Positions 1 to 64,000 of a stretch of 64,000 nt of DNA are shown here, one piece after another. The stretch is taken from assembly GCA_023838465.1 (NCBI GenBank), contig JAIVEQ010000021.1, positions 1 through 64,000 of the forward strand, in the 5' to 3' direction. This DNA is from Candidatus Thiodiazotropha sp. GTDB lineage: Bacteria > Pseudomonadota > Gammaproteobacteria > Chromatiales > Chromatiaceae. Position 1 is the first letter of the stretch, and the number at the start of each line of letters is the position of its first letter. The notes below the pieces were generated by a model that worked only from the letters and a program-made list of their open reading frames with translations, ran no database searches and was not told the origin of the DNA. The translations under genes and the position numbers were made by a program.

Positions 1-131
1 AGACCAAGAAAATGTCTTGGCATGAAAACACCTAATCAGGTATTTTTAGGAATCAACCCACCGGTTGCACTTGCGAGTTGAATCCGCGTTGGTTTATACC
101 AAATCATTGCTGGTTTTGATTTTGATTATTT

Positions 132-228
132 GTCCGCAAATAAACGCTAATGTTGAAAATTGGTCGTTCAGCATTGCTGACAGTAATTGCATTTTTTTAC
201 TTGCGTTCATTCGCGTTCATTTGCGGAC
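132..228. repeat. Inverted-repeat element at the 3' end of the ABC exporter gene
   Basis: Positions 132-152 and the reverse complement of 208-228 match at 19 of 21 bases (start GTCCGCAAAT), with 55 bases between them. The right arm lies inside the last codons of the exporter gene and supplies its final residues (RSANERE then stop). The left part, 1-131, has no gene I can recognise. It looks like a small dispersed palindromic element that has replaced the original gene end, but I cannot see other genomic copies from here. Confidence 0.55.
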
Positions 229-2600
229 CTAATAGCGCTCTTGTTTTTTTCGGTCTCTTCCCTTTCTAATTCTTCGAGAAGTTCTATGGCCCAACTTTCA
301 TCGACCTCTTCTATCTCTGTACCCCCACTCACAGCACCCTGTTTTACGCTGGTCCTTTGGCTTATTTGGGCCTCTGTCTTACCTCTTTCTGGAATAACGA
401 TATTTTGACAAGCACTACGATTCGGATGACCCTCTCTGCTGGGCACTTTGCGCAATGCCGGCGTATGATTCTGATAGCTGTGTAGCTTGGCGTAGTAACC
501 ATTCACTTTAAGGAGGCTTTGGTGGTTGCCTTGCTCGACAATACGGCCCTTCTCCATGACGATGATGCGGTCGCATTGCCGGACGGTACTGAGACGGTGA
601 GCGATGATAAACACAGTGCGGCTTTGGCAGATCGCCACCATGTTGTCCTGGATCAGCCGTTCTGATTCGTAGTCGAGGGCACTGGTGGCTTCATCGAAGA
701 TCAATAACCGGGGATTGCCGATCAACGCTCGGGCGATGGCGAGTCGTTGTCGTTGGCCGCCGGAGAGATTACAACCTTGCTCCCCCACCATCGTGTCATA
801 ACCTTCAGGCAGGTCGACGATGAACTCGTGGGCGCCGGAGAGCTTAGCCGCCTGGATGACCTGTTCCATCTGCAGGGCGGGATTGGCCAGGGCGATGTTT
901 TCCCGGATGGTGCGGTTGAACAGGAAGTTCTCCTGCAACACCACGCCGATCTGTTGGCGCAGCCAGGTGGTGTCGATCATGGAGAGATCCACTCCGTCGA
1001 TCAGCACCCGTCCCGATTCCGGGATGTAGAGCCGCTGTATCAGTTTGGTGATGGTGCTTTTGCCCGAGCCGGACCGACCGACGATGCCAATCACCTCTCC
1101 CGGTTTACAGTGCAGGCTGAGGTCATCGAGGACCACGCTTCCATCGGGACGGTAGCGAAAACGTATGTGGTCGAGGGTAACGGCGCCCTGGAGTGTCGGC
1201 AGCCGGGAACGATTCGGGTTGAAGCCGGGCTCCCGTGGAGTATTGAGGATGTCCCCCAGTCGTGCCAGGGAGATGCCAGCCTGTTGGAAGTCCTGCCAGA
1301 GCTGCACCAACTTGAGGATCGGACTGCTGACCCGCCCCGCCAGCATGTTGAAGGCCACCAGTTGCCCGACGGTGAGTTCGCTGGCGATCACCAGGTGAGC
1401 ACCCCACCAGATAATGCCGAGGGTCATCAATTTGTTGACCAGTCCCGCCACCTGGTTGGCGACGTTGTTGAGATTCTGGCTGCGGAAGGAGGCGTGGACG
1501 TAACTGGATAGGTGATCTTCCAGTTTTTTCTGCATCTGCGGCTCAACGGCCATCGATTTAACGGTACCGATGCCGGTGATCGATTCGGTGAGGAACGCGG
1601 TGTTGGCTGCGCCATGTTTGAATTTGTCGTTCAACCGATGACGCAGGATGGGGGTAATGAAAAGTGACAACAGCACATAGAGCGGAATGGTCGCCAGCAC
1701 AATCCAGGTCAGGATGGGGCTGTAGTACCACATCACCACGATGAAGACGAAGACAAACAGGAGGTCGATCACCAGGGTGAGGGCCGTACCGGTGATGAAG
1801 TTCCTGATCGTGTCGAGCTCTCTTACCCGGGCGACGTTCTGGCCAACCTGACGGGATTCGAAATAGGCCATCGGCAGCGCCATCAGGTGATTGTAGAGGC
1901 GGGAACCCAGGGCCACATCCACCCGATTGGTGGTATGGCTGAACAGATAGTTGCGGATGCCACCCATGAGCGCATCGAAAACTACCAGGATGAAAAACCC
2001 GACGGCCAGCACATCCAGGGTAGTGAACCCTCGGTGCACCAGGACTTTGTCCATCACCACTTGAAAGAACAGCGGCGTGATCAGAGCAAATAGCTGTAGA
2101 AAGAAGGAGGCAATCAGCACTTCGCCAAAGAGTTTGCGATATTTGACCAGTGCGGGGATGAACCAGGAAATGTCGAATTTCTGCTGCAGGCTCTCCGCTA
2201 ATCCTTGCCGCCGTGCCAACAAGACGAGTTCGCCTGACCAGATGCCTGTAAACTCATCCAGGGTCATGGACTTGGGGCTGTTGTCACGAAGGTCTTGTAT
2301 CAGTACGCCAGAAGTCGCATCCTGCTGCTCCGAAGCATTATCAGGGTGGGAGATTCTGGCAAGAATGATGTAACTGCCATCCTGCAATTTTGCAATACCG
2401 GGCAGGAGACCATTTTCGATATCGCTAAGCGAAGGCTTCAGGCGCTTTGCCTTCAAGGTCAGAGCCTTAGCCGCCTGCAACAGTTCAGTATCTGAAAACT
2501 GCTCCCCCGGTTGACTGAATTGGTGAGCAAGCTGATCGGGCTCGGCGGGGAGTTGGTGAAAGCGCGCAATGGCGACGAGTGTATTTAATCCGGTGTCCAT
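207..2600 (-). CDS. Type I secretion ABC exporter (HlyB-like, inactive C39-like domain)
   Basis: Inner-membrane ABC transporter that would drive substrate export with a membrane-fusion protein and an outer-membrane channel. Residues 1-140 are a C39-like domain without the catalytic cysteine (TLVAIARFHQLPAE in its place), as in HlyB, so it probably binds rather than cleaves substrate. Residues about 160-425 form the membrane domain. The ATPase follows with Walker A GRSGSGKST (508-516), signature LSGGQRQRL (612-620), Walker B LLIFDEATS (632-640) and H-loop AHRLS. The HlyB fold ends near 709; 88 further residues form an acidic tail ending in codons supplied by an inverted repeat. The start has an AGGA ribosome site 7 bases upstream. 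No HlyD partner is in the window; one could lie beyond position 1. Confidence 0.9.
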   Translation of the reverse strand: MDTGLNTLVAIARFHQLPAEPDQLAHQFSQPGEQFSDTELLQAAKALTLKAKRLKPSLSDIENGLLPGIAKLQDGSYIILARISHPDNASEQQDATSGVLIQDLRDNSPKSMTLDEFTGIWSGELVLLARRQGLAESLQQKFDISWFIPALVKYRKLFGEVLIASFFLQLFALITPLFFQVVMDKVLVHRGFTTLDVLAVGFFILVVFDALMGGIRNYLFSHTTNRVDVALGSRLYNHLMALPMAYFESRQVGQNVARVRELDTIRNFITGTALTLVIDLLFVFVFIVVMWYYSPILTWIVLATIPLYVLLSLFITPILRHRLNDKFKHGAANTAFLTESITGIGTVKSMAVEPQMQKKLEDHLSSYVHASFRSQNLNNVANQVAGLVNKLMTLGIIWWGAHLVIASELTVGQLVAFNMLAGRVSSPILKLVQLWQDFQQAGISLARLGDILNTPREPGFNPNRSRLPTLQGAVTLDHIRFRYRPDGSVVLDDLSLHCKPGEVIGIVGRSGSGKSTITKLIQRLYIPESGRVLIDGVDLSMIDTTWLRQQIGVVLQENFLFNRTIRENIALANPALQMEQVIQAAKLSGAHEFIVDLPEGYDTMVGEQGCNLSGGQRQRLAIARALIGNPRLLIFDEATSALDYESERLIQDNMVAICQSRTVFIIAHRLSTVRQCDRIIVMEKGRIVEQGNHQSLLKVNGYYAKLHSYQNHTPALRKVPSREGHPNRSACQNIVIPERGKTEAQISQRTSVKQGAVSGGTEIEEVDESWAIELLEELEREETEKNKSAIRSANERE

Positions 2601-2745
2601 ACCGTCATCCTGTCCCTATGGCCAAGGAGCCATAAGATCGTTCCTTAAATCAAAATTAGCGCTCAGCAATCCTAAGGAGCGGAATTCTGGGTGTCAAGAA
2701 AAACAACTCGACACAGCCCCTCTTCGACAATTCATTCAGGCCGGA

Positions 2746-3061
2746 GACACCATTGCCAAACACGAGGAGAAACGTGTATTCAGCATCATCAAGATCGAAC
2801 AGGTGACTGTTGCTAACAAGCTGTGTGCAATTGACACTACACCTGAATAGGGAAACCCGTAACGTCTTTGCCGGCATCAAATCGGCCTATGCGCCTGAAG
2901 ATTTACAGGGAAAGCTGACAGTGATGGTAGCCAACCTGGCTCCCCGCAAAATGCGTTTTGGTGTTTCAGAAGGCATGGTGCTGGCGGCCGGGCCTGGCGG
3001 AAAAGATCTGTTTATCCTCAATCCTGACCAAGGTGCCCAACCTGGGATGCGGGTGAAGTAA
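2746..3061 (+). pseudogene. metG: 3' remnant of metG (methionyl-tRNA synthetase C-terminal domain), frameshifted
   Basis: The translation matches the C-terminal tRNA-binding (OB-fold, Trbp111-like) domain of bacterial Met[48 protein letters not shown] and a terminal PGMRVK are all hallmarks. The reading frame changes at about position 2824: removing one T there joins TVANKL to [14 protein letters not shown], the expected 'DKLLRLTLDLGGETRNV' pattern. About 95 codons remain; the catalytic and anticodon-binding parts (over 500 codons) are missing upstream, where the divergent exporter gene lies. An intact metG must exist elsewhere because the enzyme is essential. In many gammaproteobacteria metG lies near rnf, so this remnant probably marks the ancestral position. 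Confidence 0.85.
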
Positions 3062-3069
3062 CAGCTTGG

Positions 3070-3104
3070 GCACCACCCGAGCAACTCAGTTTTTCGGGTG
3101 GTGC
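3070..3104. terminator. Hairpin between metG remnant and metY
   Basis: A perfect 11-bp stem (GCACCACCCGA at 3070-3080 pairing with 3094-3104) encloses a 13-base loop. It lies 9 bases after the stop codon of the metG remnant and before the convergent metY end. No T-run follows on either strand, so intrinsic termination is only plausible; it may be the old metG terminator stem. Confidence 0.5.
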
Positions 3105-3150
3105 ACAACTAATGGGGAATAAGGCTTTCCCCTCTTCTCTGGTTCAATCA

Positions 3151-4428
3151 TCAGCCCTTGGCGGCTTCCAGTGCCTGACTGATATCCGCAATGATGTCAT
3201 CCACATGCTCAATGCCAATGGAGAGACGCACCATGTCGGCACTCACCCCGGCTGTCGCCAGTTCCGCTTCACTGAGCTGGCGATGGGTGGTGGTGGCGGG
3301 ATGACAGGCCAGTGACTTGGCATCACCGATATTGACCAGACGCAGGATCATCTGCAAGGCATCGATAAAGCGGGCGCCGGCCTCTAATCCGCCCTCGATA
3401 CCAAAACTGAGGATGCCTGAAGCAAGCCCCTTGGTAATCCTTTGACAACACTCATAATGCGGACTCTCAGGCAAAGCGGCATAGTTGACCCACTTTATCT
3501 GTGGTTGCTGCTTGAGATATTCAGCCACGGCCAGGGAATTTTCACAATGGCGCTCCATTCTCAGTCCCAAGGTTTCCAGCCCCTGCATAATCAAAAATGC
3601 ACTATGGGGCGAAAGTGCAGCACCGGTATTGCGTAACGGCACCACCCGGCAACGGGCGATATAGGCCGCAGCTCCCAGAGCCTCCGTATAGACCACTCCA
3701 TGATAGGAGGGATCCGGCTCATTCAGCATCGGGAAACGTTCCTTATTGGCCACCCAATCGAATTTACCGGAATCGACGATCACCCCACCGACAGTGGTAC
3801 CGTGGCCGCCAATATATTTAGTCAATGAGTGCACGATAATGTCGGCACCATGATCGAAAGCTCGGCAGAGATAGGGTGTGGCAACAGTATTATCGACGAT
3901 CAACGGCACCCCATGACGATGGGCAATCTCTGATAGTTTCTCCAGATCCACAATATTGCCTGCCGGGTTACCGATTGACTCACAGAACAAGGCACGGGTC
4001 TTGCCGTCGATCATGTTCTCAAGTTTTTCATAGTCGTCAAACGAGGCCATGCGCACCTGGATACCCTGACGTGGAAAGGTATGTGCGAACAGATTGTAGG
4101 TGCCACCATACAGCTGGCTGGTACTGACGATGTTGTCGCCACTGCTGGCTATGCATTGGATAGCATAGGTGATGGCTGCCATTCCAGATGCCAGTGCCAA
4201 GGCACCGATCCCCCCCTCCATCTCGGTCAGGCGCTGCTCCAACACTGCCGTGGTAGGGTTCATGATCCGGGTATAGATGTTGCCTGCCACCTTCAGATCA
4301 AAAAGATCAGCACCATGTTGTGTATCGTCGAAGGTATAGGATGTGGTTTGATAGATGGGTACTGCTGCTGCCTTGGTTGTAGGCTCGGAATCGTAGCCCG
4401 CATGCAGTGCCAGTGATTCAAGTTTCAT
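3151..4428 (-). CDS. metY: O-acetylhomoserine sulfhydrylase (MetY type, PLP enzyme)
   Basis: Cytoplasmic Cys/Met-metabolism PLP enzyme that makes homocysteine directly from O-acetylhomoserine and sulfide. The 425-residue length and the N-terminal pattern ETLALHAGY-like (SLALHAGYDSE), VPIYQTTSYTF, YTRIMNPTTAVLEQR and LASGMAAI are typical of the long MetY subfamily rather than MetB/MetC. The PLP lysine is in HSLTKYIGGHG. The start has a clear GAGGAG ribosome site 5 bases upstream. It is transcribed away from rnfA. The enzyme would use sulfide directly, fitting a sulfur-metabolising cell, but that ecological link is inference. Close paralogues acting on O-succinylhomoserine cannot be excluded. 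Confidence 0.9.
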   Translation of the reverse strand: MKLESLALHAGYDSEPTTKAAAVPIYQTTSYTFDDTQHGADLFDLKVAGNIYTRIMNPTTAVLEQRLTEMEGGIGALALASGMAAITYAIQCIASSGDNIVSTSQLYGGTYNLFAHTFPRQGIQVRMASFDDYEKLENMIDGKTRALFCESIGNPAGNIVDLEKLSEIAHRHGVPLIVDNTVATPYLCRAFDHGADIIVHSLTKYIGGHGTTVGGVIVDSGKFDWVANKERFPMLNEPDPSYHGVVYTEALGAAAYIARCRVVPLRNTGAALSPHSAFLIMQGLETLGLRMERHCENSLAVAEYLKQQPQIKWVNYAALPESPHYECCQRITKGLASGILSFGIEGGLEAGARFIDALQMILRLVNIGDAKSLACHPATTTHRQLSEAELATAGVSADMVRLSIGIEHVDDIIADISQALEAAKG

Positions 4429-4797
4429 GGTATCTCCTCGTCCTTTTTTCTAATTTGGCCAGGTCACAAAAAGTGTGCATGGCGTCTGTTTTTTTACTTA
4501 ATTGGAATGATGTTATGTTGACCTTACCCATTAAGGAGGCTGCCGCCAAGCCTTCAGGGTGCTATTTCTATCAATAACACCCCACAATACTGACATCATC
4601 AATAGGCGGTCAACAAGACCTATTTCATGATCCCATTGTTGAGGATCGGTACCCGATTGACCGGTGCCATTTGCGGCTTGTCAATGCAGTAATCGTGTTT
4701 AATCAGCATAGTAACGCCAAAACACCCAATACAGACAAGTTGTAACCGTCGAGACGGCCAATTATCCTTACGCGACCTATTTTATAATGAGCCACCC
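4429..4797. other. 369-bp divergent intergenic region between metY and rnfA
   Basis: No open reading frame with recognisable similarity. It must carry the promoters for metY (minus) and the rnf operon (plus). I checked the metY leader by eye for SAM-I, SAM-II and SAH riboswitch cores and saw none that convinced me. A TATAAT is present close to rnfA. Confidence 0.5.
4783..4788 (+). promoter_or_regulatory. Possible -10 element (TATAAT) for rnfA, nearly leaderless
   Basis: A consensus TATAAT lies only 9 bases before the rnfA ATG, so a start about 7 bases downstream would give an almost leaderless mRNA. This agrees with the lack of a Shine-Dalgarno sequence before this ATG (GAGCCACCC). The -35 region at proper spacing is poor, so the site may be chance. 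Confidence 0.35.
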
Positions 4798-5379
4798 ATG
4801 CAAGAGTACGCCCTCATACTGATCAGCACCGTGCTGGTGAATAACTTCGTGCTAGTGAAGTTTCTCGGCCTATGCCCGTTTATGGGTGTCTCACGGAAGC
4901 TGGAAACCGCCACCGGCATGGGTCTGGCCACGACTTTTGTACTGACACTCTCCTCCATCTGCTCCTATCTGGTCAACGAGTATCTGCTCGTCCCGCTGGG
5001 ACTTGAGTTTCTGCGTACCATCGCCTTCATCCTGGTGATTGCTGTAGTGGTCCAGTTCACAGAGATGGTGATGCACAAAACCAGCCCTATGCTGTATCAG
5101 GTTTTAGGCATCTTTCTACCGCTGATTACTACCAACTGCGCTGTACTCGGGGTTGCGTTACTCAATACCCAGGAACAGCATGGTTTCATTGAATCGGCCC
5201 TGTATGGGTTTGGTGCGGCTGTCGGGTTCTCCCTGGTGCTTGTGCTTTTTGCGGGTATCCGCGAACGGGTCACCGTGGCAGATGTCCCGGAACCCTTACA
5301 GGGTAACGCAATCGCCCTGATCACTGCGGGTCTTATGTCACTGGCTTTCATGGGCTTTGCCGGACTGGTATCTTCGTGA
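4798..5379 (+). CDS. rnfA: Rnf electron transport complex subunit RnfA
   Basis: Integral membrane subunit of the Rnf (Rsx) complex, which couples electron flow between ferredoxin and NADH to ion movement, or in some gammaproteobacteria reduces SoxR. The 193-residue length is standard, with six hydrophobic segments and the family signatures [20 protein letters not shown] near the N-terminus and [12 protein letters not shown] in the middle (the conserved cysteines help hold a membrane iron-sulfur centre with RnfE). It is the first gene of rnfABCDGE. There is no Shine-Dalgarno sequence before the ATG. Confidence 0.97.
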
Positions 5380-5392
5380 GGATGCCGTAGCC

Positions 5393-5971
5393 ATGTTGAT
5401 CGCTATCTTCACCATCACCGGACTGGCCGCCATTTTTGGCTTGCTGTTGGGCTATGCCAACATCCGTTTCCATGTCGAAGGGGATCCGATCACAGATCAG
5501 ATAGAAATGTTATTACCTCAGACCCAGTGCGGTCAGTGTGGTTTTGCCGGATGCCGTCCCTACGCCGAAGCCATCGCCGGGGGTGAGGCTGAGATCAACC
5601 ACTGTCCACCCGGTGGAGAGACGACCATGATCGCACTTGCTGATCTGCTCGGTCGTGATCCGGTACCGCTGGATGCGGAAATTGCAGAAGAGAAATCAAA
5701 GTCTGTCGCGCTGATCAAGGAACAGGAGTGCATCGGTTGTACCCTCTGCCTGCAGGCTTGTCCGGTTGATGCGATCATCGGTGCCGCCAAGCAGATGCAC
5801 GTGGTTATTGTCGATGAATGCACCGGTTGTGAACTCTGTTTGCCTCCCTGTCCTGTCGACTGCATTATCATGCAACCGATATCGCAAAAGGCCAGTAACT
5901 GGCGCTGGCCCTTTCCCCACACCGGTCAGGACGAGATTGCCACCACGACCCTGTTGAGAAAAACGGGCTGA
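5393..5971 (+). CDS. rnfB: Rnf electron transport complex subunit RnfB (iron-sulfur)
   Basis: Membrane-anchored ferredoxin-like subunit, 192 residues. One N-terminal membrane helix is followed by a four-cysteine [4Fe-4S] motif ([19 protein letters not shown] plus the C of NHCPPGG) and two further [4Fe-4S] clusters ([16 protein letters not shown] and [16 protein letters not shown]). An upstream ATG at 5357 is in frame but overlaps rnfA; the start at 5393 has GAGG about 11 bases upstream and gives the usual [11 protein letters not shown] start of RnfB. It passes electrons between ferredoxin and RnfC. Confidence 0.96.
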
Positions 5972-5976
5972 TCCCT

Positions 5977-7674
5977 ATGTATGTCGAATCCAAAAAGGGC
6001 AAAACCCGGGAATTATGGCGTTTCCATGGCGGCCTGCATCTGCCGGAAAAAAAAGCGCTTTCACTGCAACACCCGTTGCAGCATGCAACTCTGCCTGATC
6101 GTTTGATACTCCCATTGCAACAGCATATCGGCGTTCCTGCGCAACCGATGGTCAGCCTCGGTGAACAGGTACTGAAAGGACAGATGATCGCCAGTTCACC
6201 CGCCCCGGTCACATCACCCGTCCATGCTTCTACTTCAGGGACAGTGGTGGAGATGGGTGAACATTTCATCCCTCACCCCTCAGGACTCACCGACCTCTGT
6301 ATTGTCATCGAGCCGGATGGTGAGGACAGATGGGCTGATTTACCAAAACCGATCAGTGACTTTCGTTCGGCAGATACCCAGGCATTACGACAGCGCATAC
6401 GCGATGCGGGCATTGTCGGCATGGGAGGAGCCACCTTCCCCGCAGCGATCAAACTCAATCCCGGCAAGCCTATTCAGACCTTGATAATCAATGGCGCCGA
6501 GTGTGAGCCCTATATCACCTGTGATGACAGACTGATGAGGGATTTTGCTGAACGGATCATGAATGGTGCTCGCATCCTGCAACACATGTTGCAGAGCGAG
6601 GAGTGTCTGATTGCGATTGAGGACAATAAGTCTGAAGCGATCCTGGCTATGTTTGAGGCGCTGCGCGACGAAGAGAATATCGAGGTGGTGCGGATTCCAA
6701 CGATCTACCCAAGTGGTGGTGAAAAACAGCTGATCAGAATCCTTACCGGCCGTGAAGTGCCTACCTCGGGGTTACCTGCTCAAGTGGGTGTAATCTGTCA
6801 CAATGTCGCCACTGCAGCTGCAATTGCAGATGCGGTACTAGAGGGAAAACCATTGATATCCCGTCTAGTGACATTGACCGGTGAAGGACTCAGTAAAGCG
6901 GGTAATTTTGAAGTGCCACTGGGTATACTGGCCAGTGACTTGATTGCTCAAGCAGGAGGTTACCAGGGTCAGCCACAACAGCTGATCATGGGTGGACCGA
7001 TGATGGGCTTTGACCTGACCACCGATCAGGTTCCCATTACAAAGGGCGCCAACTGCCTGCTCTGCCCGACAGCAGAAGAGATTCCACGACCTGAACCCGC
7101 CAGGGCCTGTATTCGCTGTGGTCGATGTGCCGATGTCTGTCCAGCAAATCTGCTGCCGCAACAGATGTATTGGTACAGCAAAGCCAAGGATCTGGAGAAG
7201 GTGCAGGATTACAACCTGTTCGACTGCATAGAATGTGGCTGTTGTTCCCATGTCTGCCCATCGCATATTCCGTTGGTCCAGTACTACCGTTACGCCAAGG
7301 CTGAAAGTTGGGCTCAGGAGCAAGAGCGTCGCGAGTCTGAGCGGGCTAAACAACGTCATGATTTCCGTGTCTCACGCCTAAAACGACTGGAGGCGGAACG
7401 CAAGGCCAAGCTACGCAAAAAGAAAGAGGCCCTGAAAAACAAACCACCGGCCAAGAAAACACAAGTCAGCAAGGAGGGTGATGACAAGGATGCCAAGCAG
7501 GCAGTCATTGAAGCAGCGATGAAACGTGCCGCAGATAAGAAAGCCAAACAGCAGCTGGCACCGAAAAATACTGAGAACCTGACTGCTGCCCAACAGGCCC
7601 AGATTGAGGCTGTCGACAAGCGACGCATGGCCACAACTCAGGAGAAACAGCAAAAATCGGAGCAGCCTGACTAA
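5977..7674 (+). CDS. rnfC: Rnf electron transport complex subunit RnfC
   Basis: Peripheral membrane subunit, 565 residues, that binds NADH and FMN and carries two [4Fe-4S] clusters. An N-terminal barrel-sandwich part (HGGLHLPEKKALS) precedes the NuoF-like Rossmann region (GGATFPAAIKL, NGAECEPYITCDDRLM) and an SLBB-like segment. Cluster motifs are CIRCGRCADVCPANLLP and CIECGCCSHVCPSHIP. The last about 115 residues are a lysine/alanine-rich, charged tail (RLEAERKAKLRKKKEALKNK), variable in length in this family and not needed for the redox fold. Its stop codon overlaps the rnfD start (TAATG). Confidence 0.97.
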   Translation: MYVESKKGKTRELWRFHGGLHLPEKKALSLQHPLQHATLPDRLILPLQQHIGVPAQPMVSLGEQVLKGQMIASSPAPVTSPVHASTSGTVVEMGEHFIPHPSGLTDLCIVIEPDGEDRWADLPKPISDFRSADTQALRQRIRDAGIVGMGGATFPAAIKLNPGKPIQTLIINGAECEPYITCDDRLMRDFAERIMNGARILQHMLQSEECLIAIEDNKSEAILAMFEALRDEENIEVVRIPTIYPSGGEKQLIRILTGREVPTSGLPAQVGVICHNVATAAAIADAVLEGKPLISRLVTLTGEGLSKAGNFEVPLGILASDLIAQAGGYQGQPQQLIMGGPMMGFDLTTDQVPITKGANCLLCPTAEEIPRPEPARACIRCGRCADVCPANLLPQQMYWYSKAKDLEKVQDYNLFDCIECGCCSHVCPSHIPLVQYYRYAKAESWAQEQERRESERAKQRHDFRVSRLKRLEAERKAKLRKKKEALKNKPPAKKTQVSKEGDDKDAKQAVIEAAMKRAADKKAKQQLAPKNTENLTAAQQAQIEAVDKRRMATTQEKQQKSEQPD

Positions 7675-8717
7675 TGGAATTTCATACTCTCAGTTCACCC
7701 CATACAAAGCGTGTAAACCGAGTTGACAAGGTCATGCTTCAGGTTGTGCTGGCACTCATGCCTGGCATCACCGCAATGATCTTCTATTTTGGCTGGGGCG
7801 TTTTAATCAATGCCGTGCTGGCCATTCTCTCGGCAGTTGCCTTTGAGGCGATGGTGATCAGACTACGCAAGCGACCCGTAATGCCGGTGCTCTTCGACCT
7901 CAGTGCTGTAGTGACGGCGCTGCTGTTTGCTGTTGCTATTCCACCCTTATTACCCTGGTGGCTGGTGGTGATGGGTATAGCCTTCGCCATCATCATGGTC
8001 AAGCAGATGTATGGCGGGTTGGGCTATAACCCTTTTAATCCAGCCATGGCAGCCTACGTGCTGTTGTTGATTTCCTATCCGGTAGAGATGACTAGCTGGA
8101 TGCCACCCTACCTGTTGGCAGATCATCATCTGACCCTGCCACAGATCCTGGCCTTTAAGTTTTCCGGTGTTCTACCCGGTGAGCTGACCCTGGATGCCAT
8201 TACCATGGCCACCCCGCTGGACCAGATGCGTACCAATCTCGACCTCAACAGTATGATCAGTGAGATTCGTCAGAGTCCACTATGGGGAGATTTTGGCGGC
8301 CTGGGTTGGGAGTGGGTTGGTAACTGGTTCCTGATGGGGGGAATCTGGATGGTCTACAAGCGAACCATCACTTGGCAGATACCCCTCGCTTTCCTTACCG
8401 GACTGGTCAGTATGGCAACCATTTTCTGGTTATTCGATGCCGAGAGTTTTCCCTTTCCGCTGTTTCATGTTTTCAGTGGCGGTGTCATCCTGGGTGCATT
8501 CTTCATTGCCACAGACCCGGTGACGGCCTGTACCACCCGAACAGGACAGTTGATTTTCGGCGCAGCAATTGGCGTACTGGTCTATCTCATCCGAACCTGG
8601 GGAGGCTACCCCGATGCGGTTGCCTTTGCTGTACTGCTGATGAACATGGCTGCCCCGACCATCGACTACTACACTCGTCCACGCACCTATGGCCATGGTG
8701 AGGTAAAGAGTGAATAG
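7674..8717 (+). CDS. rnfD: Rnf electron transport complex subunit RnfD
   Basis: Membrane subunit, 347 residues, with about nine to ten hydrophobic segments, homologous to NqrB. It carries an FMN bound covalently through phosphate to a threonine; the likely residue is in the segment DAITMATPLDQ. The N-terminus (SSPHTKRVNRVDKVMLQVVLALMPG) and YGGLGYNPFNPAMAAYV are strong family signatures. The gene overlaps rnfC upstream and rnfG downstream by a few bases, so translation is probably coupled. Confidence 0.97.
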   Translation: MEFHTLSSPHTKRVNRVDKVMLQVVLALMPGITAMIFYFGWGVLINAVLAILSAVAFEAMVIRLRKRPVMPVLFDLSAVVTALLFAVAIPPLLPWWLVVMGIAFAIIMVKQMYGGLGYNPFNPAMAAYVLLLISYPVEMTSWMPPYLLADHHLTLPQILAFKFSGVLPGELTLDAITMATPLDQMRTNLDLNSMISEIRQSPLWGDFGGLGWEWVGNWFLMGGIWMVYKRTITWQIPLAFLTGLVSMATIFWLFDAESFPFPLFHVFSGGVILGAFFIATDPVTACTTRTGQLIFGAAIGVLVYLIRTWGGYPDAVAFAVLLMNMAAPTIDYYTRPRTYGHGEVKSE

Positions 8718-9357
8718 CCGACTCTCAATACTGATTGCTGCGGGTATCCTTGCATCATTTGCTGTATTGGGCACCTCTCTGGTGGCCTTTACCCACCTGG
8801 CAACAGAAGAGCGTATCGTGGCCAACGAACGTGAAACACTACTTCGTTCACTGTACGCCCTAGTCCCTCGTGAGAACGTGGACAATGACATGATTTCAGA
8901 CTCGATCATGATCAATGCTACTGAATTTCTGGGTGGTAAAGAGACAACCGTCTATCGTGGTCGCAAGCTGCAACAGCCTGTCGCCGCCGTGCTGACCACT
9001 ATCGTTCCCAATGGCTATAGTGGACCAATCAAACTGCTGGTAGCCGTCCGATATGATGGCAGCCTCGGCGGAGTACGAGTCATCAGCCATAAGGAAACAC
9101 CGGGTTTGGGTGATAAGGTAGAGGAGTCACGCTCCGATTGGATCTATAGTTTCAACAACAAGTCGCTGGGTAATCCCCCTTTGGATAAATGGGGCGTCAA
9201 ACGGGATGGCGGAGTATTCGATCAGTTTACCGGCGCCACTGTCACACCCCGCTCCATCGTGCAGGCCGTCAAGAACACCCTGCTCTATGTGCGGGATCAT
9301 AAAGATGCCCTGTACGATAAACAGACAGCATCCCCCACCACGGATAAACAGGGGTAA
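8710..9357 (+). CDS. rnfG: Rnf electron transport complex subunit RnfG (FMN-binding)
   Basis: One-helix membrane protein, 215 residues, with a periplasmic FMN-binding domain. The covalent flavin site is the threonine in [13 protein letters not shown], the family's S(T)GATS-like motif. [20 protein letters not shown] is the second signature. Translation starts at GTG with GAGG 8 bases upstream, overlapping the end of rnfD by 8 bases. It passes electrons between RnfD and the rest of the complex on the outer face of the membrane. Confidence 0.96.
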
Positions 9358-9361
9358 CAGC

Positions 9362-10054
9362 ATGTCAGACATCACATACCGCAATCTTATTGTCGACGGA
9401 CTCTGGCACAACAACCAGGCCCTGGTAGCCCTACTTGGGCTCTGCCCTCTTTTGGCAGTGAGTAACACTGCCATTAACGGTCTCGGCCTGGGACTCGCCA
9501 CAACCGCAGTCCTGGTTGCCTCGAATACAACAGTGTCACTGATACGAAACTTTGTGCGCCCGGAAGTACGCCTGCCTGTTTTTGTCCTGGTCATCGCATC
9601 ATTTGTCACTGCCATTGAATTGGGCATGAATGCCTACTTTCATGAATTGCACAAGATACTCGGCATCTTCATCCCATTGATCGTCACCAATTGCACCATC
9701 ATTGGACGCGCTGAGGCCTTTGCTTCAAAGAATAACCTCAGACGATCGCTGGTGGATGGCATAAGCATCGGCATTGGCTTCACCCTGGTATTACTCATCC
9801 TTGGGGGCATGCGCGAATTGGTGGGGCAGGGCACACTGTTCGATCAGGCACACCTGATGTTTGGAGAGGCTGCTAGAGGTTTTACACTGAAAATCGAAAA
9901 CTTTCGTGGCATGCTCGTCGCTATTCTTCCCCCCGGCGCTTTTATCGGTCTGGGGCTACTGATTATGGTAAAAAATCTGATAGACAAACGTCTTGCAGTC
10001 AGAGCTATGGCAAAGACCGATTATGCAGAAGAGATGCGGGGCCTGGCTAGCTAG
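9362..10054 (+). CDS. rnfE: Rnf electron transport complex subunit RnfE
   Basis: Integral membrane partner of RnfA, 230 residues, with six hydrophobic segments. Signatures: [27 protein letters not shown] at the start and [20 protein letters not shown] in the middle, the conserved cysteines matching the RnfA/RnfE iron-sulfur centre. An open frame extends upstream into rnfG in another frame, but the ATG at 9362, four bases after the rnfG stop and behind a GGGGTAA stretch, gives the normal protein. It ends the operon; the nth gene that often follows is absent. Confidence 0.96.
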
Positions 10055-10202
10055 TGTATGTCACCAAACACCGACAAAAATAACACCAAGATCGCCATGA
10101 AATACAAAGCATGCAAAAAATTAGAGATATTGAAATATTATCCTTGCACTCTTAGCATATCTCCTCGGGCGATGCATAAATAGCAGTCGGATCCAGCACA
10201 GC

Positions 10203-10937
10203 ATGAGAGTCCCACGTTTCTATACTCGACAACCCCTGCACAAAGGTACAGAGATTACCCTCGAGGATGAGCCCTCCCACCATCTACGCCAAGTACTAAG
10301 GCTTCGCGCCGGTGGCGAAATCAACCTCTTTAATGACAACGGCGATGAATATACAGCCACTCTCACCCTTGTCAGCAAGCTGCATGTCAGCGCCATCGTA
10401 GGCACACAACTAAGGCATGAGCCTGAAAGTAAATTGACAATACATTTACTGATTGGCATCTCACGCGGAGAGCGAATGGACTTCGCACTGCAAAAAGCCA
10501 CCGAGTTGGGTGTCTGCCGCATCACACCTGTATTAACCAAACGCTGCGTTGTCAAACTGAATGAAAAGAAAAGCGCCAGCCGAGTAGCACACTGGAACAG
10601 GCTCGTGATCAATGCCTGTGAACAGTCTGGTCGTTGCCGGATTCCGACAATCGATCATCCCCTTGAATTGAAGGAAGCCATTGCCCGGCAGGATTCAAAT
10701 CTAGCTTTGCTACTTGATCACCGCAGTCATGAGCGTCTTTATCAAATCGACAACCCGGATTCATCGGTCTCTATCCTTATCGGCCCAGAGGGTGGACTGA
10801 GTACTGATGAACGTGATCTAGCCGATCTACACGGGTTTATTGCTATACGACTGGGTCCACGCATCATGCGAACTGAAACCGCTCCTCTGGCTACGATTGC
10901 AGCCATACAGACACTCTGGGGTGATTTCTGTGATTGA
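10203..10937 (+). CDS. rsmE: 16S rRNA m3U1498 methyltransferase RsmE
   Basis: SPOUT-class SAM-dependent enzyme that methylates N3 of U1498 in 16S rRNA, 244 residues. An N-terminal PUA-like domain (MRVPRFYTRQPL, HHLRQVLRLRAGGEI) is followed by the knotted methyltransferase domain with ERMDFALQKATELGV, ACEQSGRC, LIGPEGGLSTDE and RLGPRIMRTETAP, all family hallmarks. It stands 148 bases downstream of rnfE in the same direction; that gap has no gene. Confidence 0.96.
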   Translation: MRVPRFYTRQPLHKGTEITLEDEPSHHLRQVLRLRAGGEINLFNDNGDEYTATLTLVSKLHVSAIVGTQLRHEPESKLTIHLLIGISRGERMDFALQKATELGVCRITPVLTKRCVVKLNEKKSASRVAHWNRLVINACEQSGRCRIPTIDHPLELKEAIARQDSNLALLLDHRSHERLYQIDNPDSSVSILIGPEGGLSTDERDLADLHGFIAIRLGPRIMRTETAPLATIAAIQTLWGDFCD

Positions 10938-11066
10938 GTATCCGTCACTCGCAGGAATGATCAGTCCACAAATGAACAAGAACAGGCTTGTCTATAAGAG
11001 CAAAGTGGAATAATAATTCACCACTCCTGTTAAAATAGGTATGGATTTTTACAGGTGGAGAGAGGC

Positions 11067-11681
11067 ATGCAATACAATATCCGTTTGGTGCAGGTAGCGA
11101 TACTATCGTTGTTCTCTTTTCTCTCATCCAGTCAGGTAATGGCAGGCAAATTCTACAAGTGCACCGATGAAAACGGTGAAATCCAGTATCAGCAGGTGGC
11201 CTGTACTTCTACCACTGCACAAGACACCATCCGGGTCTATACCGAACCGGAACACCGATCCCAAATGGGTGCATCTTTAATGGGAAAATCTGAATATACC
11301 CCTGAGGGAAGTGAGCCGGCATTAGCGAATAGATTGAAATTCCAATCGGGACTGACCCAGGTCCTTGGGTTATTAACACCACTCAAGTTTGCTGTAATAG
11401 AGTTTTACATGATGAATGGCAACTGGCCCTAGTCACCTAAAGCTATGGGTTTTAATCAGGAAAACCTGAATAGTTCACAAATAGAACAGGTACTGATGGG
11501 TGACCAGGGTGTAATTGTCGCTTGGCTCGGTAAAGAGTTCGGAACTGGAAAAAAGATTGTCATTGCTCCAAAGCCGGTCATGGATGGAACCAGCTTTGAA
11601 TGGCAATGCCTGGCAAATTTTCCTGCACAAGCCATGAGCTTCAGCGGCACGACCTTGTGCGAATCCAGGTCATCACACTAG
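11067..11681 (+). pseudogene. Secreted DUF4124 / pilin-like protein, interrupted by in-frame TAG
   Basis: One reading frame of about 204 codons is split by a single TAG at 11430-11432. The first part has a signal peptide (AILSLFSFLSSSQVMAG), a DUF4124-type motif (FYKCTDENGEIQYQQVAC) and the start of a pilin-like segment (LKFAVIEFYMMNGNWP). Directly after the stop, in the same frame, it continues SPKAMGFNQENLNSSQIEQV to EWQCLANFPAQAMS, a pilin-like C-terminal half. CAG to TAG would be a single transition. The start at 11067 has GGAG 6 bases upstream. It is either a recent nonsense mutation, readthrough, or a truncated protein that still works. Confidence 0.7.
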
Positions 11682-11725
11682 GGTCTCTGCTAACACTATT
11701 AACCCGGCGACCAAGTAGTTTGAAT

Positions 11726-12799
11726 TCAACCGATATGCGGCGTCTCCAGATAAGCGACTGACTGCATCTCTTTCAAGCGGCTGGCCGTGCGCTTAAATTC
11801 AAATGCCAGACGTGTGCCGGAATAGAGCTTGTCGGGTTGATCCTCTGCACTGATGACTACCTTTACTTTTTGGTCATAAAAGACATCGATCAGATTGATG
11901 AAACGCCGGGTTCGATCGTCCCAGGTACCGTCCAGACAAGGGATGTCGGAGATAAAGACAGTGTGGTGGCAGCGAGCCAGCTCCAGATAGTCGTTCTGCC
12001 AGCGTGGCGGACCGCACAGTGTACTGAAGTCGCACCAGATGACACCGCTGGCGCGCTTGATATATCTGAGTGGACGACCAGGCACGACATATCGTCCCTC
12101 ATTCTCCACCGGTCCATTCACCAGACGATCGAATTCACGGCTGATGTTCTTTGTGGTGGTGTCACTCAATGGGGTGTGGTAGACGGCAGAGGCCTCAAAA
12201 AGTTGTAACCGATAATCCTTTTCACCCAACAATTCAACAACGCGATTGGTGCGTTTTAATATATCAATGGCTGGCAGAAAACTATCTCGTTGAATGCCAC
12301 CCCGATAGAGGTTATCTGGATGCTGATTGGAGGTGGTCACCAGAGTAATCCCCGATTTTTCCAGTGCTTCCAGCAACCCACGCATGAGCATCGCATCACC
12401 AATATCGATGACATTGAATTCATCGAGGCACAATACACGCATACGTTCCGACATCTCTACAGCAATAAGATCTATCGGTTTACTCTCACCATCACGCTGT
12501 TTAAGTTGTTTATGAATCTGACGCATAAAGCTGTGAAAATGATGGCGCTCGATGCCGACTTCCCTGCTCCTTTGATAGAAAAGATCCATCAACCATGTCT
12601 TCCCCCTTCCGACACCTCCACACAGATAGATACCTTGAACAGGCACAGCCTTTTTTTTCCAAAGCCAACCATTGGATTTTTTATTCTGTTTTAGCTCATC
12701 GGCTAGGTGATCAAAAGCTAATAGAACGGTTTCCTGATGAGAATCAGGTTTAAATCCGCTTTTTTGTAGTTGCTCTTGGTAGTGGTTTTGCAGAGACAA
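11726..12799 (-). CDS. zapE: Cell division protein ZapE (AFG1-like ATPase)
   Basis: P-loop ATPase, 357 residues, that in E. coli associates with the FtsZ ring during late constriction and is related to mitochondrial AFG1. Walker A is CGGVGRGKTWLMD and Walker B is VLCLDEFNVIDIGDA; LVTTSNQHPDNLYRGGIQRDSFLPAI is a strong family signature (sensor region). RYVVPGRPLRYIKRA and FISDIPCL complete the match. It lies 20 bases downstream of the last chemosensory gene on the same strand and may share its transcript. Confidence 0.95.
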   Translation of the reverse strand: MSLQNHYQEQLQKSGFKPDSHQETVLLAFDHLADELKQNKKSNGWLWKKKAVPVQGIYLCGGVGRGKTWLMDLFYQRSREVGIERHHFHSFMRQIHKQLKQRDGESKPIDLIAVEMSERMRVLCLDEFNVIDIGDAMLMRGLLEALEKSGITLVTTSNQHPDNLYRGGIQRDSFLPAIDILKRTNRVVELLGEKDYRLQLFEASAVYHTPLSDTTTKNISREFDRLVNGPVENEGRYVVPGRPLRYIKRASGVIWCDFSTLCGPPRWQNDYLELARCHHTVFISDIPCLDGTWDDRTRRFINLIDVFYDQKVKVVISAEDQPDKLYSGTRLAFEFKRTASRLKEMQSVAYLETPHIG

Positions 12800-12819
12800 G
12801 GGAAGAGAAGATTGTGAAG

Positions 12820-13293
12820 CTACTGCTGGCTAACAATGCGCAAAACCTGGAGTTCGATCTCATCCAGGTCCGGAATAATGACAGGACTCATGTCCAGCAC
12901 GATACTTTGTTTGATTAACGCAGGTTGACCATCTTCAGGATCAACTGGCGCAACATTGTCAGCACTCACTCTCACCAGACTTGGAATTGCCTGTACCACA
13001 AGCCCAATATGGGAGAGACGTTCATGTCCACCGAGGGCATTCATCACCATAATCCTTCCCCGGTACCCAGGTGTCACCACTTGATCGCCAATCATACCCT
13101 CGAAGGAGACCACGGGAACCATCACACCTCGCCATGCAAGATTACCAAGAAACCAGGCAGGTGCATCATCGCCAACGAGTTCCGGTTGTTGGTAGCCCAT
13201 TACCTCTGCTATCACTGCATTGGGCAGCAGTAGTTGATGCTGATGTAAAGGTATGAGGACACTTCTGACCTCTTTGACAACAGCTTGGTTCAT
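12820..13293 (-). CDS. CheW-like coupling protein (ChpC-like)
   Basis: A 157-residue stand-alone CheW domain: LLLPNAVIAEVMGYQQPEL, APAWFLGNLAWRGVMVPVVSFE and IGLVVQAIPSLVRV fit the SH3-like adaptor fold that links receptors to CheA-type kinases. Its start overlaps the stop of the ChpA-like kinase by 4 bases, so the two are probably translationally coupled. By position it corresponds to ChpC of the Pseudomonas Pil-Chp cluster; no chpB (CheB methylesterase) lies between them. Confidence 0.85.
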   Translation of the reverse strand: MNQAVVKEVRSVLIPLHQHQLLLPNAVIAEVMGYQQPELVGDDAPAWFLGNLAWRGVMVPVVSFEGMIGDQVVTPGYRGRIMVMNALGGHERLSHIGLVVQAIPSLVRVSADNVAPVDPEDGQPALIKQSIVLDMSPVIIPDLDEIELQVLRIVSQQ

Positions 13294-16200
13294 AGTCGAT
13301 TTTCCGCCAGGACTTCATTGATGTTGTCCAAAAGCTCAATCTCCTGATAGGGCTTACCGAGACAACGCTTGACTCCTAGATCCATTGCACGTTTACGGTG
13401 TTTGTCTCCAACCCGTGAGGAGATCATGATGATCGGTAGTCCATAATAGTCAACAGAGTTGTTGATATGCCGGGCTAACTCAAAGCCATCCATGCGTGGC
13501 ATTTCAATATCCAGCAACATGATATCGGGTACTTGCTCTTGCAACAATGTAACGGCTTCAACCCCATCCTTCGCTGTTACCACATCCATATCGTGGCGTT
13601 CCAAGAGGCGACTTGTGACTTTACGTACAGTAATGGAATCGTCTACCACCATCACCCGTAAACGCTCCTCGATACGTTTTTGCGACCCATCTCCGATCAC
13701 ACTGAGTGGGGCAGTTGCATGAGTTGCATCCATACGTACCAGTGCCGCAAGATCGAGTATCAAAGCGACACGTCCATCCGCCAAGATGGTACCACCTGTT
13801 ATCCAGCGTACACTCCCCACCTGTTTGCCGAGGGATTTGACAACAACTTGCCTGCTGCCAAGCAGTTCATCGACCTGTAGTGCCGCTTGATGCTCACCAG
13901 TCTGTAATAATAGCAGGGGCAACCAGCGTGTGGCTTCATGAATCTCATGTTGCCCTGTGCCCATCATACGGCCTAAATAACTAACCTTGTATCGCTTGCC
14001 ACCATATTCAAAGCCATCCTGTTGCTCGTTATAACAGGCCAGGAGTTCCTGACGTCGGACTCTAACAACAGCAGCAACTGTGCCATGAGGAATAGCGTAT
14101 ATCTCTTCACCGACACGCACTAACAACGCATCGGAAATCGCCAGTGTAAGCGGTAGGCGGATAATAAAGCTGGTACCACGTCCTGGCTGGGAATCGATTT
14201 CCAGGGACCCACCCAGTTGCTTGACTTCGCTGGTTACAACATCCAGACCGACGCCACGACCAGAGATTTGGGTAACTTCCTTGGCAGTACTGAAGCCAGG
14301 CAGTAGTACACACTGAATCAGATCATCATCACTGATCTCGGCATTAGCATTGATCATTCCCTGGTCTAAAGCACGTTTACGGATCGCTTCTGTATCGAGT
14401 CCCTTACCATCGTCGGAGAGAGTAATAAGAACATCTGTCGCTTCCCGATCGAGATAGAGTGAGATCCGCCCTGTTTCCTGCTTACCCTCAGATACACGAT
14501 CTTGTGGATATTCAATACCGTGGGAGACTGAGTTTCGCAGTAGATGCTCAAGTACAGGCACCATCCGATTGAGGATACTGCGATCGAGTTCTCCTTCAAC
14601 ACCAAAACACTCAAGATTAGCTTTCTTTTTTAACTGGCCAGCAGTCTGTCTAACCAGTCTTTGCATCCTTGGCACCAACTGCGCGAAGGGCACCATTCGG
14701 GTTCGCAGCAGACCATCCTGAAGGTCGGTGGAGATACGAGACTGCTGTAACAACAACGTATCGGTCTCACGTTGTAGATCCCTTAGTGCCTCGTTAATAT
14801 TACCCAAGTCATTGACTGTCTCCACCAAGGCTCGTGACAGTTGTTGCATGGTGGAAAACCGATCCAGTTCAAGGGGATCAAATTCAGCCTTCTCTCGATC
14901 ATCCTGTTCGTGTTCTCTTTCCCAACGATAGATTATCTGCGCCTCAGTTTCGATTTCCAGATTTCTCAGCTGGGTGAAGAGACGGGATACGGTCTGTTCC
15001 AACTCTGACAGGTTGAATCCGAGCACACTATTCTGTTGTTCAAGTCGCGCGCGATAAATACTCACTTCACCAGCGTGATTAACCAGGCGGTCCATCAGCT
15101 CTGCATTAACTCGCACTTGATCCTTGCTAGGCTTGAAGCTCTCCTTCTCCTCTTTCTTTTCCGGATTGAGAAGTTTTGCTATCTCATCATTGAAGGGAAG
15201 CACTTTAGCCGAAGACGGTACATAGATTGGTTCTACAGCTATGACTTCCTGCTCTTCCTCTGTCTGGATAGCTTCCACCAGTCCGGTATGCGGTGGGGTA
15301 GGCTCACCTCCAAGCAGGTTATGTAGTTGGCCTACCTGGGTATCGGATGCAGGCACCTTGCCAGATCTGGCAATGGTGTCTATCTGAAGGGCCAAATGGT
15401 CAATAGCCTGCCTCATCATATCGGTGACTGTATCGATTGGATCAATCTCTTTTTCTGCTACCGAGGTCATCACTGATTCGATAGCATGACTGAGATCACC
15501 CACCGGCATAATACCGGCAAGACGTGCACTGCCCTTCAGGGTATGTAAATTGCGTTGAATGCCCTCAATGGAACCATGATCATCAACATCCTCAAGCCAC
15601 TGCAGGAAACTATTTTCAATTTGTTCGATAAACTCCTTGGCCTCTTCGATGAAGATCTGTACCAGTTCTTCATCCTCACCCACATCCAGCAAGACTTCAT
15701 CATGAAGCAGCATGAATGATTCATCAGCACCTGTTATGCCCTCCACGTCAACATCATCAAGATTAAAACTGTCGAGTGGAATCACAGGTTCCTGATCACC
15801 ATCAGGCTCTTCATGTATCGCTTCGGACACCTCATCCAATGCCATTTCAGAAGACTCAAGCGCCTCCTCCAGCTCTGGATCTATCACATCTTCAACAACC
15901 TGATCTTGAGAGGAAGTCTGCTCGATAATCGACTTAATCTCGTCAATCAGCGCATCAGCACGATGCACCAAACCGGTGGTGGCTGCATCCTCTGTTTGTG
16001 TCGCAAGAAGATCGAGGGTCTGTCGACAGATATTACGTGTCGATCCGGTGACTTCAACCTGTCCCCTGATCACACTGTTCAGCAACGATTCCATCATATG
16101 ACTTAGATCACCCACCGGCTCGATACCGGCAAGACGTGAACTGCCCTTGATAGTATGCAACCCACGTAGCATCCCTTCCAGGGCGTGATGATCTGCAGGG

Positions 16201-19200
16201 TCTTCAGACCACCGGCTATAGTTCTCATCCAAAGATTCCAGCAGTTCCCGTGACTCCTCAACAAAGATTTCAACCAGTTCACGATCTTCACTGACTTCGA
16301 AGAGGTCTCCATCATGCAGAAAGCTCATCGGCTCTTCGTAGCTGGAATCTGAATCGACAGAACCAACCACTTCGGGTTCGGCAAAATCATCATCAGCCTG
16401 CTGAAAATCCTGATCAAGCACTTCTCCCACTCTCTCTTCAGACTCAACAGGAGAGGCATCCCCATCCATCTGATCGAGCGGGTTTTCCAATGCATTCAAT
16501 AATTGGGTGGACTGATGAACACTTCCGCTGGTGGCTGCATCCTCGACTTGAGTTGACAGAAGACCCATCGCATGATGTGTCAGGTTATGGATTGATGGTT
16601 CCGGCTTAATATCTTCACGCGATAGGCGATCGAAAAGATTCTCCAGGCCATGACTCAAATCACCAATCGGGTTGATACCCGCTAACCTTGAACTCCCCTT
16701 GAGGGTATGTAGCGTACGCTTGATCTCATCAATGACAGCATTGTCATGAGGCGATTGTATCCATTTGTGGTGGTCCTGCTCGAGGGTATCCAGCAACTCC
16801 CGTCCCTCTTCAACGAAGATTTCAACCAACTCCTCGTCGCCCTCAACCTCAAACAGCTCTTCATCATGAGGATAACTGAGCGAGCTTAGTAATTCCGGTA
16901 GTTCAGGCTGTTCGAGTGACTCTATCTGTTCGGCACCCTCTTTTTCTTTCGCAAGCTGGGTTAATTCTCCCAGCTGTAGAAGTTCTTCCGTGATACCTGC
17001 ATCAGTTTCAATTGCTGACTCCGCTGTAACGAATAGCTCTTCTATCTCGTCAACAGGCTCGTCGATTTCAGATTCAGACTCTTCGGTAAACTGTTCAGTG
17101 CTGTCAGTCAGCTGTAAATCCTCATGAGGCACTCCCAGATCCTCATTTTGAAGCTGACCAAGCGCACTCCTCAAGCCTAAGAGATAGGTATCTATAGGGG
17201 GTTCAGGGAGTGCCTCTTCAGGTAGCCAACCAAGTAGCTTTCGAATATAGCCTACGCTACCACCCAACAGATCCAATACTGACTCATCAACGCTCTGATG
17301 TTGCTCATGCAGCTGTCTGGCATAATCTTCCATGGCCTCGCTAAGCATGGCAATCGGCGTAATACCGGCCATATGTGCACTACCATGCAAAGTATGGCAA
17401 GCACGTACGACCTCTTCAGGAACCAGCATTGCCTGATCTGCGGCCTCGGCCAGATTGAGAAACTGTTCAATCTCCTGCAGATGCTCTTCTGACTCTTCAG
17501 CAAAAACCTCCAGAAGCTCTGAATCAGCCTCTATCTCTAAATCTGAATCGGTGAAGTCTTCCAGTAACGCCTCTTCGTTCTCTTCATCGAGTACCGCCTC
17601 ATCACTCGATACCTTACTCTCTGGCATTTCCGAATCGATGGATAGGTCGGAATCTGTACTGGAAAATTCAGAATAATCTGTATCTACCTCCAGTTGTGAC
17701 AGCTGCTCAGTCAGCTCTTCGACACTTGGCTCCGCATCAATGTCAGTAACTGACATCGACACACCATCCGATTCAGTAGCAGAGAACTCCGAATGATCCG
17801 TATCAACCTCAAGTTGTGATTCATTAACAGCTGGTTGTTCAATAACCTGCTCAGATTCAATCTCGGCTACCGGCATCGGCTTACCGTCTGCCAATGCATA
17901 GGCTTGTCGTTGGATAAACTCGATATCGATATCCGGGTATACACCACGCTCCTGACAATCGATTAACTCAGGCAATGATTCAACCACTCTGTTCAGCACA
18001 CTCATCATCTCGGGGCTGACCTTAATGGTTTCGTCAATCATTCGGTTAAGCATATTCTCAACCGACCAGGCCAACTCGCCAATCACCTTGGCACCGACCA
18101 GTCTGCCACTCCCCTTCAGGGTGTGGAATGAACGACGAAAGGTTATTAGTGCATCATTGTCGCCCTGGTTGTGCTGCCATTTAGGCAGGTATTGCTGGAT
18201 GGTCTCCAGCTCTTCACGGGCCTCTTCGATGAATATTTCAAGGATCTCGGGGTCGATATCCTCCAACATGGGTTTGTCAGCGGAGGCAATTTCAGGTTCA
18301 TGTTCTTGAATTGTTTTTTGATCGGCGGGATGCAGCTGTGCAACATTTTCTGAAATGATATCGACTTCAGGTTGTGGCTGTTCAATCTGCAGACTACTGG
18401 CACCCATTTCCAGATCCGAGATATCTTCCTCTTCCAGTTCAAAGCCTTCGATATGATCAGCTGATTCCTCGAGTTCGATTTGCTCTGACGGCTCAGTATA
18501 CTGAGTGACCTCAACCCCACCCTGGCTCAATAGATCATTCATGGACGCCTGGGCAATGGCCAGAATTTCACGGCGGTCTCCGGCACCATCCACAAGGGTT
18601 TCCAGGTAATACTCGATACTGCTGACCACATCTGCAAGGGAGTTCAGTTGCTGACGTTGAGGTTGCTGTCCTGAGTCAATAAGGTAGGATTGGATAAACG
18701 CGCCTGTCTGAGACATCAATCCTGCTGCATCACGCAGATTGAGCATACTCAAAGCACCTTCAACCCGCTTGAACCCCTGATGCACACTGCTCAAAACAGA
18801 AGCATCATCTGTCGCCTCAGTAAAACTGATAATGGCCTCTTTGGCCCTGGCAATCTCTACCTTTGCCTCCCGAACAGTCTGTTTGATCAGATTCTGATAT
18901 TCGCCCTCTGGAAGGTTTAGTCCAAAACCGTCCTGATCCATACCCTCATCTGATCCGGGCTGGAAGGTGTGAAGTGTACTGAGTGACGATTCGACATAGA
19001 GAATATCTCCCGCCATCTCCATCAACTCGAACTCTTCTGGCATTACGCCCTGTTCGACGAAGTTATTAACCTTTTCGGCCTGGCGATTGAGCCTTGAGCG
19101 TAAGGCGCCCTGACCAATCATCCCCAATGTATCAGCCAGTTTTCTAATCGGTGCTTCCAGGTGTCCCAACATATCCATGTCGGCCTGTTCATCGCGCATA

Positions 19201-20192
19201 AAAAGATCAAGGATATCCTTTATGCGGGTTAACTCGCTGCTAACTGCATCTTTGATCGACTCCGCCAATTCAGCATTGGAGCCTGTTAAACCCAGCCTGC
19301 CCTCATGTAACTGAGCCTCGCTCGGCATGACTGAATCCAAGTTATAGGCCTCTTTGATCTCCTTGATCAAAGGATCATCTGATTGTGCCCGAGCAATGTA
19401 ATAGAGTAGATTTTTAAGCAATCCGGCAGGGGGCTGATCCACCAGAGCCTGTTCGCCACTATCGATAATTGTCTTCATCTTTCGATCAAGGCGACTGAAC
19501 AGCTGTTTAACAGCTATGCCCGGAGCAATAGCTCCCTCGATCAATCCATGCATGAGGCCTTCAGCCACCCAAAATAGATGGTGTGCCGATTCCGTACCCG
19601 AATGCTGATGGAGGGTTGCAAATACATCTCTCAGCAATGGCCAGCCATGCACAGTATCACGCTTGCGATACCAACTGAGGAGTCCTAAATGGAATTTCTG
19701 CCTGACCTGTCTGGCCAACACCGGCAGCTCATCATTGACTGCGCCATCAGCTCGAGCTGTATCTATCTCCGGTTTAAACAGGGCAGCTTCCGACAGTAGC
19801 GGTGCATCACGCACTGCACGCAAATCATTCAGCAGAGGAAGAATAATCAGTGGGATGTCAGCATCTCCACCCTGTAACTTTTCCAGATAGTCCGGTAGCT
19901 GAATGAGAGCCAGCATCAGAGCCTCGGCCGCATCATCCTCCTGCCTGATCGATCCGTCGGCCATGTCACGAACCACCAACTCCATCTCTTCGGCAAGCAT
20001 ACTGGGTCCATACACCTGGACCATCTGCAAGACCCGAGCAATCTGGTGCAGGTGATCGCCGCATGCGGCAATTGAATTGCCCTCTTCGGGGGACTCAACA
20101 TGAGCTTCAAGGGCCTGTCGAGCGTGACGAATTGAGACATCCAACTCATCCTTTACCCAATTCAGAGCACCAAAATCTTGCGCATTACTCAT
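13290..20192 (-). CDS. chpA: Pil-Chp hybrid histidine kinase ChpA/PilL with five Hpt domains
   Basis: Cytoplasmic 2300-residue CheA-type kinase of the type IV pilus chemosensory system. The N-terminal about 600 residues are FimL-like, with degenerate helical bundles lacking the phospho-histidine. Five Hpt domains follow, with histidines near residues 689 (FHTLKGSGRL), 932 (CHTLHGSAHM), 1161 (LHTLKGSSRL), 1345 (LHTIKGSSRL) and 1548 (LHTLKGSARL); the last three are close tandem copies with long acidic linkers. Then come the dimerisation helices (about 1690), the HATPase (LEHLLRNSVSHGIE, LSDDGKGLD, GRGVGLDVV), a CheW domain (about 1970-2110) and a C-terminal receiver (VMVVDDSITVRK, LLDIEMPRMDGFE, GKPY). 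It follows pilJ after 84 bases. Confidence 0.95.
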   Translation of the reverse strand: MSNAQDFGALNWVKDELDVSIRHARQALEAHVESPEEGNSIAACGDHLHQIARVLQMVQVYGPSMLAEEMELVVRDMADGSIRQEDDAAEALMLALIQLPDYLEKLQGGDADIPLIILPLLNDLRAVRDAPLLSEAALFKPEIDTARADGAVNDELPVLARQVRQKFHLGLLSWYRKRDTVHGWPLLRDVFATLHQHSGTESAHHLFWVAEGLMHGLIEGAIAPGIAVKQLFSRLDRKMKTIIDSGEQALVDQPPAGLLKNLLYYIARAQSDDPLIKEIKEAYNLDSVMPSEAQLHEGRLGLTGSNAELAESIKDAVSSELTRIKDILDLFMRDEQADMDMLGHLEAPIRKLADTLGMIGQGALRSRLNRQAEKVNNFVEQGVMPEEFELMEMAGDILYVESSLSTLHTFQPGSDEGMDQDGFGLNLPEGEYQNLIKQTVREAKVEIARAKEAIISFTEATDDASVLSSVHQGFKRVEGALSMLNLRDAAGLMSQTGAFIQSYLIDSGQQPQRQQLNSLADVVSSIEYYLETLVDGAGDRREILAIAQASMNDLLSQGGVEVTQYTEPSEQIELEESADHIEGFELEEEDISDLEMGASSLQIEQPQPEVDIISENVAQLHPADQKTIQEHEPEIASADKPMLEDIDPEILEIFIEEAREELETIQQYLPKWQHNQGDNDALITFRRSFHTLKGSGRLVGAKVIGELAWSVENMLNRMIDETIKVSPEMMSVLNRVVESLPELIDCQERGVYPDIDIEFIQRQAYALADGKPMPVAEIESEQVIEQPAVNESQLEVDTDHSEFSATESDGVSMSVTDIDAEPSVEELTEQLSQLEVDTDYSEFSSTDSDLSIDSEMPESKVSSDEAVLDEENEEALLEDFTDSDLEIEADSELLEVFAEESEEHLQEIEQFLNLAEAADQAMLVPEEVVRACHTLHGSAHMAGITPIAMLSEAMEDYARQLHEQHQSVDESVLDLLGGSVGYIRKLLGWLPEEALPEPPIDTYLLGLRSALGQLQNEDLGVPHEDLQLTDSTEQFTEESESEIDEPVDEIEELFVTAESAIETDAGITEELLQLGELTQLAKEKEGAEQIESLEQPELPELLSSLSYPHDEELFEVEGDEELVEIFVEEGRELLDTLEQDHHKWIQSPHDNAVIDEIKRTLHTLKGSSRLAGINPIGDLSHGLENLFDRLSREDIKPEPSIHNLTHHAMGLLSTQVEDAATSGSVHQSTQLLNALENPLDQMDGDASPVESEERVGEVLDQDFQQADDDFAEPEVVGSVDSDSSYEEPMSFLHDGDLFEVSEDRELVEIFVEESRELLESLDENYSRWSEDPADHHALEGMLRGLHTIKGSSRLAGIEPVGDLSHMMESLLNSVIRGQVEVTGSTRNICRQTLDLLATQTEDAATTGLVHRADALIDEIKSIIEQTSSQDQVVEDVIDPELEEALESSEMALDEVSEAIHEEPDGDQEPVIPLDSFNLDDVDVEGITGADESFMLLHDEVLLDVGEDEELVQIFIEEAKEFIEQIENSFLQWLEDVDDHGSIEGIQRNLHTLKGSARLAGIMPVGDLSHAIESVMTSVAEKEIDPIDTVTDMMRQAIDHLALQIDTIARSGKVPASDTQVGQLHNLLGGEPTPPHTGLVEAIQTEEEQEVIAVEPIYVPSSAKVLPFNDEIAKLLNPEKKEEKESFKPSKDQVRVNAELMDRLVNHAGEVSIYRARLEQQNSVLGFNLSELEQTVSRLFTQLRNLEIETEAQIIYRWEREHEQDDREKAEFDPLELDRFSTMQQLSRALVETVNDLGNINEALRDLQRETDTLLLQQSRISTDLQDGLLRTRMVPFAQLVPRMQRLVRQTAGQLKKKANLECFGVEGELDRSILNRMVPVLEHLLRNSVSHGIEYPQDRVSEGKQETGRISLYLDREATDVLITLSDDGKGLDTEAIRKRALDQGMINANAEISDDDLIQCVLLPGFSTAKEVTQISGRGVGLDVVTSEVKQLGGSLEIDSQPGRGTSFIIRLPLTLAISDALLVRVGEEIYAIPHGTVAAVVRVRRQELLACYNEQQDGFEYGGKRYKVSYLGRMMGTGQHEIHEATRWLPLLLLQTGEHQAALQVDELLGSRQVVVKSLGKQVGSVRWITGGTILADGRVALILDLAALVRMDATHATAPLSVIGDGSQKRIEERLRVMVVDDSITVRKVTSRLLERHDMDVVTAKDGVEAVTLLQEQVPDIMLLDIEMPRMDGFELARHINNSVDYYGLPIIMISSRVGDKHRKRAMDLGVKRCLGKPYQEIELLDNINEVLAENRL

Positions 20193-20276
20193 ATCAGGCG
20201 CACTCCAGTCAGGATTGTGGAAGAGTTTTCTATAGCCATTCGTTTCCGCTCACTCATTCAGTGATGGTCTCTGATG

Positions 20277-22316
20277 TCAGGACGGTAGGCGGAAACCGGC
20301 AACCGACTTCTGCAATTGATCGGAGAGATCAGCCAGCATGCCAATTGAATTTGCAGTCTGGTGGGTACCTTCCGATGTCTGGTTGGTGATCTCCTGAATG
20401 ACGCTCATAGTGTCTTTGACATTAACCGATTGACTCGACTGTCCGTGAGCCGATTGAGCTATCTTCCCGGTAAGATCGGCAATGTACTGGGATACGCTTT
20501 CGATCTCTTTCAAGGCCTCACCGGCATCCTCTGCCAACGTCGCACCCTTGACCACACCCGAGGTGCTTGCTTCCATCGAAGTAACCGCCTCATTGGTATC
20601 TGCCTGAATGGTCTTAACCAGTGCTTCAATCTGCTTGGTTGCATTGATAGAGCGTTCAGCCAATCGTTGCACTTCGTCGGCAACCACCGCGAAACCTCGA
20701 CCCGCCTCACCGGCCATAGCTGCCTGCATGGCGGCGTTCAAAGCAAGAATATTAGTCTGGTCCGCAATATCATCGATCAACTCCACGATATCTCCGATCT
20801 CTTGTGAACTCTCACCCAAACGTTTGATACGCTTCGAGGTCTCCTGGATCTGTTCACGAATATTGTCCATACCCTGGATAGTATTGCGTACGGTCTCTGC
20901 GCCGGTACCGGCAATCTCTACCGACCGTTTAGCAACTTCCGCTGACTCGGTAGCATCCTGAGACATTTGATCGATCGCCTGCGTCATATCCTTGATCGAC
21001 TCATTGGCCTGGGTAATCTGTTCTGCCTGATGCTCACTGGCTTCAGCGAGATGCATTGCCGTGGCACGACTCTCCTGGGTGGCTCCAGATACCTGCTCAG
21101 ATGTTGCATTAATGGTGGTTACCAGTTCACGGAGGGCTTCAATGGCATAGTTGATTGAATCCGCTATGGCGCCGGTGATGTCCTCGGTCACACTGGCTGT
21201 CACCGTCAGGTCACCATCCGCTAAGTCACCCATTTCGTCGAGCAGTTGCAGGATAGCCTTCTGGTTACTCTCGTTCTGCTGCTTACTCACCATTTCACGG
21301 CGTTGGGCATCCAACACCAACTGTACGCCTAACAGCACCAGAAACAGGGCAGCGGCGGCGCCAAACACAGCAATCATTCCAGGTCCTGCTTTGATACCGA
21401 GAATTGAGAAACGACCAGGCGATTCACCATATGCAGCAATCAGCTCTTCAGCTGCGTTACTGGCCTGATCAGAAGCGGTATTAACCACTGAAGCGGCTTC
21501 GAGTGCCGGCAATACTTCAGGAATATTCTGGATAATCTCCCCTGCGTTATCCTGGATGGTAGAGAACAAAGTCGATACATCGGCAAGTCGCTGCTGAGCA
21601 ATCTTGTCGGTTACTTTGGCAACACCCAGCTCCGTATCACCGTTCAACAAGCCTTCCAGAATACGCCCAAAATAGTCGGCGTCACGACTGAACTGATCAA
21701 TGGCTGCAGCTGTCTTCTGTCCACCTTCGAGTACTAGATTCACATTGGAGTTGATACGTTGGATCAACATCTCCTGTTCGGTGGCTATATAGATCTGCCG
21801 TCTCGGTGCATTACTGTTGATCAACACCTCAGCCAGCTCTTCAGATAACTCCTGTAATTGAGGTACAAACTCCGAGATGACAGCAGAAAACTCATCAATG
21901 GCAAGGATACTTTCCTGAGCCTTGAGGATTTCGTCGATGTTCCCTTGTAGCTCGAGCCATTTATTCTCCAGGTTACGCACCACCGGCATTGCGTCAGGTG
22001 GAGAGCCTGGTAGGCCTTCACTCTTTGAGCCGTTCTTCAGCTCCCACATGATGGTATCGTAGCGATCGCGACTCTGTTTCAAAGGTTTAAACGACTGCAA
22101 CTCACCACGAGCAGCAGAAATCGCATATTTTGCAATTCGCTGAGCCAATACTTGCTGTTCAGCAGCACGAATTAGATATTGCTCGTCATAGGACTCTCTC
22201 TGGGTCGTATGCAAGAAGGTCACGAGTGCCAGGATAAGACTCACCAGCACCAGTATGGCAAGTGTGGTGATGACCTTATTTGAGGGCAACGTACTGCCCA
22301 CGCGTTTACCTTTCAT
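20277..22316 (-). CDS. pilJ: Methyl-accepting chemotaxis protein PilJ
   Basis: Receptor of the Pil-Chp pathway, 679 residues. A first membrane helix (about 15-35, [19 protein letters not shown]) precedes a periplasmic region with two PilJ-type helical modules ([21 protein letters not shown] and [21 protein letters not shown]), then a second membrane helix near 315-340. The cytoplasmic part has a HAMP-like segment and the MA signalling domain with the conserved hairpin ([41 protein letters not shown]). The gene sits between pilI and chpA. The usual pilK methyltransferase gene is missing downstream. Confidence 0.96.
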
Positions 22317-22370
22317 TCTTAATTCTCCCGAAAGCTTAAGCTCAAGTCCTTATCCAGTGATCCACATTGC

Positions 22371-22940
22371 TCAGGTCGCCGCGATCTGAAAGGTCGGATC
22401 CTCCGCCAATGCGGATAGACTGAAGACCGGCCAGGTCATTCCGTCCTGATCAAATTCAAACTGAACATATTTTGAAAATTTATCGTTTACTGTCTGCATC
22501 TCTCTCGCCGTCTCCTTGGCAAAGTGACGCATACCTACCATTTCTCCCACCAATACACCTGTAAAACTGCTTGCCAAGGCAATTACCAGCACCCGACTGC
22601 GTCTGCTACGACGGGTTTTTCTACCGATGAGATAGAGCTGAAGATCGATGACAGGAATCAATGTACCGCGGACATTTGCCACTCCCATCATCCAGGGTTT
22701 TGATCCGGGTACCGGTGTCAGCGAGGTAGGGTAGTTTAGAATCTCTTTAACACCACTCAAAGGAGCGACAAAGCGGCTGTCTCCCACATAGAACATCACC
22801 CCTTCCCAATAACTCTGTATCAGCTCTTGTTGAGGTAGGCCTTGCGCTTGGCTCCTGCTGCGCTGTTCCAATTCCGCCAGGAGCTGTACAACTGCCTGAG
22901 GGGAATCGAGACCAGTAGGCGCGAGGGTTGTGCTAGGCAT
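22371..22940 (-). CDS. pilI: CheW-like coupling protein PilI
   Basis: Adaptor of 189 residues linking PilJ to the ChpA kinase. The CheW domain spans about residues 45-175: WEGVMFYVGDSRFVAPLSGVKEIL, PGSKPWMMGVANVRGTLIPVIDLQLYL and VLVIALASSFTGVLVGEMVGMR are typical of PilI. The start overlaps the end of pilH by 8 bases, and pilJ follows 54 bases downstream, so it is inside the pilGHIJ operon. Confidence 0.94.
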   Translation of the reverse strand: MPSTTLAPTGLDSPQAVVQLLAELEQRSRSQAQGLPQQELIQSYWEGVMFYVGDSRFVAPLSGVKEILNYPTSLTPVPGSKPWMMGVANVRGTLIPVIDLQLYLIGRKTRRSRRSRVLVIALASSFTGVLVGEMVGMRHFAKETAREMQTVNDKFSKYVQFEFDQDGMTWPVFSLSALAEDPTFQIAAT

Positions 22941-23370
22941 TGATCAACGCCCTGATCTTACTAAGCAAATCCGCGGGTGCAACAGGCTTCACCAGATACT
23001 CTGTGGCGCCTTGGCGCATACCCCAGTTAATATCTGTCTGCTGGTCCTTTGTGGTGACCATAATGACCGGAATCTTCGATGTGGTATCGAAATTCTTCAG
23101 CTGCCTGGTAGCCTGGAAGCCATTTAACACCGGCATCACCACATCCATGAGAATCAGGTCGGGCAGCTCTTGCTTAGCGATCTCGACACCTTCCTGTCCA
23201 TCCTTAGCGACAAGTATCTGATAACCCTGCTTTTCCAGGATTCTTTTGAATATGTGAATCTCAGTAGGTGAGTCATCGACTACCAATATCCTTCCTTTGG
23301 CCTCGCCAGCTACTACAGGACTGTCTTCGACTGACTGCTCGCGACCCTTGCGAAATAAGTTTTTGATCAT
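22933..23370 (-). CDS. pilH: Response regulator PilH
   Basis: Single-domain receiver, 145 residues, with a 25-residue leader before the domain. Acidic pocket VVDDSPTE, phospho-aspartate in LILMDVVMPVLNGFQATRQL, conserved threonine in VMVTTKDQQTD and lysine in YLVKPVAPADLL. In Pseudomonas PilH opposes PilG, acting on pilus retraction/phosphate flow; here the order pilG-pilH-pilI-pilJ-chpA is conserved. It overlaps pilI by 8 bases. Confidence 0.94.
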   Translation of the reverse strand: MIKNLFRKGREQSVEDSPVVAGEAKGRILVVDDSPTEIHIFKRILEKQGYQILVAKDGQEGVEIAKQELPDLILMDVVMPVLNGFQATRQLKNFDTTSKIPVIMVTTKDQQTDINWGMRQGATEYLVKPVAPADLLSKIRALINA

Positions 23371-23430
23371 CGATTTTCTCTACCCGGTGGTTTTCTGCCT
23401 TATCGGCTGATGTCAAAATGTCTTTAAGAC

Positions 23431-23835
23431 TTATGCCGCTCGATTGACATAGCGTTTGATCGCTCCGAGCAGTTCATCCTTCGTAAAAGGCTTGGTCAGA
23501 TACTGTTCTGAGCCAACAATACGCCCACGAGCCCTATCAAACAGGCCATCCTTACTCGAGAGCATAATCACAGGAATACTTTTAAAGACATCGTTGTGTT
23601 TAATCAGAGCACAGGTCTGATATCCATCGAGACGCGGCATCATGATGTCAACGAAAATCACATCAGGATGGTGATCGGCTATCATCGCCAGTGCCTCGAA
23701 GCCGTCGGTTGCTGTGGTTACGTCACACCCTGCCTTTTTCAATAGGCTTTCAGCCGTACGTCTAATGGTTTTACTGTCATCGATGACCATGACCTTAACA
23801 CCTGAGATGTCCATTTCAGTATCATCACCACTCAC
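23431..23835 (-). CDS. pilG: Response regulator PilG
   Basis: Single-domain receiver of 134 residues and the first gene of the Pil-Chp operon. Acidic pocket VIDDSKTIRR, phospho-aspartate in VIFVDIMMPRLDGYQTCALIK, threonine/serine switch in VIMLSSKDGLFDRARG and lysine in YLTKPFTKDELL. Translation starts at GTG with GAGG about 9 bases upstream. In Pseudomonas PilG promotes pilus extension and cAMP synthesis. The 204 bases upstream to the rhodanese gene carry no other gene and should hold the operon promoter. Confidence 0.95.
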   Translation of the reverse strand: MSGDDTEMDISGVKVMVIDDSKTIRRTAESLLKKAGCDVTTATDGFEALAMIADHHPDVIFVDIMMPRLDGYQTCALIKHNDVFKSIPVIMLSSKDGLFDRARGRIVGSEQYLTKPFTKDELLGAIKRYVNRAA

Positions 23836-24039
23836 GTTGAAATCCTCATGTTACAGACACAGTTTGTATGTAAAAGGGAACTGATAGATTTAGCGAAACG
23901 CCCATCTGCAAACTCACGTAACGCGTAACTGACCGATGTTTCCAGGGGTATTTTTTGCGATCTTTGCATATTTATTCGGCGTAGTTTGGGTTAAATTTTA
24001 ACTGTTGCAAAAGAGATGTCTGTGAGATGCCATAGCCAC

Positions 24040-24762
24040 TTATTCTCCAGGCACGACTGTCGTCAATCCCCAAAGCTGCCACAATTGCATACCACCACGA
24101 TAGTAGAAAATCTTGTTGGCGGGGTAACCCACTTTCAATAATCCTTTAATTGCCCTGGGTGACTGACCGCATTCAGGGCCATTACACCAGAGAATGATTT
24201 CTTTGGCATTGCTGAAGTCCCACTTTTCCGTTTTATCATCGCTATCCATCAAACCCATCTCTTCTAGCTTGAGCGAGAGCGCACCGACTTCACCCCTGGG
24301 TTTACCCCCGAATATTGCCAATGCAGCATCATTTTCTGCAGTACCATCCTTGCTGAGAGTCGTGAAGGGTATATTGATCGAACCAGGGATAGTACCACGT
24401 TCATACCACTCGGAAGTCCGAGCATCAATCAGTAGTCCCTTGTTGTCACGTAACTTTGTCTCCATGAATTCAAAGACTTCGACCTCACCAATAGTGGCGA
24501 CACTGGAAACAACCTGCATGGGTTGCAAACAGAACGGTGGGCATTTGCGGGCAGTCTTTGCATAGTATCCTTTGAGTTCATAGTCAGGGTCTTGAACCCG
24601 TTGGACCTTGACTGATCGCCCTTCATGTATGACATGGATATAGGGCTTTTCACCCGATAGCCCAACCGCTATTTTACTATCGACCGCTTGCTCATCTGCG
24701 ATCGCCTGAATAGATAACATCGTAAAAAAAACAGTTACAATCTGGCAATAAAGCCGTTTCAT
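24040..24762 (-). CDS. Periplasmic rhodanese-domain protein
   Basis: 240 residues with a signal peptide (1-22, ending IQAIADE), so exported to the periplasm. The rhodanese domain covers about residues 90-238: GLLIDARTSEWYERGTIPGSINIPF is the first conserved part, and the active loop is CNGPECGQSPRA, with C193 as probable sulfur-carrying cysteine and a second cysteine C198 in the loop. A separate pair C74/C78 (KCPPFC) lies in the N-terminal extension and could form a disulfide or relay sulfur. Function is probably thiosulfate/persulfide transfer, but the substrate is unknown. It is followed closely upstream by a second small secreted protein gene, inserted between pilG and gshB. Confidence 0.85.
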   Translation of the reverse strand: MKRLYCQIVTVFFTMLSIQAIADEQAVDSKIAVGLSGEKPYIHVIHEGRSVKVQRVQDPDYELKGYYAKTARKCPPFCLQPMQVVSSVATIGEVEVFEFMETKLRDNKGLLIDARTSEWYERGTIPGSINIPFTTLSKDGTAENDAALAIFGGKPRGEVGALSLKLEEMGLMDSDDKTEKWDFSNAKEIILWCNGPECGQSPRAIKGLLKVGYPANKIFYYRGGMQLWQLWGLTTVVPGE

Positions 24763-24843
24763 GCTTACACCCTTCTTTTATTTCAGCCTGTTCAACACTT
24801 AGAAAATGCCGATCACAATCCTTAACTGCTCTGCAATGACCTA

Positions 24844-25227
24844 CTAATTGAGAAAACGGTCCATAATCTTCTTACGGATTTCATCAATCGATGCTCCGCC
24901 CTTGTACTCTTCAAAAATCTCTTCACGTGCTCGCCTGGGCAGTCTCTTATAGAAAGTAAATGTCCCCATATAGCGCGCTTTCAAATCACCCTCAAAAGCG
25001 TGCATACTTGGACCATCTGCAGTCGACTCAATCGCACTCCCCTCATCACCATCCAATACAGGTGCAGTTGTCTCAACTTTTGCAGCCTCAGAAGAAATAG
25101 CTGATAGATAAGGGTCCTCATCAGCAACAACGAGCTGCACTGCAAAGCACATGACCAAAAGTACTGAAATCTGGTGTTTCAACCGGATGCCAGACATACG
25201 GATGAAACAGATAGTCTGTGTCGCCAT
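24844..25227 (-). CDS. Small secreted protein of unknown function, partner of the rhodanese gene
   Basis: About 127 residues. I do not recognise the family. A hydrophobic segment (QISVLLVMCFAVQLVVA) looks like a signal peptide with cleavage before DEDPYLS. A polar linker follows, then a charged helical C-terminus (RRAREEIFEEYKGGASIDEIRKKIMDRFLN). No cysteine remains after the signal peptide. Possible starts are ATG at 25227 (GAGG 9 bases upstream), 25251 or 25197; I chose 25227 on the ribosome site. It ends 81 bases before the rhodanese gene on the same strand, so the two are likely co-transcribed. The 276 bases upstream to gshB hold no other gene. Confidence 0.7.
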   Translation of the reverse strand: MATQTICFIRMSGIRLKHQISVLLVMCFAVQLVVADEDPYLSAISSEAAKVETTAPVLDGDEGSAIESTADGPSMHAFEGDLKARYMGTFTFYKRLPRRAREEIFEEYKGGASIDEIRKKIMDRFLN

Positions 25228-25503
25228 GGCGGCGCACCTCATTATTATCATAAAGTTAATGCCGACACATAAACCTTAACAAAAACAAAGATGTGCCTGC
25301 AGAGTTCCTACTCCTCCTGGTCAGCTCCATTAACCCTGTATATCACTTCCAAAATAGCAAGACAGTCAGCCCGCATCAAGAATATACTTCCCAATTCATA
25401 ATCTTAAGGTTGAATTAAGTGAATCCTTTCGACATGTAAGTCATCATAGCGGCAACCAATTGAAAAACTTAACTCTGTTTTTTTTCCTAAGTAAGATGAT
25501 CAT

Positions 25504-26454
25504 ATGACTATTCAACTCGGTGTAGTGATGGATCCGATCGGCTCCATCAAGATCCACAAAGACAGCACCTTTGCCATGCTATTGGCTGCTCAAGCCAGGG
25601 GTTGGCAGATTCACTATATGGAACAGCAAGACCTCTCATTACAGGATGGGGAGTGTTGGGCTGAAACCAGGGTGTTACAGGTATCGGACGACAAATCGCA
25701 CTGGTTCGAGTTTGGCGGAAAACATACATTACCCTTGCATCAACTGGATGTTGTATTGATGCGAAAAGATCCTCCGTTTGACATGGAGTATATCTACACC
25801 ACTTATCTATTGGAGCAGGCGGAATCGAAAGGCTGCACTGTGGTCAATCGACCTAGCAGTCTTCGTGATGCCAACGAAAAACTGTTCACAAGCCTGTTCC
25901 CCCAGTGCACACCACCTACACTGGTCAGCCGTCGCGCCGGTGAAATTCGAAGATTTCATCAAAATCACGGCGATATCATTCTCAAACCCTTAGGTGGCAT
26001 GGGGGGTGAATCGGTTTTTCGCATACCTGAAAATGACCCCAATCTTGGTGTAATCATTGAGACATTGACTCAACATGGCAGTCAATTCACCATGGCACAG
26101 CGCTTTATTCCGGAGATTTCACTGGGTGACAAGCGTATACTGATGATTGATGGAGAACCTGTACCTTATGCCCTAGCCAGGATCCCGGCAAAGGGTGAAA
26201 CCCGGGGCAATCTAGCAGCAGGCGGTCGCGGGGAGGGTATTCCACTCTCTGCACACGATACATGGATCGCACATCAGGTTGGCCCGGAACTCAAAGCGCG
26301 CGGCATTCTGTTTGCCGGACTCGATGTCATAGGCGATTATCTCACAGAGATAAATGTGACCAGTCCCACATGCATTCGCGAACTGGATAGCCAATTTGAG
26401 CTGGATATTGCCGGTGATCTTATGGATGTGATTACTATTAAGTTATGCAGATGA
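25504..26454 (+). CDS. gshB: Glutathione synthetase
   Basis: ATP-grasp enzyme, 316 residues, that joins gamma-glutamylcysteine and glycine to form glutathione. The N-terminus GVVMDPIGSIKIHKDSTFAML, VLMRKDPPFDMEYIYTTYLLE, NRPSSLRDANEKL, ILKPLGGMGGESVFR, GETRGNLAAGGRGEG and TEINVTSPTCIRELD are the standard signatures. It begins the gshB-tonB-yqgE-ruvX-pyr operon; its stop overlaps the next start (ATGA). No strong Shine-Dalgarno sequence precedes the ATG. Confidence 0.97.
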   Translation: MTIQLGVVMDPIGSIKIHKDSTFAMLLAAQARGWQIHYMEQQDLSLQDGECWAETRVLQVSDDKSHWFEFGGKHTLPLHQLDVVLMRKDPPFDMEYIYTTYLLEQAESKGCTVVNRPSSLRDANEKLFTSLFPQCTPPTLVSRRAGEIRRFHQNHGDIILKPLGGMGGESVFRIPENDPNLGVIIETLTQHGSQFTMAQRFIPEISLGDKRILMIDGEPVPYALARIPAKGETRGNLAAGGRGEGIPLSAHDTWIAHQVGPELKARGILFAGLDVIGDYLTEINVTSPTCIRELDSQFELDIAGDLMDVITIKLCR

Positions 26455-27314
26455 TGTCAATCGGAAAACAGACCGATCTATTTGGAATAAGCCTATTCGT
26501 TGCTGCTGGCATCCACGCCTTTATTATTCTTGGCATCACCTTCAAACCATTCGATCGGAGCAAACCGGAATTTCGCCAGCAAAGCCTTGAAGTAATGGTT
26601 GTCAGGCGCCCTGCAGAGGAGCCTGAGAAGGATGAAAAACCAGATTTCCTTGCTCAAACCAGCCAGCAAGGTGGCGGTCTGGAGAAAGACCCGATCAAAC
26701 CCCAGATAGCAGAGGCCCCCGTGCCAATACCTCTCCCTCAACAGGAACAGACGACACCCACAGAGCCACAACTGAGACCACAACCGAAACAGCGCCCACT
26801 GACTACCGAGAAATCAACGTTGCAGATAGAACCTGAACCAGCCATAAAAACACCACCGACTAAACCATCCTCCAAACAGCTATTAGCCAGCAAAAATATA
26901 GAAATTGCCAGGCTCACCGCTGAATTGGAACGCAAGACCATAGCCTATGCAAAAATGCCGAAGCGCAAGTCAATAAGCGCCAGCACCAAGGAGTATAAAT
27001 ATGCAGCTTACCTGGATGCCTGGCGACGTAAAGTGGAACGCATCGGCAATCTTAACTATCCTGATCAGGCTAAACGGAGCAAACTATACGGCAATCTTGT
27101 ATTACACGTAGCCGTAAAGGCTGACGGCAGTGTCGAACATGTCGGTGTACTCCACTCATCCGGCCACAAGATCCTCGACGATGCCGCAGTCCGCATTGTG
27201 CGCTTAGCGGCTCCCTTCTCGCCTTTTCCCAATGAGATCCGCAAAGAGACAGATATTCTCGATATCACCCGTACCTGGCAATTTCTGCGTAGCGGCAGGC
27301 TCAACTCGGAATAG
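26451..27314 (+). CDS. TonB-like energy transducer
   Basis: 287 residues: an N-terminal membrane helix (about 12-30, ISLFVAAGIHAFIILGITF), a long proline/glutamine/lysine-rich periplasmic spacer (about 50-150) with a short coiled-coil segment, and a C-terminal TonB domain (YLDAWRRKVERIGNLNYPDQ, GNLVLHVAVKADGSVEHVGVLHSSGHKILDDAAVRIVRLAAPFSPFP). Such proteins normally pass proton-motive energy from ExbB/ExbD to outer-membrane receptors; no exbBD genes are nearby. The position after gshB and before yqgE is conserved in Pseudomonas-like genomes. ATGs at 26445, 26451 and 26454 are all possible; 26451 gives an ATGA overlap with gshB. Confidence 0.9.
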   Translation: MMSIGKQTDLFGISLFVAAGIHAFIILGITFKPFDRSKPEFRQQSLEVMVVRRPAEEPEKDEKPDFLAQTSQQGGGLEKDPIKPQIAEAPVPIPLPQQEQTTPTEPQLRPQPKQRPLTTEKSTLQIEPEPAIKTPPTKPSSKQLLASKNIEIARLTAELERKTIAYAKMPKRKSISASTKEYKYAAYLDAWRRKVERIGNLNYPDQAKRSKLYGNLVLHVAVKADGSVEHVGVLHSSGHKILDDAAVRIVRLAAPFSPFPNEIRKETDILDITRTWQFLRSGRLNSE

Positions 27315-27352
27315 CTGTTGCAGCAGCCCGCCAGCGATTAGATACTATACCT

Positions 27353-27916
27353 ATGCGCCCAGAAACCAATCTAACCAACCATTTTCTCATCGCCATGCCG
27401 CGACTTGAGGATCCCAACTTCTTTCACACAGTGACCTACATCTGTGAGCACACCACCGATGGTGCCATGGGGATCGTTATCAATCGACCGATGGAGCTGC
27501 ATTTGGCCGATATCTTCGAGCAGTTGGAGATCAAGATCAGCACAACCAAAATCGCTGAACAACCCGTCTACATCGGTGGACCGGTACAGAGTGATCGCGG
27601 CTTCGTGCTCCACGACACCAGTACTGAATGGGCCTCGACAATGCAGGTAACTGCTGAGATCAGCGTTACAACCTCATTGGATATCCTTGAAGCCATTGCC
27701 GGCGGAGAGGGTCCGGAACACAATCTGGTCGCACTCGGCTATGCTGGGTGGGGTGCCGGACAACTGGAAAATGAGTTGGCACAAAATGCCTGGCTGAACG
27801 GCCCAGCAGAGGGCGACATTATTTTCAACAGGGTTAGTGATGAGCGGTGGCAAGCCGCAGCCGATCTGCTTGGCGTGGACCTTAACCTGCTTAGCGGCGA
27901 TACTGGCCACGCTTAG
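27353..27916 (+). CDS. yqgE: YqgE/AlgH family protein (DUF179)
   Basis: 187 residues, cytoplasmic, no catalytic motif known. Family signatures are NHFLIAMPRLEDPNFFHTVTYICEHTTDGAMGIVINRP, YIGGPVQSDRGFVLHD and ALGYAGWGAGQLENELAQNAWL. The Pseudomonas homologue is AlgH. It lies between the tonB-like gene and ruvX, as in many gammaproteobacteria, on the same strand with short gaps. Molecular function is unknown. Confidence 0.95.
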   Translation: MRPETNLTNHFLIAMPRLEDPNFFHTVTYICEHTTDGAMGIVINRPMELHLADIFEQLEIKISTTKIAEQPVYIGGPVQSDRGFVLHDTSTEWASTMQVTAEISVTTSLDILEAIAGGEGPEHNLVALGYAGWGAGQLENELAQNAWLNGPAEGDIIFNRVSDERWQAAADLLGVDLNLLSGDTGHA

Positions 27917-27938
27917 TACACTTGTGTAGTAAGTGAAA

Positions 27939-28337
27939 ATGGGCACCCTACTGGGATTCGATTACGGCACCCGCAAAATAGGCGTTGCGGTGGGCCAAAC
28001 ACTGACTGGCACGGCCACTCCCCTGGAAACCTTGCAGTTAGTTAATCACAAACCCGATTGGGCGCGGATAGGACAACTCATCAAAGAGTGGCAACCACAA
28101 GCCCTGGTGGTCGGCTTACCCCTTGATGTGGATGACAGCGAAACCGATGCCACCCAACCGGCATTGCGGTTCTCGCGACAGCTTGAGGGGCGGTACCGTC
28201 TCAAGGTCTATTTGGCCGATGAACGGTTCACCTCCTTTGAGGCCAGGGATAGGCTGGGACATAAGGCTCGGCGAATCGAAGATTACGACGCCGTTGCAGC
28301 CAAACTGATTTTGGAAACCTGGTTAAATGAGCAATAG
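27939..28337 (+). CDS. ruvX: Holliday junction resolvase-like RuvX (YqgF)
   Basis: RNase H-fold nuclease of about 132 residues involved in pre-16S rRNA 5' end processing and/or junction resolution. The acidic active site is present: GFDYGTRKIGVAVGQ, VVGLPLDVDDSETDAT, YLADERFTSFEA and the final D in RIEDYDAVAAKLILE. A GTG at 27933 gives two more residues (MKMGTLL); I chose the ATG at 27939. The stop overlaps the pyrR start. Confidence 0.93.
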   Translation: MGTLLGFDYGTRKIGVAVGQTLTGTATPLETLQLVNHKPDWARIGQLIKEWQPQALVVGLPLDVDDSETDATQPALRFSRQLEGRYRLKVYLADERFTSFEARDRLGHKARRIEDYDAVAAKLILETWLNEQ

Positions 28338-28890
28338 TAAAATTCTTATGGATACTGAGGCGGTAGAGTCCTTGGTCGATATCATGGCAGGCAAAATATG
28401 GACCCTGCTAAACGAAAGAGAGATCAGTAATCCGTTGATGATCGGCATCAGGACGGGGGGCGTCTGGTTAGCTGAGATGCTCCATCGCGAGCTGGGGCTG
28501 GAAGAGTCTCTTGGCACCTTGGACATCTCTTTCTACCGTGACGATTTCACCCGAATCGGTATGAATCCCGAGGTTCATCCTTCCGATCTTCCCATCCCTG
28601 TGGATGACCGCCACATCATACTGATTGATGATGTGCTGCATACAGGGCGGACTATCCGCGCCGCGCTCAACGAGATATTTGACTACGGACGTCCCGCCTC
28701 GATCATCCTCGCCACCCTGGTTGACCGTAGTGGACGAGAGCTGCCGATTCAACCGGACATCATCGCCCTGCATCCCGAATTGGAGCAAGACCAGCACATC
28801 ACTCTAATTGGGCCAGACCCTCTTGGACTGGTGATAGGCAGCAAGACAAATCGAAATTCCCGTGGTGACGAACAAGGAAAGGATGCATGA
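28327..28890 (+). CDS. pyrR: PyrR bifunctional regulator / uracil phosphoribosyltransferase-like
   Basis: 187 residues of the phosphoribosyltransferase fold. The PRPP-binding loop is [45 protein letters not shown] and [17 protein letters not shown] are PyrR signatures. In bacilli PyrR controls pyr mRNA attenuation; in proteobacteria its regulatory role is less clear. The start overlaps ruvX by 11 bases and the stop overlaps pyrB (ATGA), so it is co-translated with the pyr genes. I saw no convincing PyrR-binding attenuator in the upstream coding region. Confidence 0.94.
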
Positions 28891-29876
28891 GCCACAGTAA
28901 TAGGACACTACAGTTGGATAAGGAGCGGCGACTACTCCATTTCCTCACTATCGATGGACTGGGTAAAGAGATACTGACCGAAATCCTCGATACCTCGGAA
29001 GGTTTTACAGGGGTATCGGAAAGAACCATAAAGAAGGTCCCGCTGTGTCGAGGCAAGGTGGTCGCCAATCTCTTCTTTGAAAACAGTACCCGTACCCGTA
29101 CTACCTTCGAGTTAGCTGCCAAGCGACTCTCAGCTGATGTACTCAACCTTAATATCGGCGCCTCCGCTGCTTCAAAAGGCGAGACCTTGCTCGATACGTT
29201 GCATAATCTTGAAGCGATGCACGTGGATATGTTTATAGTCCGACACGCCAGCAGCGGTGCTGCACACTTCATTGCTCAACATGCCGATAGAGGCGTAGGC
29301 GTCATTAATGCTGGCGATGGTCGTCATGCCCATCCGACCCAAGCGATGCTCGACATGTTCACCATCCGTCGCCACAAAGGGGAATTTGTAGGTCTGCGGG
29401 TGGCGATTGTGGGTGATATCCTTCATTCACGTGTAGCCCGCTCACAAATTCTTGCGCTCAATACACTGGGCGTCTCTGAAGTTCGCGTTGTGGCGCCACG
29501 TACACTGCTTCCCTCAGATGCCCGCAGTTTAGGAGTACATGTTTATCATGACATGGAGGAAGGTGTGCGGGATGTTGATGTCATCATCATGTTGCGCCTG
29601 CAAAAAGAGCGCATGCAAGGCACCCTACTTCCCTCAGAGCATGAGTATTTCAGTCTTTTCGGTCTCACTGAACGTCGCCTTGCGTTGGCTGACTCAGAGG
29701 CCATTGTCATGCACCCAGGCCCCATCAACCGCGGGGTGGAAATGGACTCCATGGTCGCGGATGGCGCTCATTCTGTCATCCTACAGCAAGTCAGTTATGG
29801 AATAGCCATTCGCATGGCAGTTATCTCAATGGTTATTGGCACCCAGAACCTGCACATGCAGGAGATTGCAGGATGA
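28887..29876 (+). CDS. pyrB: Aspartate carbamoyltransferase catalytic chain
   Basis: 329 residues; condenses aspartate with carbamoyl phosphate in pyrimidine synthesis. The carbamoyl-phosphate motif is [43 protein letters not shown] and [15 protein letters not shown] are further signatures. There is no pyrI regulatory gene; instead it overlaps (ATGA) a dihydroorotase-like gene, as in the Pseudomonas class A enzyme, where PyrB needs the inactive PyrC' partner to assemble. Confidence 0.97.
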
Positions 29877-31168
29877 AGAAGAAAAAGGATATCAGCATCT
29901 TAGGCGGACGTATCATCGATCCGGCCAATGGCATTGATCAGCTCACTGACCTGCACATCACCGGTGGTAAAATTCTTTGCCTGGGCGAAGCCCCAACCGA
30001 TTTTCAAGCCGACTATACGATTGATGCGAGGGATCATGTAGTCTGCCCTGGGTTGATCGACCTTTGCGCCAACCTGCGAGAACCAGGAGCAGAGCATAAA
30101 GCCACCATTGCCAGCGAAACGATGGCAGCTGCAAGTGGCGGAATCACTACACTCTGCTGCACACCCGATACCTACCCGGTGATTGATTCACCCGCAGTTG
30201 TCGGACAAATCCGCCATAAGGCACGTAAAGCAGGTTTTTGTCGCCTGCTACCCCAGGGTGCCTTGACTCAGGCGCTGGATGGGGAGCGATTGAGTGAGAT
30301 GGCAGCACTTAAGGCTGCTGGCTGCATAGCCGTCACCAATACCTACACACCGCTAGCCAATACCCTGGTTCAACGACGTGCAATGGAGTATGCCTCGACC
30401 TTTGATCTATTGACAGTGATCCGCCCAGAAGACCATCACCTCTGTAATCATGGCTGTGTCCACGAAGGAAAGGTAGCTGATCGGATGGGGCTGCCTGGTA
30501 TACCTGAAGCGGCTGAAACAGTAGCAGTTGCCCGTGACCTGGCATTGGCGGAGACCACAGGTGCGGTGATCCACTTCCATGCTCTCTCAAGCGCGAGTGC
30601 AGCGAGAACCATGGCCTGGGCCAAGCGTGAAGGCCGCCGGGTAAGCGCGGATGTGGCCATTCACCAACTCCATCTGACTGAATTGGATATAGAGGGATTC
30701 GATGCCAATTTTCATGTCAGACCCCCATTACGCAACGATAGTGACCGGGATGGCCTAAGGGAAGCGGTGGCGAATAATGTGATTCAGGCAATCTGCTCCG
30801 ACCATCAACCCCATGAAGCAGATGCCAAATCATCGCCATTCCCGGATACTGAACCAGGGATCTCAGGGCTTGAGACCTTGCTGCCATTGACACTCAAACT
30901 GGTAGAACAGGGTGTACTGGACATGAGCAGTGCCATTGCCCGTCTAACCTGTGGCCCGGCTGATATTCTTGGCTTGCCGCTAGGTCGTCTTACACCAAAG
31001 CTTGCTGCCGATATCTGTATATTCAATCCACATCAACGTTGGCAAGTGGCTTCGGATAAGCTCCTCAGTGCCGGTAAAAATACCCCCTTCATTGGTTGGG
31101 AAATGCCTGGACGGGTAACCCATACTCTATTGAAGGGCCGATTGGTCTACTCCGAACAAGGTCAATGA
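29873..31168 (+). CDS. Dihydroorotase-like PyrC' (catalytic ligands lost), PyrB partner
   Basis: 431 residues of the amidohydrolase fold. Active dihydroorotases have a metal-binding HxH followed by LREPG; here the segment reads [10 protein letters not shown], so both histidines are gone. The DHQPH segment and FHALSSASA are retained, showing common descent. In Pseudomonas the same kind of protein (PyrC' or PyrX) is inactive and forms a dodecamer with PyrB; that is the likely role here. A true dihydroorotase must be elsewhere. It overlaps pyrB and pyrK by ATGA junctions. Confidence 0.92.
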
Positions 31169-32040
31169 AAAAAACTCACCGCGATACCATTTTCCTCGAG
31201 GATGCTGAAATCCTTGACCACCAGGCTTTTGCAGGTGAACAGTTCATCATGCGTCTACTGGCACCTCACTGTGCGGCCAAGGCCCGACCAGGCAGTTTCG
31301 TACATATTACCTGCGACCCCCAACTGTCGATGAGGCGCCCAATTTCAATCATGCGTACCTCTTCATCCAAAGAGGGCTGGATTGAGCTGCTTTACAAACG
31401 GGTAGGAAGAGGTACTCGCTTGCTGGCGCAGCGCAAAGTAGGTGAAAAGATCAGCCTGATGGGCCCTATCGGGAAACCCTTTAAGCCTTCTCCAGAACAC
31501 AGCAGACCCCTATTAATCGGTGGTGGGATCGGCATGCCGCCGATGGTGTTTCTCGCAGATGCGTTGCGCAAAGAGAAGCAAAAACAACCTTTTGTCATCC
31601 TTGGCTCGGAGACACCCTTCCCATTCCAGCCTAAACCATCACAAATCATGATCCCGGGATTGGCTGATGGCATGATCGCCAGCATGCCACTGTTGGACGA
31701 TTGGGGTATAGGCTGCCGATTAGCCAGCCTGCAGGAGTTTCCTGGATGCTTTCAAGGCTATGTCACTGAGCTGGCTACTCAATGGCTCAATACATTGGAC
31801 AGACAGACCCGTTCACAGGTTGAGATCTTCGCATGTGGCCCTCATCCGATGCTGGAAGCGGTTGCACAACTGGCGGCCAAGCATGACATTCCCTGCCAAG
31901 TTTCCATGGAGGAGTTCATGGCCTGTGGTGTAGGCGGATGCGCCGGCTGTGTTGTCGAAGTGCAGACCCCTGACGGCCCAGCCATGAAGCGGGTCTGCGT
32001 CGATGGTCCAGTGTTCGATGCTCAAAGCGTATTCAGTTAA
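31165..32040 (+). CDS. pyrK: Dihydroorotate dehydrogenase electron-transfer subunit-like (PyrK)
   Basis: 291 residues of the ferredoxin-reductase family. The FAD-binding motif is MRRPISIMRTS, the nucleotide part has LLIGGGIGMPPMVFLADAL and ACGPHPMLEAVAQLA, and the [2Fe-2S] cysteines are in EEFMACGVGGCAGCVVEVQ with the fourth in KRVCVDGPVF. PyrK normally pairs with type 1B PyrD and sends electrons to NAD; no pyrD is next to it. The start overlaps pyrC' by ATGA, and a longer upstream open frame was rejected. A link to pyrimidine synthesis rests on this operon position. Confidence 0.88.
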   Translation: MKKTHRDTIFLEDAEILDHQAFAGEQFIMRLLAPHCAAKARPGSFVHITCDPQLSMRRPISIMRTSSSKEGWIELLYKRVGRGTRLLAQRKVGEKISLMGPIGKPFKPSPEHSRPLLIGGGIGMPPMVFLADALRKEKQKQPFVILGSETPFPFQPKPSQIMIPGLADGMIASMPLLDDWGIGCRLASLQEFPGCFQGYVTELATQWLNTLDRQTRSQVEIFACGPHPMLEAVAQLAAKHDIPCQVSMEEFMACGVGGCAGCVVEVQTPDGPAMKRVCVDGPVFDAQSVFS

Positions 32041-32084
32041 GCAGAATACAATAGATGGGCTCAGAATAGGCCCTCATGTTCTGT

Positions 32085-32121
32085 ACTAGTACTCCTTCAA
32101 GATGACTGATGGAGTACTAGT
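32085..32121. repeat. Short palindromic repeat, copy A
   Basis: A perfect 11-bp stem (ACTAGTACTCC pairing with 32111-32121) with, after one T:T mismatch, three more pairs and a 7-base loop. It lies between the convergent ends of pyrK and an outer-membrane protein gene. The core (AGTACTCC, TCAAG, TGATGGAGTACT) is nearly the same as the hairpin at 56417-56449, so both are probably members of one family. No T-run follows, so it is not a classical terminator. Confidence 0.65.
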
Positions 32122-32162
32122 AATCGCTTGCTATCTTGAACCTGTCACTATCAAGCTGACCA

Positions 32163-32714
32163 TCAAAAGCGGTGCAAATAACCAAGATTGACAGACTCAA
32201 CCTTATAGTCAACATTGTGAATATCGTTATCGGCATAACGTATCCACTCCAAGGTCAAGGCATTACGTTCATGGCCGTAGAGTTCAATACCCAGACCATA
32301 CCCGAGAGAGGTTTCATCGACGCCATTGAAGCCTGGTACATCGCCTGAAAATCGTGTGAGCCCTCCTAGTGCATAAACCCTGGCACGAGAATCAAAGAGA
32401 AAAAGATTCCCTCTGGCGAAGACGCTTGCCAGATAATCGATCTGATGGGTATCGCCATTGATCGTATCCTCACTAAACAGACCAAAATGACCTTCGACAG
32501 CAAAATAGTCGTTAAACTCATGACCTCCACGAAGGATCAGGCCTGCTCCTCGAAAATCGGCGTTAGAGTCATCTTCTTTATATTGAGGTGATGCAACAAT
32601 CAACCCAATATAGTTGTCCCCTTCGATACCCGAACCCTCAGCAAACCATTCAGCACATACGATTGATGACAGAAACAGGAATCCAATACCAGTTAAAATA
32701 CTCGCAATTCTCAT
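32163..32714 (-). CDS. Outer-membrane beta-barrel protein, OmpW/porin-like
   Basis: 183 residues with a signal peptide (MRIASILTGIGFLFLSSIVCAE). The mature part alternates short beta-strand-like stretches (NYIGLIVASPQY, GAGLILRGGHEFNDYFAVEGHFGLF, YLASVFARGNLFLF, VYALGGLTRF, LGYGLGIELYG, ALTLEWIRYAD) and ends SVNLGYLHRF, a C-terminal phenylalanine typical of barrels inserted by Bam. An eight-strand barrel is likely. The start at 32714 has GGAGAAG upstream; a longer open frame is less likely. Function unknown. Confidence 0.8.
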   Translation of the reverse strand: MRIASILTGIGFLFLSSIVCAEWFAEGSGIEGDNYIGLIVASPQYKEDDSNADFRGAGLILRGGHEFNDYFAVEGHFGLFSEDTINGDTHQIDYLASVFARGNLFLFDSRARVYALGGLTRFSGDVPGFNGVDETSLGYGLGIELYGHERNALTLEWIRYADNDIHNVDYKVESVNLGYLHRF

Positions 32715-32842
32715 TAACTCTTCTCCATAAGCTGCACAGATACTTATTTTTTCCAACTATAGTCTAGCTGCTTAACAACACAAGCACCATTCTCTTAAAC
32801 ACGACCAACCTGAGAAATCGGTCAGACTATTCGGCCCTATGC

Positions 32843-33397
32843 TTATGTATGCCACCCCTTGTCTCTGGCTTTCCTGGTCCACACCCAGACATAGGCAACC
32901 CCGCTTACCAGAGTAGTAAAGCCGGTAGCCCAGGTCAGGAAAGAGAGGAGTTCGTTAGGCAGTGAAAACGGTCCGGCATCGGTCACAACCAACAACACCA
33001 GCATGATCTGTAGCAGGGTGTTCAATTTGCTGATCAGACTGGGATGAGCATCCAACTCTTCAACACTGAAATTGTAATAGAGCGCCCCCCCTACAATGGT
33101 CAAATCACGAAAGATCACCAGAATGACCAACCATACCGGTATCAGGCCCAAGCCACCAAGCACCAAAAAAGAGCTCATCAGCAAGGCCTTGTCAGCTAAT
33201 GGATCAAGCAGCCCACCCAAGTGGCTTTGCCACCCAAACCGCTTGGCGAGAAGACCATCCAGTCCATCGGAAAAACCTGCAACTGCAAACAGTATCAAAG
33301 CATATGAAAACTCGTGCTCAAACAGCAACCAGACAATGGGGAGTGTCAACAGGATACGCAGTACACTGATCAGATTCGGGATATCCTTACTCTGCAT
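32843..33397 (-). CDS. CDP-alcohol phosphatidyltransferase (PgsA-like)
   Basis: 184 residues, about five to six membrane helices. The family active-site motif is SDGLDGLLAKRFGWQSHLG followed by GLLDPLADK, containing all four aspartates. The start (DIPNLISVLRILLTLPIVWLL) is typical. This is a second type of PgsA-like protein found beside DUF2066 and purM in gammaproteobacteria; whether it makes phosphatidylglycerophosphate or another lipid is not known. The hda gene often found here is absent. Confidence 0.9.
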   Translation of the reverse strand: MQSKDIPNLISVLRILLTLPIVWLLFEHEFSYALILFAVAGFSDGLDGLLAKRFGWQSHLGGLLDPLADKALLMSSFLVLGGLGLIPVWLVILVIFRDLTIVGGALYYNFSVEELDAHPSLISKLNTLLQIMLVLLVVTDAGPFSLPNELLSFLTWATGFTTLVSGVAYVWVWTRKARDKGWHT

Positions 33398-33658
33398 CTA
33401 TTTAACCTAAAATCCGCGGTTGAACATGAATTTGTGGGAAATCCCGGTGTGCCCAGCAAGGCATCGTTCACCGTTAATGGCTATTCCCTTAACAAGGACG
33501 ACAATGCAGCTGGGTGCGTCGGGATATTTCACAAATCCATGTAGCGTCACAAATCTTGCCCAATGGGTGCGAGAAAATCCATTATTTGATTTAGCATTTC
33601 ATTACCTTCCTTCAGATATCAGCGGCCAACTGCGAAATCTAGGTTTAATACTCCCTAT
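33398..33658. other. Non-coding stretch between DUF2066 gene and phosphatidyltransferase gene
   Basis: 261 bases with no convincing gene in either direction; the plus-strand open frames here show no family pattern. The reverse strand is where hda often lies in related genomes, but I could not find any Hda-like residues. The sequence looks like decayed or repeat-derived DNA. Confidence 0.4.
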
Positions 33659-34789
33659 TTACCGCAATCGATACACGAGGCTCTCGCCAACCACCACCCC
33701 TGATTGAACCGCTTCATCCGCTACCTCATATTCATGGAGCCCCACTGGCTCTAATACTGCACCCAGTTGTATGCCACGTTCCAATACTTCCCTATTACCT
33801 TGGATACGTACTAAAAAGTTGACCTTTTCTGGGCCAGCGGAGAGCAGATCAAGCTGCTCGATCATTGCCAGGGATTGTAGGTAATCTTTGACCAGCACAT
33901 AGTCGGCCAGGCGGGTAAGCCCATGAATTCGAAGCCTTATTTCAGTCATCCCCTGACTTACCTGTTGTGGTGCAAAACGTAGTGCCAAGGCATCTGCCGC
34001 TTGATTCAGCCCCTCACTGGCCAATGCGACTTTGCTATCTGCACGAGCCTGCCAGCGGTTGACTTTGCCTGGTAGATAGAGAAGCCACTCCCCCCGCCAA
34101 CTTTTTTTCCCCTGCTGTGTCATGCGGCCGACGAGAATGACATCCGGTAGATAGCGATCCGAAGCACGACGGATATTCTCTTCAAAACCACCCCACAGAT
34201 CACTGACCTGGATCGCATTTCGATCTTCAACATCCATGAGAGGCCACATAAAGGTGAGTCCTCTTCTACCCGCTACTCGATTCAGCTGGCGTTTCAGGTA
34301 CTGCTCCTGCTCAGGTGAAACCAACCCTCGACGAGCTCCCTCTTCCTGACCCAGCCAGACCAGGATGGATGGACGGGTCCCACCCCAAACCGGTACACCG
34401 CTTTCCCGTAACAGTCGATTGACCGCCCGTTCATCGAATCGTACCCACAGCAAGCGATCCGGTGAAGCTGAGGTTGTACCGGTGCTGGTAGATTCAAGGC
34501 TTTTATAGCGATATTGCTGAATTAATCCGGCTGCTTTCTTAAGCAACCGAGACAGATCCGGATTATTGAGCAATCCCCTGTCACCGCTGACCTTGACCAA
34601 AACCCTTGAAAAGGCATTACGTATACCGCCAGCCCTAGCTTCAGCGCTCTGTCCAACAACCGGCACTTGCGCCTCGTAGAGGTTTTCAACTATCTCAGCT
34701 AACGCAACGGGTGAAATCAATAAGACCACCATTAACACTAGCCATCGAGAAGCGATCAACCATCGTAATTGAATCATAAATTGCCACAT
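33659..34789 (-). CDS. DUF2066 family secreted/membrane protein
   Basis: About 376 residues. An N-terminal hydrophobic signal (LIASRWLVLMVVLLISPVALAE) precedes YEAQVPVVGQSAEARAGGIRNAFSRVLVKVSGDRGLL, the hallmark of DUF2066. The rest (RPSILVWLGQE, LPDVILVGRMTQQG, GEWLLYLPGKVNRWQA) fits the family. Function unknown. An open frame extends to 35104 but that part overlaps the purM start region and has no similarity; the start was placed at the ATG just before the signal. Divergent from purM, as in Pseudomonas. Confidence 0.88.
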   Translation of the reverse strand: MWQFMIQLRWLIASRWLVLMVVLLISPVALAEIVENLYEAQVPVVGQSAEARAGGIRNAFSRVLVKVSGDRGLLNNPDLSRLLKKAAGLIQQYRYKSLESTSTGTTSASPDRLLWVRFDERAVNRLLRESGVPVWGGTRPSILVWLGQEEGARRGLVSPEQEQYLKRQLNRVAGRRGLTFMWPLMDVEDRNAIQVSDLWGGFEENIRRASDRYLPDVILVGRMTQQGKKSWRGEWLLYLPGKVNRWQARADSKVALASEGLNQAADALALRFAPQQVSQGMTEIRLRIHGLTRLADYVLVKDYLQSLAMIEQLDLLSAGPEKVNFLVRIQGNREVLERGIQLGAVLEPVGLHEYEVADEAVQSGVVVGESLVYRLR

Positions 34790-35078
34790 AACATCTAAAT
34801 AGTGGAAGCGTCTATTATGCAGCCCCACCTTTTGGGACTGAAAAATGGTTACTTCATTGGATTTTGGAATTTTCAAGGTGTGAGAAAGCATACTCTCATC
34901 TTTGGCCAGCCCCCGAAAACTGGGCTTTCTAGTGCTGACCTGTAAAGTTTGTAATGGAAATTTTAGCGCGCCTGGGAAAGGATGAAAATAACATGTTGCA
35001 CAAATCTCACCGTGTAGCACTTCTTCTGTTAGAATCCCGGTCTGAAATTTCCCTAGTCTGAAGCCGGAGTATCTTCCC

Positions 35079-36149
35079 GTGGAGCAAGAGTCCAAACCCA
35101 GCAATCCAGCCTCACTCAGCTACCGGGATGCCGGTGTGGATATCGATGCAGGTAATGAGCTGGTCGAGCGTATTAAACCGATCGTGAAACAGACCTTCCG
35201 CCCAGGCGTACTCGCCGGGCTAGGCGGCTTTGGTGCCCTCTTCGAACTGCCTCTGGATCGTTTCAAGGAACCCGTCCTTGTCTCTGGCACCGACGGGGTG
35301 GGTACAAAACTGAAATTGGCTCTGGAGCTCAATCGCCACGATACCATTGGTATTGATCTGGTGGCTATGTGTGTCAATGACATCGTAGTGGCAGGTGCTG
35401 AACCCCTGTTTTTCCTCGACTATTATGCGACCGGTCAGTTGGACTTGGAGATTGCCACCGATGTCGTGAGCGGCATTGCCGAGGGATGCAAACAGGCTGG
35501 AGCCGCTCTGACCGGTGGTGAGACGGCGGAAATGCCGGGGTTGTACAGCAAGGGGGATTACGATCTGGCAGGATTCTGTGTTGGAATCGCAGAGAAGAGC
35601 CGTCTCATTCTTCCAGAACGGGTTAAAGCAGGCGATGTACTAATCGGTGTTGCCTCTTCAGGCCCTCACTCTAACGGCTACTCCCTGGTACGAAAGATCC
35701 TGCAGGTCAGTGGTGCTGATCTGGAACAGCCGCTTGGGGAGACTTCTCTCGGAGAGGCATTACTGATGCCCACACGAATCTACGTCAAACCCTTATTGCA
35801 GTTGATGCAACAGGTTGAGATTCATGCACTTGCTCATATTACAGGTGGCGGATTGCCTGAGAATCTGCCTCGTGTGCTACCCCCGGGATGCAAGGCTGTC
35901 ATCGACAGTGACAGCTGGCAACTCCCACCCGTTTTTGGCTGGCTGCAAACACAAGGTAATGTCGTTAACAGTGAGATGTTACGCACCTTCAACAGTGGTG
36001 TGGGAATGGTGGTCTGTGTTGCACAAGCGGATGCACAATCCAGCCTGCAGATACTCAATGACGCCGGTGAAACAGCATGGCGGCTCGGCACGATTGAATC
36101 AGCCAGCGATATTGATACCAACGTGGAAATCACCGGTCCTCTGGCGTGA
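35079..36149 (+). CDS. purM: Phosphoribosylformylglycinamidine cyclo-ligase (AIR synthetase)
   Basis: 356 residues; fifth step of purine synthesis, ATP-dependent ring closure of FGAM to AIR. Signatures: [88 protein letters not shown] and [13 protein letters not shown]. Translation starts at GTG with GGAG about 10 bases upstream. It overlaps purN by GTGA. Confidence 0.97.
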
Positions 36150-36808
36150 CCGCCCGGCTTCCTGTGGTGGTGGTGATCTCCGGCAGCGGCACCAACCTGC
36201 AAGCGATCATTGATGGTGCTCAATGCGATTTGCCAATCGAGATCCGTGCAGTGATCAGCAACCGCCCAGGGGTTTATGGCTTACAACGCGCCGAACAGGC
36301 AGGTATTGAAACAGCCATACTAGATCACAGGGAGTACCCTGACCGGGAGAGCTATGACCAGGCGCTGATTGCACTGATTGATAGCTACTCTCCCAAACTG
36401 GTAGCGTTAGCAGGTTTCATGCGCATCCTTACAGCGGATTTTGTTCGCCACTATGGGGGACGACTATTGAATATACATCCCTCTCTGTTACCAAAATATA
36501 CAGGGCTTCATACCCATCAGCGGGTGCTTGATGCAGGAGACAGTCTACATGGAGCAAGCATCCATTTCGTTACTGAGGAGTTGGATGGTGGCCCGTTGAT
36601 TGTACAGGCCCAGGTACCCGTTGAAGCAGGAGACGATGCTAATATGTTGGCGGCCAGGGTTTTGCAGAAAGAGCATCAGATCTATCCCCTGGCTATCCGC
36701 TGGTTTGCTGAGAATCGCCTAATATTGGATGAGAATGGAGATGTCAGGCTGGACAATAAAAGACTTGAATCACCGGTGCTCTTCACACCCCTGGAATCCA
36801 TTGGGTAA
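36146..36808 (+). CDS. purN: Phosphoribosylglycinamide formyltransferase
   Basis: 220 residues; uses 10-formyl-tetrahydrofolate to formylate [19 protein letters not shown] is the substrate loop; the catalytic N, H and D are in [18 protein letters not shown] and [11 protein letters not shown]. It starts at GTG overlapping the purM stop. Overlap and order match the purMN operon of gammaproteobacteria. Confidence 0.97.
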
Positions 36809-36815
36809 CAGCCAA

Positions 36816-37547
36816 ATGTCTAAACTCCGATTCCACAACGGATGGCTATTGGGATTTGGAATTTTCTTCTGTACCAGCCCTTTATATGCTGACACAAGCC
36901 TAGTGTTGAAACCCTTTACGGCCTCTTTCAGTGTCAAACGTAATGTCATTCCCCTGGGTAAACTGGAGCTTAAATTCAGCCTGAACGGCACAGGAGACTA
37001 TGTCTACCATGCTCACACCATGCCTGGCATGCTGGCCGGTTGGTTTAGCGCCGATGAGGTCATTGAAGAGAGCCGTGGCCGATTATCAAACAATAGTATC
37101 CACCCAAGCCACTACACCTACCAGGGAGAAGATGGCGAAAAGGAAAACACGGCCTTGTCGTTCGACTGGAACAGTGCCGAGGTAGAGACAACCAGCCATG
37201 GCGTCACCTGGTCCCAATCCATCACGCCTGGTACGCAAGACAAACTCAGTCAGCAACTGCTTGTCCGACTTGATCTGGCACAAGAAAGAGAGGAGATGAC
37301 CTACCAGGTAGCTGACGGGGGTAAGATTAAAAGTTACCATTTTCGTGTTGATGGTGAAGAACAGATAAAAACACCTTACGGTCAACTGCGCTGTTTGCGG
37401 GTGATGCGCAGCAAGGCCTCACGCAAACCAGACTATACAATCTGGTTTGCGCCAGAATTGGATTACCTGCCGGTAAAAATTGAACGTCGTCAGTCGGGAC
37501 GCACCTACCGGATGGTGTTGGATGAGTTGAAAATGGAAAACAACTAA
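36816..37547 (+). CDS. DUF3108 family periplasmic protein
   Basis: 243 residues with a signal peptide ([17 protein letters not shown]). The rest is beta-rich: [62 protein letters not shown] and [23 protein letters not shown] match DUF3108. Function unknown; likely periplasmic. The start at 36816, 7 bases after purN, was chosen over the upstream in-frame codon at 36729 because it gives a signal peptide. Same position as in Pseudomonas after purN. Confidence 0.9.
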
Positions 37548-37629
37548 ACAAGAAGTTAAAGCTGCTTCCAAGGATCCAGTTGAAAAACCGTATCCTCATA
37601 GTAATAAGCTCGAGACAAGGAGGTCTTGT

Positions 37630-38304
37630 ATGCCGATCACCGATTGGCCCATTGATGAACGCCCAAGAGAGAAGCTACTGCAGCGGGGTGCCCATTCACT
37701 TTCTGATGCCGAACTGTTGGCCATCTTCCTGCGTACAGGTGTAACCGGGCAGACTGCTGTGGATCTGGCTCGCAGTCTGCTTGGCGAGTTCGGTGGTCTA
37801 CGCCAGTTGTTGGCTGCCAATCAGCAACAATTTTGTCAAGCCAGGGGACTCGGACAGGCAAAGTTTGCTCAATTGCAAGCTGTGCTCGAGATGTCCAGAC
37901 GTTACCTGCGGGAGCAACTCAGGAAGTCTGACAGTCTGACCAATCCGCAGCAGACCCGAAACTACCTGCAAGCGAAGCTACGTCACTACCCCTATGAGGT
38001 ATTTTCCTGTCTGTTTCTCGACAATCGTCATCGCATAATCTGTTATGAAGAGTTGTTCCGTGGCACTATCGATGGTGCCAGCGTACATCCTAGGGAGGTG
38101 GTGAAGCGGGCTCTGGAACATAATGCTGCCGCACTCATTCTCGCCCACAATCACCCATCCGGGGTTGCAGAACCGAGTCGTGCTGACCAACAAATCACTA
38201 AAAGATTAAAGGAGGCCCTGGCGTTGGTGGATATTCGGGTTTTGGATCATATCGTAATTGGCGAGGGTGAACCCGTCTCCCTTGCTGAACTGGGGATGGT
38301 TTAG
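37630..38304 (+). CDS. radC: RadC family JAMM protein
   Basis: 224 residues. N-terminal helix-hairpin-helix-like region ([32 protein letters not shown]) and a C-terminal JAB1/MPN metal-binding domain with [36 protein letters not shown] and the aspartate of SRADQQIT, completing the HxHx7SxxD motif. Despite its name, a DNA-repair role is doubtful. The start has AAGGAGG about 6 bases upstream. It is followed by a MITE-like element and rpmB. Confidence 0.94.
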
Positions 38305-38313
38305 CTTTTGATT

Positions 38314-38581
38314 ATGAATTATAAATGTTGAATTTTGAATTGAGTTGCCCGCTTCGCTCGCAAATCCCTAGCAATTCCACGTGCCGTTCTTAGCTTTTTA
38401 GAAAGGCAGTGATCAAAAGCAGTATTTACAAAATCAATAAGTTGCGAACTCAACCAGAAAAAATAAGCATCTTTTAATGCTCAAATTAAAGATAACTCTG
38501 GCCCAGATCAATGATTTCAGACTATTTGAACGTGGGCAAAGCCCACCACATTCAATTCAAAATTCAACATTTATAATTCAT
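38314..38581. mobile_element. MITE-like element with 30-bp perfect terminal inverted repeats
   Basis: Positions 38314-38343 (ATGAATTATAAATGT...) are the exact reverse complement of 38552-38581. The 268-bp unit has no coding capacity. It contains a small internal hairpin (GTGGGC, AAA, GCCCAC at 38532-38546). No clear target-site duplication is visible. The size, perfect ends and lack of genes suit a non-autonomous transposable element. It sits between radC and rpmB, ending 17 bases before the rpmB promoter. Confidence 0.65.
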
Positions 38582-38598
38582 CATTAACTCCCAGTTAC

Positions 38599-38627
38599 TT
38601 GCCTCAAACCGCCCACTCTGCTATAAA
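38599..38627 (+). promoter_or_regulatory. Sigma-70-type promoter of rpmB-rpmG
   Basis: TTGCCT (38599-38604), a 17-bp spacer and TATAAA (38622-38627) form a good sigma-70 promoter. The expected start is near 38634, giving a leader of about 40 bases before rpmB. It is the only good promoter between the MITE-like element and the ribosomal genes. Confidence 0.65.
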
Positions 38628-38672
38628 TACGCGCCTTTCGCCCCCAGGGATAACCATTTCGAGGTTTTGACC

Positions 38673-38909
38673 ATGTCAAAAGTCTGCCAAGTAACCGGCA
38701 AGCGCCCGGTATCGGGAAACAATGTTTCCCATGCGCATAACAAGACCAAACGCCGTTTTCTCCCCAACCTGCATACGCACCGGTTCTGGGTCGAGAGCGA
38801 GAAGCGTTGGGTTCGTCTGCGCCTGACTACAAAGGGCATGCGCATTATTGATAAGAAGGGTATCGATTCGGTGTTATCCGAAATGCGTGCCCGTGGCGAA
38901 AAAGTCTAA
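38673..38909 (+). CDS. rpmB: 50S ribosomal protein L28
   Basis: 78 residues, the usual length. [39 protein letters not shown] and [16 protein letters not shown] are diagnostic of bacterial L28. The ATG at 38673 has GAGG 8 bases upstream; an in-frame TTG at 38667 was rejected. It is followed by rpmG after 17 bases. Confidence 0.98.
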
Positions 38910-38926
38910 CCAAGGAGTACCGAGCC

Positions 38927-39082
38927 ATGCGTGATAAAATCAAACTTGTCTCCAGTGCCGGCACTGGACATTTCTACACCACGACTAAAAATAAGCGTAA
39001 TCAACCGGGGAAGATGGAGATCAAGAAGTTCGACCCGAAGGTTCGTAAACACGTGAAGTACAAGGAATCCAAGATCAAATAG
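38927..39082 (+). CDS. rpmG: 50S ribosomal protein L33
   Basis: 51 residues: [20 protein letters not shown], then [21 protein letters not shown], ending [10 protein letters not shown], a typical L33 of the cysteine-free type (no zinc ribbon). It has a strong AAGGAG ribosome site 10 bases upstream. It is co-transcribed with rpmB and ends at a clear intrinsic terminator. Confidence 0.98.
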
Positions 39083-39102
39083 ATCTATCGAATTCCCTGG
39101 AA

Positions 39103-39130
39103 GAAGCCCGCCACATCGGCGGGTTTTTTT
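39103..39130 (+). terminator. Intrinsic terminator of rpmB-rpmG
   Basis: A GC-rich stem (CCCGCC at 39107-39112 with GGCGGG at 39118-39123, extendable by two pairs) and a 5-base loop are followed directly by seven T residues. It ends the rpmBG transcript before the convergent hydantoinase-type gene. Confidence 0.9.
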
Positions 39131-39159
39131 ATGCGTAATGCCCGCCTTTCCCTTTCTTA

Positions 39160-41157
39160 CTAACCTGAGTGTGGGTTAGTAAGCAACAGATTCCCTACAC
39201 TATCCAGTTCACAACACCATCCCGGCTCCAACCAGGTGGTCGATGCCATTTCGGTAATCAACGCAGGCCCATTGAGGAACTGGCCCTCATTCAACTTGGA
39301 TCGCTCATAGCGTGGTACAGCGGATTCCACCTCTGAAAGGGACAGCCACTCCAACACTTCAGCAGGCTGTGATGTTGGCACCTTAGGTAGTTCAATAGTT
39401 GCCGCCGGACCATGCAGGGCCACCCTCAGATTAACCAGCTCGACAGGCACCTGCATCCGATGCCCATAACGCGACGCATGTAGATTGTGAAAATCATTCT
39501 CAGCCTGCGCCAGACACTGCCAGGGGATGTTAAGTGTGTAGGACTGTCCGATGTAACGCAGATCCAGTGAATAGTCAGCTTCTACCTGATCTTGATGAAT
39601 TCCTTCTCGAACAAGGTCATCAACGCCACCCTTGGCAAGCTCAGAAAATTCTAAATCCAGTACTCCATTATCTAAGTCCCCAATCAATCCTAGACGTGCA
39701 TGCACCAGCTGACGACCCGGTCGGGTGGCCAGCATACCCAACGCTGATAAAACGCCGGCATTGACAGGTACCAGAGCCGAGCAGATACCCAGCGCATCAG
39801 CCAGGGCGCAGACATGCAATCCCCCGGCACCACCAAAGGAGACCAGGGTGAAGGCGCGGGGATCAATCCCCCGCTGTACCGAAATTACCCGCAGTGCACG
39901 GGCCATATGTTCATTGGCAACCCGAACAATCCCTTCAGCTGCCGCCTCAATGGAGAGATCCAACTGCATTGCCAGGCTACTCATGGCTGATTCAGCAGCC
40001 TGAAGATCAAGGGTCATACGGCCACCTAAAAAGGCCCCACACCTCAATCTGCCGAGAATGAGATTGGCATCGGTGACCGTCGCCTGTTTGCCACCTCGGG
40101 CATAGCAGGCAGGTCCAGGATCAGCCCCAGCGGATTTTGGTCCCACCTGTAGCATCCCTCCCGCATCCAACCAGGCAAGGGAACCACCACCGGCACCGAT
40201 GGTATGCATATCCACCATTGGAACGGCCACAGGCCAGGGTCCTATGTGGCCCTCCCGAGTCAACCTTGGTGTCCCGTCGATCAACGCCACATCGGTCGAT
40301 GTCCCCCCCATATCGAGAGTCAGCAGTTGTCGGCGGCCAGAGGCGGCAGCCACATAACCGGCTCCCACCAAGCCACCCGCAGGACCTGAGAGCAACATCC
40401 GCACGGCTTGTCGTGAAGCCTGGTCTGCCGCAATCGCCTCACCTGAACTCTGCATGACCGAGAGTCGCGCCCCGGCCAGACTTGTACACAAACGGTCAAT
40501 GTAGCCTGCCACCAGCGGCCCAACCCAGCTATTGAGCCAAGTCGCGATGCCGCGCTCATATTCACCACTGGCTGGTAGCACCACTGATGATCGGGAGCAA
40601 AATATCTCTCCAGGCATCGCAGCTTCGATCTCTTTTTCAAAGCGATCATCGAGATGACTGAACAGCAGATTGATTGCAACCGCCTTTGGGCGTCGACCAA
40701 CAACCTCTTTTATCAGTTCATCGAGATCATTTTTTGTGAGTGACTCGACCAGGTTACCATCACTATCAAGGCGTCCACCGGTTTCTAGGCAGTCAGCAGC
40801 TGAAACAGGCGGTGTAATTGCCTGCGGTTGCAGATTGTAGAGTTCACCTCGAGCTTGGCGACCAATTGTCAGAAGATCCTTCATACCACGGTTACCAATA
40901 TAGAGGGTATGCACACCCTTTCCCTCCAGTGCAGCATTGGTCGCCACAGTCGAGCCATGCACTACAATCAGACCCTCAGAAGCCAAACCGAGCTCATGGA
41001 TACCTTCCAATATCGCTTGCTCCGGTGCCTGGGGTGTAGATAGGACCTTGTGGATAGAGATCTTGCCTGCCTGGAAGAGTACAAAATCGGTAAATGTGCC
41101 ACCGGTATCGACACCCAGCAGAACACCTTCTCCAGTCATGTGATCTAGCCCATTCAT
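39160..41157 (-). CDS. Hydantoinase/oxoprolinase A-type protein (HyuA-like)
   Basis: 665 residues of the ASKHA-fold hydantoinase A / 5-oxoprolinase family. N-terminal LLGVDTGGTFTDFVLFQAGKI is the phosphate-binding motif; VVHGSTVATNAALEGKG, LLSGPAGGLVGAGYVAA, LLTLDMGGTSTDVALIDG, VDMHTIGAGGGSLAWLD and FTLVSFGGAGGLHVCALADALG follow. These enzymes cleave cyclic amides or carboxylate ketones with ATP and usually need a HyuB partner. No hyuB or substrate-related gene is next to it, so the substrate is unknown. No strong ribosome site is visible at the chosen start. Confidence 0.9.
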   Translation of the reverse strand: MNGLDHMTGEGVLLGVDTGGTFTDFVLFQAGKISIHKVLSTPQAPEQAILEGIHELGLASEGLIVVHGSTVATNAALEGKGVHTLYIGNRGMKDLLTIGRQARGELYNLQPQAITPPVSAADCLETGGRLDSDGNLVESLTKNDLDELIKEVVGRRPKAVAINLLFSHLDDRFEKEIEAAMPGEIFCSRSSVVLPASGEYERGIATWLNSWVGPLVAGYIDRLCTSLAGARLSVMQSSGEAIAADQASRQAVRMLLSGPAGGLVGAGYVAAASGRRQLLTLDMGGTSTDVALIDGTPRLTREGHIGPWPVAVPMVDMHTIGAGGGSLAWLDAGGMLQVGPKSAGADPGPACYARGGKQATVTDANLILGRLRCGAFLGGRMTLDLQAAESAMSSLAMQLDLSIEAAAEGIVRVANEHMARALRVISVQRGIDPRAFTLVSFGGAGGLHVCALADALGICSALVPVNAGVLSALGMLATRPGRQLVHARLGLIGDLDNGVLDLEFSELAKGGVDDLVREGIHQDQVEADYSLDLRYIGQSYTLNIPWQCLAQAENDFHNLHASRYGHRMQVPVELVNLRVALHGPAATIELPKVPTSQPAEVLEWLSLSEVESAVPRYERSKLNEGQFLNGPALITEMASTTWLEPGWCCELDSVGNLLLTNPHSG

Positions 41158-41359
41158 TTACTCAATCCACAGATTCCAGAATATGACAATGCCTATTGTC
41201 CATTGGCTCCACCTGGTTGGAAATGCGAATCAGTTCCAACGGTGGGCCTTGCATAGCGCGCAAAGGGTGATATGTTTGGCAGCGCTGTGCAATGGATTAT
41301 TTCCTTTTCATATAACGACGAACAGGTTCATTGGTTAGACTACATATTAGATATTATCG

Positions 41360-42271
41360 ATGCCTAACCTCTTAACAACAACAAATCTGAGCCGTAGTTA
41401 CCAAGGCACACAGGTCGTAGTTCCGATTGACCTGCAGCTTATGCGTGGGGATATCCTTGGATTGCTGGGACCCAACGGGGCTGGCAAATCAACCATCATG
41501 CGTATGCTTAGCGGCGACCTTGCCCCCAGTCACGGGAAGATCGAAATCTGTGGGTATGATCTGATAGCGCAATCGAAGCATGCCAAACAGCAAATCGGTT
41601 ATCTACCAGAACGTCCTCCTCTGCATCGTGATCAGTCAGTGGACGAGTTTCTCTCTGATTGCGCCCGTTTACGCGATCTCACCAGGGCAGAAACAAGACA
41701 AGCAAGATTGCTGACAAAAACGCGCTGTGGTCTTGAGCAGTCGGGTAGACGTCTGATACGCAAGCTATCAAAAGGCTACCAACAACGGGTTGGATTGGCC
41801 CAGGCGATCATCCACAATCCCAGGATCATAATCCTTGATGAACCGACAGATGGTCTTGACCCGGCGCAGATCCGTCAGGTACGTGAATTGATCCGGGAAC
41901 TGTCAAATGAAAGAGGGGTGATCCTCTCCAGTCATATCCTGCCTGAAATACAAGCCACCTGTAACCGGGTAGTCATTCTGCAACAGGGAAAAACAGTCTA
42001 TGCCGGTGACATTACACCACCAGAGCAGGCTTGTTACCGGTTGGGTCTCGAACAGAATCCTGATGAAGCTCTCATCACCGCATTGCCGGCGGTAGCAGCG
42101 ACAGAGCGACTGCATACCGACTATTATCGTATCACGCTGCAGGTGGGTAGCCGACCGAATGAATTGGTACAGCAGATTCTTAATCAGGGCTGGGGGGTGT
42201 GCGAACTGACACCGGATACAACCAGTCTGGAGCAGCTCTTTCTGCAAGCTACTACCGGGCCTAGCCAATGA
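41360..42271 (+). CDS. ABC transporter ATP-binding protein (GldA/NosF-like)
   Basis: 303 residues with one ABC ATPase: Walker A LLGPNGAGKSTIMRML, Q-loop IGYLPERPPLH, signature LSKGYQQRVGLAQAII, Walker B IIILDEPTDGLDP and H-loop ILSSHILPEI. The C-terminal about 80 residues are an accessory part. The next three genes are a permease, a GldG-like protein and a DUF4340-like protein, all overlapping, so this is the energy unit of a Gld-type complex. In Bacteroidetes GldAFG supports gliding; in proteobacteria the role is unknown. Confidence 0.92.
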   Translation: MPNLLTTTNLSRSYQGTQVVVPIDLQLMRGDILGLLGPNGAGKSTIMRMLSGDLAPSHGKIEICGYDLIAQSKHAKQQIGYLPERPPLHRDQSVDEFLSDCARLRDLTRAETRQARLLTKTRCGLEQSGRRLIRKLSKGYQQRVGLAQAIIHNPRIIILDEPTDGLDPAQIRQVRELIRELSNERGVILSSHILPEIQATCNRVVILQQGKTVYAGDITPPEQACYRLGLEQNPDEALITALPAVAATERLHTDYYRITLQVGSRPNELVQQILNQGWGVCELTPDTTSLEQLFLQATTGPSQ

Positions 42272-42996
42272 GTGGCTATCTCGCCTGGATTGAGTGGCGA
42301 CGCCTGATGCGGACTCCGCTGGCCTGGACCATGCTTGGGCTGGGTTTGTGCCTGCTCAGTTGGCAATTTCTCGGCACCCTTGAGATCTTTAATGGTATGC
42401 AACCTGCCAGCCGCAGTCTGGGGTTGAGCCATCACCTGGGATTGCAGCTTTTCGGGCTCGCCGCGGTACTGATTCTTATCATCACCCCGATTCTCACCAC
42501 ACGCTCATTCAGTGACGCGTTTCGCAACGGCAGCTACGCCCTCCTGAGCAGTGCCCCCCTTTCAAATATCACCATCCTGTTGGGGAAGTTTGTTGGAATT
42601 CTGCTCTTCCAGTTACTGTTTGTACTGATGCCCCTGATACTCAGCCTGAGTCTGTTCAGCGGCACACAGCTCGATGTGGGGCTGTTATTGGCAGCCACAC
42701 TGGGATTGCTATTGTTGAGCGCCTCCTTTACCGCCATCGGGCTCTATTTCTCTGTACAGAATGAGAACCCGGGTATTGCCGCCGCCGGTAGCTATGGCCT
42801 GCTGCTGTTGATCTCTCTACTGGACCAGAATACTGAGGGTGGGAGCTTTATTCACTGGCTGGCCTGGCCATCTCACTACCTTGATCTTCAACTCGGCCTG
42901 GTGCATATCAGTGATCTTGCCTATTTCCTGTTAGTCATCCTGTTTTTTCTGGGTTTGGCACTTCACCAGCTGGATAAGCGGAGGATTCAGGGATGA
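42268..42996 (+). CDS. ABC transporter permease (GldF-like)
   Basis: 242 residues, six hydrophobic segments, ABC-2 type. It begins with WIEWRRLMRTPLAWTMLGLGLCLLSW and has a conserved soluble turn (LTTRSFSDAFRNGSYALLSSAPLSNITILLGKF) typical of GldF-like permeases. The start overlaps the ATPase gene (ATGA) and the stop overlaps the next gene, so the subunits are made together. Substrate unknown. Confidence 0.9.
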   Translation: MSGYLAWIEWRRLMRTPLAWTMLGLGLCLLSWQFLGTLEIFNGMQPASRSLGLSHHLGLQLFGLAAVLILIITPILTTRSFSDAFRNGSYALLSSAPLSNITILLGKFVGILLFQLLFVLMPLILSLSLFSGTQLDVGLLLAATLGLLLLSASFTAIGLYFSVQNENPGIAAAGSYGLLLLISLLDQNTEGGSFIHWLAWPSHYLDLQLGLVHISDLAYFLLVILFFLGLALHQLDKRRIQG

Positions 42997-44327
42997 TGAC
43001 CTGGATCACTTCCCGACTCAACGACTTGTTGTTTTATCTGTTGATGGTGATCACACTGCTGCTACTCGCCTGGCTGAGCGGTCGATATGATCGACAGTGG
43101 GACTGGACCCAGCAGGGCAGTAACAGTCTCAATCCGATCAGTGTCGACATCCTGCAACGCACCCCGGGGCCACTAGGGGTGACCGCCTATGTGGGTGAGA
43201 CAAGCAGCCTGCGTGATCGTGTACGACGATTTGTGGCCCGCTATCAAAATCTTAAACCCGATATTGAACTGACATTTATCGACCCCCTTCGTCAACCTGA
43301 TGAGGCACGCCGTCAGGGCATCAGCCTGTCCGGTGAGATCCTACTAAGTTATAACCAACGGGAAGAGCACATTCAGCAACTGGATGAGGAGCAATTCACC
43401 AATGCCATCCTGCGCTTGGGTCAGAGCAGTACTCATTGGATAGCTGGACTCACCGGACATGGTGAACGGGATCTTCTGGGCAAAGCCAATCACGATCTTG
43501 GTGAGTTTGGCGCATCACTCAAGCAGCAGGGGTACCAGGTTATTGGACTGGACCTCGCCACTACCCCCACCCCACCGGACAACACCGCCCTGTTGGTCAT
43601 AGCATCGCCTCTACGTCCACTACTTAGCGGTGAGGTGGTGCGGTTGCACGACTATCTTGAAAGTGGTGGCAACATGCTGCTGCTCAGTGATCCCGAGAGC
43701 CAGGTCTCTCAATCTTTGATGCAGGAACTGACCGGTATTGAACAGTTACCCGGTACCATCGTGGACGCCAATGTAAAGGAGTTAGGTATCGATAACCCAG
43801 CGGTTGCGGTTGTACCCAAGTATACAAGCCATGCCGCCACCCAGGGATTCAGTCTGTTGAGTCTGTTTCCCCAGTCGGCGGCCCTCACTACGGCAGATAA
43901 AAGTGAGTGGCAGATAGCTCCTATCCTGCAGACATTGGATAGAAGCTGGAACGAGACCGGATCCCTGACTGGAGATATCGAACGCGATCCCCTCGCTGGT
44001 GAAGAGGCGGGACCTCTGACCATTGCTTATGCCCTCAGCCGGCAACATAACAATAAGATGCAGCGTGTGCTGGTGATCGGCGACGGGGACTTCCTCTCCA
44101 ACAGCTTTCTCAATAATGCCGGTAACCTCGACCTTGGACACTCACTCTGCCGCTGGCTGGTGGGTGATGATCGACTGATCGGCATACCCGCAGTACAGGC
44201 CAACGATCTGGAACTGCACCTTTCAAAACTGGCTATTGGCATCATCGGACTTGGCTCGTTGATCGTACTCCCCCTACTGCTGCTTTTAACCGGCGGTATC
44301 ATGACTTGGCGACGGAATCGTGCCTAG
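42993..44327 (+). CDS. GldG-like ABC accessory protein
   Basis: 444 residues with one membrane helix at each end (about 12-30 and 410-435) and a large extracytoplasmic domain. WDWTQQGSNSLNPISVDILQR, LEDEEQ-like ELDEEQFTNAILRLGQ, HWIAGLTGHGERD and MLLLSDPE are family traits (ABC_transp_aux domain). It overlaps both neighbours. In Gld complexes it pairs with GldF; the domain may bind a periplasmic ligand, but nothing in the sequence tells which. Confidence 0.88.
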   Translation: MMTWITSRLNDLLFYLLMVITLLLLAWLSGRYDRQWDWTQQGSNSLNPISVDILQRTPGPLGVTAYVGETSSLRDRVRRFVARYQNLKPDIELTFIDPLRQPDEARRQGISLSGEILLSYNQREEHIQQLDEEQFTNAILRLGQSSTHWIAGLTGHGERDLLGKANHDLGEFGASLKQQGYQVIGLDLATTPTPPDNTALLVIASPLRPLLSGEVVRLHDYLESGGNMLLLSDPESQVSQSLMQELTGIEQLPGTIVDANVKELGIDNPAVAVVPKYTSHAATQGFSLLSLFPQSAALTTADKSEWQIAPILQTLDRSWNETGSLTGDIERDPLAGEEAGPLTIAYALSRQHNNKMQRVLVIGDGDFLSNSFLNNAGNLDLGHSLCRWLVGDDRLIGIPAVQANDLELHLSKLAIGIIGLGSLIVLPLLLLLTGGIMTWRRNRA

Positions 44328-44796
44328 TCTGAGGTATACAGGAAACCTGATACTGCTGACTATCACCTGCCTGTTAGGCCTCCTGGTCTGGTGGTCTCAA
44401 CCGAAACCCTTACCACCGCTCACATCGATCAACCCCCAGCAGATCACCCAAATCGAAATCAGTGACCTGCAGGGACGAGATATATCATTGCGGCGTATCC
44501 AGGATCGATGGCTGATTGGGACTCAGCCTGCCAATCAACTTCGTGTCAAGCAACTCCTAGGCCTCACTCAGACCCCCAGTCTGCGCCGCTTTGCAGCATC
44601 TGATGATCTGCACCCTTATGGACTCGCACCGCCGTCCATTGAGTTGAAGTTGAACAGCGAGGAGTTCGCCATTGGCAACAACGACCCGGTCAACGGCTGG
44701 CGCTATATCCTATACCGGGACCAGATACACCTGATTGCCGATGGATTTCACCACCACCTCAGTGCACCACCTGAAGCCTGGCTGGCAATACCCTGA
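44320..44796 (+). CDS. DUF4340-like membrane-anchored protein
   Basis: 158 residues: an N-terminal membrane helix (LILLTITCLLGLLVWWS) and a small beta-rich periplasmic domain (QITQIEISDLQGRDISLRRIQDRWLIG, HPYGLAPPSIELKLNSEEFAIG, WRYILYRDQIHLIAD). This resembles DUF4340 proteins that accompany GldG-type genes. It starts at GTG, overlaps the GldG-like gene by 8 bases and ends on the first base of the mutM start. Confidence 0.8.
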   Translation: MPSLRYTGNLILLTITCLLGLLVWWSQPKPLPPLTSINPQQITQIEISDLQGRDISLRRIQDRWLIGTQPANQLRVKQLLGLTQTPSLRRFAASDDLHPYGLAPPSIELKLNSEEFAIGNNDPVNGWRYILYRDQIHLIADGFHHHLSAPPEAWLAIP

Positions 44797-45611
44797 TGCC
44801 CGAACTACCCGAGGTTGAAACCACCTGCCGAGGTATAGCACCCCACATCACCGGCCAGCGGATTCAACAGGTTGTCATACGCCAACCCCGTTTGCGCTGG
44901 CCGATACCCGACAATCTGCCGCAACTTCTGAAAGGCCGAAAGTTGCTCTCAGTTGGCAGACGAGGCAAGTACCTGCTACTGGCATTCCACCATGGAACCC
45001 TGATCATGCACTTGGGGATGTCCGGCAGCCTGCGAATCGTTGAGCGGGATACCAGGATTCAAAAGCATGATCATTTCGACCTGCAGATGAGCAATGGCAA
45101 ACGAATCAGACTCCGCGATCCCCGTCGCTTCGGTGCCGTGCTTTGGACCGATCAACCCATTTCTCACCACCCTCTGATCGAGAACCTGGGCCCGGAACCC
45201 CTCAGTGAACAGTTTCATGGTGACTATCTGCATGCGCAGGGTAAACGCCGGAGAATATCTATCAAGCAACTGATTATGGAGAGTAAAATCGTGGTAGGCG
45301 TCGGTAATATCTACGCCAACGAATCCCTGTTTCGTGCTGCCATCCACCCAATCCGTCCGAGTAACAGAGTCTCTGCTGCACGTTACCAGGTACTGGCCGA
45401 CGAGATACGCTGCGTCCTCACAGAGGCCATCACCCAGGGTGGCACAACCCTGCGAGACTTTCTGAAAGAGGATGGCTCACCCGGCTACTTCGCTCAGAAG
45501 CTGCTGGTCTATGGGAAATCGGGGCAGCCCTGTCCCTCATGCGGCAGTGCGATCCGCAGAAAAAATATCGCTCAGCGTTCCACATTCTTTTGTGCTAACT
45601 GCCAACATTGA
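44796..45611 (+). CDS. mutM: Formamidopyrimidine-DNA glycosylase
   Basis: 271 residues; removes 8-oxoguanine and formamidopyrimidines from DNA. The N-terminus MPELPEVETTCRGI carries catalytic P1 (after Met removal) and E2; GRRGKYLLL contains the conserved lysine; MESKIVVGVGNIYANE is the H2TH region; the C-terminal zinc finger has cysteines in CPSCGSAIRRK and FFCANCQ. It is translated from the last base of the upstream gene. Confidence 0.98.
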   Translation: MPELPEVETTCRGIAPHITGQRIQQVVIRQPRLRWPIPDNLPQLLKGRKLLSVGRRGKYLLLAFHHGTLIMHLGMSGSLRIVERDTRIQKHDHFDLQMSNGKRIRLRDPRRFGAVLWTDQPISHHPLIENLGPEPLSEQFHGDYLHAQGKRRRISIKQLIMESKIVVGVGNIYANESLFRAAIHPIRPSNRVSAARYQVLADEIRCVLTEAITQGGTTLRDFLKEDGSPGYFAQKLLVYGKSGQPCPSCGSAIRRKNIAQRSTFFCANCQH

Positions 45612-45656
45612 TGGTTGGACTTTGGGTTGAAAACAAACCTATTTAGCAGATCTTTC

Positions 45657-45686
45657 TTGACACTCACCCCTCCCCCCTCCTAGCAT
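45657..45686 (+). promoter_or_regulatory. Possible sigma-70 promoter of ispB
   Basis: TTGACA at 45657-45662 is a perfect -35 box. TAGCAT at 45681-45686 follows an 18-bp, very C-rich spacer and matches 4 of 6 bases of the -10 consensus. The ispB ATG is 29 bases downstream. Confidence 0.5.
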
Positions 45687-45715
45687 GCGGTGGTTTGTTC
45701 AAGTCAAAGCATCCC

Positions 45716-46684
45716 ATGGATATAACAACAATTCGCCAACTCATAACCGACGACATGAAGACCGTCGACAAACTCATCATCAGACAACTGCAGTCGGATG
45801 TGGTGCTGATCAATCAGATTGGGGCCTACATTGTCCACAGTGGCGGAAAGCGCTTGCGTCCGATGATCGTGCTGCTGGCAGCCCACGCATGCGGCTATGG
45901 GGGCGAGAAGCATATTGATCTATCCGCCATTATTGAGTTTATCCATACTGCCACCCTGCTGCATGACGATGTAGTGGACGGGTCCGATCTGCGACGCAAT
46001 CGGGAAACGGCCAATGCCGTCTGGGGAAACGAAGCCAGTGTACTGGTCGGGGACTTCCTCTACTCCCGCTCCTTCGAGATGATGGTGGAAGTCGGCCAGA
46101 TGCGGGTCATGGATATCCTCTCCCACGCCACCAACCGCATCGCCGAGGGTGAAGTGCTGCAACTGCTGAATGTGCATAATCCCGAAACCAGTGAGGCGGA
46201 ATACATGGAGGTGATCAAACGCAAGACCGCCACCCTATTCGAAGCTGGTGCCCGTCTGGGCGGGGTGATCGCAGATGTCCCACAGGATCAGCAGCAGGCA
46301 TTGGCGGATTATGGCCTCCATCTGGGGATCGCCTTCCAACTGGTGGATGATGCACTGGACTACAACTCAAGCAATACTGAAATCGGCAAGAATATCGGCG
46401 ACGATCTAGCTGAAGGCAAACCAACACTGCCGTTGATCCAGGCCATGAAACAGGCCGACCAGGAGCAGCGCAAACGCTTGGCAGATATCATTGAAAACGG
46501 TGGACTGGAAGAGATTGATTTTGTCATGCAGGCGATTCAGGCCAGCAATGCCATCGCTTATACGCAGCAACTCGCCCAGCACGAAGCGCAACAGGCCAAA
46601 CAGGCCCTCGAATGCTTGCCGGATACTCCCTATCGACAGGCCCTAGCCAGCCTGGCCGACTTCTCAGTCGCCAGAACCAATTGA
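45716..46684 (+). CDS. ispB: Octaprenyl diphosphate synthase
   Basis: 322 residues of the trans-prenyltransferase family; makes the isoprenoid side chain of ubiquinone. The two aspartate-rich motifs are LLHDDVVDGSDLRR and FQLVDDALDY; GGKRLRPMIVLLAA is the IPP-binding part. GDFLYSRSFEMMV and GEVLQLLN are IspB-like. The ATG at 45716 was chosen over an upstream TTG. Chain length is inferred from family resemblance only. Confidence 0.94.
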   Translation: MDITTIRQLITDDMKTVDKLIIRQLQSDVVLINQIGAYIVHSGGKRLRPMIVLLAAHACGYGGEKHIDLSAIIEFIHTATLLHDDVVDGSDLRRNRETANAVWGNEASVLVGDFLYSRSFEMMVEVGQMRVMDILSHATNRIAEGEVLQLLNVHNPETSEAEYMEVIKRKTATLFEAGARLGGVIADVPQDQQQALADYGLHLGIAFQLVDDALDYNSSNTEIGKNIGDDLAEGKPTLPLIQAMKQADQEQRKRLADIIENGGLEEIDFVMQAIQASNAIAYTQQLAQHEAQQAKQALECLPDTPYRQALASLADFSVARTN

Positions 46685-46753
46685 ATCACCTACCCATTTC
46701 CATTACTATCTGTCGCTCGCTGCACCGGCTTCAGCCTGGTTCAGACGCAGATT

Positions 46754-46830
46754 CGGGGTGTAGCTCAGCCTGGTAGAGCACTGTCTTCGGGAGGCAGGGG
46801 CCGGAGGTTCGAATCCTCTCACCCCGACCA
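46754..46830 (+). tRNA. tRNA-Pro (anticodon CGG)
   Basis: A 77-base cloverleaf with encoded CCA: acceptor CGGGGTG paired with CACCCCG, D-arm GCTC/GAGC, anticodon stem CTGTC/GGCAG (one G:T pair), loop TTCGGGA with CGG at 46788-46790, and T-arm GGAGG-TTCGAAT-CCTCT. It reads CCG proline codons. It stands alone downstream of ispB, and its 3' end borders an AT-rich non-coding stretch. Confidence 0.95.
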
Positions 46831-47465
46831 AATAACATGCTGTTTTTAGAAAAATAAAAAGATAGCTATTCTATTTCCTGACACCTTCAGCTTTAAACGG
46901 AATGCCACCATCCCACTGAATACAATCTCAGCTGCTTTTCACTGGACTTTTTAGTTGTGCTTACAGATCGACCTGACACTTGCATCATGCGGTATCTTGT
47001 TTTCTGGATATTTCACCACGCCATTTGGCATCTTGATGGATTATGGAAAAAATACAGGGATGTGCTGTTGCGATCCAAGAGAATAGGCAGTTAATAATCA
47101 TTGTCGATTTTTTTTACAGCCTACAGGCTCTCAGACTTATACAGACATTAGACATTTATCTATCTCATTGTTTTTCAGATTATTACTATCATTTGGCATT
47201 TTATTTGCGTCACTTTTATCTGTTACATGATTATCTGTAATTATCCTTAAAAAGATATACTTGTATGAGCGCCATACCATCTGACCCTAAGAGCTGCCTA
47301 AATATGCAATAACAATTTGAGTTTGATCATACTAATTGAACTTGGGTGGTCAACTGTCTGTGTTAGACGTACATCAGTGGATATATGCACAACATAATGT
47401 TGGGCATCCTTTGCAAGAATGGGTAGATGTCAATGTAGTGGTTGCATCAATCAACAGGTCAACAA
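46831..47465. other. 635-bp AT-rich stretch after tRNA-Pro
   Basis: Clearly more AT-rich than the surrounding genes, with runs such as TTTTTTTTAC. A 65-codon open frame at 47043-47240 has no recognisable pattern and biased, hydrophobic composition, so I do not call it a gene. No integrase or obvious direct repeat of the tRNA end was seen, so an integration scar is only a possibility. A promoter for the small gene at 47466 should be in it. Confidence 0.4.
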
Positions 47466-47759
47466 ATGCAATCAGAAATAACCTATGAAAGACGGAAAAG
47501 CATCGATCCAATTCCGTCAAATTTGAAAGATATACTAACTGATCCACAAATGATGGCAGTTAATAACCTAGAGCGTATCGGGTGGGAACTTGTAATTGTT
47601 CGTCGTCCATTGTTTCTAAGTGCCGTACCAATTTTGAAAAATACTGCTAACAATCGCTTCGCTGTCTTACGAGAAGAGGGGCTTATAGAACTTGATTCCA
47701 GGGTCAAGGTACGTCAGCAGCTAAACAAAAAGACCCGCTGGTACGGGGTTAACCAATAA
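47466..47759 (+). CDS. Small conserved-looking cytoplasmic protein, unknown function
   Basis: About 97 residues, no signal peptide or membrane helix. Sequence features: ITYERRKSIDPIP, then LKDILTDPQMMAVNNLERIGWELVIVRRPLF, then RFAVLREEGLIELDSRVKVRQQ. The pattern (helix with L.RIGW.L.FVRRPLF and a short basic tail) looks like a genuine folded domain rather than noise. No family name recognised. The ATG at 47466 was preferred over a TTG at 47442. It stands alone beside the AT-rich tract. Confidence 0.6.
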   Translation: MQSEITYERRKSIDPIPSNLKDILTDPQMMAVNNLERIGWELVIVRRPLFLSAVPILKNTANNRFAVLREEGLIELDSRVKVRQQLNKKTRWYGVNQ

Positions 47760-47847
47760 CATATGTAGCCCCCATCAATCACACACACTGACAACTCTAA
47801 CAATCATCAACATTCGCTACTATTGCTTAAATGAGTGATATTAGCCT

Positions 47848-48786
47848 TTAACGCAGCCGCATGGATAGCAGATAAAACTCACCGCCTATCTGATGTTTCG
47901 TACCAAAGATTAATAAAGTTGTGATCGTCGACAGATCCATTCTACGCCCCGATGGTAACTTTTCGATTTCCTTCAAGGGGATTGTAAAGTGGTTGTATCC
48001 ATAGATCAGTTCAAGTTTCTGGTTGAACCGGTCTTTGAATTTGTTATTGTGAGTGCGGTCATTTATGCGAAGTGATAGTGGCAGCATGCGCTGTTGCTCA
48101 GAATAGAGCGATAGTTCCAATGATTGATAACCACGCCAGTCTGGTTCGGGTTCGATCAGACTCACACCTGGCCAAGCACCTTCCTTCAATAGAACAATCG
48201 CACAACGTTCCTGATCTGCCGCAATGTCTGCTGGCCAGTTAACGGGCCGCTTAATGATCCGAACATCACCACCGTTACTACCTCGCAGGAAAGCGCTAGC
48301 AGCCGTTCCTTCCAGATTAACGAGTATTGGGAAGTCTGTATTTCTAACCTGAGAAACAAACAACCAATAGAGTGGTCCCGAAAAAGCAATCACAAACAAC
48401 AGCACAGCTGCCAGAACAGATAGCCCACGGGGAATGGAGCGTCTGATTATTCCAGAAAACAGAAAACCACCTGCAGTAACACCCATCGCATTCATCAGCA
48501 AATCATACAGGCTTGCCTCGCGACCAATTGTGTACTGCACTATCTCCATTACAGCACCGAAAAGGAGGCAACCTAACAAGATAGGCCAGAAGTACTTATC
48601 TGTTGTTGTTTTATAGGACCACAAAACTGCCAGTGACAATAAAGTAAATATCAGGAAGTGGCCGGAGTCTTGTAGTGCATTGATGAGTCGGCTGTCTCCA
48701 GGCAGTGTTACCCCCAGCAACAATACCACTGAGAATAGTGCACTGAATATTAACAGGCCCGGGTAACGGAGTGATTGGGAAGACAA
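47848..48786 (-). CDS. VanZ-like membrane protein fused to a C-terminal carbohydrate-binding-like domain
   Basis: 312 residues. The first about 130 form a VanZ-like domain with four to five membrane helices (LINALQDSGHFLIFTLLSLAVLW, GAVMEIVQYTIGREASLYDLLMNAMGV). After a further helix (about 122-142) comes an extracytoplasmic beta-rich region (about 150-312): WRGYQSLELSLYSEQQRMLPLSLRIND and YGYNHFTIPLKEIEKLPSGRRMDLSTITTLLIFGTK resemble jelly-roll carbohydrate-binding domains (CIA30/CBM11 type). The function is unknown; a role in surface polysaccharide is suggested only by this architecture. It ends a tail-to-tail pair with the small gene at 47466. Confidence 0.8.
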   Translation of the reverse strand: MSSQSLRYPGLLIFSALFSVVLLLGVTLPGDSRLINALQDSGHFLIFTLLSLAVLWSYKTTTDKYFWPILLGCLLFGAVMEIVQYTIGREASLYDLLMNAMGVTAGGFLFSGIIRRSIPRGLSVLAAVLLFVIAFSGPLYWLFVSQVRNTDFPILVNLEGTAASAFLRGSNGGDVRIIKRPVNWPADIAADQERCAIVLLKEGAWPGVSLIEPEPDWRGYQSLELSLYSEQQRMLPLSLRINDRTHNNKFKDRFNQKLELIYGYNHFTIPLKEIEKLPSGRRMDLSTITTLLIFGTKHQIGGEFYLLSMRLR

Positions 48787-48806
48787 GTGGAAACGCCCTT
48801 TCGAAT

Positions 48807-51113
48807 CTACCCTTTCCTCAGTTTTGCAAACGCTTCAGCCATCGCCCCACGAGGCGCCGGCTCTTGACGAGTCTTGCTCTTTCTCTGCTGCGGGCTGGAT
48901 GAGGGTTGTTCTTTTTTACTGCTATCGGGTTTATTTCGTGGATCGTCTGAGAGACGCATGGTGAGTCCGATTCGCTTGCGTTTGATATCGACATCCATCA
49001 CCTTTACCTTGACCACATCACCTGCCTTGACTACCTCATGCGGATCTTTAATAAACTTGTCTGCCAGTGCTGATATGTGCACCAAACCATCCTGATGGAC
49101 ACCGATATCGACAAAGGCACCGAAGTTGGTAACGTTTGTCACCACGCCCTCTAGGGTCATACCACTCTGCAGATCCTTCAACGCTTCAATGCCTTCCCGA
49201 AATTCTGCCGTTTTAAATTCGGGACGCGGATCACGCCCAGGCTTATCCAGCTCACTGATGATGTCCTGTACCGTTGGCTGGCCAAACTTCTCGTCAGTGA
49301 AATCATTAGCAGCAAGGGTATTGAGAAATTTGGTGTCACCGATAAGGGCACCCATTTCCCGTTTGGTTTTAGCCAGAATACGCTCCACCACGGGGTAGGC
49401 TTCTGGATGTACAGCTGATGCATCCAGGGGGTTATCACCCTTCATGATACGCAGGAAACCGGCACATTGCTCGAAGGCCTTCTCGCCAAGACGTGAGACC
49501 TTCAGGATCTGCTTGCGGTTTTTAAATGCCCCATGCTCATCGCGGTAAGAGACAACATTAGCCGCCATCAATGCAGAGAGACCGGCAACACGGTTCAATA
49601 AGGGTACCGAGGCGGTATTGATATCCACTCCGACAGCATTGACACAATCCTCTACCACAGCATCGAGTTGACGAGCCAGTTTGACCTGTGAGACATCGTG
49701 TTGATACTGACCGACACCTATCGATTTGGGATCGATCTTCACCAACTCCGCTAGTGGATCCTGTAAACGGCGGGCAATGGAGACCGCGCCACGCAACGAT
49801 ACATCCAGATCGGGAAACTCGTTGGCAGCGAACGCAGAAGCTGAGTAGACGGAAGCACCCGCTTCACTGACCATGATCTTGGTCAATCTCAACTCTGGAT
49901 GGCGTTTGATCAGATCCGCCGCCAGTTTGTCGGTCTCACGGGATGCCGTGCCATTACCGATACTGATCAAGTCGGCTTTGTGTTTTTGCGCCAAATCGGC
50001 CAACAGATGGAGTGATGGGTCCCACTGCTTCTTAGGTACATGAGGGTAGATGGTCGCGGTATCGACCAGTTTGCCAGTGGCATCCACTACGGCCACCTTG
50101 ACCCCGGTACGCAGACCTGGATCCAGGCCGATTGTAGTGCGTGGACCTGCAGGCGCTGCCAACAGCAGATCATGCATATTCCTGGCAAAGACCTTGATCG
50201 CCTCCTCTTCCGCGGACTCACGCAGGCGCGATTTTAAATTTGTATCAAGATGGGTGAAAATCTTTATTCGCCAAGCCCAGCGCACCACATCACTCAACCA
50301 TTTGTCAGCTGGCCGCCCCTCATCTCTAAGGCCCATCTGACGGGTGATCATTCGCTCGGCCACCCCTATCTCGCTCTGCTTTAGCGCGGTATCTTCAGGC
50401 AGGAAGAGTTCCAGATTAAGTATCCCTTCCTGACGTCCACGAAACAGCGCCAGTGCCCGGTGTGACGGAATAGTATGGATAGTCTCTGAGAAGTCGAAGT
50501 AATCAGAGAATTTAGCCCCTTCCTGTTCCTTACCATCGGCTACCTTTGCAGCAAGAACCCCATGCTCCCAAAGATATTCACGCAATCGTCCTACCAGCTC
50601 AGCATCCTCAGCAAACATCTCCATCAGGATCTGTTTAGCACCATCGAGGGCAGCCTCAGCATCCGCCACCCCTTTGTCGATATCGATATAACTACCTGCC
50701 TCTTGCTCCGGTATCAGGGAGGGATTGGCAAGCAACCCATGGGCCAGCGGTTCCAGGCCCGCCTCTCGGGCAATTTGTGCCTTTGTCCGCCGCTTTGGCT
50801 TATAAGGTAGATAGAGGTCCTCCAGGCGGGTCTTGGTGTCCGCTGCCAGTAGCGCTGCCTTCAGCTCCTCTGTCAGTTTGCCCTGCTCCTCGATAGACTT
50901 CAGTACCGCTCCGCGTCTTTCGTCCAACTCGCGCAGATAGAGTAGACGCTCATCCAAATTGCGTAGCTGGGTATCGTCCAGGCCATCGGTGACCTCCTTG
51001 CGGTAGCGGGCGACAAAAGGCACTGTTGCGCCCTCATCCAACAGGCCAATAGCGGCCTCAACCTGCTTAACTCGAATATTCAGCTCATCGGCAATGCGTT
51101 GGGCTATAGACAT
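48807..51113 (-). CDS. tex: RNA-binding transcription accessory protein Tex
   Basis: 768 residues. N-terminal Tex helical domain ([41 protein letters not shown]), YqgF-like RNase H fold ([19 protein letters not shown]), helix-hairpin-helix pair ([23 protein letters not shown]), and a C-terminal S1 domain ([30 protein letters not shown]) with a basic, serine-rich tail. It binds nucleic acid and affects transcription. An upstream codon at 51158 was rejected in favour of the ATG at 51113, the normal [11 protein letters not shown] start. Confidence 0.96.
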
Positions 51114-51244
51114 GGATTTCACCTGGATTGAAATTTCGTAAGGCGGGGATACTAACAAAGCAGCGCTTTGGACGAAATCTTGACAATAAGACTATTCCTG
51201 GAATCAAGGTGAATCCAGGATGATCACTTGTGCAACGCTCTAAA

Positions 51245-52102
51245 CTAATGGACCCATGGTGTCCAATAGCCCTTATTATGCGTTGATCTCAACAGATGAT
51301 AATAGTCTGCGTTATTACGTACAATGGTGCGACTGAGGTGATTCACGGGTGCATCAACCCACTCTTTTGCCACTTGTCTACCACGCAGCTCAAACAAGGT
51401 ATCCAGACTACGGCGCACCATCTCAAAACCAAAGCCAGATTGGAGCTTCAGTGTTTCAGCGGCAAATCCACCCATCAAATCGATGAGACCTTCGAACATA
51501 TTCAATGAGTGCTGTCGTGAGTCAGTTTCCTGTTCTGCTATAACAGCATCGGCGATCATAATCCCGGCATCATTTTTAAACTCGACTATTGGGCAAACCT
51601 TCTGCACCAGCTTTTTCATCTCCTGGTTCTGAGGTAAACACTCGAACCGGAATCGCTTGATATCACGTTCAGTCGCAGCAACAATGAGTTTCTCCAGTAG
51701 CAGGCGGCCTATGCCTTTGCCCTGCATCCTGTCGATCACTGTCAGGCTCACTTCAGCACAATCAGAGTCTTTGCCCAGACGAATAAAACGTCCAACCCCG
51801 ATACCCACATCCTGTTTACTTTTTTTGTCCAATCCAACAATACACAACGCAAAGTGATCTTCCTGGTCTATTTCCGTGAAATAGCACAGTTCCTTTTTTG
51901 ACAAGGTCTTTTTTACTGCGAGAAACCGTTTATAACGTGAGTGGGCCGAAAGGCTGTTAAACCCTTTGCGCAACAGCTCCTTATCACCAGGACGAAGTAA
52001 GCGCATACGTACCCATTCACCACCTGGGAGACATACCCGTTCTTGGTACGACTCACCTAACTGCATCGTGGTTGTCACCTCAATAAACTCCTCATACTGC
52101 AA
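51245..52102 (-). CDS. GNAT-family N-acetyltransferase with C-terminal extension
   Basis: 285 residues. The GNAT domain covers about residues 30-190: VRMRLLRPGDKELLRKGF, LSAHSRYKRFLAVKKTLS, AEVSLTVIDRMQGKGIGRLLLEKLI (the acetyl-CoA loop RxxGxG) and FRFECLPQNQEMKKLV. The start of this domain resembles the acetyltransferase half of protein-lysine acetylases (Pat type), but no ADP-forming acyl-CoA synthetase part is present. The last about 90 residues (ETLKLQSGFGFEMVRRSLDTLFELRGRQ) are unlike any I recognise. Substrate unknown. Confidence 0.85.
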   Translation of the reverse strand: MQYEEFIEVTTTMQLGESYQERVCLPGGEWVRMRLLRPGDKELLRKGFNSLSAHSRYKRFLAVKKTLSKKELCYFTEIDQEDHFALCIVGLDKKSKQDVGIGVGRFIRLGKDSDCAEVSLTVIDRMQGKGIGRLLLEKLIVAATERDIKRFRFECLPQNQEMKKLVQKVCPIVEFKNDAGIMIADAVIAEQETDSRQHSLNMFEGLIDLMGGFAAETLKLQSGFGFEMVRRSLDTLFELRGRQVAKEWVDAPVNHLSRTIVRNNADYYHLLRSTHNKGYWTPWVH

Positions 52103-52372
52103 GGCATACCACAGTATACCTTAAATACAAATAAATTGTGCGCTGCAGCATTCGACTGTATTATCAGTCACTGGTTCCCCTAGTATGAAAAAATTACTGT
52201 ACTGGCTTAGGGTTAGGTATATTCTTCGACGATTTCAGTACTGAGTGAACGGATGAAGACGGAAAATACCAAACACAATTGAGGGTTAATCAAACAAGAT
52301 TATCTACCTAAAGCAGCTTTAATAAGTGCTTTTAATCAGGCAGTTGTAAAGGAGATTCGGTCTCATGGGTGG

Positions 52373-53689
52373 TTATAGGGTCTCCGTAACACCCTCAGAT
52401 TGGAATCCCGCACTGTGCAGGGCCAATTCGGCATTCCGCAACCATTTTGTGAGAGGCTCCTGATCCTGCTCTGGAATTTCATCCTTAACCCATCGCCTAA
52501 GTGCCTCTCTGGCTGTACTTTGGACGAGAAAAATCATCTCCTGAACCAGAGCATTCAATTCTGAGACAGCTTGATCATCATCACCGATGATCGCCAATAG
52601 TTCGGCTGGTGCATTTAAATCTACCCCACAACGATTAGCCATTCCTTCCACACGTTCAAGATGGTTGGATATAAAAGCCGCCATTTCTTCATCCCCATCA
52701 ACATCAATCCCTTTCGCCCCTTGCAGAATCTCTACCAGTAGCCTCATACGCGCTTGCAGGGTTGTTTTGTTTGTAACGCTGTTTTGGGGTGTTGTACTTG
52801 CTGCTTTATCGATCCGTTTTGCCGCTTCGATCAATGGCAGGATAGTCTCACAACCAAACCGCTCTGTATTGAGTTTTAACACCTCCGCTGTTGAGAAGAG
52901 CCTGTTACCGCTATTTTTCTGTTCCAGCCGTATCACCGTCAGCAACTCCGCCGCACCCAACAATCGTGCAACAGGCACAACATCATCACCGGCTAATCCT
53001 TTGGGATAACCACTACCATCCAGTCTTTCATGATGCTGATGCACAGCAAAGCTGATTCGAGGGTGGTAGGTGGGAAACTCTCTCAAGAACAGATAGGCGA
53101 TAGTTGGATGCGAGTAAATCTGACGACGCTGTGCCAACGTCAATGGCTTAGAACGATCAAACAGGGTAGGCTCCAGATGCATCTCGCCAAGATCATGAAA
53201 GATCCCCGCTGTCGCTAAATCATGCCGCTCAACTGAGGACCACCGCAAATGGGCAGCGATGTAGAGTGCGACAAGTGCAATCCTGATCATATGGTTATAG
53301 CGATCGATACTCTGTTCCCGACATACCGTCAACTTGAAGGCCATCTGTGGCTCGAGATGAATTGTCCCCAAAGGAGTCAAAATATCCCTTTGAATAAAGG
53401 AATCATCGATAGCTCGTTCCAGCTCGGGTTCACTTGCCAGCAATCGTTTTGCATCAGTTAATAGGCTGAGTGGCGTTACCGCATTCTCTACATTTAATGA
53501 GTTGTCCAGTGGCCGCAGCAATTTATGGCGAACCAGCCGCTCATACAATGAACTATCAATCCGTGTTCCTTGTTTGACCAAGTTGACACCCTCATCATTG
53601 AGGATGTCTTCGGTGGAAACAATCTGCTGTATATCACCTAGGGTGGTGACATGTTTAATATAGGGATCTGGTTGGGTCAATGAATCCAT
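52373..53689 (-). CDS. HD-GYP-like domain protein, probably inactive
   Basis: 438 residues. Residues about 130-270 form an HD-GYP fold: HDLATAGIFHDLGEMHLEP, YSHPTIAYLFLREFPTYHPRISFAVHQHHERLDGSGYPKGLAGDDVV. The key lysine of HDxGK is replaced by glutamate (HDLGE) and the later VADxFDAL aspartate is missing (LLGAAELLTVI), so cyclic-di-GMP hydrolysis is doubtful. It may bind a ligand or partner instead. The N-terminal about 100 residues resemble the part found before HD-GYP domains in related proteins. There is no receiver domain. The 270 bases downstream (to 52102) have no gene. Confidence 0.8.
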   Translation of the reverse strand: MDSLTQPDPYIKHVTTLGDIQQIVSTEDILNDEGVNLVKQGTRIDSSLYERLVRHKLLRPLDNSLNVENAVTPLSLLTDAKRLLASEPELERAIDDSFIQRDILTPLGTIHLEPQMAFKLTVCREQSIDRYNHMIRIALVALYIAAHLRWSSVERHDLATAGIFHDLGEMHLEPTLFDRSKPLTLAQRRQIYSHPTIAYLFLREFPTYHPRISFAVHQHHERLDGSGYPKGLAGDDVVPVARLLGAAELLTVIRLEQKNSGNRLFSTAEVLKLNTERFGCETILPLIEAAKRIDKAASTTPQNSVTNKTTLQARMRLLVEILQGAKGIDVDGDEEMAAFISNHLERVEGMANRCGVDLNAPAELLAIIGDDDQAVSELNALVQEMIFLVQSTAREALRRWVKDEIPEQDQEPLTKWLRNAELALHSAGFQSEGVTETL

Positions 53690-53850
53690 CTGCCTGTAAA
53701 AAAATTCATGTCTAATATCATATCGACTAGTGTGGTTATTCCTTTACTTTCAGATGCTAAGCTTGAAACCCACCAACTGATTACATCCACTGTTCAACAG
53801 CACATTATTCTTTTGAAATATCAGTTAGTTGATATGGAGTAAAAAAAAGT

Positions 53851-54309
53851 ATGAGCCAAAATCGCTATCTTGATGACTTCAGTATCGGTGAGCACTTCAC
53901 GACTAGAGGGATCACGTTCACAGAGAGTGACATCATAAAGTTTGCCGCCCAGTTTGATCCCCAATCGTTTCACCTCGACACTGAAGCGGCAAGCCACTCC
54001 TTCTATGGAGGGCTTATTGCCAGTGGACTACATACGATTTCGATCTGCTTCAGGTTGTTTATTGAGCAAGGCTTGCTCGAGAAATCCAGTATGGGTTCAC
54101 CCGGTATCGACGAGCTCCGATGGCAGGCACCTGTCAGACCCGGCGATACACTGCATACCCAAGTCGAAGTCATTGATGTCAAGCCATCTTCCAAACGCGA
54201 TGACCGAGGCATATTGCGCCTCAAATACTCAGCTATCAATCAGGATGAAGTGACCGTTTCAAGCTTCATCGTAAATCACCTGGTAAGGCGTTCACCACCT
54301 ACGGAATAG
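53851..54309 (+). CDS. MaoC-like hot-dog dehydratase
   Basis: 152 residues with one hot-dog fold. FSIGEHFTTRGITFTESDIIKFAAQFDPQSFHLD contains the hydratase-type D and H of the active site; FYGGLIASGLHTISICFRLF, ELRWQAPVRPGDTL and the final VVNHLV-like segment fit MaoC (R-specific enoyl-CoA hydratase) proteins. It is monocistronic between a divergent HD-GYP-like gene and a convergent ugd gene, so no pathway can be assigned. The start has AAAAAAAGT upstream and no strong ribosome site. Confidence 0.9.
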   Translation: MSQNRYLDDFSIGEHFTTRGITFTESDIIKFAAQFDPQSFHLDTEAASHSFYGGLIASGLHTISICFRLFIEQGLLEKSSMGSPGIDELRWQAPVRPGDTLHTQVEVIDVKPSSKRDDRGILRLKYSAINQDEVTVSSFIVNHLVRRSPPTE

Positions 54310-54335
54310 GGCTTGCGGTCACTCATTGGGAAGGT

Positions 54336-55661
54336 TCAATCACCACGGCCGATCGCATAGTAGCTGAACCCTGCTTCCTTCATGCGCTGGGGATCATAGA
54401 TATTGCGGCCATCAAATATTACTGGCTCGCTGAGAGACTGCTTAATCTCATCATAATCTGGACTGCGGAATACTTGCCACTCCGTTACCACTACCAAGGC
54501 ATCTGCTCCATTCAGTGTACTCTCCTGATCCTCACAGTAGACAAGATCATCCCGTTCACCGTAGATTCGTCGGCACTCATCCATGGCTTCGGGATCGAAG
54601 ACCTGTACTTTGGCACCCGCTTCCCATAACGCCTCCATCAGTACTCGACTGGATGCTTCTCGCATATCGTCTGTATTCGGTTTAAACGAGAGTCCCCACA
54701 GAGCAAAAGTCCTATCCTTCAGATCTCCCGAAAAATGTCGTTGGATTTTACTGAACAGCACCCGTTTTTGTCGGTAATTGACCGCTTCCACCGCAGTCAG
54801 CAATTGTGCATCGTAGCCTACCTCACGGGCAGTGCGTTCTAATGCGTTGACATCTTTTGGGAAGCAAGAGCCACCATAGCCACAACCCGGATAGATGAAG
54901 GAGTAGCCAATACGGGTATCTGCACCGATGCCATGCCGTACTTGCTCGATATCAGCCCCCAGCCGTTCTGATAGATTCGAGAGTTCGTTCATAAAGCTGA
55001 TCTTGGTTGCCAAAATGGCGTTAGCTGCATACTTGGTCAATTCAGCAGAGCGTATATCCATGGCAATTAGACGGTCGTGATTGCGATTGAAGGGTGTGTA
55101 CAGGGCTCGCAGCAGTTCTGTCGTTCTTGGATTGTCAGTACCGATGATAATACGGTCCGGCTTCATGAAATCATCCAGTGCAGCACCTTCCTTAAGGAAC
55201 TCCGGATTAGAGACTACATCGAATTCAACTTGCTTGCCATTTGCCCGAAGCGTCTCATTGATACGCTCTCTGACCTTATCCCCCGTACCGACCGGAACGG
55301 TTGATTTATCCACAATCACCCGATAGTCATCCATGTGTTCCGCAATAGCGGTTGCCACCGCCAGGACATATTGTAAGTCTGCCGATCCATCCTCATCGGG
55401 AGGTGTCCCTACTGCGATAAACTGGAACAAACCATGCTCGACAGCCGCTGCGGCGTCGGCGGTAAAGGTTAATCTCCCTGCCTGCACGTTACGTTCGACC
55501 ATCGCCTCAAGACCTGGCTCATAAATGGGGATCTCTCCTTGTTTCAGCATCTCAATCTTGCGCTCATCCACATCCATGCAAACCACATCATTACCCACCT
55601 CGGCCAGGCAAGCACCTGTTACCAAACCGACGTAACCCGAACCAAATACCGAAACTTTCAT
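54336..55661 (-). CDS. ugd: UDP-glucose 6-dehydrogenase
   Basis: 441 residues; oxidises UDP-glucose to UDP-glucuronate with two [29 protein letters not shown] is the NAD-binding motif; [14 protein letters not shown] and [16 protein letters not shown] follow; catalytic cysteine is in [35 protein letters not shown] is the C-terminal signature. An in-frame TTG at 55667 was rejected. The product feeds surface polysaccharide; the other genes of that pathway are not here. Confidence 0.96.
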
Positions 55662-55733
55662 AGTCAATCCTTATGAAATACTATCAAAACCAACGCGCAA
55701 TCATACTTGTTGGAGAACCTGGAAACCACATGC

Positions 55734-56414
55734 TCAAACTTTCGCTGTCAGATCCAGCACTTGCTGGATCACCCGATTCAGTTGATCAGGAGACTGTTCC
55801 TCAACACGAATGACGGGAAGAAGCTGAATCTTCGCATACCCTCTGAGCAATACGGGTGCCATGACTTGCCCCTGGCCACTCACCCCGCTGATTCTGAGCG
55901 GTACCAGTGGTGCTTTTGTAATATTGGCCAATCGAGCTGCACCGGCCTTGATCTTTCGTGGTGGATCACTGTCGAGGTGGATCTTGCCATGTGGAAAGAG
56001 TGCCACAACTTCTCCGGTGCGAAGCGCCTTGATCGCTTGACGCATCGCCTTCTCAGGTGAGTTTTCGCGATCCACCGGGATACACCCGACGGCACGAAAA
56101 AGCCACTTCACACCAAACCGCTGGTACTGCTCACGGGCGATAAGAAAACGTAATGGCCTCGGACTGGAAGCCAACATTAACAGGGGATCAAGACCGGAAA
56201 TATGATTGGCCACCACGATAGCTCCACCTGTTTCAGGCAGTGGTAACTCAATCATCGGCAACCGATGGTAAGTGTGACAAAACATGCGGTTGAACCCATC
56301 CAACCAACTCAGCCACGACACACCCCAGTCGATTCGGCTCGCCTCTCTGCAACGCTTGCTAAGCCATATCCACCCAACCAATACCGCTGTCATGGTTAAC
56401 AGTGAGAGTGTCAT
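55734..56414 (-). CDS. Lysophospholipid acyltransferase (PlsC family)
   Basis: 226 residues with an N-terminal membrane helix (MTLSLLTMTAVLVGWIWLS) and the PlsC fold. The catalytic HX4D motif is VVANHISGLDPLLM. The second motif reads FPHGKIHL, with histidine where FPEG normally has glutamate. Translation could begin at TTG 56429, ATG 56426 or ATG 56414; only 56414 has a ribosome site (GGAG, 6 bases upstream), and that site lies in the 3' arm of a 13-bp hairpin. It follows def on the same strand. Confidence 0.85.
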   Translation of the reverse strand: MTLSLLTMTAVLVGWIWLSKRCREASRIDWGVSWLSWLDGFNRMFCHTYHRLPMIELPLPETGGAIVVANHISGLDPLLMLASSPRPLRFLIAREQYQRFGVKWLFRAVGCIPVDRENSPEKAMRQAIKALRTGEVVALFPHGKIHLDSDPPRKIKAGAARLANITKAPLVPLRISGVSGQGQVMAPVLLRGYAKIQLLPVIRVEEQSPDQLNRVIQQVLDLTAKV

Positions 56415-56416
56415 CC

Positions 56417-56449
56417 AGTGCTCCATCAAGTTGGTATTGATGGAGCACT
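56417..56449. repeat. Short palindromic repeat, copy B, covering the plsC translation start
   Basis: Perfect 13-bp stem (AGTGCTCCATCAA at 56417-56429 with 56437-56449) and a 7-base loop. The plsC ribosome-binding GGAG and the candidate upstream ATG lie inside the stem on the minus strand, in the 34-50 bases after def, so translation of plsC could be blocked when the RNA folds. The sequence matches copy A at 32085-32121 in both arms. Confidence 0.7.
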
Positions 56450-56463
56450 AGATTGAACGGCGT

Positions 56464-56988
56464 TCATTTTTTCTTCTTACCACCCTTTTGATAGACCTTG
56501 CGTTGAAACAGATCCGTACGCCGACTCACCAGTCGATCGATGAACAGGATACCATCGAGATGATCCACCTCATGCTGCAGGGCACGGGCTTCATACCCTT
56601 CCATCTCATACTCATGGTGCTCACCTTGTGGATCTTGAGTGCGCAATTTAATCCGTTCAGCACGAATGACATTTCCGGTGTAGTCAGGTACTGATAAACA
56701 ACCTTCACGACCTAGTTCGAAACCATCCCATTCAATGATTTCCGGATTCACAAGAATCAGGTGGCCGTGGTTCGGGACCGGTTTTCTGGTCGTGGAACAA
56801 TCGATTATGACTATACGTTGCGATCTCCCAACCTGAGGTGCTGCTATACCTACGGCGGCTGGACCTGCTTGGCGGGTCTCTTCAAGATCAGCTATAAATT
56901 GCTGTAAACCCTCATCAAATTGAGTCACATCCTGTGCGACTTCCTTTAACCTCGGATCTGGTAGCTTTAAAATTTCCAACATGGCCAT
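56464..56988 (-). CDS. def: Peptide deformylase
   Basis: 174 residues; removes formyl groups from new proteins. All three metal-site motifs are present: GIAAPQVG, EGCLSVP and QHEVDHLDGILFIDRL. It ends in a lysine-rich KGGKKKK tail. TTG at 57000 and ATG at 56982 are also possible; 56988 (MAMLEILKLPDPRL) fits family starts best. This is not next to fmt, so it may be a second deformylase gene. It follows the GcvR-like gene by 4 bases. Confidence 0.94.
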   Translation of the reverse strand: MAMLEILKLPDPRLKEVAQDVTQFDEGLQQFIADLEETRQAGPAAVGIAAPQVGRSQRIVIIDCSTTRKPVPNHGHLILVNPEIIEWDGFELGREGCLSVPDYTGNVIRAERIKLRTQDPQGEHHEYEMEGYEARALQHEVDHLDGILFIDRLVSRRTDLFQRKVYQKGGKKKK

Positions 56989-56992
56989 AAGT

Positions 56993-57511
56993 TCAGCCAA
57001 TCAAGGTTTCGATGGGCGATACATGGACATCTATCTCCTCGGACTCAAGTTGTTCCAAGGCCGATTCAAGCACCTCAATATCGACTTCAGCGTAACCCTG
57101 TATGGTCATGATGTAGACCGGCTGTTGCGAGTCTCCCACCACATCAGATGCCAGCTCAAGAATATTGAAGCCACATGCGCTAAGCACCCCTGTCACTCTG
57201 GCAACAATACCGGCCCGATCTGCACCATTGACCCTTACCTGAAAATTGGGCACACGGTGCTGATGCAGTCCGCCATGCATGGGATCGAGATGAAATTTTA
57301 ATTTTAACTGCTCTGCAACCGGAGTAATGATTGATGCCAGTGCCTGTTCGCTCCGGCCTCCATCCACCATCATCATAATGGTGAAATTACCCCCCAGTCG
57401 GATCATGGAAGTCTCACCGAGGGTGCAGCCACCGCGATACAAGGCATCCGTTATCCGAGCAACAATGCCTGGCTGGTCTTCCCCCACCAGGGTCAACATC
57501 TGCCAATTCAT
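56993..57511 (-). CDS. Two-ACT-domain protein, GcvR-like
   Basis: 172 residues made of two ACT domains: TLVGEDQPGIVARITDALYRGGCTLGETSMIRLGGNFTIMM (first) and VRVNGADRAGIVARVTGVLSACGFNILELASDVVG (second). E. coli GcvR, of the same build, represses the glycine cleavage genes by binding GcvA. No gcv genes are nearby, so the regulated target is unknown. It lies just upstream of def, 4 bases apart, probably one transcript. Confidence 0.85.
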   Translation of the reverse strand: MNWQMLTLVGEDQPGIVARITDALYRGGCTLGETSMIRLGGNFTIMMMVDGGRSEQALASIITPVAEQLKLKFHLDPMHGGLHQHRVPNFQVRVNGADRAGIVARVTGVLSACGFNILELASDVVGDSQQPVYIMTIQGYAEVDIEVLESALEQLESEEIDVHVSPIETLIG

Positions 57512-57643
57512 TCTCTCTCCTCACGTTTAAGCAGTAAACATCAGTGCCCAGGGTAAATTACTCACTAGAATTCGTCCAGAAACGAATCCATCTGCCTGGT
57601 AGTGTGACGTTCAATAAAATGTGTGTTTACAGTCGATCGGCAG

Positions 57644-57670
57644 GTAGGGTGCGGCCCTGCCGCACCCTAC
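57644..57670. repeat. Perfect palindromic hairpin, REP-like
   Basis: GTAGGGTGCGG at 57644-57654 and its exact reverse complement at 57660-57670 enclose a 5-base loop. It lies in the 248-bp gap between the GcvR-like gene and pgeF, about 90 bases from the pgeF stop codon. No T-run follows. GTAGGGTGCG-type hairpins resemble REP or terminator-like elements of gammaproteobacteria; I cannot check for further copies. Confidence 0.6.
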
Positions 57671-57759
57671 ATCAGCTTCCAGTACTGCAATGATCCTGAT
57701 AAATAAAGTGTATTCATGAACAGCAGCTATCTATTGAATTTCTCAGCTATTTACACGCT

Positions 57760-58494
57760 CTACTTTTCAAGCCAAATCAATGAGGCCATTCGACCGGTAA
57801 CTCCATCTCGACGATAAGAGTAGAAGAGCGCTTGCTGAGTCACTGTACAATATTCTCCACCTGCAATTGAACCCACACCCGCACGCGCCAAACGTAATCG
57901 TGCCAATGTATAGATATCAGCCAACCAATGGCCGGAACGGTTGGGTGTAAATGCACATTCATCCGCCCGATCACGGTCGAGAAAGGACTGCCGTACTTCG
58001 TCCCCCACCTCAAATGCGGTCGGACCTATTGCTGGCCCTAACCAAACCACTAACTGATCTGCATCCGCTTCAAAACGCTGTAGTGCCTTCTCAATAACAC
58101 CGGCGGCCAATCCCCGCCAACCCGCATGCACAGCACAAACCTCTCTTCCATGCCGGTCTGTGATTAAAAGAGGCAGACAATCTGCCGTTAGCACTGCACA
58201 GACAACGCCAGCACGATCTGTGTAGACAGCGTCAGCCTGGCACCCAACCTGATCTCTATCCGGGCTGGCCACAGAACAGCCATGCACCTGGCTGAGCCAA
58301 AATGGCTCAGTGGGTAGCTGACATTGGATCTGTACACGGTGTCTGTTGCCCGATACGGCTTGTGGATCATCTCCCACATGGTCTGCAAGATTGAGGCTAT
58401 CGAAGGGAGAGGCACTGCAGCCACCTTGACGGGTAGTAACCAACGACCTGACATTTTCCGGTGCGGGCCATTCCGGCAGTAATGTCTCGATCAT
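57760..58494 (-). CDS. pgeF: Laccase-domain protein PgeF (YfiH), purine nucleoside phosphorylase-like
   Basis: 244 residues of the multicopper-oxidase-related YfiH family (now known to act on purine nucleosides and on a peptidoglycan edit step). The metal-binding residues are in FWLSQVHGCSVA, AVLTADCLPLLI and REVCAVHAGWRGLAAGVIEKAL, and C at the end of GGEYCTV. Start overlaps the rluD stop (ATGA). Together with rluD and bamD this is a conserved gene group. Confidence 0.95.
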   Translation of the reverse strand: MIETLLPEWPAPENVRSLVTTRQGGCSASPFDSLNLADHVGDDPQAVSGNRHRVQIQCQLPTEPFWLSQVHGCSVASPDRDQVGCQADAVYTDRAGVVCAVLTADCLPLLITDRHGREVCAVHAGWRGLAAGVIEKALQRFEADADQLVVWLGPAIGPTAFEVGDEVRQSFLDRDRADECAFTPNRSGHWLADIYTLARLRLARAGVGSIAGGEYCTVTQQALFYSYRRDGVTGRMASLIWLEK

Positions 58495-59462
58495 TGTTCT
58501 ACATCCTTCTCTAGCCGCTCCAGTAATTGCTGCATATCAGAGGGCATCTGAGCCTCCCAGGTCAAAGTCTCCCCTGTTTCAGGATGCGTCAGCTCAAGAC
58601 GAGTGGCATGTAAGGCCTGGCGTCTGAACACCTTTAGCGCCTGTTGCAGTTCCTCATTTGCACCAGACGGCAGTTTCAATCGCCCGCCATACAGGGGATC
58701 CCCCAGAAGTGGATGGCGAATGTGGCTCATGTGTACACGAATCTGATGAGTACGACCGGTCTCCAAATTGACTCTGAGCAGGGTGTGGGCTCGGAAACGT
58801 TGAACGACACGATAGTGGGTTATAGCCCTTTTACCCGTGTCTATCACCGCCATACGCAATCGATTCACCGGATGCCGGCCCACGGGTTCATCCACGGTGC
58901 CCCCAGCAATCATCTGGCCTTGTACAATGGCGAGATATTCCCGTTTGACACTACGTGCTTGTAGTTGCTGAACCAGCCTATGTTGAGATTGCAACGTTTT
59001 TGCTACGACGAGCAGACCGCTGGTCTCTTTATCCAGCCTGTGAACGATCCCTGCTCGAGGAACCTGCTTGAGTGGCGGATGGTGGCTGAGCAATCCATTC
59101 AGCAGTGTGCCATCCGGATTTCCAGCAGCAGGGTGCATTACCAATCCTGCCGGTTTATTAACCACCAGCAGCGCATCATCCTCATAAATGAGATCCAGGA
59201 CCATCTCCTGGGCTAGATCATCAACTTCTTCTTGCAGCAAGGGCCTTAAACTCACCGCTTCTCCACCACGAACCTTCTCCTTGGCCTTGCATGGACGTCC
59301 ATCCAGCTCCACCAATCCCTGTTTGATCCAGTGTTGCAAGCGACTGCGTGAAAATTCGGGAAATTGCTCAGCCAGAACCTGATCAAGGCGGCTACCAGCC
59401 CGTTCTTCTGGAATCACCGTTACACGGTGGGGAACTTTGTCTATTAACTCACCATCCGACAT
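58491..59462 (-). CDS. rluD: 23S rRNA pseudouridine synthase RluD
   Basis: 323 residues; makes pseudouridines 1911/1915/1917 in helix 69. N-terminal S4 domain (SRLDQVLAEQFPEFSRSRLQHWIKQGLVELDGRP) and catalytic part with PAGLVMHPAAGNPDGTLLNGLL, IVHRLDKETSGLLVVAKT (catalytic aspartate), GRHPVNRLRMAVI and LETGRTHQIRVHMSHI. The ATG at 59462 (MSDGELIDK) was preferred over an upstream in-frame codon. It is divergent from bamD, a conserved arrangement. Confidence 0.95.
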   Translation of the reverse strand: MSDGELIDKVPHRVTVIPEERAGSRLDQVLAEQFPEFSRSRLQHWIKQGLVELDGRPCKAKEKVRGGEAVSLRPLLQEEVDDLAQEMVLDLIYEDDALLVVNKPAGLVMHPAAGNPDGTLLNGLLSHHPPLKQVPRAGIVHRLDKETSGLLVVAKTLQSQHRLVQQLQARSVKREYLAIVQGQMIAGGTVDEPVGRHPVNRLRMAVIDTGKRAITHYRVVQRFRAHTLLRVNLETGRTHQIRVHMSHIRHPLLGDPLYGGRLKLPSGANEELQQALKVFRRQALHATRLELTHPETGETLTWEAQMPSDMQQLLERLEKDVEQ

Positions 59463-59593
59463 AAATAACCTACTAAGCTGAATCCAACCCATTAATACAG
59501 TAAGTTAGGTTATACCGAAACCTAGTATGGTGTCCTATACTAGCTTTCCTTTATACTTCGCACCAACTCACTACACACTGGTATCGACCGACC

Positions 59594-60373
59594 ATGTCCT
59601 GGAAGCGCCTGATCATCATTCTCACCACCCTACTGCTGGCAGGATGCTCCTTGCCAGATCAGATTGACGTCACCAAGGATTGGAGTGCCAGTCAATTCTA
59701 TTCTGAAGCAAAAACAGCCTTGATGGATGGTCAATATGATGAGGCCATCAAGAACTACAATGGCTTACAAGCGCGCTTTCCATTTGGTCGTTACGCTACC
59801 CAGTCACAACTCGACATAATCTACGCCCACTACAAAAATGGAGAGCCTGACTCAGCCATAGCGGCGGCAGATCGGTTTATAAAATTAAACCCGCAGAGTC
59901 CGTTCGTTGACTATGCCTACTTTATGAAAGGCCTGGCCAACTACAATCGAAATCAAAGCATTTTTACCCGTATCTTGCCAACAGACCCCTCTGAAAGGGA
60001 TGCAGGTGCAGCCCTTGATGCATTTAATGATTTTGCTGAACTTGTGCGTCGATATCCAAACAGTAAATATTCTGCTGATGCGCACCAACGGATGCTCTAC
60101 CTTAGAAACAATCTGGCTAAATACCAGATACATATTGCTAAATATTACATGAGACGCGGTGCCTATCTTGCGGCGGCCAACCGGGCTAATCGTGTTGTGA
60201 CCCATTTTCAACGCACTGATGCAGTACAAGGTGCTTTGGAAATTATGATCGATGCCTATAACAGGCTCGGTATGACTGAACTCGCCGATGATGCAAAGCG
60301 GGTGTTGACGCTCAATCTGACAAATGGTCGCTTGAACACCTTATCCACAGCTGAATCGGAAGATGAGAAGTAG
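59594..60373 (+). CDS. bamD: Outer-membrane assembly lipoprotein BamD
   Basis: 259 residues; essential lipoprotein of the Bam complex that inserts beta-barrels. Lipobox LLLAGCS with lipid-carrying cysteine 18. Five TPR-like repeats follow: YSEAKTALMDGQYDEAIKNYNGLQARFPFG, YAHYKNGEPDSAIAAADRFI, AYFMKGLANYNR and SKYSADAHQRMLYLRNNLAKYQIHIAKYYMRRGAYLAAANRA are diagnostic. Divergent from rluD. Confidence 0.97.
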   Translation: MSWKRLIIILTTLLLAGCSLPDQIDVTKDWSASQFYSEAKTALMDGQYDEAIKNYNGLQARFPFGRYATQSQLDIIYAHYKNGEPDSAIAAADRFIKLNPQSPFVDYAYFMKGLANYNRNQSIFTRILPTDPSERDAGAALDAFNDFAELVRRYPNSKYSADAHQRMLYLRNNLAKYQIHIAKYYMRRGAYLAAANRANRVVTHFQRTDAVQGALEIMIDAYNRLGMTELADDAKRVLTLNLTNGRLNTLSTAESEDEK

Positions 60374-60381
60374 ATGTAGAA

Positions 60382-60420
60382 CCACTACCCCTTATTCAAT
60401 TACTGAGGGGCAAACAGTGG
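60382..60420. terminator. Possible hairpin between bamD and glnB
   Basis: Two-tier inverted repeat in the convergent 60-bp gap: CCACT (60382-60386) with AGTGG (60416-60420), and CCCCT (60388-60392) with AGGGG (60406-60410), loop of 13 bases. No T-run follows, so the role as a terminator is tentative. Confidence 0.35.
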
Positions 60421-60433
60421 AAAGCCAAAAAAA

Positions 60434-61109
<676 letters not shown>

Positions 61110-62714
61110 TTATTTTACCCAGGTCAGTGGGTAACGCCGATCACGTCCATAGGCGCGCCGGGTTATTTTTATCCCTGGGGGGGCCTGGCGACGCTTGTAT
61201 TCATTTCGGTCAACCATACCGATCACCCGCTCCACCGTTGCTTGATCAAAACCTGCCGCCACAATATCCGATAGGCCCTGATCCAATTCCACATAGCGTT
61301 CAAGTATCTCATCCAAGATGGCATAATCGGGTAGGGAGTCAATGTCTTTCTGATCTGGGGCCAGTTCTGCAGAAGGTGGCCTTTCTAACACCCGCTGCGG
61401 AATCACCGGCGATAGGCTATTGCGGTAGTGGCACAGTCGATAGACCAGTGTCTTAGGAACATCCTTGATGGGCGCAAAACCACCTGCCATGTCGCCATAT
61501 AACGTAGCATAACCTACTGACATCTCACTCTTATTCCCTGTTGTCAGCAGAATACGCCCTTTTTTGTTGCTGATTGCCATAAGGATGATGCCGCGACAAC
61601 GTGCTTGGATATTCTCCTCTGTCACATCAACGGGTTTGCCAGCAAATTCATCAGCCAGCATATCGAGAAAGGCATTAAAGGCAGGTTCAATTGAAATTAT
61701 TCTGTATTCCACACCCAATGACTCAGCCTCAGCCACCGCATCCTGATTACTCATATCCGCTGTATAGCGAGACGGCATCATGACCACCTCGACCTGTTCC
61801 GGCCCTAATGCGTCTGATGCCAATGCCAGAGTGAGTGCTGAATCAACACCACCGGAAAGACCAATAATCGCGCCATTGAATCCATTTTTGAGTACATAGT
61901 CACGTACACCGCTTACCAGTGCTTGATAGACCCGCTCCTCCTCAGCCATGAGTGGTGCGATTGTCTGACTGACTGCTAGTCTGCCCTCATCCAGATTCAG
62001 GTCAACACAGGCGGAGAGTTCCGTAAAAAAAGGAAGGCGTTCTACCAGTTGGCCGCTGGCATCAACCACAAATGAACCACCATCGAATACCAGTTCATCC
62101 TGTCCGCCAACCAAATTGGTATAAATGATGGGGAAGTTGTTCTCCCTAGCCCTTATCTGAACCAGCTCCTCCCTCTCTGGTGCCTTACCGATATGAAAGG
62201 GAGAGGCATTGATATTCAGCAGTAATTCAGCACCTGCCGCACGGTTCATAGCGGCAGGTTCCACCTCCCAAATATCCTCACAGACGGTTAGACCGATGCG
62301 AGTACCTTTGAGGTTGAAGGTCACTGCCTCCCTGCCTGGCGAAAAATAGCGTTTTTCATCAAACACACTGTAGTTCGGGAGTCGATGTTTCTCGTATTCT
62401 GCAATAACCTCACAATCGCGCAAGACACCTGCCACATTGTAGAGCTTGCCATCCCGTTGACGAGGATAACCAATAACCAGGTGAATGCCCCGAACCCGTG
62501 TTAGGATACTCGCAACCGCCTCCTCCGCCCGATGAATAAAATGGCTGCGTAACAGCAGATCCTCGGGGGGATAACCGGTAATGGCCAACTCCGGAAAAAC
62601 GATGGCATCCGCCTTTCCGATGACTGACTGAGCTGCATCGATGATTCTCTGGGCGTTACCTTCTATGTCACCAACGAGAAAATTGAATTGAGCGATCTGT
62701 ATTTTGAGATTCAA
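61110..62714 (-). CDS. nadE: Glutamine-dependent NAD+ synthetase
   Basis: 534 residues; last step of NAD synthesis. The N-terminal nitrilase-type glutaminase has E in FPELAITGYPPEDLL, K in AEYEKHRLPNYSVFDEKRYF and catalytic C in GLTVCEDIWE. The C-terminal synthetase has the PP-loop IGLSGGVDSALTLALA, TTGNKSEMSVGYATLYGDMAGGFAPIKDVPK and ends in RREYGRDRRYPL-like residues. The order nadE-glnB is common in gammaproteobacteria. Confidence 0.97.
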   Translation of the reverse strand: MNLKIQIAQFNFLVGDIEGNAQRIIDAAQSVIGKADAIVFPELAITGYPPEDLLLRSHFIHRAEEAVASILTRVRGIHLVIGYPRQRDGKLYNVAGVLRDCEVIAEYEKHRLPNYSVFDEKRYFSPGREAVTFNLKGTRIGLTVCEDIWEVEPAAMNRAAGAELLLNINASPFHIGKAPEREELVQIRARENNFPIIYTNLVGGQDELVFDGGSFVVDASGQLVERLPFFTELSACVDLNLDEGRLAVSQTIAPLMAEEERVYQALVSGVRDYVLKNGFNGAIIGLSGGVDSALTLALASDALGPEQVEVVMMPSRYTADMSNQDAVAEAESLGVEYRIISIEPAFNAFLDMLADEFAGKPVDVTEENIQARCRGIILMAISNKKGRILLTTGNKSEMSVGYATLYGDMAGGFAPIKDVPKTLVYRLCHYRNSLSPVIPQRVLERPPSAELAPDQKDIDSLPDYAILDEILERYVELDQGLSDIVAAGFDQATVERVIGMVDRNEYKRRQAPPGIKITRRAYGRDRRYPLTWVK

Positions 62715-62833
62715 GCGAAAACTCCTGACTGCCTGATAGCTATCGAAGCCTCATTCCAGACCATTGCGTCGAATGTTGCAAGACTCACCCATCACAATTG
62801 ACTCCAATCCATACATCATAAAGAATCAACCAG

Positions 62834-63070
62834 ATGGGATTCAGATATATTTTATTAGGACTGGCAATATGGGGTGTCTACCTCATCGGCCGTCATTTTT
62901 GGCGTCAACGGCTTGAGCAAAGCAGACATTCACAGCAGATCAAATCGGTGGATAGCGTACAGTGTGCCTATTGTGGACTTCATCTACCCAGAGATGAAGC
63001 CGTTAAAGACAAGGAACGATACTACTGCAACAAAGCACATCTGAAAGCAGCCAACGATACTGAATCCTGA
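62834..63070 (+). CDS. PP0621-family small protein with CxxC zinc-ribbon-like motif
   Basis: 78 residues: one N-terminal membrane helix (YILLGLAIWGVYLIG), a basic segment, then CAYCGLHLPRDEAVKDKERYYCNKAHLKA with three cysteines and a histidine, fitting a small metal-binding knuckle. The same kind of gene precedes pilS in Pseudomonas and relatives. Function unknown; it lies 4 bases before pilS and is probably co-transcribed. Confidence 0.85.
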   Translation: MGFRYILLGLAIWGVYLIGRHFWRQRLEQSRHSQQIKSVDSVQCAYCGLHLPRDEAVKDKERYYCNKAHLKAANDTES

Positions 63071-63074
63071 CCGC

Positions 63075-64000
63075 ATGAACAACTGGCTTGATACCCTGGA
63101 AAATAAGGTCGCCACACCCAGCCAAGCCGAAGCTGGGACTGATGACATGCATTGGCGTTCCCTCAGTCTGTTTCTGCTCTATCGAATCACCCTTTCACTC
63201 ACGCTCATGTTCTTTTTCTACTTAGGTGCAGGACCAGCATTTCTTGGCTCGGTGGTTCCTCAACTCTATGCCATTGTGGTCACCCTCTATACAGCATTGG
63301 CCTTTACATCCGCACTTTTTTTTCTTTGGCGCTCACCAAAACCCGAACAGCAAACCTATCTGGCCCTGTTTGTCGATATCACCGCTATCACACTTTTAAT
63401 GCATGCCAGCGGTGGTGTGCAGACAGGCATGGGTATGCTGATCGCTGTTTCCATCATTGCCGGCGCCCTGATTATGGGAGGCCGCGCAGCACTTTTATTT
63501 GCTGCTCTGGCAGCATTGGCAGTGATCGCAGATCAGGTTCATGCTTCATTGAGCAAAGCGGCTATACCCCCGCAATTTATCCAGGCAGGATTTCTTGGTG
63601 CTGTTTTTTTCGCCACCGCGTTGCTAACCCTGGTACTAAGCAGCCGTGTGCGCGCCAGTGAATTACTGGCACAGGAGAGGGCGAAAGAATTGGATCATCT
63701 GGCAAAAATCAATGCCTATGTCATTCAACACATGCGTACCGGCGTGTTGGTGATCGATAGCGCTGGTAAAATAGTTATGATGAACGACCCTGCATGGCAT
63801 CTTCTCAGCATGCCAACTGCCTCAACAGGCAGTCAACTGGCCAAGGCATCACCGGAGCTTGCTCATATGTTGAGGAAACGCCACTCTGGTTCAAAACGAA
63901 AATACAACAACTTCCGCAGTCAGCGACAAGGCCCCGAGCTCAGAGCTCATTTCAACCCACTGGGTAGTAAGGAGCAAGGTGACATACTGATTTTTCTTGA
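63075..64000 (+). CDS. pilS: Sensor histidine kinase PilS (5' part, cut by window end)
   Basis: The first 308 residues are in the window; the kinase core is beyond 64000. A soluble N-terminus (about 1-35) is followed by six hydrophobic segments (about 30-195: SLFLLYRITLSLTLMFFFYLG, LYAIVVTLYTALAFTSALFFLW, ALFVDITAITLLMHASGG and others), then a PAS domain starting AKINAYVIQHMRTGVLVIDSAGKIVMMNDPAWHLL. This is the PilS build: it senses pilin in the membrane and controls pilA with PilR. The preceding PP0621-type gene supports the call. Confidence 0.93.
   Translation, partial: MNNWLDTLENKVATPSQAEAGTDDMHWRSLSLFLLYRITLSLTLMFFFYLGAGPAFLGSVVPQLYAIVVTLYTALAFTSALFFLWRSPKPEQQTYLALFVDITAITLLMHASGGVQTGMGMLIAVSIIAGALIMGGRAALLFAALAALAVIADQVHASLSKAAIPPQFIQAGFLGAVFFATALLTLVLSSRVRASELLAQERAKELDHLAKINAYVIQHMRTGVLVIDSAGKIVMMNDPAWHLLSMPTASTGSQLAKASPELAHMLRKRHSGSKRKYNNFRSQRQGPELRAHFNPLGSKEQGDILIFL

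Follow-up and report, generated by a model that had tools for sequence, protein, structure and literature searches.

Candidatus Thiodiazotropha sp., a sulfur-oxidising clam symbiont, carries next to the pilus-control gene pilG a two-gene pair that encodes a rhodanese and a small protein of an unnamed family. Judged from its sequence, the rhodanese is a paralog of SoxL. Since a SoxL is already present in the genome, a second enzyme of this kind needs a reason, and the locus therefore raises the question of what the pair does and what the small protein contributes to it.

In the window, i.e. the whole stretch of 64,000 nucleotides that was analysed, both genes lie on the minus strand between pilG (23431-23835, minus strand) and gshB (25504-26454, plus strand), as the preliminary description of this DNA had reported. 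The rhodanese gene (24040..24762) encodes 240 amino acids, and the gene of the small helical protein (24844..25227, 127 amino acids) is located directly upstream. The intergenic gap is 81 nt (24763..24843), the spacing in other loci being mostly similar or shorter, and the two genes are probably co-transcribed. Promoter and terminator scans gave 5 sites (2.9 expected) and 3 sites (1.4 expected), respectively, and were not used as evidence. The mechanical open reading frame (ORF) of the small gene spans 24844-25251, but the start at 25227 (MATQ...) chosen in the preliminary description fits better, because a GAGGTG stretch is found just upstream of the ATG and a MAT start occurs in the ORFs of several orthologs. 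Both proteins are probably exported, and the rhodanese is probably periplasmic. Inspection of the translations points to a signal peptide in residues 1-22 of the rhodanese (MKR..., 24697..24762, minus strand), with cleavage between AIA and DEQ, and to one of 35 residues from MATQ in the small protein (25123..25227, minus strand; ...RLKHQISVLLVMCFAVQLVVA followed by DEDPYL), with cleavage between VVA and DED. Farther off in the window, the Pil-Chp cluster includes a chemosensory ORF of 2300 amino acids (13290-20192, minus strand) with repeated HTLKGS-type segments that by eye resemble Hpt domains.

The rhodanese matches PF00581 with 50 bits (cut-off 22.2) over residues 103-229, and its predicted structure (mean pLDDT 86) exhibits a rhodanese fold, with a VIA Z of 14.9 to 3nhv_B over 112 residues (rmsd 2.5). 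The active-site stretch, CNGPECGQSPRA, contains C193 and C198. In the model strand 188-192 ends at C193, and the loop that follows (CNGPEC, 24169..24186, minus strand), ahead of helix 200-211, contains C198. A further pair, C74 and C78, belongs to a CPPFC motif (24529..24543, minus strand) that was modelled with low confidence. Across 19 family members (alignment A2), 35 columns are invariant, including CPPxC, D113, R115, GTIPG and CNGxxC, and both cysteine motifs are kept in SoxL-operon, solo and paired members. The preliminary description had singled out C74/C78 as an extra pair, but it is shared by the SoxL-operon copy and by a third paralog type; since both cysteine pairs occur in all three paralog types, they are a trait of the family and not peculiar to the window rhodanese.

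Two further close relatives of the rhodanese are encoded in the same genome, here called the C97 and C64 copies. The C97 copy follows soxX (TIGR04485) and soxA (TIGR04484), both over cut-off, and a gene for a SAXB/SoxK-like SoxAX-binding protein (NF052674, 86.1 bits, under the cut-off of 95), and for this reason it was taken for SoxL. It is 39.6% identical to the window rhodanese (BLASTP), and both carry CPPxC and CNGxxC. Through this sox-operon copy, rather than through the Allochromatium vinosum sequence, the window rhodanese was also judged to be of the same family as A. vinosum SoxL (Alvin_2171). Unlike SoxL, the window rhodanese is encoded outside the sox operon, with pilG and gshB as neighbours and the gene of a helical partner upstream; it also has a longer segment near residues 154-180 and is placed elsewhere in the tree. 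The C64 copy (L061:4424-5101) is a stand-alone SoxL-like paralog with the same cysteine motifs and a rhodanese domain, 46-52% identical, and adjoins a DUF3754 protein, with no recognisable sox gene beside it. It differs from the window rhodanese in that no small-family gene lies beside it in L061, L064 or L067 and in that its IPG-Cys spacing is shorter, at 47.

The abstract of PMC2593051 describes PspE, the periplasmic rhodanese of E. coli, as an exported single-domain rhodanese. The window rhodanese is probably of this build too, but scored only 12.2 bits with the PspE model (cut-off 102). With TIGR03865, the model of the PQQ-associated CXXCW protein, it scored 18.9 bits against a cut-off of 128.05. 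A plasmid collection yielded ten records with distant rhodaneses, and no sox gene was among the listed nearby features in the two records opened (Hoeflea, Salipiger); the small protein had no match in this collection.

The small protein contains EEYKGGASIDEIRKK. Its mature form comprises a short conserved helix (YLSAISSEAxKV in the family, alignment A1; DEDPYLSAISSEAAKV here, 25075..25122, minus strand, model helix 37-51), a variable linker, and a C-terminal helical domain (24850..25005, minus strand) that is modelled as four helices within residues 73-124. The block of this domain has pLDDT values of 91-95, and F76, G86, F90, L94 and I119 are invariant (A1, row-1 numbering). As 102 of 105 distinct paired small proteins have no cysteine within their last 60 residues, the small protein is unlikely to carry sulfur itself. 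NCBIfam yielded nothing for it at E<=5 and Pfam nothing over cut-off, nor did a profile search of PDB sequences give a match at E<=1. Fold searches gave a best Foldseek E of 1.6, without a useful match, and a best VIA Z of 4.1 (rmsd 3.9, 53 residues), i.e. in the range of common helical arrangements. DUF7067 (PF23229) was considered, and 6 of 20 small-family members matched it at E<=0.01 (best E 0.0004), but the small protein itself scored 19.6 bits against a cut-off of 27 and the likeness was judged to be due to chance. Among the open-access PMC papers listed in literature searches, none mentions the pair in its title or in the displayed opening of its abstract. SoxK/SAXB offers an analogy only: it is likewise a small partner of a Sox enzyme, with its gene directly upstream of soxL (in L062), but the small protein had no match to NF052674, a model in the library searched.

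A second subfamily of the small protein is encoded beside a LolA-like/DUF1329 protein (L063:5039-5464, i.e. G000:C4 of the same genome, as well as L030, L066, L229, L234, L237 and L238). The small domain is therefore not solely a rhodanese partner, and it may serve other exported proteins too.

To what extent the two genes belong together was assessed in 210 genomes of the order. Here the rhodanese family was found in at least 161 genomes (E<=1e-20), and the small family at 123 places in 87 genomes. Among the 85 strongest rhodanese matches, 79 were paired, each with a small gene immediately upstream in the same orientation. Of the six unpaired ones, four are at contig ends (G206, G211, the C93 copy of G119, and G136); in G136 the small gene ends one contig, the rhodanese lies close to the beginning of a second one, and the two contig ends share 42 identical bases. 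Only G017 and G028 represent a real absence of an intact small gene beside the rhodanese. Conversely, when all 123 small-gene places were compared with 90 rhodanese matches (the 85 strongest, four more, and one from a separate search), 80 adjoined one of them, all 80 on the same strand and with the small gene upstream, the matched stretches being 40-416 nt apart. Of the remaining 43 places, ten had their surroundings inspected: two are at contig ends (G136, G211), six adjoin a LolA-like gene (G000, G008, G015, G135, G203, G230), and two (G203, G049) show neither.

The loci of the best 80 of 522 relatives, below referred to as named loci, gave the same picture, with 74 of the 80 paired. In L187 the last 49 residues of the small gene are at the contig start; L129, L167 and L176 start too near a contig end and correspond in their rhodanese matches to G136, G206 and G211; and L174 and L181 (Ca. 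Thiobius zoothamnicola, G028) lack the small gene. The two ORFs overlap by 4 nt in 13 of 105 distinct pairs. Holders of the pair include the named strains Sedimenticola selenatireducens, S. hydrogenitrophicus and Milos-ODIII6, and also many animal symbionts. Two loci contain an additional small-family gene: L232:1766-3378 (G340) has the order small-rhodanese-small, and in L166:449-2912 a second copy is found one gene further on.

In a class-wide sample of 369 genomes the small family occupies 46 places in 38 genomes, and 40 of the 46 places adjoin a rhodanese, with the small gene upstream in 39 and downstream in one, the second copy of G340. Thus, the small gene does not mostly occur without the rhodanese, an outcome that would have spoken against the proposal of a two-gene unit. 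The other six places are G000:C4 and G072:C32, which adjoin a LolA-like gene, G507 at a contig end, G277 and G407, which have no rhodanese, and G009:C25. G277 and G407 (L204/L207) are of one genus, and their small gene has neither a rhodanese nor a LolA-like gene adjacent; by eye its neighbours look like proC, yggT and yggS. Apart from G507, they are the only such genomes at class level among those opened. Taken together, the linkage strongly supports the conclusion that the two genes form one functional unit, as the preliminary description had supposed. The conserved two-gene unit is real: its enzyme represents a subfamily within an already known type, and its partner is uncharacterised.

The paired rhodaneses have a mark of their own, a segment (residues 154-180, 24223..24303, minus strand) that is 10-18 residues longer than in most relatives and that we propose as docking site for the small protein. 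The spacing from IPG to the catalytic cysteine is 61-70 in paired rhodaneses with both landmarks found and 47-56 in most solo ones (no value was taken from the solo members L252, which has a landmark error, and L258). Solo rhodaneses L076, L245 and L246 also have a spacing of 65, the sequence of L076 there being unlike the paired type, and the solo members L174, L075 and L079, with spacings of 65-70, fall inside the paired clade. A rhodanese tree was calculated from 110 sequences with the insert columns removed, leaving out 32 near-duplicate loci, identical sequences, the fragments L080, L206 and L226, and the duplicate L181. One side of the tree holds all 76 paired sequences together with four from contig ends and three solo ones, and the other side 27 solo sequences, though the branch separating the sides has a weak support of 68. 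The SoxL-operon copies are found in a group of 18 (support 99), apart from the window rhodanese, which is among the paired ones. The distances of the small protein and the rhodanese correlate beyond those of gshB and pilG (partial correlation 0.48, 43 loci), compared with 0.20-0.30 for three other protein pairs. Because these controls also correlate, if more weakly (at most 13 of 1000 permutations were as high), the value lends modest support only.

The distribution of the pair was then compared with that of sulfur oxidation genes. In the class-wide sample SoxB was counted as absent if no match passed E 1e-100, and DsrA if none passed 1e-60. SoxB (E<=1e-100) is present in 150 of the 369 genomes and in 35 of the 38 that hold the small gene; of the three exceptions, G277 and G407 have neither the rhodanese nor DsrA, and G416 is a MAG of 87% completeness that contains a fragment of DsrA. 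SoxB was found in 34 of the 35 class genomes where the pair was seen, against 116 of the 334 others (Fisher p 1e-13, kinship ignored), and so the pair is far from absent among sulfur oxidisers. SoxC and DsrA were compared between the 38 holders and every third (39) of the 115 SoxB-positive non-holders. Among SoxB-positive genomes, SoxC is over cut-off in one of 35 holders of the small gene (G371) and in 9 of the 39 non-holders sampled (p 0.015). For DsrA the counts are 34 of the 35 holders and 24 of the 39 non-holders (p 1.6e-4), although all these Fisher values overstate the certainty since the genomes are not independent. In the order, SoxB is over cut-off in 164 and DsrA in 180 of the 210 genomes, and being so common they discriminate less there; SoxB (E<1e-100) is nevertheless found in 79 of 83 pair-clade genomes versus 89 of 127 others, and none of the 83 lacks both SoxB and DsrA. 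Together, SoxL homology and co-occurrence with soxB partly support the suggestion that the pair takes part in sulfur transfer in the periplasm and in the oxidation of thiosulfate.

In passages of PMC3368242 and PMC5573963, SoxL of A. vinosum is proposed to deliver to sulfur globules the sulfane sulfur that SoxY carries, and A. vinosum is described in part of PMC10892978 as devoid of SoxCD. We suggest a comparable task for the pair, at a rough probability of 0.5: a periplasmic sulfurtransferase of the SoxL family that, with a dedicated helical partner, relays sulfane sulfur in bacteria whose Sox pathway is truncated, with SoxB but no SoxCD. The sulfane sulfur that remains bound to a thiol carrier such as SoxYZ would be accepted by C193 as a persulfide, with C198 and the CPPFC pair assisting, and from there it would move on towards the sulfur store or a low-molecular thiol supplying the cytoplasmic rDsr pathway. 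The small protein would dock on the rhodanese, probably via the clade-specific insert around residues 154-180, and would set the enzyme's partner or location. The pair would thereby constitute a second, non-operon SoxL-type enzyme with a partner of its own, in the same niche as SoxL, though the presence of SoxL in the genome itself speaks against a need for it. A more specific version, which we put forward tentatively and hold to be rather less probable than the relay as such, is that the small protein founds a new family of periplasmic sulfurtransferase partners, binds to the insert of the second SoxL, and directs sulfane sulfur coming from SoxYZ either to the sulfur store or to a thiol carrier. 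The mechanism is, in short, a well-founded guess.

The same cysteines could instead serve a thiol-disulfide maintenance unit that repairs the thiols of SoxY or of other periplasmic proteins or keeps them in the reduced state, with the small protein as a scaffold. Two invariant cysteine pairs suit dithiol chemistry, and co-occurrence with soxB would follow equally. We regard this as unlikely, since the fold is that of a rhodanese with a cysteine at the catalytic place, and since by eye no electron-donor gene accompanies it at the 21 loci that lie apart from pil and gsh genes.

A similarly low probability is given to the idea that the small protein does no more than aid folding or stability, having been recruited by different partners, and plays no part in sulfur chemistry. 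This would agree with the second subfamily beside the LolA-like protein and with the lack of a conserved cysteine, but not with the longer segment that the paired rhodanese subfamily carries, nor with the genomes in which both genes were damaged or lost together. Of four genomes without the small gene, two have a damaged rhodanese (G017, G036) and two an intact one (Ca. Thiobius, L174). In G017, C198 is changed (CNGPEYGQSS), and a stretch resembles by eye the start of the small gene, for which tblastn gave no confirmation. In G036 (L272:2440-3942) several frame changes disrupt the rhodanese beside pilG, and 17 residues of the small gene are left as a remnant (82% identity). Ca. Thiobius (G028/L181) and the MAG L174 have kept all four rhodanese cysteines without the small gene; the tree branch of Ca. 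Thiobius is long (0.71) and that of L174 ordinary (0.22).

The site of the pair suggests yet another function. Among the named loci the pilG-gshB interval is the commonest site of the pair in this lineage, and the pair might, from its seat beside gshB, handle glutathione persulfide or detoxify sulfide; part of PMC4213376 indeed proposes a glutathione-type carrier for A. vinosum, and gshB adjoins the pair here and in many loci of the lineage. But in 21 of the 74 paired named loci neither pil nor gsh genes occur in the vicinity; these loci adjoin genes that by eye resemble rpsI/rpiA, rluD/clpB, hemL, uppP, purB, metG or SCO1, and no third gene is shared throughout. Moreover, pilG and gshB are mostly neighbours even where the pair is missing. 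When 20 genomes of the order chosen for lacking an intact pair were examined, gshB was present in 19, and in 13 of these 19 a PilG (>55% identity) was adjacent, in all cases divergent; L277 is a fourteenth such locus, just below 55% identity. This fits the view, expressed in the preliminary description, that the two genes are usually adjacent and divergent, and the pair thus sits where its flanking genes adjoin anyway. Given its occurrence at many unrelated sites, the pilG-gshB location is incidental. Because the pair moves, and since it goes with soxB, mostly without SoxCD, a GshB-linked function was set aside as even less probable than the two preceding explanations. That the two genes are chance neighbours beside the Pil-Chp chemosensory genes, for which one could cite only that this interval is their commonest site, is contradicted by their staying together at many other sites across many families, and is for practical purposes excluded by a linkage that recurs in 105 distinct pairs.

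The same pair is found repeatedly among sulfur-oxidising Gammaproteobacteria, and for this reason its unnamed protein is probably a component so far lacking in the picture of their extracytoplasmic sulfur handling. How sulfane sulfur leaves SoxYZ without SoxCD, and by which route it reaches a periplasmic store and then the cytoplasmic Dsr proteins, is only sketched in the passages of the literature cited here, and the pair, if the more specific version above is true, would supply a missing step of the combined truncated Sox and rDsr pathway in Gammaproteobacteria. Such a role, if established, would also assign a function to a protein family that is nameless in the libraries searched.
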